A DNA stretch of 34,681 nucleotides from Fundidesulfovibrio agrisoli. Its GTDB lineage: Bacteria > Desulfobacterota > Desulfovibrionia > Desulfovibrionales > Desulfovibrionaceae. The stretch is taken from contig NZ_JAKZKX010000018.1 of assembly GCF_022808715.1 (NCBI RefSeq), forward strand, positions 1 to 34,681. The letters are read 5' to 3'. Made by a program: the position numbers and the translations under genes. Positions 1 to 34,681 of the stretch are shown here, piece after piece (position 1 is the first letter of the stretch; every line of letters begins with the position of its first letter). The notes beneath the pieces are model-generated. The model was not told the origin of the DNA. It saw nothing but the letters and a program-made list of their open reading frames with translations, and did no database searches.

Positions 1-82
1 GCGCCCCGCCGGCGCGACCCAAGCTGCCGGGCCTGCGGCCCTCTGGCGAAGCGCCAGCGCAAGGTCGCGCCCGCCGGGGCGC
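1..82. repeat. Imperfect long inverted repeat at window edge
   Basis: Bases 1-19 are nearly the reverse complement of 63-82, with one base of length difference. A second small stem, CTGGCG with CGCCAG, sits inside at about 43-57. No T-run follows on either strand, so it is not a convincing terminator. The rest of 83-346 holds repeat copy A (270-319) and no gene that I can support. Open frames across it look like by-products of high GC. The left end may be truncated by the window. Confidence 0.5.
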
Positions 83-269
83 GGCGCCAACCAGCGCATC
101 GCGGCTACGAACCGTGGTGGGATGAAAAAGCCGGATTCAGGGAAGGGTGGCAGGCGGCATTGTCGTCAGCCACTACGACTGAAGAAGCCCGCCATCGAGA
201 GTGGAGACCTGTTCTTCTGCCGCTGTGCAGCCTGGACGGGTGTGGAAAAGACGCGGATGCAAATGACCC

Positions 270-319
270 GCGAAGCCGAAAGGGGTTCCAAGGGGCGCAG
301 CCCCTTGGCCGCCGGAGGC
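270..319 (+). repeat. Dispersed hairpin repeat, copy A
   Basis: The element runs from GCGAAGCC (270-277) to CCGCCGGAGGC (309-319). Its core is a perfect 9-bp stem, CCAAGGGGC (288-296) with GCCCCTTGG (300-308), closed by the three-base loop GCA. The same flanks and a stem with compensating base changes occur at 7937-8022 and 8232-8287. It lies 28 bases beyond the cbiO stop codon, downstream of that gene. Confidence 0.75.
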
Positions 320-346
320 CCCTACCCCCCTGAAAATCTCTCCGAT

Positions 347-1060
347 CTAGTCGTCGTGGCTGTGGGGCACGTCGCCCAGCGCGTGCACGTGCACGTGGGT
401 GTGGGGCGAGGCCGCCACGGCGTGCAGGTGCCCGTGGTCGAGCATGTAGTGCTCCGTGGCCACCTGGAGCAGGAAGTCCCACTCGTGGGAGACCACCAGC
501 AACCCCAGGTCCAGCCCGGTGAGCACCTCGGCCACGCGGGCCTTGCTCTCCGGGTCCAGCCCGGTGGTGGGCTCGTCCAGCAACAGGGCCTTGGGGCGCA
601 TGGCCAGCACCCCGGCCAGGGAGGCCAGGCGCTTCTCCCCCCCGGAGAGCCGGTGCGTGAGCCTGGGGCCGAACCCGGCCAGCCCGACCATCTCCAGACA
701 ATGCTCCGCCGTCTCCCTGGCTTCGCGCGGGCTGCTGCCCAGGTTCAGCGGGCCGAAGGCCACGTCCTCTATCACGGTGGGGCAGAAGAGCTGGTCGTCC
801 GGGTGCTGGAACAGGTAGCCCAGCACGCGCCGGGCGCAGCGCAGGCCCTCAGCGTCGGAACAGGCGGCGCCGTCCACGCGCACCGTGCCGCGCACCGGGC
901 GCACCAGGCCCATGATGGTCTTGAGCAGGGTGGTCTTGCCCGAGCCGGTGTGCCCGGCGAGGCCCACGCGCCCGCCCGGCGCAAGCTTCAGGTTCAGGCC
1001 GGTGATCACTTCGCGGCCGGGGTAGCCGCAGTGCAGATCCTCGATGTCGATGAGCGTCAT
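347..1060 (-). CDS. cbiO: Energy-coupling factor ATPase CbiO (cobalt/nickel uptake)
   Basis: This is the ATP-binding subunit of a group I ECF-type metal transporter. It hydrolyses ATP on the cytoplasmic face and drives uptake through CbiQ and CbiM. The 237-residue protein has a Walker A motif GHTGSGKTT (about 36-44), an LSGGEK signature, a Walker B ending LLLDEP and the switch histidine in VSHEWD. The last 23 residues form a tail with seven histidines (HTHVHVHA, HSHDD), suggesting metal storage or sensing. The ATG start overlaps the 3' end of cbiQ by 4 bases, which implies translational coupling. The substrate cannot be fixed from sequence: cobalt and nickel are the family norm, and the divergent zinc operon leaves other metals open. 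Confidence 0.92.
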   Translation of the reverse strand: MTLIDIEDLHCGYPGREVITGLNLKLAPGGRVGLAGHTGSGKTTLLKTIMGLVRPVRGTVRVDGAACSDAEGLRCARRVLGYLFQHPDDQLFCPTVIEDVAFGPLNLGSSPREARETAEHCLEMVGLAGFGPRLTHRLSGGEKRLASLAGVLAMRPKALLLDEPTTGLDPESKARVAEVLTGLDLGLLVVSHEWDFLLQVATEHYMLDHGHLHAVAASPHTHVHVHALGDVPHSHDD

Positions 1061-1785
1061 AGCGCCTCCGTGAACAGCACCGCGCAGGCCAGAACGGTGC
1101 AGCCAAGGCACAGGGCGGTGTCCGCCGCGCGCCAGCCGCTGGTTCCAAGAGTGCGGAAGCGCCCGTCGAAGCCCCGGCAGAGCATGGCCTGGTGGATGGC
1201 CCCGGCCCTGTCCATGGCCCGGATGAACAGCAGTGCCAAGAGCAGGGCGTAGGTGCTCCAGGCCCGGCGGCTGGTGCCGGGGTCGAAGCCGCGCAGCCTG
1301 GCCGCGGTGAGCAGCCGGTCCCACTCCCGGCGCATGAGCTCCAGGTAGCGGGCGGTCAGGGCCAGGATCAGACAGAGCTTGTCCGGCATGCCGAGCCCCG
1401 AGAGGGCCGCGCCGAACTCCGCCGGGCTGAGCGGCCGCACCAGCCCCCAGAAGATGAGCAGGATGGCGTTGCCCTTGGCGGTCATCAGCGCGGCCAGGGC
1501 CAGGCCCTCGCGGCTGAAGGGCCAGCCCGAAATGTGGAAGAGCGGCGCGCCCGGCACCGCGAAGGGCACCGTGGCCAGCAGCCCCAGAAAGAAAACGTTG
1601 ACGAAGGCCATGCGCTTGAGGAGCGGCCCGGGGCCGTCCCAACCCAGAGCCAGGGCGGCGAGCCCGCAGGCCAGGGCCAGGCCCGCGCCGGGCCAGGAGT
1701 GGCAGACCGCAGACGCCACGCACAGGGCCACGGCTCCGGCCAGCCTGGAGCGGCCGTCCAATACGGGAGCGGGGGCCGGTACCAC
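1057..1785 (-). CDS. cbiQ: Energy-coupling factor transmembrane protein CbiQ
   Basis: This is the T-component of the ECF metal transporter, an inner membrane protein that couples CbiO ATPases to the substrate-binding CbiM. It has 242 residues with several hydrophobic segments at about 14-45, 58-78, 102-120, 170-190 and 220-240. The cytoplasmic coupling helices carry the family pattern ALTARYLELMRREWDRL and, later, AMLCRGFDGR. The GTG start immediately follows the cbiM stop codon with no gap, so M, Q and O are read as one unit. No CbiN or NikL-type small subunit gene lies between M and Q. Confidence 0.9.
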   Translation of the reverse strand: MVPAPAPVLDGRSRLAGAVALCVASAVCHSWPGAGLALACGLAALALGWDGPGPLLKRMAFVNVFFLGLLATVPFAVPGAPLFHISGWPFSREGLALAALMTAKGNAILLIFWGLVRPLSPAEFGAALSGLGMPDKLCLILALTARYLELMRREWDRLLTAARLRGFDPGTSRRAWSTYALLLALLFIRAMDRAGAIHQAMLCRGFDGRFRTLGTSGWRAADTALCLGCTVLACAVLFTEAL

Positions 1786-2376
1786 CTAGAGGTACTCCGG
1801 GCGCAGGCGCTTGATGAAGCCCAGGATGAGCAGGGTGATGACGCCCTCCACGCCCATGAGCGCCAAGTGCGTCCAGAAGAACAGCCCGGCGAACAGGGCC
1901 AGCTCCCCGCCGCTGGCCACCAGGGCCGTGTAGAGCAGCGCCAGGCTGCCCAGGATGGGCAGCGCCCCGCACAGGAAGGCGGCCACCGGGAAGGCCGGGC
2001 CGCCCTTGCGCAGCAGCGGGCGCAGCGCCAGCCCGGCGAGCACCGCCGGCAGGCCCATGACCACGGTGTTCACGCCGAGCACCGTGAGCCCGCCGAACTG
2101 GAAGAGCAGCGCCTGGAGCAAAAGCCCCACGAAGATTGCCGGAAAGGCCGCCCAGCCCAGGAGCGCGCCCATGAGCCCGGAGAGGATCAGGTGCACGCTG
2201 GCGGGCCCCAGGGGCAGATGCACCAGACTGGCGGCGAAGAAGGCGGCCGAGAGCACGCCGGTGCGCACCAGGGCCTCACCCTCCAGCTTGCGGATGCCCA
2301 CGCCCAGGCCCACGGCGGCAAGGGCCGCGCCTGTGGCCAGCACGGGGGCTGAGAGAATTCCTTCGGAGATGTGCAT
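1786..2376 (-). CDS. cbiM: Substrate-binding membrane subunit CbiM
   Basis: This is the S-component that binds the divalent metal (Co2+ or Ni2+) in an ECF transporter. The start at 2376 is chosen because the family N-terminus MHISEG begins there. In characterised NikM/CbiM proteins the free N-terminus and His2 coordinate the metal, so an upstream extension would destroy the site. Further conserved histidines are at residues 53 and 62. The protein has 196 residues, about six hydrophobic helices, and no fused CbiN part. The leader between the gene and the divergent znu promoter holds two palindromes but no recognisable cobalamin riboswitch. The ribosome site (TCTGGA) is weak. Confidence 0.9.
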   Translation of the reverse strand: MHISEGILSAPVLATGAALAAVGLGVGIRKLEGEALVRTGVLSAAFFAASLVHLPLGPASVHLILSGLMGALLGWAAFPAIFVGLLLQALLFQFGGLTVLGVNTVVMGLPAVLAGLALRPLLRKGGPAFPVAAFLCGALPILGSLALLYTALVASGGELALFAGLFFWTHLALMGVEGVITLLILGFIKRLRPEYL

Positions 2377-2400
2377 TGCGTTACGTCCAGAGAGGCTTTG

Positions 2401-2415
2401 CCTGACGATGTCAGG
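2401..2415 (-). promoter_or_regulatory. Palindrome in the cbiM leader
   Basis: CCTGAC (2401-2406) and GTCAGG (2410-2415) form a perfect 6-bp inverted repeat around GAT, 25 bases upstream of the cbiM start. It could be a repressor operator or a short RNA stem in the 5' leader. The regulator is unknown. Confidence 0.35.
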
Positions 2416-2475
2416 GGACTGGTTCCGCCCACGCGGGGGGGCCGCGCGGGTGGGTGAGCAGTACCCCGTGGCGCC

Positions 2476-2489
2476 TGCTTGGGCAAGCA
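2476..2489. promoter_or_regulatory. TGCTTG-GG-CAAGCA palindrome in divergent region
   Basis: A perfect 6-bp inverted repeat with a 2-base centre lies about midway between cbiM and znuA, next to an AT-rich stretch (2490-2500) that could be part of the cbiM promoter. Its position suits an operator for the cbi unit. I could not match it with confidence to a NikR or other known site. Confidence 0.35.
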
Positions 2490-2544
2490 TACATATTTCA
2501 CATTCGTGTCGCATGGACAAACCTTCATGCGCCTGCCGATCCTG

Positions 2545-2573
2545 TTGACATCGATGCAACCAAGTTGCATTAC
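2545..2573 (+). promoter_or_regulatory. znu promoter with embedded candidate Zur operator
   Basis: A consensus -35 TTGACA (2545-2550) is followed 17 bases later by a weak -10, CATTAC (2568-2573). Between them is a perfect 7-bp inverted repeat, ATGCAAC (2554-2560), spacer CAA, GTTGCAT (2564-2570). A repressor bound there would block RNA polymerase. The downstream operon encodes zinc uptake plus a Fur-family protein, so Zur is the natural candidate ligand. That assignment is inference; the palindrome and spacing are visible. Confidence 0.65.
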
Positions 2574-2600
2574 CCGGGCATCACATCGTGAGGTAGTTCG

Positions 2601-3488
2601 ATGATTCGTGCCTTTGTCGGAATACTGGTCCTGCTGGCCTGCGTGCTCCTGGGCGTCGCCGCCCAGGCCGCGCCCCTCGAGGTTGCGGTCAGCGTGGCTC
2701 CGCAGAAATACTTCATCCAGAAGCTGGCCGGGCCGCTGGCCCGCGTCTCCGTGATGGTCTCCCCCGGGGCGGACCCGCACAGCTTCGAGCCCAAGGCCAG
2801 CCAGATGGCCCAGGTGGCCGGAGCCAGGCTCTATTTCGCCCAGGGCGTGGAGTTCGAGCAGGTCTGGCTGCCCAGGATGGCCGCATCCAACAAGGGGCTG
2901 ACCGTGGTGGACGCCACCGCCGGGATCGACCTGCTGCCCCTGGAGGAGCACGGCCACGACAAGGAAGCCGGGCACCAGCACGCCGCCGGCTCGGACAAGG
3001 AGACCGACCCCCACACCTGGACCTCCCCCCGCCTGGCCAAGCTGGAGGCCGCCAACATGGCCCGCGCCCTGGCCCAGGCCGACCCGGCCAACGCCCAGGC
3101 CTACGAGGCCAACCTGGCGGCCCTGAGCCAGGAGATCGACGCCCTGGACGCCTCCATCCGCGAAGCCCTGCAAGGGCTGCCCGAGGGGGCCTCCTTCCTG
3201 GTGTTCCACCCGGCCTGGGCCTACTTCGCAAGGGAGTACGGCCTGCGCGAGGTGGGCATCGAGGTGGGCGGCAAGGAGCCGGGACCGCGTCTTCTGCGCA
3301 AGATCATCGACGAATCCCGCAAGAAGGGCGTGAAGGTGGTCTTCGTGCAGCCCCAGTTCTCGCGCAAGGCCGCGCAGTCCGTGGCCGAGGGCATCGGCGC
3401 CACCCTGGCCGTGGCCGACGACCTGGCCGAGGACTGGGCCGCCAACCTGCTCCAGGTGGCCAAGGCTTTCCGGGAAGCCGCGAGATAA
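2601..3488 (+). CDS. znuA: Zinc ABC transporter substrate-binding protein ZnuA
   Basis: This is a periplasmic high-affinity zinc-binding protein that delivers Zn2+ to ZnuBC. The 295 residues begin with a signal peptide (hydrophobic core about 5-20, AQA cleavage near 23). Likely metal ligands are His60 (DPHSFEPK), His138 (DPHTW), His203 (FHPAW) and an Asp near 273-274. A histidine-rich acidic loop at about 117-127 (HGHDKEAGHQH) is typical of zinc rather than manganese binders. A GAGGT ribosome site precedes the ATG by 6 bases. It is the first gene of znuA-znuC-znuB-zur, behind the palindrome-bearing promoter at 2545-2573. Confidence 0.94.
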   Translation: MIRAFVGILVLLACVLLGVAAQAAPLEVAVSVAPQKYFIQKLAGPLARVSVMVSPGADPHSFEPKASQMAQVAGARLYFAQGVEFEQVWLPRMAASNKGLTVVDATAGIDLLPLEEHGHDKEAGHQHAAGSDKETDPHTWTSPRLAKLEAANMARALAQADPANAQAYEANLAALSQEIDALDASIREALQGLPEGASFLVFHPAWAYFAREYGLREVGIEVGGKEPGPRLLRKIIDESRKKGVKVVFVQPQFSRKAAQSVAEGIGATLAVADDLAEDWAANLLQVAKAFREAAR

Positions 3489-3507
3489 GGGGAAGGACAT
3501 CAGGCGC

Positions 3508-4287
3508 ATGAACGAACCGGCCATCGAACTCAAGGGCCTGAGCTTCGGCTACGACGGCTCCCCCGTGCTCGAAGGGGTGAACCTGAGCGTGCCCCAGGGC
3601 GAATACCTGGCCGTGCTCGGCCCAAACGGCGGCGGCAAGACCACCCTGCTCAAGCTCCTGCTGGGGCTGGAGCAGCCCACGGCGGGCACGGTGCGCGTGC
3701 TGGGGCAGGAGCCCTCGCAGGCTTCCCGGCTGGTGGGCTACATGCCGCAACTCACCTCCCAGGGGCGCGACTTCCCCATCTCCGTGCTGCAGACCGCGTT
3801 GCTCGGGCGGCTCAACTCCCGCTCCTGGTGGCCCCGCTGGCCCCGGCGCGACAGGGACAAGGCCATGGAATGCCTGGAGCGCGTGGGCGTGGAGCATCTG
3901 GCGGACAAGCCCCTCTCCGACCTCTCCGGCGGGCAGCGCCAGCGTGTGTTCATCGCCCGGGCCCTGGCCGGGGAGCCCAGGATGCTCCTGCTGGACGAGC
4001 CCACCGCCAGCGTGGACCCCGAGGGCCGGGCCTCCCTGCAGGAGCTGCTGGGCGAGCTGGCCAAGACCCTCACGGTGGTGCTGGTCAGCCACGACCTCTC
4101 CGTGATCTCGCGCCACGTGAGCTGCGTGGCCTGCGTGAACCGCACCGTGCACTTCCACCCCAGGCCCGAGGTCACGCCGGAGATGTTCGGCATGATGTAC
4201 CAGTGCGGCCCCCACAGTTGCCCCGTGGAGATGATCGCCCACGGCATACCGCACCGGGTCCTGGCCCCGCACGAGGTCAAGCCGTGA
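3508..4287 (+). CDS. znuC: Zinc ABC transporter ATPase ZnuC
   Basis: This is the cytoplasmic ATPase that powers zinc import through ZnuB. The 259-residue protein has Walker [10 protein letters not shown] (about 38-46), a Q-loop in MPQLTSQ, the ABC signature LSGGQRQR (139-146), Walker B LLLDEP (about 160-165) and the switch histidine in VSHDLS. The C-terminal 50 residues contain several His and Cys residues (FHPRPE, CGPHSCP), as seen in some metal-importer ATPases. It starts 19 bases after znuA, and its stop codon overlaps the GTG start of znuB by 4 bases. Confidence 0.94.
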
Positions 4288-5087
4288 TCGACATCCTCTC
4301 CTACGATTTCATGCGCAACGCGCTCATGGCCGGGCTGCTGGCCAGCGTGGCCTGCGGCATCATCGGCACGCTGGTGGTGGTCAACCGGGTGGTGTTCGTG
4401 GCGGGGGGCATCTCCCACGCGGCATACGGCGGCGTGGGCCTGGCCTTCTTCCTGGGCCTTCCCGTGCTGCCGGTGACGGTGGCCTTCTCCCTGGGCGTGG
4501 CCGCGCTCATGGCCAAGGTGACCTTCGGCAAGCGGGAGCGGGCCGACACCGTGGTGGGCGTGCTCTGGGCCGCGGGCATGGCCTTCGGCATCATCCTCAT
4601 GGACCTGACCCACGGCTACAACGTGGACCTGATGAGCTTCCTCTTCGGCTCCATCCTCTCGGTGCCGCAGTCCGACCTGTGGCTCATGGCCGGGCTGGAC
4701 ACGCTGCTGGTGGCCGTGGTGGCCTTCGCCTACCGGGGCTTCCTGGCCATGAGCTTCGACCCGGAGTTCGCCGGGCTGCGCGGCGTGCCGGTGAAGCTGC
4801 TGCACCTGGCCATGCTCTGCATGATCGCGGTGTCCATCGTGATGATCATCCGGGTGGTGGGCCTGATCCTGGTGATCGCCCTGCTGACCATCCCGCCCTA
4901 CCTGGCCGAGCGCGGCGGGCGCTCCCTGGGCGGGATGATGACCGCCTCCGCGCTCTACTCCGTGCTGTTCTGCCTGAGCGGGCTGGCCCTCTCCTACGCC
5001 TTCGACCTGACCTCGGGCGCGAGTATCATCGCCGTGGCCACGGTGTGGTTCTTCGCCAGCCAGGGCCTCAAGGGAAGGCGCGCCTGA
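4284..5087 (+). CDS. znuB: Zinc ABC transporter permease ZnuB
   Basis: This is the inner membrane channel subunit of the zinc importer (ABC-3 family). It has 267 residues and about eight hydrophobic segments, with the characteristic N-terminal pattern FMRNALMAGLLASVACGIIG and the loop GGISHAAYGGVGLA. The GTG start is chosen because it overlaps the znuC stop as GTGA, the usual coupled arrangement, and because it gives the family N-terminus. The stop codon shares one base with the start of the downstream Fur-family gene. Confidence 0.93.
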   Translation: MIDILSYDFMRNALMAGLLASVACGIIGTLVVVNRVVFVAGGISHAAYGGVGLAFFLGLPVLPVTVAFSLGVAALMAKVTFGKRERADTVVGVLWAAGMAFGIILMDLTHGYNVDLMSFLFGSILSVPQSDLWLMAGLDTLLVAVVAFAYRGFLAMSFDPEFAGLRGVPVKLLHLAMLCMIAVSIVMIIRVVGLILVIALLTIPPYLAERGGRSLGGMMTASALYSVLFCLSGLALSYAFDLTSGASIIAVATVWFFASQGLKGRRA

Positions 5088-5506
5088 TGTGCGGCTCCTG
5101 CGACCCCTCGCGTCTGCTGGAGGGCGGCAGCCTCAAGGCCACGCCCATGCGCCTGCGGGTGCTCTCGACGCTGCTGGCCGCCAGCGAGGCTCTGGGCGCG
5201 CCCGCCCTGCTCGAACTGCTGCGCCGCGAGGCCCCGGCGGACAAGGTGAGCCTCTACCGCACCCTGGAGACGCTCCTCCAGGCCGGGCTGGCCACCCGGC
5301 ACGAGGCCGGGGACGGCAGCGTGCGCTACTGCGCGGCCGGCCCCGCCCACCCGGACCACCACCACTTCTACTGCCTGAGCTGCCACAGGCTCTACTGCCT
5401 GGAGCAGGACGCCGTGAGCGTGGGCACCCGGGTGCCCGGCGTGAGCCACGTGAGCGTGCGCCTGGACGGCACCTGCCAGCGCTGCCGCACAGGCGCGGAC
5501 CAATGA
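5087..5506 (+). CDS. zur: Fur-family transcriptional regulator, probable Zur
   Basis: This is a metal-dependent repressor, most likely sensing zinc and controlling this operon. It has 139 residues: a winged-helix DNA-binding half (about 15-80, with [14 protein letters not shown] as the recognition region) and a dimerisation half with metal ligands. The latter include HHHFYC (91-96) and two structural CxxC pairs, C96/C99 and C130/C133. An extra CxxC occurs at the N-terminus (C2, C5). The start overlaps the znuB stop by one base. Autoregulation through the palindrome at 2554-2570 is plausible. Fur or another subfamily cannot be excluded from sequence; the zinc operon is the main argument for Zur. 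Confidence 0.85.
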
Positions 5507-5594
5507 AAGCCGCCTCGCCGGCAGGTTTTTCGTTGCCCGCGACTATGCCACGGAGTACATGGACGTCAGAAATCCCCACCAGCAGGAGACGCCC

Positions 5595-6650
5595 ATGATC
5601 GACGACATAGCACAACACCTCGGCGAGAAGGCCGCCTACTACCTCGATCACGTCTGCAAGGCCGTTCCCAGGCACACCCTGCACCTGCCCGGGCCCGACG
5701 TGGTGGACCGCATCTACGCCCAGACGGACCGCTCCGTGCCAGTGCTGCGCAACCTGCAGGCCCTGGTGGGCTCCGGCAGGCTCGGCGGCACGGGCTACGT
5801 GTCCATCCTGCCCGTGGACCAGGGCATCGAACACTCCGCCGGGGCCTCCTTCGCGCCCAACCCCATCTATTTCGACCCGGAGAACATCGTGAAGCTGGCC
5901 CTGGAGGCGGGCTGCAACGGCGTGGCCTCCACCCTGGGCGTGCTCGGGGCCGTGGCGCGCAAGTACGCCCACAAGATCCCCTTCATCCTCAAGCTCAACC
6001 ACAACGAGCTGCTCTCGCTGCCCGCCAAGGCGGACCAGATCATGTTCGCCCAGGTGGAGCAGGCCTTCGACATGGGCTGCGCCGCCGTGGGGGCCACGGT
6101 GTACTTCGGCGCGCCCGAATCCACCCGGCAGATCCAGGAGGTCTCCCACGCCTTCCGCCGCGCGCACGAGCTGGGCATGGCCACCATCCTCTGGTGCTAC
6201 ACGCGCAACCCGGCCTTCGTGAAGGACGGCGTGGACTACCACACCGCCGCCGACCTCACCGGCCAGGCCAACCACCTGGGCGTGACCATCCAGGCCGACA
6301 TCATCAAACAGAAGCTGCCCACCACCAACGGCGGCTACACGGCCATCAAGTTCGGCAAGACTGACCCGCGTGTCTATTCGCAACTGACCACCGCCCACCC
6401 CATCGACCTCTGCCGCTATCAGGTGCTCAACTGCTACGCCGGACGCATGGGGCTCATCAACTCGGGCGGGCCTTCGGGCGGCGCCACGGACATGGCCGAG
6501 GCCGTGATGACCGCCGTGGTCAACAAGCGCGCGGGCGGCATGGGGCTGATTTCGGGGCGCAAGGCCTTCCAGCGCCCCATGGAGGACGGCGTGCGCCTGC
6601 TGCACGCCATCATGGACGTCTACCTCTGCAAGGATGTGACCGTGGCCTGA
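5595..6650 (+). CDS. Class I fructose-bisphosphate aldolase (DhnA/FbaB type)
   Basis: This cytoplasmic enzyme reversibly cleaves fructose 1,6-bisphosphate into dihydroxyacetone phosphate and glyceraldehyde 3-phosphate through a lysine Schiff base, in glycolysis and gluconeogenesis. The 351 residues match the usual length of the archaeal-type FbaB family. Visible motifs are [11 protein letters not shown] (71-81), KLNHNELL (133-140) and ADIIKQK (234-240), which holds the expected Schiff-base lysine (238 or 240), followed by a phosphate-binding [12 protein letters not shown] region. The ATG at 5595 has an AGGAG site seven bases away; an in-frame ATG at 5559 lacks one. It is 88 bases downstream of zur and may have its own promoter. 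Confidence 0.9.
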
Positions 6651-6736
6651 TTGCCCGAACCGCCTTCGCAGAAGCCTGATTTGACAGGCGTTTCGTCCAC
6701 TGCCGATTCCTGCGGCGACTTAAGGCGACACCCTTC

Positions 6737-6760
6737 GGGAGGGGCTGCCAGGCCCCTCCC
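6737..6760 (+). terminator. Probable terminator hairpin after aldolase gene
   Basis: GGGAGGGGC (6737-6745) pairs perfectly with GCCCCTCCC (6752-6760) around a 6-base loop. The T-run (6774-6778) lies 13 bases further on, so intrinsic termination may be inefficient. The rest of 6651-6988 holds no gene I can support. Confidence 0.5.
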
Positions 6761-6988
6761 GCTAGCCAGCCCATTTTTCCGGCCTTATATCTACTGAAGG
6801 CCCCCGGTGGACAAGCTCAAGCAACCGGCATAAGCGACACGCCCACGGGCCGGACGACCCGCGCCGCAAGGCGCGGCATAGGGGCCGCCCCATGAACCGC
6901 CGGACGCGGGCGGAAAGGAAATGCTTGCGCATTCGGCCGGTGGTAACCGGGCCGATTCCGGAAACGTCATCACTCAGAGGAATACAGC

Positions 6989-7897
6989 ATGAAGCAGCAC
7001 TGTCAGAAAACCAGTGCCCGATACAACGGCAGGATTCACCCCGTGGAGGGCACCCTGCGCGAAGGAATCATGACCTGCCCCGCCACCCGGTTGTCCGTGC
7101 TGCTCGCGGCGCTGCTCCTGGGCCTGGCGCTGACGCTCGCGGCCCTTCCGGCCAGGGCCGCCCAGGACGGTGCGGAGGCGGCCGCCGCGCCCGCGCCAGA
7201 GGCCTCCTTGGAAGCCCCCAAGCCCGCAGCCACGGTCGCGCCGGACCGCAGCAAGGCCCTGCTGGCCCTGTTGGACAGGATGAAATCGAGCTACGCCGCC
7301 CTCAAGGACTTCACCGCCACCTTCCAGAAGCAGGAGAAGGTCGGCAACAAGATGTTCCGGGACGACCACATCGAGCTCAAGTTTCAGAAGCCCTTCAAGG
7401 TCTACATGAAATGGATGGGCGAGGCCAAAGAGGCGCTCTACGTCGAGGGGCAGTACAACAACAAGGTGCTGGCCCGCTGTGACGGCCTGCTGGGCCTTGC
7501 CACCTGGTCCTTCAGCCCGAGGAGCTCCGCGCTCATGCGCGAGAGCCGCCACCCCATCACCGAGGTCGGCTTCGGGTTCATCCTGGACGTGATGAACAAG
7601 AACATCCCCAAGGCGCACGAGAACGGCGACATGGAGATCGTCAAGATGGGCGACGACCAGTTCGACGGCCGCCCCGCCACCGTGGTCGAAGCCAAGTTCA
7701 ATTCGAGCGAGGCTCACCAGTACTACACCTCGCGCATCGTTTTCCACGTGGACAAGGAGTTCCTGCTGCCCGTGGGCATCGCCTGCTACGACGACAAGGG
7801 CGAGCTTCAGGAGGAGTACATCTACAAGAACCTGAAGCCCAACTCCGGCCTGACCGAGATGGATTTCTCCAAGGACAACAAGGAATACCGCTTCTAA
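6989..7897 (+). CDS. Exported DUF1571-like protein
   Basis: Its function is unknown. The mature part resembles DUF1571 proteins, a LolA/LolB-like fold group of envelope proteins: residues about 90-275 contain YAALKDFTATFQKQEKV, IELKFQKPFKVYMKWMG, ALYVEGQYNN, GLLGLATW and RHPITEVGFGF. A signal peptide lies at about residues 33-57 (hydrophobic LLAALLLGLALTLAAL, then ARA). The chosen ATG has a good AGAGGA site. An internal ATG at 7070 would give a textbook signal peptide, but its AAGGA is only 3 bases away. Residues 59-85 are an Ala/Pro-rich linker. A periplasmic or outer membrane role is inferred; no operon partner is evident. Confidence 0.8.
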   Translation: MKQHCQKTSARYNGRIHPVEGTLREGIMTCPATRLSVLLAALLLGLALTLAALPARAAQDGAEAAAAPAPEASLEAPKPAATVAPDRSKALLALLDRMKSSYAALKDFTATFQKQEKVGNKMFRDDHIELKFQKPFKVYMKWMGEAKEALYVEGQYNNKVLARCDGLLGLATWSFSPRSSALMRESRHPITEVGFGFILDVMNKNIPKAHENGDMEIVKMGDDQFDGRPATVVEAKFNSSEAHQYYTSRIVFHVDKEFLLPVGIACYDDKGELQEEYIYKNLKPNSGLTEMDFSKDNKEYRF

Positions 7898-7936
7898 CGG
7901 CTGCCCCGGGCGCACGGCCGCCGGGCCGGGCCCAAC

Positions 7937-8022
7937 GCGAAGCCGGAAAGGATTCCAAAGGAACGAAGTTCCTTTGGCGGGAGTGTCCAGAGAGGGCGGA
8001 GCCCTCTTTGGCCGCCGGAGGC
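7937..8022 (+). repeat. Dispersed hairpin repeat, copy B (double stem)
   Basis: It opens with GCGAAGCC (7937-7944) and closes with CCGCCGGAGGC (8012-8022), like copy A. It has two stems. CCAAAGGAAC (7955-7964) pairs with GTTCCTTTGG (7968-7977) around GAA. CCAGAGAGGGC (7987-7997) pairs with GCCCTCTTTGG (8001-8011) around GGA, with one G-T pair. The second stem looks like a duplicated, diverged version of the first. Both loops fit the GNA pattern. Confidence 0.75.
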
Positions 8023-8132
8023 TTCTCCTCCCTCCTGCCGAGCCTGATGAAACTTCGGGCGGAACCGTGGGGCCGGGATAAGGATGCGGTTTGTTTGCTT
8101 GCGCCCGTGCAGAGGCTGTGAGTTGTGGCGGG

Positions 8133-8217
8133 TCCAGCCGTGGCCTCCCCGAAGCCGAACTGGCTGATGTTCTTCAAATACAGCGGACAGTTCGGCTTCG
8201 GGGAGGTTGCGGCTGGA
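8133..8217. ncRNA. Long perfect stem-loop, candidate structured RNA
   Basis: Bases 8144-8162 and 8188-8206 are a perfect 19-bp inverted repeat. The helix continues outward through three positions that would be G-U wobbles in RNA (8141-8143 with 8207-8209) and then eight more Watson-Crick pairs, giving 30 consecutive pairs (8133-8162 with 8188-8217). The 25-base loop contains another 4-bp stem, GCTG with CAGC. No coding sequence covers it. It sits between two inverted copies of the hairpin repeat in a gene-free region (7898-8413), upstream of the permease gene. It could be an RNA, a leader structure or part of a fold-back element. Confidence 0.5.
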
Positions 8218-8231
8218 GCCTGGGAGACCGT

Positions 8232-8287
8232 GAAGCCTCCGGCGGCCAAAGGGAGTTCCTCCCTTTGGAATCCCATCCGGCTTCGCG
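8232..8287 (-). repeat. Dispersed hairpin repeat, copy C
   Basis: On the minus strand this copy reads GCGAAGCCGG, then the stem, then CCGCCGGAGGCTTC. The stem arms are 8246-8255 and 8259-8268, a perfect 10 bp, with loop GAA on the minus strand. It is inverted relative to copy B, 209 bases away, and the two flank the long stem-loop at 8133-8217. Confidence 0.75.
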
Positions 8288-8413
8288 TCGCGCCTGGAAA
8301 CGGTGTTGGTGCCAGTCTACGATTTGCATGACGAGATATGCCATGATTGTAATACGGAACGTTCTCTTCGTCTTTCCCGCTGCCTGCTGAGGCTCCCGGA
8401 GTAGCCCCCTCCC

Positions 8414-9385
8414 ATGTACGAATCCTTTCAGATTTTCGCCCAGATCTGCGTGGCCATCCTGTTGGAGGCCGCGCCGTTTCTGCTTCTGGGGGCGCTGGCC
8501 TCGGGCCTGTTCGAGGTGTTCGCCTCCAGGGACTGGATCGAGCGGCTCATGCCCCGCTCCCCCCTGGCGGGCGTTCTCGCGGGCACCGTGCTCGGGCTGA
8601 TGATGCCCTGCTGCGAGTGCGGCATCGTGCCCCTGGTGCGCCGCCTCATCGCCAAGGGCGTGCCCCCGGCCACGGCCATGACCTTCATGCTGGCCGGGCC
8701 GGTCATCAACCCGGTGGTGCTGGCCTCCACCTTCGTGGCCTTCCAGGGCGACCTGACCGTGGTGGCCCTGCGCTGCGCCCTTGTGGCGTTGATCGCGGCC
8801 GCCGTGGGCTTCAGCCTGCGCAACAAGTCTCCGGAGGAGATCCTGCTGCCCGCTGCCGCGTCCGGGGCCGCCTGCGGCTGCGGTGACGAACCCGCCCCCG
8901 CCGGGGCGCTGTTCGGCTCCCTGGCCGACGCCGCGCCGCTCTCCGCGCTCAAGGGGCCGAGCCTGCGCACCCGGCTGGACCACGCCCTGCGCCACGCCCA
9001 GGGCGACTTCCTGGACATGTTCCGCATCCTCATTCTCGGGGCCATGGTGGCGGCGGCCTTCAAGACCTTCGTCCCGGCGGGCTTCGTGAGCATGATGCAG
9101 GGCGACCTGATGCTCTCGGTTGTGGGCATGATGGGCCTTGCCGTGCTGCTCTCCCTGTGCTCCCAGGCCGACGCCTTCGTGGCCGCCTCCTTCTCGGGCT
9201 TCCCCCTGGCCGCCCGGCTGGCCTTCCTGGCCCTGGGGCCGGTGCTGGACGTCAAGCTCGTGCTCATGTGGCAGGGGGCTTTCCGCTACAAGGTCATCAA
9301 GCTGCTGGCGCTGGTGCCCATGGTCCTGGTCTTTTCCGCCTGCATGCTGCTGGGAGCGGCCTTGAAGCTCTGGGGGCCGCAATGA
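8414..9385 (+). CDS. Permease, YraQ/ArsP-type (DUF318)
   Basis: This predicted inner membrane permease has 323 residues and about eight hydrophobic segments in two halves separated by a hydrophilic region (about 140-200). The hallmark PCCECG (about 68-73) is followed by VPLVRRL and a helix ending AGPVINPVV, matching the family that includes YraQ and the organoarsenical exporter ArsP. The central loop carries a CGCG cysteine cluster. Cysteines suggest a thiophilic metal, metalloid or thiol-bound substrate, but the true substrate is unknown. The ATG start overlaps nothing upstream; GGAG lies 12 bases away. Its stop overlaps the next gene by 4 bases, the usual pairing for this family. Confidence 0.85.
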   Translation: MYESFQIFAQICVAILLEAAPFLLLGALASGLFEVFASRDWIERLMPRSPLAGVLAGTVLGLMMPCCECGIVPLVRRLIAKGVPPATAMTFMLAGPVINPVVLASTFVAFQGDLTVVALRCALVALIAAAVGFSLRNKSPEEILLPAAASGAACGCGDEPAPAGALFGSLADAAPLSALKGPSLRTRLDHALRHAQGDFLDMFRILILGAMVAAAFKTFVPAGFVSMMQGDLMLSVVGMMGLAVLLSLCSQADAFVAASFSGFPLAARLAFLALGPVLDVKLVLMWQGAFRYKVIKLLALVPMVLVFSACMLLGAALKLWGPQ

Positions 9386-10158
9386 CGCCGCGCAGACTGC
9401 CCGCGACAGCGGAATCCCTGTGCCTGCTGGGCCTGGCCGGATTCATGGCCTGGCTGCTGCTGGGGGGCGACTACTGGATGTATCTCAACCCGCGCTTCAA
9501 GGCCCTCACCTGGGCCGCCGCCGGAGCCCTGGCCCTGCTGGGCGGCTACGGGTTGTGGCGGCCCTCGCCCAGGGCCGCCTGGCTGCGCGCCGGGCTGTTC
9601 GCCTTCACCCTGGCCCTGTGCGTGGTCAGCGGACTGGCCGTGCATGAAGGAGCGGAGAAGATGGGCGCGGAGCCCCAGGCCATGCGGGAGGCCGAGGCGA
9701 CCCCGGAGCCCCGCGTGAAGAAGCGGGGCGTGGAGTACATCCGCATCAACCTGGGCGAGCTCTACGACATCGTGGGCAAGCCCCAGCCGGAGCTCATCGG
9801 CCTGGACTACGCCGTGCGCGGCTTCGTGCGCCGCACCCCGGAGCTGGACGCCGAGGGCGAGTTCGTTCTCTACCGCGTGGCCCTGTACTGCTGCTACGCG
9901 GACTCGACCGCCGTGGGCTTCCGGGTGCGCCCGCCCAAGGGTGGAAAGCTTCCGGAGAACGGGGCCTGGGTGGTGGCCTACGGCAAGCTCGACCGCCTGG
10001 ACCGCCCAAAGCCCGAGGCCGAGGAATCCCTCGGAGGCTCGGCCTTCTCCTCCGTGAACGAAGACTACAGGATCGCGGCTTCGCTCATCGAGGCGGAAAA
10101 GGCGCCCGGCATGGGCATGATGTACGAGTGGCGCCCACAGGAGCCCTACGCCTACTAG
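9382..10158 (+). CDS. TIGR03943-type permease partner protein
   Basis: This is the membrane-anchored partner of the upstream permease. The first 85 residues hold about three hydrophobic segments (16-30, 45-60, 72-88). The remaining 170 residues are a soluble domain with INLGELYDIVG, LDYAVRGFVRR and a VALYCCYADSTAVGFRV stretch with adjacent cysteines. The length (258) and layout match TIGR03943/YcgQ-type proteins, which are nearly always encoded beside a YraQ-type permease. The ATG overlaps the permease stop as ATGA, so the two are probably translated together and form one transport complex. The role and substrate are unknown. A strong terminator follows at 10261-10289. Confidence 0.8.
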   Translation: MTPRRLPATAESLCLLGLAGFMAWLLLGGDYWMYLNPRFKALTWAAAGALALLGGYGLWRPSPRAAWLRAGLFAFTLALCVVSGLAVHEGAEKMGAEPQAMREAEATPEPRVKKRGVEYIRINLGELYDIVGKPQPELIGLDYAVRGFVRRTPELDAEGEFVLYRVALYCCYADSTAVGFRVRPPKGGKLPENGAWVVAYGKLDRLDRPKPEAEESLGGSAFSSVNEDYRIAASLIEAEKAPGMGMMYEWRPQEPYAY

Positions 10159-10168
10159 CCGTCTGAAT

Positions 10169-10227
10169 GGGTTTCCCCCGGACCAAGGCGGAGGGATCCG
10201 CCGCCGCGGGAATCGAAACCCTCCGCC
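10169..10227 (+). repeat. Overlapping alternative stems after the permease operon
   Basis: Two inverted repeats compete for the same 3' bases. GGGTTTC (10169-10175) can pair with GAAACCC (10215-10221), and GGCGGAGGG (10187-10195) with CCCTCCGCC (10219-10227). The layout resembles mutually exclusive RNA folds, but it is in a 3' untranslated position, just before the terminator, so its purpose is unclear. The following GTGGCCGCCGGAAG is similar to the tail of the dispersed hairpin repeat, so this may be a decayed copy. Confidence 0.4.
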
Positions 10228-10260
10228 CGGCGTGGCCGCCGGAAGTATTGAAACGAACGA

Positions 10261-10289
10261 GCCCCGCGCACTGCCGTGCGCGGGGCTTT
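10261..10289 (+). terminator. Rho-independent terminator
   Basis: GCCCCGCGCAC (10261-10271) pairs with GTGCGCGGGGC (10276-10286), an 11-bp perfect stem with a TGCC loop, then TTTCCATTT. It ends the permease transcript and lies between convergent genes, so it may also shield the minus-strand gene. Confidence 0.8.
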
Positions 10290-10313
10290 CCATTTGATTG
10301 CGCCAGGGCGGGT

Positions 10314-11237
10314 TCAGGCTTTCGGGGCCGCGTCCAAAGCGTCGAGCAGGGTTTCGATCTTGCCGCGCGCCTTGAGCGCCTCCAGCCAGTGCGGGGGCAG
10401 GGCATCCAGCCCGCGCCAGGCCCCCAGGACCATCCCGATGAGCATGTTGCGCGCGGCAGAGTCGCCCCCGGCCATGGTGGAATCCACCAGGGCCTCGGCC
10501 GGGGCATCCTGATGGCGCAGGATCACCTGCACGGTGGACTGGAAGGCCCCGTCCACATGGCAGCTCTGCCCGAACCTGTTGATTGCCGTGAGGCAGTCCG
10601 TGCCCTGCTGGGCCTGGGCGTCGGCGAACCACTGGTGCAACGGGGAGCCGGGCAGCCTGCCCGCCAGCGCCCGGGCCATGGCCTCGCGGGGGGGCGTACC
10701 GCCCAGAACGGCCGCCGTGGTGCGGGCGAAGAACTCGGCCGAATCGCCCACCTTGCCGTTGTTGTGCGTCAGGGTGGTCTGGCGGCGGCAGGCGGCCACC
10801 AGGGCCTCCTCGTCGCCATGCAGCAGATAGACCAGCGGGGCGATGCGCGAGGCCCCGGCCAGGTCGTCGGAGATGGAGCCCGCGTCGCCGTATTCCCAGC
10901 CCGCGACCAGCTGGTTCAAGGTGTTGCGGGTGGCGCGGTCCACGTAGCTTGGCGCGCCTCCCTCGAAGTGAGCCCGCCAGGCGCGGGAGAAATCCTCGGC
11001 GTCGAAGCCCTTGGCCCGCGCCAGGGATTCGAGCAGCACCATGGTCTGGTCGCCGTAGTGGGTGAAGTCGCCGGCCTGCTTGCCCGGATGGTAGGAGTCG
11101 GGCCCGGGGGCCTTGAGCCTGTCGATGCGGCCGTGCACCTCGGCCAGGAGTTGCTGGTCGTATATCCAGTGGACGCCCAGGGCCAGGCTGTCCCCGAGGA
11201 AGCTCGTCAACACCATTGCGCGCGCCGCGTCTGCCAT
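10314..11237 (-). CDS. ADP-ribosylglycohydrolase-family protein, altered metal site
   Basis: The 307-residue protein has the all-helical DraG/ARH fold signatures: GDSLALGVHWIYD (15-27), the N-terminal metal motif region around HYGDQT (60-65) and the C-terminal GGDSAARN (257-264). Classical enzymes, which remove ADP-ribose from proteins using two Mg2+ ions, have DDT in the first motif and GGDTDT in the second. Here the first reads GDQT and the second GDSA, so several acidic ligands are absent. It may be a subfamily with another substrate, or inactive. A GGAGGT site precedes the ATG. It lies downstream of hcp but behind a strong terminator, so it is probably separately transcribed. Confidence 0.82.
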   Translation of the reverse strand: MADAARAMVLTSFLGDSLALGVHWIYDQQLLAEVHGRIDRLKAPGPDSYHPGKQAGDFTHYGDQTMVLLESLARAKGFDAEDFSRAWRAHFEGGAPSYVDRATRNTLNQLVAGWEYGDAGSISDDLAGASRIAPLVYLLHGDEEALVAACRRQTTLTHNNGKVGDSAEFFARTTAAVLGGTPPREAMARALAGRLPGSPLHQWFADAQAQQGTDCLTAINRFGQSCHVDGAFQSTVQVILRHQDAPAEALVDSTMAGGDSAARNMLIGMVLGAWRGLDALPPHWLEALKARGKIETLLDALDAAPKA

Positions 11238-11318
11238 TCCTGACCTCCAAGGTTGCGATTGCGCTCATTGTTACGCCCGCATCCGGGCCGGGGCAAGTGT
11301 ATAGGGACGAAAACAGTC

Positions 11319-11349
11319 GGGGCGCGCGGCTTATGCGGCCGCGCGCCCC
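11319..11349 (-). terminator. Terminator downstream of hcp
   Basis: GGGGCGCGCGGC (11319-11330) pairs with GCCGCGCGCCCC (11338-11349), a perfect 12-bp stem with a 7-base loop. On the minus strand it is followed within a few bases by TTTT. It starts 37 bases after the hcp stop codon. Confidence 0.7.
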
Positions 11350-11386
11350 TTGTGGTGGAGGAAGGCGAGGAGAAAGCGGTTGCGTG

Positions 11387-13021
11387 TTAGCCCAGGATGG
11401 CCTTGATGTCCTCATCCGGGGTGGTGATGGGCATGATGTTCAGCTTGTCCACCAGAACCTTCAGCACGTTGGGGGTGACGAAGGCGGGCAGGGAGGGTCC
11501 GAGGCGGATGTCCTTGATACCCAGGGCCACCAGGGTGAGCAGGATGGCCACGGCCTTCTGCTCGTACCAGGACAGGACCATGGAGAGCGGCAGGTCGTTG
11601 ACGCCGCAGTTGAAGGCTCCGGCCAGGGCGATGGCTACCTGGATGGCGGAGTAGGCGTCGTTGCACTGGCCCATGTCCAGCAGGCGGGGGATGCCGCCGA
11701 TGTCGCCCAGGTCCTTGTCGAAGAAGCGGAACTTGCCGCAGGCCAGGGTCAGGACCACGGTGTCCTTGGGCAGCTTCTCCACGAACTCGGTGTAGTAGTT
11801 GCGGCCGGGCTTGGCGCCGTCGCAGCCGGCCACCAGGAAGAAGCGGCGGATGGCGCCGGACTTCACCGCGTCGATGACCTTGTCCGCCACGCCCAGGACG
11901 GCGTTGCGGGCGAAGCCGGTGAGCACCTGCTTGCCGGGCACGTCGGCGGCGAAGCCGGGCAGCTTCAGGGCGTGCTCGATCACGGCGGAGAAGTCGTAGC
12001 CGTCGACGTGCTTCACGCCGGGGAAGCCCACCAGGCCGTGGGTGAAGACGTTGTCCTTGTAGGACTCGGAGGGCTTCATCAGGCAGTTGGTGGTGAAGAG
12101 GATCGCGCCGGGGAACTGGGCGAACTCCTTCTGCTGGTTCTGCCAGGCCGTGCCGAAGTGCCCGTAGAGGTGGGGATACTTCTGCTTGAGCTTGGGGTAG
12201 CCGTGGGCGGGCAGCATCTCGCCGTGGGTGTACACGTTGATGCTCTTGCCCTCGGTCTGCTTGAGCAGCTCTTCCAGATCCTTCAGGTCGTGGCCGGTAA
12301 TCAGGATGGCCTTGCCAGCCTTCTGGCCCAGGGGCACGGCGGTGGGCGTGGGGTGGCCGTAGGCTTCGGTGTTGGCCTTGTCCAGGGCTTCCATGGCCAG
12401 CAGGTTCACCTGGCCGGCCTTGATGGCGCTGTTGAACCAATAGTCCATGCCCAGGCCGGGCTTGGTGGCGGCGGCCATGGCCTCGTGGATGTAGTCGTAG
12501 ATTTCCTTGTTCTCGACACCCAGGATGCGGGCGTGGTCGGCGTAGGCGGCCAGGCCCTTGAGCCCGAAGAGCACCATGTGCTGCAGCGACACGATGTCGG
12601 GGTCGGTGTCGGGGTTGTCCTTCATGCCGCCCTTGCCGGTGGCGGCCTCGGCGACCAGGGCCTCCATGCCGGCCGGGGCGGTGAAGCTCACGGAGGCGTG
12701 CGCGGGGATGGCGCCGCCGGCGGCCTTGACCTTGGCTTTGAGGGCCTCGCGCAGCGAGACGGTCTGGTTGATCCAGGCCTGGAAGCGGGCGGGGTCGAAG
12801 TCCACGTTGGTCAGGGTGGCGAAGAGCATGGCGGGCACGTGGCGGTCGACCTCGACGTCGACCACGCCGACCTTGCGGCCTTCCTCGGCCACGAGGCTCA
12901 GGCCGCGCAGGGCGTAGACCAGCAGGTCCTGCAGGTTGGAGGTGGTGTCGTCCTTGCTGCACACGCCGATCTTGTCGCAGCCCTTGCCGTGCATCGTCTG
13001 CTCACACTGGTAACAGAACAT
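11387..13021 (-). CDS. hcp: Hydroxylamine reductase / hybrid cluster protein, class I
   Basis: This cytoplasmic iron-sulfur protein reduces hydroxylamine to ammonia in vitro. In anaerobes it is tied to nitric oxide and nitrosative stress, with NO reductase activity shown for some homologues. The 544 residues start with the cubane-cluster cysteines C3, C6, C15 and C21 (spacing 2, 8, 5), the class I pattern of strict anaerobes; class II enterobacterial proteins have wider spacing. Further conserved stretches include ILITGHDLKDLEELL, FTTNCLMKP, CDGAKPGRNYY and MGQCNDAYSA, which carry hybrid-cluster ligands. The start at 13021 has GGGAGGA 5 bases upstream. Upstream lies a CRP/FNR-type palindrome, likely HcpR-controlled. 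Confidence 0.96.
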   Translation of the reverse strand: MFCYQCEQTMHGKGCDKIGVCSKDDTTSNLQDLLVYALRGLSLVAEEGRKVGVVDVEVDRHVPAMLFATLTNVDFDPARFQAWINQTVSLREALKAKVKAAGGAIPAHASVSFTAPAGMEALVAEAATGKGGMKDNPDTDPDIVSLQHMVLFGLKGLAAYADHARILGVENKEIYDYIHEAMAAATKPGLGMDYWFNSAIKAGQVNLLAMEALDKANTEAYGHPTPTAVPLGQKAGKAILITGHDLKDLEELLKQTEGKSINVYTHGEMLPAHGYPKLKQKYPHLYGHFGTAWQNQQKEFAQFPGAILFTTNCLMKPSESYKDNVFTHGLVGFPGVKHVDGYDFSAVIEHALKLPGFAADVPGKQVLTGFARNAVLGVADKVIDAVKSGAIRRFFLVAGCDGAKPGRNYYTEFVEKLPKDTVVLTLACGKFRFFDKDLGDIGGIPRLLDMGQCNDAYSAIQVAIALAGAFNCGVNDLPLSMVLSWYEQKAVAILLTLVALGIKDIRLGPSLPAFVTPNVLKVLVDKLNIMPITTPDEDIKAILG

Positions 13022-13069
13022 ATTGATCCTCCCTTGGGGTTGGTTGGCGATTGCCGTCGTCTGGAGCGG

Positions 13070-13112
13070 TATATAGGCCCACCGCCCTAAGCCGGATGTG
13101 ACCTGTGTCACA
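13070..13112 (-). promoter_or_regulatory. hcp promoter with candidate HcpR site
   Basis: TGTGAC (13097-13102) and GTCACA (13107-13112) form a perfect CRP/FNR-type palindrome with a 4-base centre. On the minus strand a TATATA -10 element occupies 13075-13070, predicting transcription from about 13063. The palindrome centre is then at -41.5, the classic position for activation by a CRP/FNR protein. HcpR of Desulfovibrio species is a known CRP/FNR-family regulator of hcp. That this site is bound by HcpR is inference. Confidence 0.75.
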
Positions 13113-13223
13113 CGGCGACAAAAAAGATGATTTTTATCCTCCTTTCTGCCTCCCCCGCCCGATCCGGCGTGCTTGACGCTGCCCGCGCCCCAGGGCATTG
13201 GATAGGGGGAAACCGGAGAACTT

Positions 13224-14525
13224 ATGCGACTCTACCACGCCATTCTGGTCTTGTCTCTGCTCATTGTGGGCATCAACGCCAGTTTTCAGGCTGTCTGGCT
13301 GAGCCAGTTCTCCAAGGTGCGGGACAGCGTGGAGGAATTCAGCAGCAGCTGGCTCCCGGCCGTGCGCCTGGCCAGCGCCCTGGCCCGCCTCGCGGGGGAA
13401 TACCGGCGCATGGAGATGGACTACCTGCTCACCGAGGACCACCGCGAGCTGGCCGTGCTGACCAGGCGGATGACCCGCGTGACCGCCGCCATCGAGAACG
13501 CGGAGATGCGCCTGGCGGGCCTGATGGCCACCCGCTCCGAGCGCGATGCCCTGACCACCTACCTGGAATCGCGCAGCCGCTTCCAGGAGGAGCACCGCGA
13601 CATCCTCAACGAAACCCTGGCCGGGCACCCCGAGGTGGCCCGCAACATCTCGGCCAAAGGGTCGGCCCAGCACTTCGCGGCCATGATGGCCTCCCTGGAG
13701 ACCATCGAGCGCCTCAACCAGGAGTCCGGCGAGCAGGCCGTCTCCAACGCGGGCCGGCTCTACAGGCGCATGGCCACCACCATGCTGGCCGTGGGCCTGG
13801 GCAGCATCGCCCTGGCCGTGGCCGCGGCCGTGCTGGCCGCCAGGCGCATCAGCCACCCCATTGCCGAGCTGGCGAACTGCATGGCCACCATGCCGGAGGA
13901 GGGCCTCCCCGGATGCCCCATCAAACAGCCCGGCCGGGCCGTGCAGGAGGTCAGCCTGCTCTACCGCGCCTTCCAGAACCTCACCGGGCAGTTGGCCCTT
14001 TCCATGAAGCGCCTGGAGGAGCTCGCCGTCACGGACCAGCTCACCGGGGCGGCCAACCGGCACCGGCTCATGGCCGAAGGAATCCGGGCGATGGACCTCT
14101 GCCAGCGCGCGGGCAGCCCATGCTCCGCCCTGATGATCGACATCGACCACTTCAAGCGCGTCAACGACACGCACGGCCACGCCGCCGGGGACGCAGTGCT
14201 GCGCCACATCTCAAGGGAACTGGTCCGCCACCTGCGCGCCTCGGACCTGCTGGCCCGCTACGGCGGGGAGGAATTCGTGATACTGGCCCCCAACTCCGGC
14301 CCGGAGGAGGCGGCCCAACTGGCCGAGCGGCTGCGCCGGGCCGTGGAGGTCCACCCCGCCCTGGCCGCCGGGGCGACCATCCCCGTCACCGTGAGCATCG
14401 GCGTGGCGGGCGGCCAACTGGCTCCAAAGGATTTCGAGTCCCTGCTCCACGACGCGGACACGGCCCTGTACGAGGCCAAGCGCTCCGGCAGGAACAGGGT
14501 GGCCACCGCCGGTGAACCCGCCTAG
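13224..14525 (+). CDS. Membrane-bound diguanylate cyclase (sensor-HAMP-GGDEF)
   Basis: It makes cyclic di-GMP from two GTP in response to a periplasmic signal. The 433 residues show a first membrane segment (about 6-25), a helical periplasmic domain (about 26-185, four-helix-bundle type), a second membrane segment (about 187-206), a HAMP-like linker and a GGDEF domain (about 265-430). The active-site motif is GGEEF at 347-351, and an inhibitory-site RxxD (338-341) lies five residues before it, so product feedback is expected. The ribosome site is CGGAGA. The gene is divergent from hcp and shares its upstream region, so the CRP-type site could also affect it. It overlaps the porin gene by 14 bases. 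Confidence 0.9.
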   Translation: MRLYHAILVLSLLIVGINASFQAVWLSQFSKVRDSVEEFSSSWLPAVRLASALARLAGEYRRMEMDYLLTEDHRELAVLTRRMTRVTAAIENAEMRLAGLMATRSERDALTTYLESRSRFQEEHRDILNETLAGHPEVARNISAKGSAQHFAAMMASLETIERLNQESGEQAVSNAGRLYRRMATTMLAVGLGSIALAVAAAVLAARRISHPIAELANCMATMPEEGLPGCPIKQPGRAVQEVSLLYRAFQNLTGQLALSMKRLEELAVTDQLTGAANRHRLMAEGIRAMDLCQRAGSPCSALMIDIDHFKRVNDTHGHAAGDAVLRHISRELVRHLRASDLLARYGGEEFVILAPNSGPEEAAQLAERLRRAVEVHPALAAGATIPVTVSIGVAGGQLAPKDFESLLHDADTALYEAKRSGRNRVATAGEPA

Positions 14526-15960
14526 CCGCTTCTTCCTCATCTTGGTAGCCCTGCTGGCCTGGCTGGCCGCCGCGGCCCCGGCCCGGGCCGTGGAGGTGCG
14601 CATGGGCGGCGAGCACTACGTCTATGCGGCCAGCTTCGTGAACCGAAACTTCACCGGCTGGAGCGCGGACGGCTCCCAGACCGAGGACGCCTTCACCCTC
14701 TGGCAGCGCACGCGCCTGCGCCTGGACCTCACCTCCGGCGAGAACCTTGGATTCAGCCTCTGGGCCCAGGTGCAGAACACCCCCTGGGGCAATTCCACCC
14801 TCACCGTGGACAACCCGGCCGTGGCCGTACAGATCTTCAAGGCCTACCTTCTCTTCAAGGTTCCCGGCACCGGGATCGAGGCGGCGGCGGGCAAGCTGAC
14901 CGTGACCCTGCCCCAGTCCGAGGCCTTCAGCGGAAGCATCGTCCTGGATTCGGAGCTGGGCGCGCTCACCGCCAAGGCCCCCCTGGGCGAGAGCGCTTCC
15001 ATCACCCTCGGCTACGGGCGTCCGCTGGGCTACGTCAACGCCCTGGAGAACGTGGCGGCCAACCCCCGCGACGTTTTGGACCTGTTCTTCGCCGCCCTGC
15101 CCGTGACGGGCGAGGCCATCTCGGCCACGCCCTGGCTCATGGCCGGGCTCTTCGCCAACAACGGGGCCAACACCCCCTATCAGGGCGCGGGCGGCCCGCC
15201 GGACCTGGGCTACATCCGGCAGGACATGCTCTCCATCGGCTATTTCGAGCGGACGCCCGGTTTCCGCCAGTCCTGCGCGCCCTACTTCTGGGCCGGGTCG
15301 AGCTTCAAGCTGGGGCTTGAGAGGGTGAGCCTGTACGCCGACGCGGCGGCCGGCCTGGGCGGGGCCTGGGACGCGCCCAAGAATCGGCGGCGGGGCGTCT
15401 TCATGGATGCGGCCGCGTCCTACGACGCCCTGGGCTTCATGGCCCCGCGCCTGTTCGGCTGGTGGTCCAGCGGGGAGGACGCGGACGTGCGGGGCGGCTC
15501 CGAGCGCATGCCCGCCCTGGTGCGCACCTGGAACGCCGGGGCCTCCTACCTGTTCTCCACCGGCCAGGTGTTCGACAACACGACGAGCACCAACGCCTGC
15601 CCCGTCGGGGCCTGGGGCCTGGGCGCGAGCCTGGACGCCGTGAGCATCATCCCGGAGCTGACTTCGCGGCTCACCGCCGTGTACGCGCGCGGCGCGAACG
15701 ACCCCAAAGCCCTGCGCCGCGCCGTGGAGCTCACCGGGGAGAACGGCATGGCCCAGATGGGCAGGCACCTGAGCGTGAACGAGCACCTGATCGGCGTGAA
15801 CTTCGACCACACCTGGGCGGTGTGCGACGGTCTCAAGATCGTGGTGGAGACGGGCTGGGCCCACGCGGGCGGGCTGCAGCGAAGCATCTGGGGCCGCCGC
15901 TTCACGGACGCCGCGCGCGATTCCTGGAAGGCGGCCTGGGGGCTGCTGTACACGTTCTGA
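14512..15960 (+). CDS. Outer membrane homotrimeric porin-like protein
   Basis: This is a beta-barrel channel for small solutes in the outer membrane. The 482-residue precursor begins with a signal peptide (hydrophobic LILVALLAWLAAA, then APARA cleaved near residue 26) and continues with alternating beta-strand patterns such as TLWQRTRLRLDLTSG and GFSLWAQVQN. It ends in a terminal aromatic residue (LLYTF), the classic signal for insertion by the BAM complex. The sequence style matches the porins abundant in Desulfovibrio. The GTG start lies inside the 3' end of the cyclase gene (14-base overlap); no better start keeps the signal peptide. A functional link to the cyclase is uncertain. Confidence 0.85.
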   Translation: MNPPSRFFLILVALLAWLAAAAPARAVEVRMGGEHYVYAASFVNRNFTGWSADGSQTEDAFTLWQRTRLRLDLTSGENLGFSLWAQVQNTPWGNSTLTVDNPAVAVQIFKAYLLFKVPGTGIEAAAGKLTVTLPQSEAFSGSIVLDSELGALTAKAPLGESASITLGYGRPLGYVNALENVAANPRDVLDLFFAALPVTGEAISATPWLMAGLFANNGANTPYQGAGGPPDLGYIRQDMLSIGYFERTPGFRQSCAPYFWAGSSFKLGLERVSLYADAAAGLGGAWDAPKNRRRGVFMDAAASYDALGFMAPRLFGWWSSGEDADVRGGSERMPALVRTWNAGASYLFSTGQVFDNTTSTNACPVGAWGLGASLDAVSIIPELTSRLTAVYARGANDPKALRRAVELTGENGMAQMGRHLSVNEHLIGVNFDHTWAVCDGLKIVVETGWAHAGGLQRSIWGRRFTDAARDSWKAAWGLLYTF

Positions 15961-15970
15961 GCCCGGCGCG

Positions 15971-16003
15971 GGCCAGTCCGGGCCAGTCTGGGCCAGTCTG
16001 GCC
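15971..16003 (+). repeat. Decanucleotide tandem repeat after porin gene
   Basis: Three 10-base units of GGCCAGTCYG (15971-16000) and a partial fourth begin 11 bases after the porin stop. The period is one DNA helical turn. No terminator stem with a T-run is seen here. Confidence 0.75.
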
Positions 16004-16015
16004 TTGCCCGCCGGG

Positions 16016-16043
16016 TTCAACGCGGCTATGCTGTATGGATAAT
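16016..16043 (+). promoter_or_regulatory. Possible promoter of the hisI-tsaB operon
   Basis: TTCAAC (16016-16021) and GATAAT (16038-16043) are separated by 16 bases. The -10 matches five of six consensus positions and the -35 is weak. It lies about 87 bases before the hisI start. Confidence 0.4.
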
Positions 16044-16129
16044 CCCCCGGTGCCCGCCGGACCCGGCGGCCTTGACCCCTATCCGGGGGGCCATTACAAG
16101 TGCCCACGCCACGCGACAAGGATACGCAC

Positions 16130-16516
16130 ATGTTCAAACCCGATTTCGAGAAGGGCGGGGGCCTTGTGCCCGCCATCGCCCAGGACGCCGCCACCGGCGA
16201 AGTGCTCATGCTGGCCTACATGAACGAGGCCGCCTGGGAGAAAACCCTGGAGACCGGCGAGGTCCACTACTACAGCCGCAGCCGCAACAAGCTCTGGCAC
16301 AAGGGCGGCACATCCGGCCACACCCAGAAGGTCAAGTCCATCCGCCTGGACTGCGACCGCGACGCCGTTGTCGTGCTCATCGAGCAGATCGGCGGCGCGG
16401 CCTGCCACGAGGGCTACCGCTCCTGCTTCTTCCGCGAGGTCGGCAAGGACGGCGAGCCCGTGCTGTGCTCCCCCAAGGTGTTCGACCCCGAAAAGGTCTA
16501 CGGTCCCGGCGCCTGA
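16130..16516 (+). CDS. hisI: Phosphoribosyl-AMP cyclohydrolase
   Basis: It opens the adenine ring of phosphoribosyl-AMP, the third step of histidine synthesis, in the cytoplasm. The 128-residue protein is the single-domain form, without the HisE pyrophosphohydrolase domain. Conserved features are [29 protein letters not shown], the acidic metal site DCDRDAV, and zinc-binding cysteines in [14 protein letters not shown]. The ATG at 16130 has AAGGA seven bases upstream and gives the family N-terminus; a GTG at 16100 would add ten residues and is less likely. Its stop codon shares one base with the cdsA start, so it is translationally tied to a lipid/isoprenoid operon rather than to other his genes. 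Confidence 0.93.
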
Positions 16517-17295
16517 TGAAGCCAGGCTCACACCGCTCCCGGCTGATAACGGCCGCAGTGGCCCTGCCCTTGCTGGCCCTGTGCGTCTGGCAGGGCGGAG
16601 CGCTCATGCTGGCCCTGGTCACGGCCGGCACTCTGGCCGCGCTCTGGGAATTCCAGGCGCTGTACCCCGGCGCGCCGCCGTGCGCGCGCGGGCTCAGCCT
16701 GGTTCTGGGCGCGCTCATGTGCTGGCTTGGCTTCGAGTTCGGCCCCGCCGCCGCCCTGGCCGTGCTTCCCGCGGCCTTCTGGCTGGAGGAGCTGGCCAGG
16801 CTCTGGCACGGCGCGCAGGGCACGCCCCGCTGGTACCTGGCGGCCTCGCTGGCCTACATCCCGGCCAGCCTGCAGTTCGTGCCCGGGTTCTCCCCGGCGG
16901 AGACCGCCCTGGTGCTCCTGGCCGTGATGGCCTCGGACACGGGCGCCTATTACGCGGGCACCATCATCGGCGGCCCCAAGATCTGGCCTTCCGTCTCCCC
17001 CAAGAAGACCTGGGCGGGAAGCTTCGGCAGCCTGGCCTCCACCGTGGCCGTGTGCCTGGCCTTCGGCGCGCTGCGCGGCACTGCCCAGCTGATGTGCTTC
17101 GCGGCCCTGGGCGCGGCCCTGGCCGTGGCGGCCCAAATGGGCGACTTCATGGAATCCGCGCTGAAGCGCGCGGCGGGCGTCAAGGATTCCGGAGCCCTGC
17201 TGCCCGGACACGGCGGCGTGCTGGACCGCATCGACGGCATGCTCCCGGCCATCCTGGTCTACGCCCTGGCTCGCAGCCTCTTCGGAGCGATATGA
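16516..17295 (+). CDS. cdsA: Phosphatidate cytidylyltransferase
   Basis: This inner membrane enzyme makes CDP-diacylglycerol from phosphatidic acid and CTP, the branch point of phospholipid synthesis. It has 259 residues and about seven membrane segments. The signature is complete: MASDTGAYYAG, SPKKTWAGSFGS and, near the C-terminus, DSGALLPGHGGVLDRIDGML with the catalytic aspartates. The ATG overlaps the hisI stop by one base and the gene ends in a 4-base overlap with dxr. Order cdsA-dxr-rseP is common in bacteria; here uppS, often found upstream, is replaced by hisI. Confidence 0.93.
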   Translation: MKPGSHRSRLITAAVALPLLALCVWQGGALMLALVTAGTLAALWEFQALYPGAPPCARGLSLVLGALMCWLGFEFGPAAALAVLPAAFWLEELARLWHGAQGTPRWYLAASLAYIPASLQFVPGFSPAETALVLLAVMASDTGAYYAGTIIGGPKIWPSVSPKKTWAGSFGSLASTVAVCLAFGALRGTAQLMCFAALGAALAVAAQMGDFMESALKRAAGVKDSGALLPGHGGVLDRIDGMLPAILVYALARSLFGAI

Positions 17296-18503
17296 TCGAC
17301 TACATCTCCTCCCTGCCGGGGGCCGAGGCCCTGCCCGGCTTCCCCAGGAGGCTCGCCGTCCTGGGCTCCACAGGCTCCATCGGGGAATCCGCCCTGGCCG
17401 TGGCCGCGGACCATCCCGAGGAAATCTCCGTGCTGGCCCTGGCCGGGGGCCGCAACGTGGAGCGCCTGGCCGCCCAGGCCGCGCGCTTCCGCCCCCGCTA
17501 CCTGGCCATGCTGGAGGAGGCCGGAGCCTGGAAACTGCGCTCCATGCTGCCCGCAGGCTACGCTCCCGAAATTCTCTCCGGCCCCGAGGCCTACGTGACC
17601 CTGGCCACCCTCGAGGACGCCGACGTGGTGCTCTCGGCCATCGTGGGCGCGGCCGGGCTGCCGCCCACCCTGGCCGCCGCCGAGGCGGGCAAGGTGGTGG
17701 CCCTGGCCAACAAGGAATCCCTGGTGCTGGCCGGGCACCTGATCCGCCGGGCCTGCCGCGAGTCCGGGGCCGTGATCCTGCCCGTGGACTCGGAGCACAA
17801 CGCCCTGTTCCAGTCGCTGGCCGGGCACGACGGGCAGGACGTGGACCATCTGGTCCTCACCGCCTCGGGCGGCCCCTTCCGGGACTGGCCCGCGGCCGAC
17901 ATCCCCAAGGCCACGGCGGCCCAGGCCCTCAAGCACCCCAACTGGTCCATGGGCGCCAAGATCAGCATCGACTCGGCCACGCTCATGAACAAGGGGCTGG
18001 AGGTCATCGAGGCCTGCCAGCTCTACGGCCTGCCCCAGGAGCGCGTGAAGGTGCTGGTGCACCCGCAGTCCATCGTGCACTCCCTGGCCGCCTACCGCGA
18101 CGGTTCGCTGCTGGCGCAGATGGGCCAGCCGGACATGCGCATCGCCATCGCCTACTGTCTGTGCTACCCCCGGCGGCTGCCGCTCAGGCTCGAACCGCTG
18201 GACCTTGCCGCCCTGGGCACGCTCAGCTTCAGCCACCCGCGCACCAAGGACTTCCCCTGCCTGGAGCTGGCCCGGCACGCGGCCGCGGCGGGTCCGGGGC
18301 ACTGCGTCACGCTCAACGCCGCCAACGAGGTGGCCGTGGAGCTCTTCCTCAAGGACAGCATCGGCTTCCCCGACATCGCCCGGGCCGTCTCCTGGGCGCT
18401 GGACAGACACCCGGGGCTGGACGATCCCGATTTCATGACCATTTTGGAGGTGGACCGGGCCACGCGCAGCGCGGTGGCCGCATACCTCACGGGAACCTCA
18501 TGA
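17292..18503 (+). CDS. dxr: 1-deoxy-D-xylulose 5-phosphate reductoisomerase
   Basis: It converts DXP to 2-C-methyl-D-erythritol 4-phosphate with NADPH, the committed step of the non-mevalonate isoprenoid pathway. It is cytoplasmic and metal-dependent. The 403 residues contain the NADPH motif LGSTGSIGESAL (about 24-35), NKESLVLAG, the metal-binding PVDSEHNALFQ, the substrate motif TASGGPFRDW and SIDSATLMNKGLEVIEA. All are typical of the family and in the usual order. The ATG overlaps the cdsA stop (ATGA) and its own stop overlaps rseP the same way. It supplies precursors for undecaprenyl phosphate and quinones. Confidence 0.95.
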   Translation: MIDYISSLPGAEALPGFPRRLAVLGSTGSIGESALAVAADHPEEISVLALAGGRNVERLAAQAARFRPRYLAMLEEAGAWKLRSMLPAGYAPEILSGPEAYVTLATLEDADVVLSAIVGAAGLPPTLAAAEAGKVVALANKESLVLAGHLIRRACRESGAVILPVDSEHNALFQSLAGHDGQDVDHLVLTASGGPFRDWPAADIPKATAAQALKHPNWSMGAKISIDSATLMNKGLEVIEACQLYGLPQERVKVLVHPQSIVHSLAAYRDGSLLAQMGQPDMRIAIAYCLCYPRRLPLRLEPLDLAALGTLSFSHPRTKDFPCLELARHAAAAGPGHCVTLNAANEVAVELFLKDSIGFPDIARAVSWALDRHPGLDDPDFMTILEVDRATRSAVAAYLTGTS

Positions 18504-19591
18504 TAGACTTTCTGGGCAAGGCCCTCACCTTCGTCGTCGTCATCGGCGTGCTCATCTTCATCCACGAGCTGGGGCACTTCATCGTGGCCCGCATCTTCGG
18601 CATGGGCGTGCGCACCTTCTCCCTGGGCTTCGGGCCGCAGCTCGTCGGCTTCCGCCGGGGCTCCACCCAATACCGCATCTCGCTCATCCCCCTGGGCGGC
18701 TACGTGCAGCTGGTGGGCCAGGACAACGAGGAGGACTCCACCGAGGGCTTCCCGCCCGAACAGTGGTTCGTGCGCAGGCCCTCCTGGCAGCGCATGCTGG
18801 TGGTTGCCGCCGGGCCGCTGTTCAACCTGGGGCTGGCCTGGGCGCTCTACGCCTCCATGTTCTACGCCCACGGCCGCTTCGAGACCCCGGCCCACATCGG
18901 CCAGGTCACGGCCCAGAGCGCGGCGGAGCGCGCCGGGCTCATGCAGGGCGACACTGTCTACGCCGTCGACGGCGCGCCCATCAGCTACTTCCGGGAGCTG
19001 CAAAAAGCCGTCGAGCGCAGCAATGGCGCGCCCCTGTACCTCGGCGTGGAGCGCGGGTCCGACAAGCTGACCATCACCATCACGCCGGACATGCTGCCCC
19101 AGAAGAACATCTTCGGGGAGGATATAAGCAAGCCCATCCTGGGCATCCGCTCCACGCAGGAGTCCATCAACATCCCGCTCGGGTTCGCGGAAGCCATGAG
19201 CGAGGGCCTGCACCAGACCTGGGAGATCACCTCCATGACGGGCCAGGTGTTCTACAAGCTGGTCATGGGCGTGGTGCCCGTGTCCTCCCTGGGCGGCCCG
19301 ATCATGATCGCGGAGCTGGTGGGCAAGGGCGCGGAGCAGGGCCTGTCCTCCGTGGTCACGCTCACGGCCATGATAAGCGTGAACCTGGCCATCCTGAACC
19401 TGCTGCCCATCCCCGTGCTCGACGGCGGGCACATTCTCTTCTACGCCCTGGAGACCATCTTCCGCCGCCCCGTGCCCGAGCGCATCCGCGCCGTGACCAC
19501 CAAGATCGGCTTCGCCCTGCTCATGGCGATGATGCTCCTGGCCACCGCCAACGACCTCATCAGGCTGGTCGGCGGAGGCGGGCCCAAGTGA
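18500..19591 (+). CDS. rseP: Site-2 protease RseP
   Basis: This inner membrane zinc metalloprotease cuts transmembrane segments, for example of anti-sigma factors after a site-1 cut, releasing envelope stress sigma factors. It also clears signal peptide remnants. The 363 residues hold HELGH (22-26) in the first helix, the third zinc ligand in LDGGH (307-311), a single PDZ domain (about 130-195) and several membrane helices. One PDZ rather than the two of E. coli RseP is usual outside the enterobacteria. It overlaps dxr by 4 bases, and the tsaB GTG start overlaps its stop. Confidence 0.94.
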   Translation: MIDFLGKALTFVVVIGVLIFIHELGHFIVARIFGMGVRTFSLGFGPQLVGFRRGSTQYRISLIPLGGYVQLVGQDNEEDSTEGFPPEQWFVRRPSWQRMLVVAAGPLFNLGLAWALYASMFYAHGRFETPAHIGQVTAQSAAERAGLMQGDTVYAVDGAPISYFRELQKAVERSNGAPLYLGVERGSDKLTITITPDMLPQKNIFGEDISKPILGIRSTQESINIPLGFAEAMSEGLHQTWEITSMTGQVFYKLVMGVVPVSSLGGPIMIAELVGKGAEQGLSSVVTLTAMISVNLAILNLLPIPVLDGGHILFYALETIFRRPVPERIRAVTTKIGFALLMAMMLLATANDLIRLVGGGGPK

Positions 19592-20310
19592 TTCTGGCGC
19601 TCAACACCGCCGAGGAGCGCCTGCAGATCCTGCTGGTGGACGGCGGCGGCCTGCGCGGCCTCTTCGAGGAGGACTGCCCCGGGCGCATGAACGAGATCAT
19701 GGCCCCCGAGGCCGCCCGGATGCTCGCGGCCGCCCCCGGCGAACTTACAGGCGTGGCCTGCGTGCGCGGCCCGGGCAGCTTCACCGGGGTGCGCCTGGGC
19801 CTGGCCTACGCCCACGGGCTGTGCCTGGCCCGGTCCCTGCCCCTGGCCGGGCTCGACTACCTGCCCCTGCTGGCCGTCTGCGCCCGGGAGGAGGCCCCCG
19901 GCTGCGAGCTGCACGTGCTCACGCACTCGCGCACGGCCCGGGTCTACCATCAGAGCTTCGAGCCCTGCGGCACGCCCCTCACCCCCCCGAAGGATCTGCC
20001 CGCACAGGCCGCCGCGCAGCTCATCCGCCAGCGCGCCGCCGCCGGGCCGGTGGCCGTGCTGGGTTCGGGCCTGCGCCGCAACCCGTCCCACTTCGAGGAT
20101 CTCGGCCCCGCCCTGCGCCTGGGCCTGATCGACCCAACCCCGTCCGCCTTGGCACAGGCCGCTTTGGCCGCCGCCTTCACCGGCCCGCCCGTGGACGCCC
20201 TGTACCTGCGCGGCTCCGACGCTGAGGAGAACCTGGCCTCCATCGCCGCCGGGCGCGGCCTCACGCCCGAGGAGGCTCAGGCCCGCCTGGACCGCGCTCT
20301 CTCGGACTGA
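19588..20310 (+). CDS. tsaB: tRNA threonylcarbamoyladenosine synthesis protein TsaB
   Basis: This partner of TsaD and TsaE makes t6A at position 37 of tRNAs that read ANN codons. TsaB has an ASKHA fold but is itself not catalytic. The 240-residue protein begins MILALNTAEERLQILL, the fold's first strand region, and carries the conserved RGPGSFTGVRLGL (about 60-72) with AHGL after it. The GTG start overlaps the rseP stop as GTGA. The usual TsaB N-terminus has DTS/DTA where this one reads NTA. It is the last gene of the hisI-cdsA-dxr-rseP-tsaB run. Confidence 0.88.
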   Translation: MILALNTAEERLQILLVDGGGLRGLFEEDCPGRMNEIMAPEAARMLAAAPGELTGVACVRGPGSFTGVRLGLAYAHGLCLARSLPLAGLDYLPLLAVCAREEAPGCELHVLTHSRTARVYHQSFEPCGTPLTPPKDLPAQAAAQLIRQRAAAGPVAVLGSGLRRNPSHFEDLGPALRLGLIDPTPSALAQAALAAAFTGPPVDALYLRGSDAEENLASIAAGRGLTPEEAQARLDRALSD

Positions 20311-20430
20311 AAGCACGCCCCCCTCCTTCCTGCGGATCATTCTGGAACGACTGACTATTCACCCCCTGAAATTCCCCGCTTGCGCCTTGAACCGGCTTGT
20401 TTTTTCCGTTAGGGGTGGCATCTGAGCCAT

Positions 20431-20451
20431 CAGCCCGATTTTTCCGGGCTG
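20431..20451 (+). promoter_or_regulatory. Small hairpin in the glnA leader
   Basis: CAGCCCG (20431-20437) pairs with CGGGCTG (20445-20451) around an ATTTTTC loop, 27 bases before the glnA start. It could be a leader stem or a weak end for the tsaB transcript. I see no clear sigma-54 promoter in 20311-20478. Confidence 0.35.
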
Positions 20452-20478
20452 CACACCACTCGCAACGGAGGAAACAGC

Positions 20479-21816
20479 ATGGCGGTGTTCAAATGCAAGA
20501 ACGCTGACGACGTGCTCAAGGCGGTGAAGGACTACAACGTGTCCTTCGTCCAGTTCTGGTTCATCGACATCCTGGGAATGCTCAAGAGCTTCCAGATAAC
20601 CCCCCGGGAGCTGGAGGCCGCCTTCGACGAGGGCATGGGCTTCGACGGCTCCTCCATCACGGGCTTCACCAAGATCCACGAATCGGACATGGTGGCCTTC
20701 CCCGACCCCACCACCTTCCAGCTGGTGGCCTGGCGCCCCTCCGACCGCCCCGTGGCGCGCCTGTTCTGCGACGTGAAGAGCCCTGACGGAACCCCCTTCG
20801 CGGCCGACTCCCGCTATGTGCTCAAGCGCATGCTGAAGAAGGCAGCCGACCTGGGTTACACCTACTACGTTGGCCCCGAGCTCGAATTCTTCCTGTTCGC
20901 CAACTCCTCGGAGCCCAAGATCCTGGACCGCGGCGGCTATTTCGACGCCCCGCCCCTGGACCTGGCCAACGACGTGCGCCGCGACATCATCTTCGCCCTG
21001 GAGTCCATGGGCATCGCGGTGGAGTACTCCCACCACGAGGTGGCCCCCTCCCAGCACGAAATCGACCTGCGCTACAACGAGGCCATGGCCATGGCCGACA
21101 CCGCCATGACCTACCGCGTGGTGGTCAAGGAGGTGGCCCGCAAGCACGGCTGCTACGCCACCTTCATGCCTAAGCCCCTCTTCGGCGAGAACGGCTCGGG
21201 CATGCACGTGCACCAGTCCCTGTTCAAGGGCACCAAGAACTGCTTCTACGACGCCTCCTCCCCCAACCACCTCTCCACCGAGGCCCAGGCCTACATCGCG
21301 GGCCTGCTCAAGCACGCGCCGGAGTTCTGCCTGGTCACCAACCAGTGGGTGAACTCCTACAAGCGCCTGGTGCCCGGCTACGAGGCCCCGGTGTACATCG
21401 CCTGGGCCCAGCGCAACCGTTCGGCCCTGATCCGCGTGCCCATGTACAAGCCCGGCAAGGAGGCCGCCACCCGCATCGAGCTGCGCTGCCCCGACCCGGC
21501 CGCCAACCCCTACCTGGCCTTCGCGGCCATGCTGGGCGCGGGCCTCAAGGGCATCGAGGCGGGCTACAAGCTGGCCAAGCCCGTGGAGGACAACATCTTC
21601 CACATGTCCGAGCGCGAGATGAAGAAGCACGGCATCGCCGCCCTGCCCGGCAGCCTCTACGACGCCGTGGCCCACCTGGAGAAGTCCACCCTGATGAAGG
21701 AGGTGCTCGGCGAGCACCTGCACTCCGCCCTGGTGGAGTACAAGGCCGACGAGTGGGACCGCTACCGGGTGCAGGTCACCGAGTGGGAGATCGAGAAGTA
21801 CCTGCCGATCCTCTAG
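20479..21816 (+). CDS. glnA: Glutamine synthetase, type I-alpha
   Basis: This cytoplasmic dodecamer makes glutamine from glutamate, ammonia and ATP, and is the main entry point for nitrogen. The 445 residues match the Bacillus-like alpha class in length. Visible motifs are the Asp-50-type loop GFDGSSITGF, the metal site GPELEFFLF, HHEVAPSQHEID, the ammonia-site region FGENGSGMHVHQSL and the glutamate site NRSALIRVP. The NLYDLP adenylylation motif of beta-class enzymes is replaced by LPGSLYDAV, so control by adenylyl transfer is unlikely; feedback or transcriptional control is expected. The ribosome site GGAGGAAA lies before the ATG, and a strong terminator follows. Confidence 0.96.
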   Translation: MAVFKCKNADDVLKAVKDYNVSFVQFWFIDILGMLKSFQITPRELEAAFDEGMGFDGSSITGFTKIHESDMVAFPDPTTFQLVAWRPSDRPVARLFCDVKSPDGTPFAADSRYVLKRMLKKAADLGYTYYVGPELEFFLFANSSEPKILDRGGYFDAPPLDLANDVRRDIIFALESMGIAVEYSHHEVAPSQHEIDLRYNEAMAMADTAMTYRVVVKEVARKHGCYATFMPKPLFGENGSGMHVHQSLFKGTKNCFYDASSPNHLSTEAQAYIAGLLKHAPEFCLVTNQWVNSYKRLVPGYEAPVYIAWAQRNRSALIRVPMYKPGKEAATRIELRCPDPAANPYLAFAAMLGAGLKGIEAGYKLAKPVEDNIFHMSEREMKKHGIAALPGSLYDAVAHLEKSTLMKEVLGEHLHSALVEYKADEWDRYRVQVTEWEIEKYLPIL

Positions 21817-21838
21817 ACGGCAGGCAGACGCAAACGCG

Positions 21839-21868
21839 AAGGCCGCCCGGCGACGGGCGGCCTTTTTT
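21839..21868 (+). terminator. Strong Rho-independent terminator after glnA
   Basis: AAGGCCGCCCG (21839-21849) pairs with CGGGCGGCCTT (21854-21864) around a GCGA tetraloop, followed by a T-run to 21868. It begins 22 bases after the glnA stop. Confidence 0.92.
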
Positions 21869-21943
21869 ATGGCCTCGCGGGAAACGAATTCTTGCGCTCA
21901 TCGCCCACACGGGTATCCTGCGCCAGCGCAAACAGGAGGCCTC

Positions 21944-23074
21944 ATGATTCCCAACCAGCGAGAACTCTTCGGCATTCCCGACGACGTGGTCTACTTCAAC
22001 TGCGCCTACACCTCCCCCCTGCCCGCCCCCGTGGAGCAGGCCGGGCGCGAGGCCGTGGCGCTCAAGCGCACTCCCTGGAAGCTCCCCCCCGAGCTCTTCA
22101 TCAGCGGCCCGGAACGCACCCGCGCCGCCTTCGCCGCCGTGCTCGGCTGCGACCCCGAGGGCGTGGCCCTGGTGCCCGCCGTATCCTACGCCATGGCCGT
22201 GGCCGCCAAAAACCTGCCCCTGGCCGAGGACCGCGTCGTGCTGATGCTCGACGAGCAGTTCCCCTCCAACGTGTACCCCTGGCTGAAGATGGCCCCTGGC
22301 CGCGTGCGGGCCGTGCCCCGCCCCAAGGAGGGAACCTGGTCCGACGCGGTGCTGGCTTCCGTGACCCCGGACGTGGGCCTGGTGGCCCTGCCCAACTGCC
22401 ACTGGACCGACGGCACCGTGTTCGACCTGGCCGCCGTGCGCGCCGCCTGCGACGCCGTGGGCGCGCATCTGGTGGTGGACGCCACGCAGTCCCTGGGGGC
22501 CATGCCCTTCGACATGGCCGCCGTGCGCCCGGACGTGCTGGCCGCCTCGGGCCACAAGTGGCTGCTGGGCCCCTACGGCGTGAGCTACCTCTACCTGGAC
22601 GCCAAGTGGCGCGGCGGGGAACCCCTGGAGGAGAACTGGCTCAACCGCGAGGGCAGCGAGGATTTCTCCCGCCTGACCGAATACCGCGACGGCTACCGCC
22701 CCGGCGCGCGCCGCTTCGACATGGGCGAGGTGAGCAGCTTCGCGCTCATGCCCATGGCCTCCACGGCGCTTGAGCTCATCGCCTCCTGGGGCGTGGAGAA
22801 CGTGGCCGCCTCCCTCAAGCCGGTGGTCGCGCGGCTGGCTGTCATGGGGCAGGCGTTCGGGCTCACGCCCGTGCCCGAGGCGGAGCGCGCCCCGCACATG
22901 ATTGGCCTCAAACTGACCAACCGCCTGGCCAAACCCGTGGTGCAGGGCATGGTCTACCAGAACGTGTTCGCCAGCGCGCGCGGCTCGGTCATCCGCCTGG
23001 CCCCGCACCTCTTCGCCAACGCCCGCGACGTGGAGCTCTTCACCAACGCCCTGGCGCGCAACCTCTCCACTTAG
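21944..23074 (+). CDS. Class V aminotransferase / cysteine-desulfurase-fold PLP enzyme
   Basis: The fold is clear but the substrate is not. The 376-residue protein has the class V pattern: N-terminal YFNCAYTSPLP, the PLP-ring aspartate D179 in LVVDATQSLG, Q182, and the Schiff-base lysine K205 in ASGHKWLLGP. There is no cysteine-containing loop of the kind needed for cysteine desulfurase catalysis near the usual position. The protein is closer in layout to isopenicillin-N-epimerase-like members, often annotated only as aminotransferase class V. AGGAGG lies four bases before the ATG. It has its own terminator and stands alone between terminators, so it is probably monocistronic. Confidence 0.85.
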   Translation: MIPNQRELFGIPDDVVYFNCAYTSPLPAPVEQAGREAVALKRTPWKLPPELFISGPERTRAAFAAVLGCDPEGVALVPAVSYAMAVAAKNLPLAEDRVVLMLDEQFPSNVYPWLKMAPGRVRAVPRPKEGTWSDAVLASVTPDVGLVALPNCHWTDGTVFDLAAVRAACDAVGAHLVVDATQSLGAMPFDMAAVRPDVLAASGHKWLLGPYGVSYLYLDAKWRGGEPLEENWLNREGSEDFSRLTEYRDGYRPGARRFDMGEVSSFALMPMASTALELIASWGVENVAASLKPVVARLAVMGQAFGLTPVPEAERAPHMIGLKLTNRLAKPVVQGMVYQNVFASARGSVIRLAPHLFANARDVELFTNALARNLST

Positions 23075-23094
23075 CGCGCATTCGAAAAATGAAC

Positions 23095-23132
23095 AGGCCC
23101 CCGCAGCGGTACACACCGCCGCGGGGGCCTTT
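23095..23132 (+). terminator. Terminator between convergent genes
   Basis: AGGCCCCCGC (23095-23104) pairs with GCGGGGGCCT (23121-23130). The stem continues inward through one mismatch and GCGG/CCGC. TTT follows on the plus strand, and a looser T-run follows on the minus strand, so it may work both ways. Confidence 0.85.
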
Positions 23133-23184
23133 GTTGCCTTTAGCCGGGGACTCCCCCGCCCGGAACCTGAACGCGAACCTGCGA

Positions 23185-23376
23185 TCAGACCTTGCGGCTG
23201 GCGATGAGGCCCTTGAAGACCTCCATCATCAGGGAGTTGGTGGTGTTGGTGACGCTGGCCTGGGCCTCAAATTCCGCCGAGCGTTTGTGGGCCGCCGCGG
23301 AAAAGTATTGCAGGATGAGCTGGTTGACCGCCAAGCCCTGCTGCACGGGTGTTTCGAATCCCAGTTTGTTCGACAT
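23185..23376 (-). CDS. Small conserved-looking protein, function unknown
   Basis: I do not recognise this 63-residue protein. It has no cysteines, no signal peptide and no membrane segment. It looks largely helical, with an amphipathic middle (AVNQLILQYFSAAAHKRSAEFEAQA) shortened here to its first part, AVNQLILQYFSAAAH, and a basic C-terminus (ASRKV). Support for it being real: a GAGGT site five bases before the ATG, a terminator-bounded transcript slot of its own, and codon use like its neighbours. It sits downstream of the cheW terminator, so a chemotaxis link is not implied. Confidence 0.6.
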   Translation of the reverse strand: MSNKLGFETPVQQGLAVNQLILQYFSAAAHKRSAEFEAQASVTNTTNSLMMEVFKGLIASRKV

Positions 23377-23467
23377 GTGTGACCTCGCATCCGGCCGCGT
23401 TCGCTGAGCGCACCTGGCCGTAACAGTCTTATCGGCCTCATCCTTCCGAAGTTTAGGCCTGTCAGCG

Positions 23468-23497
23468 AAAAATCCGCCCGGCCGGAGCCGGGCGGAT
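23468..23497 (-). terminator. Terminator of the chemoreceptor-cheW transcript
   Basis: On the minus strand the perfect 10-bp stem formed by 23488-23497 and 23472-23481 (ATCCGCCCGG type) has a 6-base loop and is followed by TTTTT. It starts 25 bases after the cheW stop codon. Confidence 0.88.
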
Positions 23498-23521
23498 CGT
23501 ATTCTACGGATGCGCCCGTCG

Positions 23522-24010
23522 TCAGCCGGGTTGGGCGCAGTCCCCGGCCGAGGTCAGCTGGGCGAGCTCCTCCTCGGTGAACACCCGGTCGATATCCAGC
23601 AGGATGATGAAGCTCTCCCCATGCCTGCCGATGCCCTTGATGAAGTCCGCCCTGACGGACGTGCCCATGCGCGGCGCGGGCTCAACGTCCCCGGGCTCGA
23701 TGTCCATGACCTCCTGGACGGAGTCGGCCAGCGCGCCCAGCACGGCCTGCTCGCCGCCGAGGTTGACCTCCACGATGATGATGCAGGTGTCCACCGTGCT
23801 CTCGGCGGCCGGCATGCCGAACTTGAGGCGCACGTCCACCACGGGCACGGCGCGGCCCCTGAGGTTGATGACGCCCCGGATGTGCTCCGGGGTTCGCGGC
23901 ACTTTGGTGATGGGGGTCAGCTCCAGGACTTCGCGCACCGAGGCGATGTCCAGCGCGAACACCTCCTCCCCGAGGGTGAAGGTCAGATACTGATTGGTGC
24001 TGTCGCTCAC
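23522..24010 (-). CDS. cheW: Chemotaxis coupling protein CheW
   Basis: This adaptor links chemoreceptors to the kinase CheA at the cell pole. The 162 residues form a single CheW domain with the expected YLTFTLGEEVFALDIASVREVLE opening (its start, YLTFTLGEEVFALDI, is the diagnostic part), the receptor- and CheA-contacting IRGVINLRGRAVPVVDVR (about 43-60), and DSVQEVMDI. It starts 15 bases downstream of the chemoreceptor stop codon and ends just before a strong terminator. The pair is therefore likely co-transcribed and this CheW may be dedicated to that receptor. Confidence 0.93.
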   Translation of the reverse strand: MSDSTNQYLTFTLGEEVFALDIASVREVLELTPITKVPRTPEHIRGVINLRGRAVPVVDVRLKFGMPAAESTVDTCIIIVEVNLGGEQAVLGALADSVQEVMDIEPGDVEPAPRMGTSVRADFIKGIGRHGESFIILLDIDRVFTEEELAQLTSAGDCAQPG

Positions 24011-24025
24011 TTCGCGCTCCCGGGC

Positions 24026-26053
24026 TTAGAATTTTTCGAAATCGTCGTCGCCGTGGGTCTCCGGCCCCATGTTCAGCTCCACTCCCTTTCGGGCTGGCGC
24101 GGCCTTGCGCGCGGCCGCGCCGGGGCGCGCCGTCATGCCCATGGACGGCAGCGCCCTGGGAGCCCTGCGCTGCGCAGTGTTCTTGAGCCTGAAGAAGCCC
24201 ACCGTGGCCAGAAGCTGCTCGGCCTGGCTGGAGAGCTCCTCCGAGGTGGAGGCCATCTCCTCCGAGGCTGAGGCGTTCTGCTGGATCACCTGGTCCAGCT
24301 GCTGCACGGCCTTGTTGATCTGGTCCGCCCCGGCGTTCTGCTCCTTGGAGGCCGCCGCGATCTCCTGCACCAGCTCGGCCGTCTTCTTGATGTCGGGCAC
24401 GATGGCCCCAAGCATCTGCCCCGCCTTGTCGGCCACGGCCACGGATTCAGACGACAGCGACGATATTTCGGCCGCGGCGTGGCCCGAGCGCTCGGCCAGC
24501 TTGCGCACCTCGGCCGCGACCACCGCGAAGCCCTTGCCGTGCTCGCCCGCGCGGGCGGCCTCGATTGCGGCGTTGAGCGCCAGCAGGTTGGTCTGGCGGG
24601 CTATCTCCTCGATGATGGATATCTTCTCCGCGATCTGCTTCATGGCCCCCACGGTCTGGATCACGGCCTGGCCGCCTTCCTCGGCGTCCCTGGCGGCCTT
24701 GAGTGCCATGGCCTCGGTCTGGAGGGAGTTGTCGGCGTTCTGCTGGATGTTGGAGGCCATCTCCTCCATGGAGGAGGAGACCTCCTCCACGCTTGCGGCC
24801 TGTTCGGAAGCGCCCTGGGAGAGCGACTCCGCCGTGGCCGAAAGCTGCTGGCTGCCCGAGGCCACGTTGTTGGCCCCCTCCACCACCTCGCCCATGACCT
24901 CGCTCAGGCGCTGCACCATGGTGCGCAGGGAGTCGGCCAGCACGCCGATCTCGTCCTTCTGGTCCACGTCGAGCTCCTGGGTCATGTCGCCTTCGGCCAT
25001 CTTCTGGGCGAAGGCCACGCCCTTGACCACCGGGCCGGTGATGCCCCTGGTGATGACGATGGCCACAACCACGCCCAGCAGCAGAGCCAGGGCAAGGCCC
25101 ACGGCCATGACCGTCGACGCCGTGGAAAGGCTCTGTGAGGCGGCGGTGGTCGCATCCTGCGTGAGCTTCACGCCCTCGGCAGCCGTGGCGTTGGCCGCGG
25201 CGAGCATGGCCTCGGCGTATTGGGTGCGCTTCTTGGCCAGCTCCTCTGCCTGCTCCATGTTGCGGATGGTGACGGCGATGGTCTCCCTATAGGTTTCGAG
25301 GGCCTTTTTCAGCCCTTCCAACTGCCGAATATTCTCCTCCCGGCGGGTCATGGGGCGGAGGATGTCCAGGTTCTTCTGGATGGCATCGAAATGGCCGAAG
25401 GCTTCTTTGACGTGCTTGGGGTCCCGGCTTGCGATGGAGTTCAGGTTGGCGATGCGGATCGCCGTACCTTCGATGATGACGTCCTCCATGATGTCCAGCT
25501 TGCGCAGCCGTTCCTTGAGGATCGACGGATCAGCCTTGGCGTCGATGTCCGTGATGCCGGCGTCGCGCTGGCTGGAGTAGAAGTCGTCGGCGTTTTTGAC
25601 GAAGGCCGCGGCCGCGGCCTCCATGCTGCGCCGGTTGGCCGACTGGGCTTTATCCAGCTCGTTGGTCTGGATCGTATATTTCTTGTACTCGCCGAAAGCG
25701 GCTGCGGCTTTTTCGGTGTTCTGCTTGAGCTGGGTCAGGCCGGGATATTTCTTGGCCAGTTCCGCTGCGGCGGACAGGCCCTTTTCCACCGCGTCGAAGC
25801 CCTTGAGGCTCAACTCCCAGTAACGCGCTTCACCCGTAAGCCCGTAGCTGCGGGTGTTGAGCATGGTCTCCTGCACGGAGCGCTCGATTTCACCGGCCAC
25901 GGTCACCTGCGGGGCCACTTCAAGTGCCAGGCGGTCCGCCTGCTTGCCCACCGAGAGCATGTTCCACATGGCCATGCCGCCGAGCAGCCCGGCTATCAGT
26001 ATGAGTACGCCGAAGCCCAGGCCGATCTTCACCCCGAGTTTCAAGTTGCGCAT
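24026..26053 (-). CDS. Methyl-accepting chemotaxis protein with long helical sensor domain
   Basis: This transmembrane receptor controls CheA through the adjacent CheW. The 675 residues have membrane segments at about 9-30 and 315-335. Between them is a 284-residue helical periplasmic domain of the size of an HBM (helical bimodular) sensor, which in McpS-type receptors binds organic acids. HAMP follows (about 336-390), then the coiled-coil signalling domain with the invariant tip [20 protein letters not shown]. After about 625 a flexible Ala/Pro/Arg linker ends in DDDFEKF, reminiscent of CheR-tethering pentapeptides. The start at 26053 (AAAGGA seven bases upstream) is preferred to an in-frame one at 26098. 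Ligand unknown. Confidence 0.93.
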
Positions 26054-26190
26054 AGATACATCCTTTATTGTAAAAATTCTTATATTGTGGACAGCCAAAA
26101 TAGCGCCTTGGCGTAATAAATAGTGAAAAGCCGTTCTATAGTCCAGCGGCTAAAGACCTGAAGAAACTGATGGAGGGCCGGGCCCGACGA

Positions 26191-26260
26191 AATCAGGAGG
26201 ATTCAGGCGGGATCAGACGGGATCGAGCGGATCAGGAGGCGATCAAGAGGGCTCAGGAGC
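26191..26260 (-). repeat. Seven-unit degenerate decanucleotide repeat after lpxK
   Basis: The plus strand reads about seven units near the consensus GATCAGGCGG, with a period of ten bases and one one-base slip near 26230. On the minus strand each unit is close to CCGCCTGATC. The first unit contains the TGA stop of the lpxK-like gene (26255-26253). The array fills most of the gap before the chemoreceptor gene. The remaining AT-rich part (26054-26150) probably holds the receptor's promoter. Confidence 0.75.
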
Positions 26261-27320
26261 CGTGCAGGATGTCCACCCAGGCGTTCTCCCACCAGGGTGT
26301 GAAGCGAGCGCCCGTGAGCAGGCACGGGCCGAGGACCACTTCCGGGTCCCAGGTCCAGAGGGTGCGCCCGGACACCCCGCCCAGGCGCAGGGCCGCCTCG
26401 GGGGTGGCCAGCACGTGGGGGGTCTTCATGCGGGCGGCGTCGGCGGCCAGCTGCTGCTGGTCCTGCGGGGAGAAGCGGTGCCCGTCGGGGAAGGCCACGC
26501 GCAGCCTCGGCGGCAGGCCCAGGAACTGTTGCGCGGCCTTGGCGGCCACGTCCTGGCTGGAGTGCGGGGCCACCAGCATGTAGGGCTCGCCCCCCAGGCT
26601 TTCGGCGCTCTCGCCGCCGGGGCCGCGAAGCTGCCAGATCTTGGGCCACACGGTGAACACCGGCTTGGCGAAGCGCTCCAGCCTGCGCTTGGCCAGGGGC
26701 TCGCGCAGGGGCAGCTCGTCGGGCCAGAGGTGCAGCACGAAGGCCCCGGCCCGGTTGAGCGCCGTTGCGCCCTCGCCCCAGAACCCGGCGGGCACGGCGC
26801 GGTTCCAGCCCTTGTCCAGGTCGTGGGGGCTAAGCAGCACGATGTCGCACTTGCGGCGCACGGAAAGGTCGGAGAACAGGTCGTGCAGGATGAACAGGTC
26901 CGGGTGGACGGCCTCCCAGGCGGACTTGCCCGCGCGCACGGGGTTGTCGTCGGCCAGGATGACCGCCTCGGGATGGTACTGTGAGAGCAGCCCGGCGTCG
27001 GTGCCGCACAGGGCCGGAGGCGTGCCCGGCTGCACGGAGAGGGGCATGTCGTCGGGCTCGCCGTCGCCGGGCCCGGTCAGCAGCGCCGGGGTGAGCCCCT
27101 TGGCCTTGGCCCAGCCCAGCAGCCAGGCCGAGAGCATGATCTTGCCCCTGGCCAGGGAGGAGATGGAGCCCACGCCCACCGCCGGGGCCGGGGGCGTCCA
27201 GCTGGGAGGCAGGCCTTTGCGGCGCAGGGCCTCCCTGATGCGCCCGGCAAGGGCGTTCGCCGCGCCCACGGGGGTCAGCAAAGGCCGGAGCCGTTGTTGC
27301 CAGAGAAGTATGTCCTGCAT
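26253..27320 (-). CDS. lpxK: Divergent tetraacyldisaccharide 4'-kinase (LpxK-like)
   Basis: LpxK phosphorylates the 4' position of the lipid A disaccharide at the inner membrane, the sixth step of the Raetz pathway. The 355 residues follow the LpxK layout: an N-terminal amphipathic helix and basic segment, a P-loop region, CDIVLLSPHDLDKGWNRAVPAG (its core CDIVLLSPHDLDKGW at 158-172), and a C-terminal domain with FPDGHRFSPQD. Key parts are changed. The P-loop GGTGKTP is replaced by GSISSLARGKIM (51-62), and the DDGFQH region reads HDLFSD (146-151). It may be a divergent active kinase or a dead one. The start is next to a hairpin that separates it from the Bax-inhibitor gene. Confidence 0.72.
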   Translation of the reverse strand: MQDILLWQQRLRPLLTPVGAANALAGRIREALRRKGLPPSWTPPAPAVGVGSISSLARGKIMLSAWLLGWAKAKGLTPALLTGPGDGEPDDMPLSVQPGTPPALCGTDAGLLSQYHPEAVILADDNPVRAGKSAWEAVHPDLFILHDLFSDLSVRRKCDIVLLSPHDLDKGWNRAVPAGFWGEGATALNRAGAFVLHLWPDELPLREPLAKRRLERFAKPVFTVWPKIWQLRGPGGESAESLGGEPYMLVAPHSSQDVAAKAAQQFLGLPPRLRVAFPDGHRFSPQDQQQLAADAARMKTPHVLATPEAALRLGGVSGRTLWTWDPEVVLGPCLLTGARFTPWWENAWVDILHGS

Positions 27321-27340
27321 GGGGGGATGAAGCCGGGGAG

Positions 27341-27370
27341 GCCGGGGGGCACTCTGAGGGGCCCCCCGGC
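27341..27370 (-). terminator. Hairpin between Bax-inhibitor and lpxK-like genes
   Basis: GCCGGGGGGC (27341-27350) pairs with GCCCCCCGGC (27361-27370) around ten bases. It lies 11 bases after the 27382 stop codon. There is no T-run, so it may be a pause or mRNA-stabilising stem rather than a strong terminator. Confidence 0.5.
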
Positions 27371-27381
27371 GCTTGGTCTTC

Positions 27382-28086
27382 TTAGTCGCGGTTGCCGCCG
27401 AAGAAGCGCAGCATGATGAGGAACAGGTTGATGAAGTCCAGGTAGAGGGTCAGCGCGCCCAGGATGGAGCCGCGGCGCAGGGCCGTAGCGTCGCCCATGG
27501 GGGCGGCGGCGCCCATGTCCTTGAGGCGCTGGGTGTCGTAGGCGGTGAGGCCGGTGAAGACCAGCACGCCCACGCAGTTGATGATGAAGGCCATGGCGCT
27601 GCTTTGCAGGAAGATGTTCACCAGCGACGCGATGATGATGCCGATGAGCCCCATGAACATGAAGCTGCCCAGGCTGGTCAGGTCGCGCTTGGTGACCATG
27701 CCGTACACGCTCATGGCCAGGAACATGCCCGCGCTCACGGCGAAGGCCGAGGTGATGGAGGTGGCCGTGTAGACCAGGAAGATGCTGGAGAGCGTGACGC
27801 CGTTCAGGGCGCTGTAAGCCAGGAACATGCCTGTGGCAGTGCCGGAGGCCATGCGGTTGATGCGGGCGGAGAGGCCCACGACCAGGCCCAGCTCGGCCAG
27901 GATGAGCACGATGAGCACCACGGGATTGAAGGCGATCTTGTAGACGGCGGGGCTGGACGCGACCATGACAGCGATCAGCGCGGTCAGGCCGAGGCCGGCC
28001 GCCATCCAGCCGTACACGCCGCGCATGAAGGCGTTGAGCGCCTCGGCGCGGGAGAGCGACTGTTGAGCGTTGGCGGCATTGTACAT
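27382..28086 (-). CDS. Bax inhibitor-1 / YccA family membrane protein
   Basis: This multi-pass inner membrane protein belongs to the TMBIM/BI-1 family, whose bacterial member YetJ is a pH-gated calcium leak channel and whose E. coli member YccA modulates the FtsH protease. It has 234 residues and seven hydrophobic segments. Near the C-terminus is the family's DTQRLKDMG with the conserved aspartate in TAYDTQ; the N-terminal part has FMRGVYGWMAAGL. AAGGAGC lies before the chosen ATG at 28086; an in-frame start at 28152 lacks it. No obvious operon partner. The role in this organism cannot be read from sequence. Confidence 0.9.
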   Translation of the reverse strand: MYNAANAQQSLSRAEALNAFMRGVYGWMAAGLGLTALIAVMVASSPAVYKIAFNPVVLIVLILAELGLVVGLSARINRMASGTATGMFLAYSALNGVTLSSIFLVYTATSITSAFAVSAGMFLAMSVYGMVTKRDLTSLGSFMFMGLIGIIIASLVNIFLQSSAMAFIINCVGVLVFTGLTAYDTQRLKDMGAAAPMGDATALRRGSILGALTLYLDFINLFLIMLRFFGGNRD

Positions 28087-28156
28087 GTCGAAGCTCCTTA
28101 TGTTGAATCTCGCGTTTGTGCTCCAGATAGTCCCTGTCGGGCCGGAATGCAAGGGC

Positions 28157-28690
28157 TCACCCTTTCGCCTCCCACTGCTCCAGGGCTGCCAGGGCCCTGG
28201 CCAGCTCGGTGACGTCGAAGTGCTGCACCACCACGGAATCCACCGCGCCGTCCGCCCCGAACACCGGGTACAGCACGGTCTCCATGACCAAGTCCAGGTC
28301 CTGGGCGGGCTCGTGGGTCCTGTGGGCGTTGAAGACGTAGCGCGGCATGCGCACGATGGCCCCGGCCAGGGCCTGCCGGAAGTAGCCCGGCACGCCGAGC
28401 ATGATGAGCTGGGGGTCGGTGAAAACGGAGAAGTCCTGCGGGGGATGGTCCAGGCTGGCGGCGGCCATGGCGGCCTTGTTCACGCGCAGCACATGGCCCT
28501 CCCTGTCGAACCAGATCTGCATGATGGGGCTTTCGTCGAACACGGAACGGAAGGCCTCGCACTCGGCCCGCAGCCGGGCGTGCGCCTTCTTGCGCACCGC
28601 CTCGGCGGCCTCCAGCTGCCTGAGCGCCTGGCGCAGGCGCTCGACCTCGGCCTCTAGCTCCTGCCGCGTGGGTGTCTGCCGCTCGTCCAT
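28157..28690 (-). CDS. Coiled-coil PAS-domain protein
   Basis: A small cytoplasmic sensor with no attached output domain. The 177 residues start with a charged coiled coil (about 8-50, heptad-like ELEAEVERLRQALRQLEAAE) and continue with a PAS fold (about 52-165: FDESPIMQIWFDREGHVLRV, then LVMETVLYPVFGADG and VVQHFDVTE near the end). No histidine kinase, GGDEF or HTH part follows. GGAGGT lies four bases upstream of the ATG. It begins 23 bases after acs ends and is most likely the third gene of the lytTR-acs-PAS unit. It may sense a ligand or redox state and act by protein contact; the partner is unknown. Confidence 0.82.
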   Translation of the reverse strand: MDERQTPTRQELEAEVERLRQALRQLEAAEAVRKKAHARLRAECEAFRSVFDESPIMQIWFDREGHVLRVNKAAMAAASLDHPPQDFSVFTDPQLIMLGVPGYFRQALAGAIVRMPRYVFNAHRTHEPAQDLDLVMETVLYPVFGADGAVDSVVVQHFDVTELARALAALEQWEAKG

Positions 28691-28713
28691 ACTACCTCCG
28701 GGCGTGATACGGC

Positions 28714-30642
28714 CTACTCGTCCTCCAGGCTGGAGACGTCGCCCGGGGCGGCGCCCGTCTCCTCGGCGCGCAGGAGCCTGCGCATGATCTTGCCGCTCTT
28801 GGTATGGGGCAGGCGATCGCGGAAGGCGAAGGAACGCACCGCCACGAATGGCCCCAGCTCGCGGTGGATGTGCGTGGTGAGCGACTTGATGAGCTCGTCC
28901 TCCGAGTCGAAGTCCTTGTGCCACTCCTCGGCGCGCACCACGAAGCACTTGGCGGCCTCGCCCTTGATGGGGTCGGGCACGCCGATGACGGCGGCCTCCA
29001 CCACGGCCTTGTGCGCGGTGAGCGCGGCCTCCACCTCGGCGGGGCCGATGCGGTGCCCGCCGATGTTGAGCACGTCGTCGGCGCGGCCCTGGAACCAGAA
29101 GTAGCCGTCCTCGTCCTTGCGGGCCACGTCGCCCGCGAAATAGACCCCGGGGATCTTCTCCCAGTAGGCCTTCTTGTAGCCCTCGTCGTCGTGCCAGAGG
29201 GTGCGGGCCATGGCGGGCCAAGGTTTGCGCACCACCACGAAGCCGCCCTTGTCCGGCCCGGCTGGGTTGCCGGAGCGGTCCACCACGTCAACGTCCACCC
29301 CCGGCAGGGGCCGCCCCGCGCTGCCGGGCTTCAAGAGCGAGATGGGCAGCGGCGAGACCATGAACATGCCCGTTTCGGTCTGCCACCAGGTGTCCAGCAG
29401 TGGGCACTCGCTGCGTCCGATGTACTTGTGGAACCAGACCCAGGGTTCGGGGCCGATGGGCTCGCCCACGCTGCCCAGCAGGCGCAGGGTGGAGAGGTCG
29501 TGGCGGCGCGGGTACTGCCCACCGTAGCGCATGAGCATGCGGATGAGCGTGGGCGTGGTGTAGAGGATGGTCACGCCGTAGCGGGCCACGATGTTCCAGA
29601 GCCTGTCAGCCTGCGGATAGAGCGGGTGCCCCTCGTAGAGCACCACCGTGGTTCCCGCCATGAGCGGGCCGAACACCACGTAGCTGTGCCCGGTGATCCA
29701 GCCCGGGTCGGCCGTGCAGAGGTAGAGGTCCGTGGGCTTGACGTCCATGACCCAGCGGTAGGTGGAATGCACGCCCACCATGTAGCCGCCGTGGGTGTGC
29801 ACCAGGCCCTTGGGCTTGCCCGTGGCCCCGGAGGTGTAGAGCAGGAAGAGCGGGTCCTCGGCGTCCATGACCTCGGTGGGGGCCTGGGGGCGCTCCTGGC
29901 GCAGCAGGTCCTCGTAGCGCAGGTCGCGCGGCTCCACCATGTCCAGCTCGACGCCGGCGCGGTGCACCACGATGACGGACTCGGTGCAGTCGCAGTCCTC
30001 CCCGAAGAGGGCCTCGTCCACCACGGACTTGAGGTTGATGACCCGGCCGTTGCGGTAGAAGCCGTCCGCCGTGACGATCACCTTGGGGCGGCAGCTCTCG
30101 ATGCGCTCCCGCAGGGACTTGGTGGAGTAGCCCGCGAACACGAGGGTCTGCACCGCGCCGATCTTGGCCGTGGCCAGCATGGTGATGATGGTCTCGGGCA
30201 GGGGCGGCAGGAAGATCAGGATGCGGTCGCCCTTGCCCACGCCCAGGGAGCGCAGGGCGTTGGCGAAGCGGCAGACGTCGCGGAAGAGCTCGTAATAGGT
30301 GTACTTGCGGCACTCGCCGGATTCGCCCTCCCAGATGATGGCCAGCTTGTTCTTGTTGACCGTGTGGATGTGGCGGTCCAGCGCGTTGTGCACCAGGTTG
30401 CACTTGCCGCCGGTGAACCAGCGGAAATAGGGCGGGGTGGTATCGTCGAGGACCTGCGTCCACTTCTCGAACCAGTCCAGTTCGGCGGCCTGCTCCTCCC
30501 AGAACAGGCGGTAGTCCAGGTCCGCCAGCTTCTGGGCGGCCTTGAGCTCGTTCTGGCCCATGTTGGCTTCGCGCACCACCTGGGGCAGTGGGCGGAAGAC
30601 CCGTTCTTCCCTGAGAAGGCTATCGACGAGGCCGGTTTCCAT
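28714..30642 (-). CDS. acs: Acetyl-CoA synthetase, AMP-forming
   Basis: It activates acetate to acetyl-CoA through acetyl-AMP, in the cytoplasm. The 642 residues are normal for the family. The ATP-binding loop is TSGATGKPKG (270-279; most Acs have TSGSTGKPKG). The acetate-pocket region DTWWQTETG, the hinge DVARKDEDGYFWFQGRADD (here 19 residues) and the C-terminal KSGKIMRR are intact. Lys618 in the last motif is the residue that is acetylated to silence Acs in other bacteria. AGGAG is six bases before the ATG. A LytTR regulator gene ends 48 bases upstream and a PAS gene follows 23 bases downstream, suggesting a regulated acetate-use module. Confidence 0.95.
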   Translation of the reverse strand: METGLVDSLLREERVFRPLPQVVREANMGQNELKAAQKLADLDYRLFWEEQAAELDWFEKWTQVLDDTTPPYFRWFTGGKCNLVHNALDRHIHTVNKNKLAIIWEGESGECRKYTYYELFRDVCRFANALRSLGVGKGDRILIFLPPLPETIITMLATAKIGAVQTLVFAGYSTKSLRERIESCRPKVIVTADGFYRNGRVINLKSVVDEALFGEDCDCTESVIVVHRAGVELDMVEPRDLRYEDLLRQERPQAPTEVMDAEDPLFLLYTSGATGKPKGLVHTHGGYMVGVHSTYRWVMDVKPTDLYLCTADPGWITGHSYVVFGPLMAGTTVVLYEGHPLYPQADRLWNIVARYGVTILYTTPTLIRMLMRYGGQYPRRHDLSTLRLLGSVGEPIGPEPWVWFHKYIGRSECPLLDTWWQTETGMFMVSPLPISLLKPGSAGRPLPGVDVDVVDRSGNPAGPDKGGFVVVRKPWPAMARTLWHDDEGYKKAYWEKIPGVYFAGDVARKDEDGYFWFQGRADDVLNIGGHRIGPAEVEAALTAHKAVVEAAVIGVPDPIKGEAAKCFVVRAEEWHKDFDSEDELIKSLTTHIHRELGPFVAVRSFAFRDRLPHTKSGKIMRRLLRAEETGAAPGDVSSLEDE

Positions 30643-30690
30643 ACGATGCTCCTGATGCCAGACGATACTGCGGGGCGGCCGGGGGGCGCG

Positions 30691-31563
30691 TCACAGGCCG
30701 AGAACCTGTTTCAGCTCGCCGATGCGGCGGCGGCTGATGGGCAGCTCGATGCGGGTTTTACCCTGGGTGCGCAGCATGAACTGGCCCCCGGGCAGGCTGG
30801 CGATCTCGGTGACGGCCTCCAGGTTCACGAGGAATTTGCGATGCACCCTGAAGAACCCGTGGGGCGCCAGGCGCTCCTCCAGGTTCTTCAGGCGGTAGGA
30901 GGTCAGGAACTTCTGCTGCGCGGTGTGCACGAAGGAGTAGTCCTCGTAGGCCTCCACGAAAAGTATGTGCGGGTACGGCAGGAGCAGGGTGCGCCCGTCC
31001 AGTGTGATGGGCAGCTTCTCGATGTCCACCGGCTTGCGCTTGAGGGTCAGGTCCCAGGCGTTCTTGAGGGCGGAGATGAAGGGGCCTTCCTCGTCCTCCT
31101 CGATGGGGAGCTGGAGGGTCTGCTGGTCGTCCTGGGCGCTGGCGGAGCGCTCCTCGGGCCAGGCTCCGGCGGGCTGGACCTCCTTGAAGCCGGGCGAGAG
31201 CCCGCGCAGCCGGGTGAGGGTCAGCTCCAGGCGCTGGGGCGTCACCGGCCAGATGAGGTAGTCTGCCGCGCCCAGCTCGAAGGCCTTGTAGGCCTGGGAC
31301 TCGTCCGGGGCCACGAAGACCAGGGCCGGGCGCTGGCGGCGGCCCGCCAGCATCTGGGCCAGCTCGATGCCCGAGGTGGGGCCGGGCAGGTCCGGCCCGA
31401 CGAAGAACACCCCGTAGGGGATGGCCTCCAGCATCTCCATGGCCTCGAAGGCCGTGGCCGCCTCGCCCAGCACGCGCAGGAAGTCCACCCCCGCGAGGAT
31501 CTGACGCAGCCCGGCCCGCACGGCCGGGTCGGCGTGGATGATGAGCGTTTTCACGTGCGGCAT
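30691..31563 (-). CDS. LytTR regulator with degenerate receiver domain
   Basis: A DNA-binding regulator of 290 residues: a receiver-like domain (about 1-120), an acidic linker (about 125-165) and a LytTR DNA-binding domain (about 185-290) with LFVEAYEDYSFVHT, RVHRKFLVNLEAV and ISRRRIGELK. In the receiver the expected phospho-acceptor Asp is Gly56 (VGPDLPG), the conserved Thr/Ser is Ala85 (VFVAPDE) and the conserved Lys is Trp105 (YLIWPV). It therefore cannot be activated by the standard phospho-Asp chemistry, and may bind a ligand or partner instead. No histidine kinase gene is adjacent. It is the first gene before acs on the same strand and is its likely regulator. Confidence 0.88.
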   Translation of the reverse strand: MPHVKTLIIHADPAVRAGLRQILAGVDFLRVLGEAATAFEAMEMLEAIPYGVFFVGPDLPGPTSGIELAQMLAGRRQRPALVFVAPDESQAYKAFELGAADYLIWPVTPQRLELTLTRLRGLSPGFKEVQPAGAWPEERSASAQDDQQTLQLPIEEDEEGPFISALKNAWDLTLKRKPVDIEKLPITLDGRTLLLPYPHILFVEAYEDYSFVHTAQQKFLTSYRLKNLEERLAPHGFFRVHRKFLVNLEAVTEIASLPGGQFMLRTQGKTRIELPISRRRIGELKQVLGL

Positions 31564-31707
31564 GGGCGGGGCTCCCTCATGGAAAGGTCATAGCGGCTCC
31601 GGCCCGGCGCGGCAAGGGCGGGGGGAAATCTCTTTGGTCAGCGGCGGCTTGGCCTCGGTGAACGGAAGGGCGGATCGGGAACGATATGAAAAAATTCAGA
31701 ACTATTT

Positions 31708-31729
31708 CCCCACATAGCCCTATATGGGG
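31708..31729 (+). promoter_or_regulatory. Inverted repeat upstream of the 31783 gene
   Basis: CCCCACATAG (31708-31717) and CTATATGGGG (31720-31729) form a 10-bp inverted repeat with one mismatch and a 2-base centre. It lies where the -35 region would be for a TACAAT -10 box at 31751-31756. That position suits a repressor operator. The surrounding sequence (31680-31760) is much more AT-rich than the rest of the window. Confidence 0.5.
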
Positions 31730-31782
31730 TGATTTTAATTTTCGCTTGCATACAATCCTCCTAAACATCAAGGAGGCATACC

Positions 31783-32013
31783 ATGCTTTTCAATACCCTC
31801 GGAAACTCTCTACTCGGCTCAACCTGGGATGACGATGAGTCGTCATCTCCTGGTTTCCCGTATTGGCGCCGGAACATGATCCAACATGGTGGGCAACCCC
31901 CTATCGGGCTCCCCTTAGCAACTGGCGAACCGCCTTATCCGGTCGCCCTGGGACTGACTGACCAAAACGAGTTGCAGCCGCTAGAGCCTATCCCATGGGC
32001 AGGCCTCCTCTGA
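31783..32013 (+). CDS. Small unknown protein, first gene of AT-richer island
   Basis: I do not recognise this 76-residue protein. It has an acidic serine stretch (WDDDESSSPG, 15-24), a basic patch (YWRRN) and a proline-rich C-terminal half. There is no signal peptide, membrane segment or cysteine. An excellent AAGGAGG six bases before the ATG argues that it is translated. Codon use is less GC-biased than in the neighbours. Its 3' end overlaps the next gene by 19 bases in another frame. It may be a partner of that gene, or the two may be one protein split by a frameshift; I see no clear slippery heptamer. Confidence 0.6.
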   Translation: MLFNTLGNSLLGSTWDDDESSSPGFPYWRRNMIQHGGQPPIGLPLATGEPPYPVALGLTDQNELQPLEPIPWAGLL

Positions 32014-32708
32014 CTCGTGAGCAAACATTACGAGGCTACGCAAGGTTGATGGGAGTTGATCCATCACGAATCGATCCAGTGACGATGTCGCTCAAGAGCA
32101 GCGATAGCTCCGACGGCGTCGAACAGGATAACGTGGCAAGCACTGGGCGCTCCGGCCTACTGGCAAATGTGGGTGGCCGTCCTAGGGGATGGCAGGGCTC
32201 GGTAGGGATAGTGCCGGAGAATGAACCCGGCCCCATGAACGAGCCCTACGACCCCGAGGGCGACGCCGTGCGAGGAAGGAATTGGGAATTCCTTTCTCCG
32301 GCAATGAAAGAACGGCTCCGGGAACGCCTGAAAGGCTCACCTTTTGAGAATGCGGATCTGGACTCGCTCAAGATCCATGTGGGGGAGACTCCTTGGTACA
32401 TGCCTTCGGACAAAGGCGGAATCACCTTGGAGGATCATATCTACATCGACACTTCCAGGATGAAGAACGGGTTCAGGCCGTTAGACGATGAAAATCACCT
32501 AAGCCTCTTAACTGAGGAAGTGATTCATACGGACCAGTACAAGAACGGGATGACGCGACCAGGCTATCTCTGGGAGGCAGCCAAACACGGCTACGAGCGG
32601 AATCCCTATGAAATCGCGGCCCAATCGGTTGCTTGGCCTGGGTATGAAGCTCCAGCACAGCTTGAGCGCGTGGCCCCTCCCACAAAGGAGGAATGGCAAC
32701 AACGCTAG
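31995..32708 (+). CDS. DUF4157-like protein with EExxH in place of HExxH
   Basis: The 237 residues have an N-terminal low-complexity part (about 1-95) and a C-terminal domain (about 96-212) laid out like DUF4157-type putative metallopeptidases found in toxins and contractile-injection cargo: LKIHVGETPWYMPSDKGG, DHIYID, LLTEEVIHTDQYKNGMT (171-187), YLWEAAKHGY and NPYEIAA. The zinc motif would be HELxHxxQY; here the first histidine is Glu174, so the sequence is EEVIH, with Glu175 and His178 kept. It is probably inactive or uses other chemistry. It lacks a strong ribosome site, suggesting coupling to the upstream ORF. Lower GC suggests acquisition by transfer. Secretion signal: none seen. Confidence 0.68.
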   Translation: MGRPPLTREQTLRGYARLMGVDPSRIDPVTMSLKSSDSSDGVEQDNVASTGRSGLLANVGGRPRGWQGSVGIVPENEPGPMNEPYDPEGDAVRGRNWEFLSPAMKERLRERLKGSPFENADLDSLKIHVGETPWYMPSDKGGITLEDHIYIDTSRMKNGFRPLDDENHLSLLTEEVIHTDQYKNGMTRPGYLWEAAKHGYERNPYEIAAQSVAWPGYEAPAQLERVAPPTKEEWQQR

Positions 32709-32796
32709 CCGCCGAGACAGATTTGCCAGGGCGGCAGTCGGGATCACCACGCCGGTTGCCGCCCAAATGAACGATACGCTGCACTCAACAATCGCA

Positions 32797-32824
32797 TTGA
32801 CTTACATTAAATATAAAATATACT
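32797..32824 (+). promoter_or_regulatory. Sigma-70-type promoter of the lipoprotein gene
   Basis: TTGACT (32797-32802) and TATACT (32819-32824) are separated by 16 bases, each matching five of six consensus positions. The region is very AT-rich (32795-32835), unlike the rest of the window. Transcription would start about 20 bases before the 32851 ATG. Confidence 0.72.
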
Positions 32825-32850
32825 ATTTTTGTCGTTCATCTGGAGTTACA

Positions 32851-33270
32851 ATGCGAAAAAGACACTTGCTCACCTCCGCCTCTCTCCTTCTGGCCGCACT
32901 GATCCTCTCCGGTTGCCTCGGCCGGACCAACTACACCAGGCTCGATCCCCGTTGCCGGGACTGGACGCGCAGCGGCGTCCGTTCCTGGCAGTTCGCCGAG
33001 TCCGGCCCCGACATGGACACCTTCTATGAATACTACATGTGCAAGCATGCCTATACGCACCACATGATCGGGGACACGACCTATTTCGAATCACACCCGG
33101 AAGAGGCGCTCGACACCATCCGGCGCAAAATCCCCCACGTGAGGAGCAACAACGAGCTCAATGCGGTCATCCGTCTGCTGCACCAGATGCTCGTTTTGAA
33201 GCTCTGCGACCAGGCGGAGTACGATCGCCTCACGGCGCAACTGCATGAAATCAACAAGACCCTCAGATGA
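32851..33270 (+). CDS. Small lipoprotein, function unknown
   Basis: An envelope lipoprotein of 139 residues. A basic start (MRKRH), hydrophobic core and lipobox LSGC place the lipid-modified cysteine at residue 22. The mature part is not recognised; it is polar and mostly helical, with three further cysteines (35, 64 and 137 region not all certain) and a conserved-looking core YYMCKHAYTHHMIGD. The residue after the cysteine is Leu, not Asp, so outer membrane sorting is expected. TGGAG lies seven bases before the ATG and a good promoter is at 32797-32824. It ends the AT-rich island; codon use here is closer to the host's. Confidence 0.75.
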   Translation: MRKRHLLTSASLLLAALILSGCLGRTNYTRLDPRCRDWTRSGVRSWQFAESGPDMDTFYEYYMCKHAYTHHMIGDTTYFESHPEEALDTIRRKIPHVRSNNELNAVIRLLHQMLVLKLCDQAEYDRLTAQLHEINKTLR

Positions 33271-33515
33271 CAAGCAGACGGCCCCGCAGCATCAGGACAA
33301 ATTTTGGGCACATCTCTAGAGCACGCCGGACGTAGCGTTTCCACGCTCTTCCTGGCTCATCCCCCCGCCCGAGCGGCTGGTTCGGGATTGACGGACACCC
33401 GTTGCGAGAGGAGGACCCTTTCGCCCCACCCCACGGGGCTGTTGCCCTCCCCGCGCATTTTCTATAAGGATGCAAAACAGCTGATAGTTCGCCAATTAAC
33501 GAGAGAGGAACTCCC

Positions 33516-34193
33516 ATGCTTATCCGCGACTGGATGACCAAAGACGTTATCTGCGTGCAGCCCGAGACATCCATGATGAAGGCCTCAAAGCTCATGCGCG
33601 AGCATAAAATCAGCAGGCTGCCGGTTGTGGACGACTCCAACCGCCTGCTGGGCATCGTCTCCGATCGCGACCTCAAGGAGGCCTCCCCCTCCAAGGCCAC
33701 ATCGCTGGACATGCACGAGCTGTACTACCTGCTCTCCGAGATCAAGGTCAAAGACATCATGACCAAAACCCCCCTGGCCGTGAAGCCCTCGGAGACCGTG
33801 GAAAAAGCCGCCGTGCTCATGATGAACAACAACTTCGGCGGCCTGCCCGTGGTTGACGACAACCTCAAGGTCGTGGGCATCCTCACCGACTCCGACGTGT
33901 TCAAGGTGCTGGTGAACATCACCGGCATCACCGAAGGCGGCGTGCAGCTGGCCTTCAGCCTGCCCAACAGCCCCGGCAGCCTCAAGTCCGTCATGGACGA
34001 CCTCAAGGGATACGACGCCCGCATCATCAGCGTGCTGACCAGCTTCACCCACGCCGACGAAGGCCACCGCGACGTCTACATCCGCATCCACGACCCCGAG
34101 AAGGCCGTGCTCACCCGCATGGTGGACGAACTGGGCCAGAAGTACACCCTGCTCTACTGGGTGCGCGACAACCTCAAGCCCATCGTCGCCTAG
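33516..34193 (+). CDS. CBS-domain pair protein with ACT-like C-terminus (AcuB-like)
   Basis: A cytoplasmic sensor protein of 225 residues with two CBS domains: about 1-58 (RDWMTKDVICVQPETSM, LPVVDDSNRLLGIVSDRDL) and about 77-132 (DIMTKTPLAVKPSETV, GGLPVVDDNLKVVGILTDSD). CBS pairs usually bind adenine nucleotides such as AMP, ATP or SAM. Residues about 140-215 resemble an ACT-like domain, the layout of Bacillus AcuB, linked to acetoin use. AGAGGA is eight bases before the ATG. A TATAAG box (33463-33468) may be its -10. A strong terminator follows, so it is monocistronic. No acetoin genes are nearby, so its function is open; energy sensing is a reasonable guess. Confidence 0.85.
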   Translation: MLIRDWMTKDVICVQPETSMMKASKLMREHKISRLPVVDDSNRLLGIVSDRDLKEASPSKATSLDMHELYYLLSEIKVKDIMTKTPLAVKPSETVEKAAVLMMNNNFGGLPVVDDNLKVVGILTDSDVFKVLVNITGITEGGVQLAFSLPNSPGSLKSVMDDLKGYDARIISVLTSFTHADEGHRDVYIRIHDPEKAVLTRMVDELGQKYTLLYWVRDNLKPIVA

Positions 34194-34216
34194 CCCGGCG
34201 CAACGCAACGAAAACG

Positions 34217-34251
34217 CCCCCGGCGCTCCATGCCTGGAGCGCCGGGGGTTT
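34217..34251 (+). terminator. Terminator after the CBS-domain gene
   Basis: CCCCCGGCGCTCCA (34217-34230) pairs perfectly with TGGAGCGCCGGGGG (34235-34248), a 14-bp stem with a TGCC loop followed by TTT. It starts 24 bases after the stop codon. Confidence 0.88.
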
Positions 34252-34342
34252 GCGCATCCTGCGGGCTTGACTTGCGGCCCGCGCGTCATAGTTCACTGGG
34301 CACGCACCCGCGTATGCTCCATTCATCCTCAAGGAGACTTCC

Positions 34343-34588
34343 ATGCTCGAAAAGCGCAACTGCCCCCATTGCGGCCAGGCCATGAGCGAATGGCTCGGCC
34401 CCCCGGAAAGCGGCTGGGGCATGATCCTGGTCTGCAACAACAACGAATGCGTCTACTTCAAGGGTTCCCCGCGCATGATCCGCCAAACCGAGGAGGAATC
34501 TCCCCTGGGTTGCCGCTACGCCGAGGACCCCGACAACAACTACACACCCTTCAGCCTGGTGGCCTGGCACGGCGCCTGCCGCGACTAG
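34343..34588 (+). CDS. Small zinc-ribbon protein, function unknown
   Basis: An 81-residue protein with a CPHC (7-10) and, about 20 residues later, CNNNEC (31-36), a spacing that suits a four-cysteine zinc ribbon as in Ogr/Delta-like or short regulator proteins. The second half has a conserved-looking MIRQTEEE, GCRYAEDPD and SLVAWHG, and two further cysteines. No signal or membrane segment. AAGGAG six bases before the ATG makes translation likely. It stands alone between a terminator and a 17-base C run. It may bind RNA, DNA or a partner; nothing in the context decides. Confidence 0.75.
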   Translation: MLEKRNCPHCGQAMSEWLGPPESGWGMILVCNNNECVYFKGSPRMIRQTEEESPLGCRYAEDPDNNYTPFSLVAWHGACRD

Positions 34589-34616
34589 GCTTCCCACCGC
34601 CGGGAACCGCTTCGGG

Positions 34617-34633
34617 CCCCCCCCCCCCCCCCC
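34617..34633 (+). repeat. 17-base poly-C run
   Basis: An uninterrupted run of 17 C follows the zinc-ribbon gene by 28 bases. Runs this long are prone to slippage and sequencing error. It may be a slippage tract upstream of the next gene or mark an assembly join. No gene is visible in 34589-34681. Confidence 0.8.
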
Positions 34634-34681
34634 GCCGGGCGGAGCATATTTAAATTCCGTAGAGCACCGCGTGGTAACCCC

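Follow-up and report, generated by a model that had tools for sequence, protein, structure and literature searches.

Three hairpin elements lie in the window

The window, a stretch of 34,681 nucleotides from Fundidesulfovibrio agrisoli, carries three copies of a hairpin element. Copy A (270-319, + strand) is a single hairpin with arms at 288-296 and 300-308, a GCA loop at 297-299, and the tail CCGCCGGAGGC at 309-319, on the 3' side of which lies a pyrimidine-rich tract. Twenty-eight nucleotides away, the tail is faced by the 3' end of a gene on the minus strand (347-1060), which we take to encode an ABC-type ATPase. Copy B (7937-8022, + strand) has two hairpins (7955-7977 and 7987-8011) and a tail (8012-8022) with a pyrimidine tract directly beyond it; it begins 40 nt past the 3' end, at 7897, of an upstream gene (6989-7897, + strand). 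Copy C (core 8235-8286, − strand) is again a single hairpin (arms 8246-8255 and 8259-8268), oriented opposite to copy B, and the gene downstream (8414-9385, + strand) presumably encodes a permease-like protein. Genes around the elements were called with a codon-usage script.

The flanks GCGAAGCC and CCGCCGGAGGC can be read in each of the three copies, and the four loops (GCA, GAA, GGA, and GAA) all fit GNA, as the initial annotation of this DNA had stated. Its description of the stems as perfectly paired applies to copy A (CCAAGGGGC-GCA-GCCCCTTGG, 9 bp), copy C (CCAAAGGGAG-GAA-CTCCCTTTGG on the minus strand, 10 bp), and the first hairpin of copy B (CCAAAGGAAC-GAA-GTTCCTTTGG, 10 bp), all read from the window. 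The second hairpin of copy B (CCAGAGAGGGC-GGA-GCCCTCTTTGG, 11 pairs by the same reading) is not quite perfect, because one of its pairs is G.T.

A long hairpin (8130-8220, no strand assigned) lies on the 3' side of copy C. Its 41-nt arms are 83% complementary, and its loop core on the strand of copy C is TGTATTTGAAGAACATC. It represents a second repeat family, located just past the tail of several elements.

The elements form a dispersed family

The window copies had been proposed to belong to a dispersed hairpin family, and a genome-wide search confirms this. The covariance model R1 gave at least 152 matches in the 3.94-Mb genome, a lower bound from 150 scored first-pass candidates. The flank pattern occurs at 27 exact places in the genome, versus none for a reversed-pattern control. 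Across seven genomes of the genus, R1 matches number 57 to 146 per genome; two-hairpin copies are numerous in the genus and are 84-93% identical over ~90 nt. The module consensus is at least one unit of GGG(A/T/G)(N)TCC-stem-loop-stem-GG, in the genus usually closed by GGCCGCCGGAGGC and a pyrimidine-rich tract.

Comparable elements are present in Desulfovibrio, Solidesulfovibrio, Desulfoluna, and one Clostridia MAG, with a core sequence common to the Desulfobacterota records and the MAG. Given this common core, the family may have spread horizontally, or a signal at 3' ends may be deeply conserved. Eighty of 88 pattern-matching stretches were inspected by eye, and one of the remaining eight (L120) was matched by R1. 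Pattern hits outside Desulfovibrionaceae, Desulfoluna, and a few MAGs were set aside by eye as chance, most of them having no long central stem. Hits in Desulfoluna mostly consist of the flanks without a central hairpin, and hairpin-bearing Desulfoluna copies were also found. The exact module is present in just three stretches of a viral contig collection, and copy B had no match at E 1e-5 among 50,697 phage and 72,556 plasmid records.

An Rfam scan of the window returned no match at the gathering score. On the long hairpin, the mraW RNA model (37.5 bits against a gathering score of 50, E 3.9e-6) and several sub-threshold microRNA models look like generic hairpin matches, as does Clostridiales-2 on another stretch, L088 (27.7 bits against 58.6). 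The remaining permissive matches were unrelated and sub-threshold.

Compensatory change maintains the inner stem

The covariation of the stems noted in the window holds across the family. An alignment of 26 copies has two-sided changes in 6 of 13 pairs and a covariation score of 0.273, versus 0.099 for shuffles; for 91 matches the score is 0.282 versus 0.117. None of 500 shuffles scored as high in either case. In the inner helix of three larger alignments, two-sided changes affect 8, 10, and 8 of 10 pairs, and 98-99% of cells are paired. Thus, compensatory change maintains the inner stem. Pairing of the outer helix (GCGAAGCC with GGAGGC) is not clearly backed: it is invariant in the 26-copy alignment, and in the larger alignments it is 78-90% paired, with two-sided changes in just one, one, and two of its three pairs.

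GNA loops, which the initial annotation had linked to unusually stable single-stranded DNA hairpins and to likely selection for a DNA or RNA structure, dominate in the genome of the window (G000; 79 of 91 matches). They are local to the genus and do not dominate the inspected copies of other genera, where loops seen by eye include ATT, CAA, ACG, AGC, GGC, and TCA. A GNA loop therefore does not by itself indicate single-stranded DNA.

Elements are located at gene 3' ends

The elements avoid genes and divergent gaps and lie mostly at gene 3' ends. In stretches selected around copies, none of the 91 matches in G000 is within a gene; 38 are in convergent gaps, 50 in tandem gaps, 1 in a divergent gap, and 2 at stretch edges. 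The 52 matches in G005, from stretches selected in the same way, are likewise never within genes (19 convergent, 32 tandem, 0 divergent, 1 at an edge). Among gaps of at least 60 nt, elements occupy 26/43 convergent, 34/133 tandem, and 1/39 divergent gaps in G000, and 19/39, 31/121, and 0/42, respectively, in G005. In relatives, none of 43 copies is in a gene and none of the 37 placeable copies is in a divergent gap. All three sets of counts agree with the earlier proposals of a REP-like family and of a transcript-end element.

In tandem gaps, sense and antisense copies are balanced in G000 (26:24) and more copies are antisense in G005 (11:21), which counts against a role at transcript 3' ends. 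Within 60 nt of a stop codon, the antisense:sense ratio of single copies is 18:9 in G000 and 30:15 in G005; in relatives it is 21:1. G.U wobbles outnumber A.C cells in alignment A2 by 41 to 9, with 28 of the 41 coming from one column. The stop-proximal antisense bias and the wobble bias favour opposite strands, and hence conflict if the element functions as RNA from one strand. In a test for replication-strand bias, element strand agrees with corrected GC3 skew in 49 of 91 cases (p 0.53; 17 of 27 where skew exceeds 0.03) and with whole-stretch skew in 51 of 91 (p 0.29); these counts are for G000, the G005 contigs having been judged by eye. Inverted +/− neighbours no more than 250 nt apart number 15 in the G000 stretches as a raw count; ten are separated by 29-36 nt, and one of these ten consists of the two halves of a single element.

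Beyond the tail, the first five bases are 0.86 pyrimidine (65 copies). In G000, C is at least as frequent as T in this tract, while the tract of G049 is T-rich. A bidirectional, non-canonical terminator that is propagated because it is functional, the tract acting as a weak U-tract, would fit the pyrimidine content and the location at convergent and tandem 3' ends. We regard this as a possible but minority explanation, since the conserved 11-nt tail separates the stem from the tract, C is so common in G000, and the orientation favoured near stop codons has no tract downstream. Nor is there a trade-off with canonical terminators, which are neither replaced nor accompanied by the element (odds ratios 0.77 and 0.76; p 0.66 and 0.69). 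The tail, unlike a canonical terminator, and the lack of a link with canonical terminators also count against a 3'-end role more generally.

Folded in context, copies B and C are more stable than shuffles as RNA (z −2.5 and −2.9) and as DNA (z −3.3 and −2.1). Copy A in its own context is no better than shuffles as RNA (z 0.44) or DNA (z −0.76); its unexceptional stability is a further observation that counts against a 3'-end role. Like the BIMEs of E. coli, for which such functions have been reported, copies could instead be kept for a DNA role, as a cruciform or as a site for gyrase or a nucleoid protein. The DNA folds of copies B and C, the use of both orientations, and the inverted pairs agree with such a role. 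Nevertheless, we consider it unlikely, as copy A does not fit, and an extra reason would be needed for the confinement of copies to 3' ends and for their antisense bias close to stop codons.

Constraint and turnover of copies

Across 13 ortholog pairs from the sister species G000 and G003, one of them a weak match without a tail (L176 10960, 24 bits), core identity is 451/468 (96.4%), whereas the flanks are identical at 347/520 and 368/520 positions (66.7% and 70.8%). Orthologous cores are also more alike than non-orthologous ones (0.951 versus 0.795), a difference that homogenisation between copies would explain poorly. Orthologous copies allow selection at a site to be measured separately from copying. 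Copy A has an ortholog in G003 (L178 15877-15926). A 350-bp segment of the window (7927-8276) comprising copy B, the long hairpin, and most of copy C is missing from G003, where the orthologous place retains CCGGCTTTGCGTTG. Overall, 9 of 22 G000 matches, at five places, are absent from G003, and the two cleanest empty sites (L177 3137-3322 and L271 5584-5847) have no clear target-site duplication by eye, a feature that, with terminal inverted repeats, would mark a DDE-type MITE. Conserved cores within decayed flanks, together with missing copies, indicate that elements are constrained in place and yet turn over.

Covariation could also be mutational, with template switching in palindromes rewriting one arm from the other in repeats that are otherwise neutral. 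Three observations suit this: long hairpins keep a constant loop and exchange arm segments between the two species; the stem end and loop of one ortholog (L176 2143) were rewritten together; and G049 has upstream hairpins whose stems differ yet match, next to a 54-nt core that is the same in 15 of 17 copies. We regard this, too, as a possible but minority account, because neutrality leaves unexplained both the conserved core within diverged flanks and the near-absence from divergent gaps.

No Y1 transposase match accompanies the elements in the genus

The copying of REP elements is usually attributed to RAYT transposases, and spread by a Y1/RAYT transposase had been suggested as one possibility for this family. 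We found PF01797 (Y1/RAYT) in none of the seven genus genomes, one of which is only 66% complete. Among all 19 genomes with at least 30 matches, these seven included, 13 lack it; of 11 other element-bearing genomes, it is missing in 6, one of them G049 with its 111 matches. A genome of another genus, G011, contains both the elements (109 matches) and Y1 (two matches). The search for a copying enzyme covered Y1 and found none in the genus. GTAG or CTAC lies near an end of at most 5 of 91 matches. Nor is CGTC a consistent tag: of the 91 matches, 11 carry GACG close to the 5' end and 7 carry CGTC close to the 3' end.

A classical REP/REPIN family mobilised by RAYT (Y1 HUH) on single-stranded DNA hairpins is consistent with the size, copy number, intergenic location, inverted pairs, prevalent GNA triloops, and present/absent sites, as well as with the Y1 matches of G011. 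The lack of PF01797 in the seven genus genomes and in 13 of the 19 overall, and of a GTAG tag, makes it improbable. The initial reading is partly supported: REP-like dispersed hairpins, covariation, and a position between genes at 3' ends are borne out, and its Y1/RAYT driver is not supported. Copying by RAYT is the usual view for REPs, and here an abundant REP-like family differs between sister species in a genus without a Y1 match. This suggests that such repeats are copied either by a different enzyme or through recombination.

We favour, as the probable explanation, an untagged REP-like family that acts mainly as a 3'-end hairpin and is copied by another route. The function assigned here is inferred: at transcript 3' ends, the hairpin might form a barrier to 3' exonucleases and/or aid transcript ending, as proposed for REP. 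New copies might be made in trans by a transposase from a different family, or by recombination and template switching between copies. More tentatively, modular hairpins GGGATTCCAAAGGG...CCCTTTGG, often with GGCCGCCGGAGGC, may be shared by Desulfobacterota and Clostridia and moved without an HUH transposase by machinery of their own, with purifying selection keeping placed copies as orientation-biased, host-used 3'-end signals.

Comparison with known systems

No report of the family was found in the literature searched, from which the 17-mer CTCCGGCGGCCAAAGGG was absent; GGCCGCCGGAGGC or its complement appeared only in papers unrelated by title. Searches combining Desulfovibrio with REP terms gave no title on such repeats, and those for Desulfovibrio with intergenic repeats or hairpins, for Faecalibacterium, and for Clostridiales-2 found nothing. 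The main text of PMC3733652 does not mention "Desulfo" or "Clostridi".

Like Rho-independent terminators, the elements place a hairpin near a gene 3' end, followed by a pyrimidine tract. They differ in their 11-nt conserved tail, C-rich tract, use of both orientations, and dispersed near-identical copies, and no U-tract directly follows the stem.

REP/BIME/REPIN sequences of the GTAG superfamily are described in PMC3733652 as short palindromes of high copy number in convergent or unidirectional intergenic gaps, with inverted dimers and alternative complementary stem residues. The present family shares these features, being a short imperfect palindrome in high copy that is extragenic and non-divergent, with inverted pairs and compensatory stems, and so is REP-like in the broad sense. 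Unlike GTAG REP/RAYT systems, it has no GTAG end tag, and its genus has no Y1 match. CGTC-tagged REPs, found in five phyla, are said in the same paper to lack a dedicated transposase (PMC3733652); the present elements resemble them in this respect and differ in having no consistent CGTC tag. That paper also lists untagged REP-like repeats from M. tuberculosis, D. radiodurans, Bordetellae, Brucellae, and Cyanobacteria (PMC3733652). The family resembles these in having no conserved terminal motifs, a likeness of description rather than of compared sequences, and stands apart from the taxa listed there in that its core is shared by Desulfobacterota records and a Clostridia MAG.

An abundant hairpin family with covarying stems

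The hairpin family is real, abundant, structured and constrained. Its window copies A (270-319, forward strand), B (7937-8022, forward, two hairpins) and C (8235-8286, reverse) have the positions and appearance described in the initial annotation, except that the second of copy B's supposedly perfect stems contains one G.T pair. The flank pattern occurs exactly at 27 places in the Fundidesulfovibrio agrisoli genome, compared with none for a reversed-pattern control. A covariance model (R1) built on 26 copies has at least 152 matches in this genome. A match is not always one whole element: a two-hairpin element may yield two. Many copies lie within ~300 nt of contig ends (e.g., C4, C5, C13, C15, C19, C22, C29, C30, C38, C40, C44, C45, C50, and C52), so assembly seems to stop at these repeats and the copy number is probably underestimated.

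The claim that changes on one stem arm are matched on the other is borne out in all four copy alignments. Two-sided changes affect 6/10 inner-helix pairs in a plain MAFFT alignment of 26 copies with exact flanks, and 8/10, 10/10, and 8/10 pairs in alignments of 91, 56, and 42 copies, which lean towards the covariance model because they were fitted to it. Across the four, 98-99% of inner-helix cells are paired, far exceeding shuffled and slid controls. Pairing of the outer helix is not clearly supported: its three pairs are invariant among the 26 copies, and 78-90% paired in the larger alignments, with two-sided changes in 1/3, 1/3, and 2/3 of them, respectively. The proposed GNA loops are found in 79 of 91 F. 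agrisoli matches; other genomes, however, also have ATT, CAA, ACG, AGC, GGC, or TCA (scored by eye). Hairpins formed by d(GCGAAGC) are known to be extra stable. In their own context, copies B and C fold better than shuffled sequences, while copy A does not. Tandem hairpin modules, as in copy B, also occur in stretches L088 and L206.

Two other repeat families were observed. One consists of long hairpins whose loop is constant (ATTTGAAGA, read on one strand) while the arms vary among copies yet pair (window 8130-8220; L172 about 15800-15900; L199 about 13000-13100; L171 about 6050-6180); at several copies it is found shortly after the element tail. A third hairpin family (GCGGGGCGCCGCCCCGCACCCCGCCAGGGGGATGATCCCCCTGGACCCCGC...) lies at L172 about 2260-2460 and at more than 10 further places in the sister species.

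Position relative to genes

Genes were called with a codon-usage script on 41 F. agrisoli stretches (426 kb) picked around copies, which inflates gap occupancy but leaves the comparison between gap classes valid. None of the 91 matches is within a gene; 38 are in convergent gaps, 50 in tandem gaps, one in a divergent gap, and two at edges. Among gaps of at least 60 nt, copies occupy 26/43 convergent, 34/133 tandem, and 1/39 divergent ones. The 52 matches of a compared genome, G005 (20 stretches, likewise picked around copies), are also all outside genes, occupying 19/39 convergent, 31/121 tandem, and 0/42 divergent gaps. Nor is any of 43 copies in relatives (including eight Desulfoluna pattern hits that lack the central hairpin) within a gene, or any of the 37 placeable ones divergent.

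Sense-to-antisense ratios in tandem gaps are 26:24 in F. agrisoli and 11:21 in G005. For copy-to-stop adjacencies of at most 60 nt, antisense-to-sense ratios are 18:9 and 30:15 for single copies in these two genomes, and 21:1 in relatives. Just beyond the element tail the sequence is pyrimidine-rich (T-rich in the compared genome G049). The family most likely has a role, still putative, at RNA 3' ends.

Comparison with the sister species

The window block is ~91% identical between F. agrisoli and its sister species (G003). We compared the collinear blocks window/L178, L172/L198+L200, L176/L199, L171/L268, L177/L269+L270, and L271/L270; a further block, L272/L273, has no matches. Of 22 F. agrisoli matches, 13 have an ortholog and nine, at five places, do not: copies B and C; L172 3226; L176 3955; L177 3153, 3234, and 3304 (the latter two belong to a single two-hairpin element); and L271 5675 and 5761. 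Conversely, at least one copy (L199 12927, inside a larger insertion) is restricted to the sister species. In this two-species comparison, each difference may be a gain or a loss. At the place of copies B and C the sister species keeps CCGGCTTTGCGTTG, which a deletion fits as well as an insertion target does. A ~1.7 kb putatively coding segment (L199 about 11220-12980, contig C8), is present in the sister species and absent from F. agrisoli. It is flanked by an element at each side, as if the repeats had mediated its gain or loss.

Over the 13 ortholog pairs, including one weak pair without the tail (L176 10960), identity is 96.4% across the element's final 36 nt, compared with 66.7% and 70.8% for the 40-nt flanks. 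Core identity is 0.951 for orthologous and 0.795 for non-orthologous copies, and the ortholog is the strictly best core match in 9/13 pairs (best or tied in 10/13). These values speak for selection acting on each copy in place, and against homogenisation. A full compensatory change, from C-G to T-A, is seen in the pair L271/L270.

Distribution across bacteria

Among 39 related genomes, 14 have matches at E 1e-4 or better, and all seven of the genus belong to these. Eleven named records were picked for holding the pattern, so that 11/11 positives give no frequency; their counts, like all whole-genome counts here, are lower bounds. These have at least 122 (Desulfovibrionaceae X3), 120 (Solidesulfovibrio), 58 (Desulfovibrio OttesenSCG-928-A18), 13 (Desulfovibrio UBA2564), 140, 58, and 75 (three Desulfoluna genomes), 111 (a Deltaproteobacteria MAG), 36 (a Proteobacteria MAG), 49 (a Clostridia MAG), and 82 matches (MAG SUG1264, titled ‘bacterium’). 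From likeness to RGIG7318, in MAG-derived sequence, we infer that SUG1264 belongs to Clostridia. In its family, matches at E 1e-4 occur in 22/80 genomes; five of these, counting SUG1264 itself, have at least 20. Among 12 copies printed from this family, seven have ATTCCAAAGGG and two the tail CCGCCGGAGGC; thus, the hairpin module is the more widely shared part of the element.

Copying machinery

The initial annotation suggested, as one of two possibilities, spread by a transposase (Y1/RAYT) acting on single strands. However, PF01797, the sole transposase family searched, has no match in any of the seven genus genomes (one only 66% complete), while the search was positive in 5/14 control genomes, including E. 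coli, and in 21/39 of all genomes searched. It is present in the element-rich G011 (another genus), G042, G045, and three Desulfoluna genomes (G046-G048), but missing from 13 of the 19 tested genomes with at least 30 element matches (the seven of the genus, G011, G018, G039, G040, and G042-G049). Several of these are draft or metagenome-assembled, which weakens single absences, but not the absence from all seven genus genomes. On the evidence, the family is not RAYT-driven.

In G049, which has no Y1 match, 15 of the 17 copies inspected, most of them picked for equal scores (hence no estimate of the true fraction), have the same 54-nt core between unlike flanks. This shows recent copying with sharp ends. 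Directly upstream of this core (L233-L249) is a short hairpin whose stems vary among copies yet match, its 5' arm being GCTCCGC in some copies and GCGGAGC in others.

Comparison with known REP systems

According to PMC3733652, REPs are mostly GTAG- or CGTC-tagged, sit between convergent and unidirectional genes, show alternative complementary stem residues, and have members in several phyla. The present family matches this broad REP description, but shows neither the tag nor a RAYT match in the genus. REPs without a cognate RAYT are quite frequent according to PMC3686654; for most of them the RAYT is found in a related strain or with a related REP class. In contrast, no searched member of the present genus has one. 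Set beside these two papers, our finding is less unexpected than in isolation. The family is REP-like in position and form.
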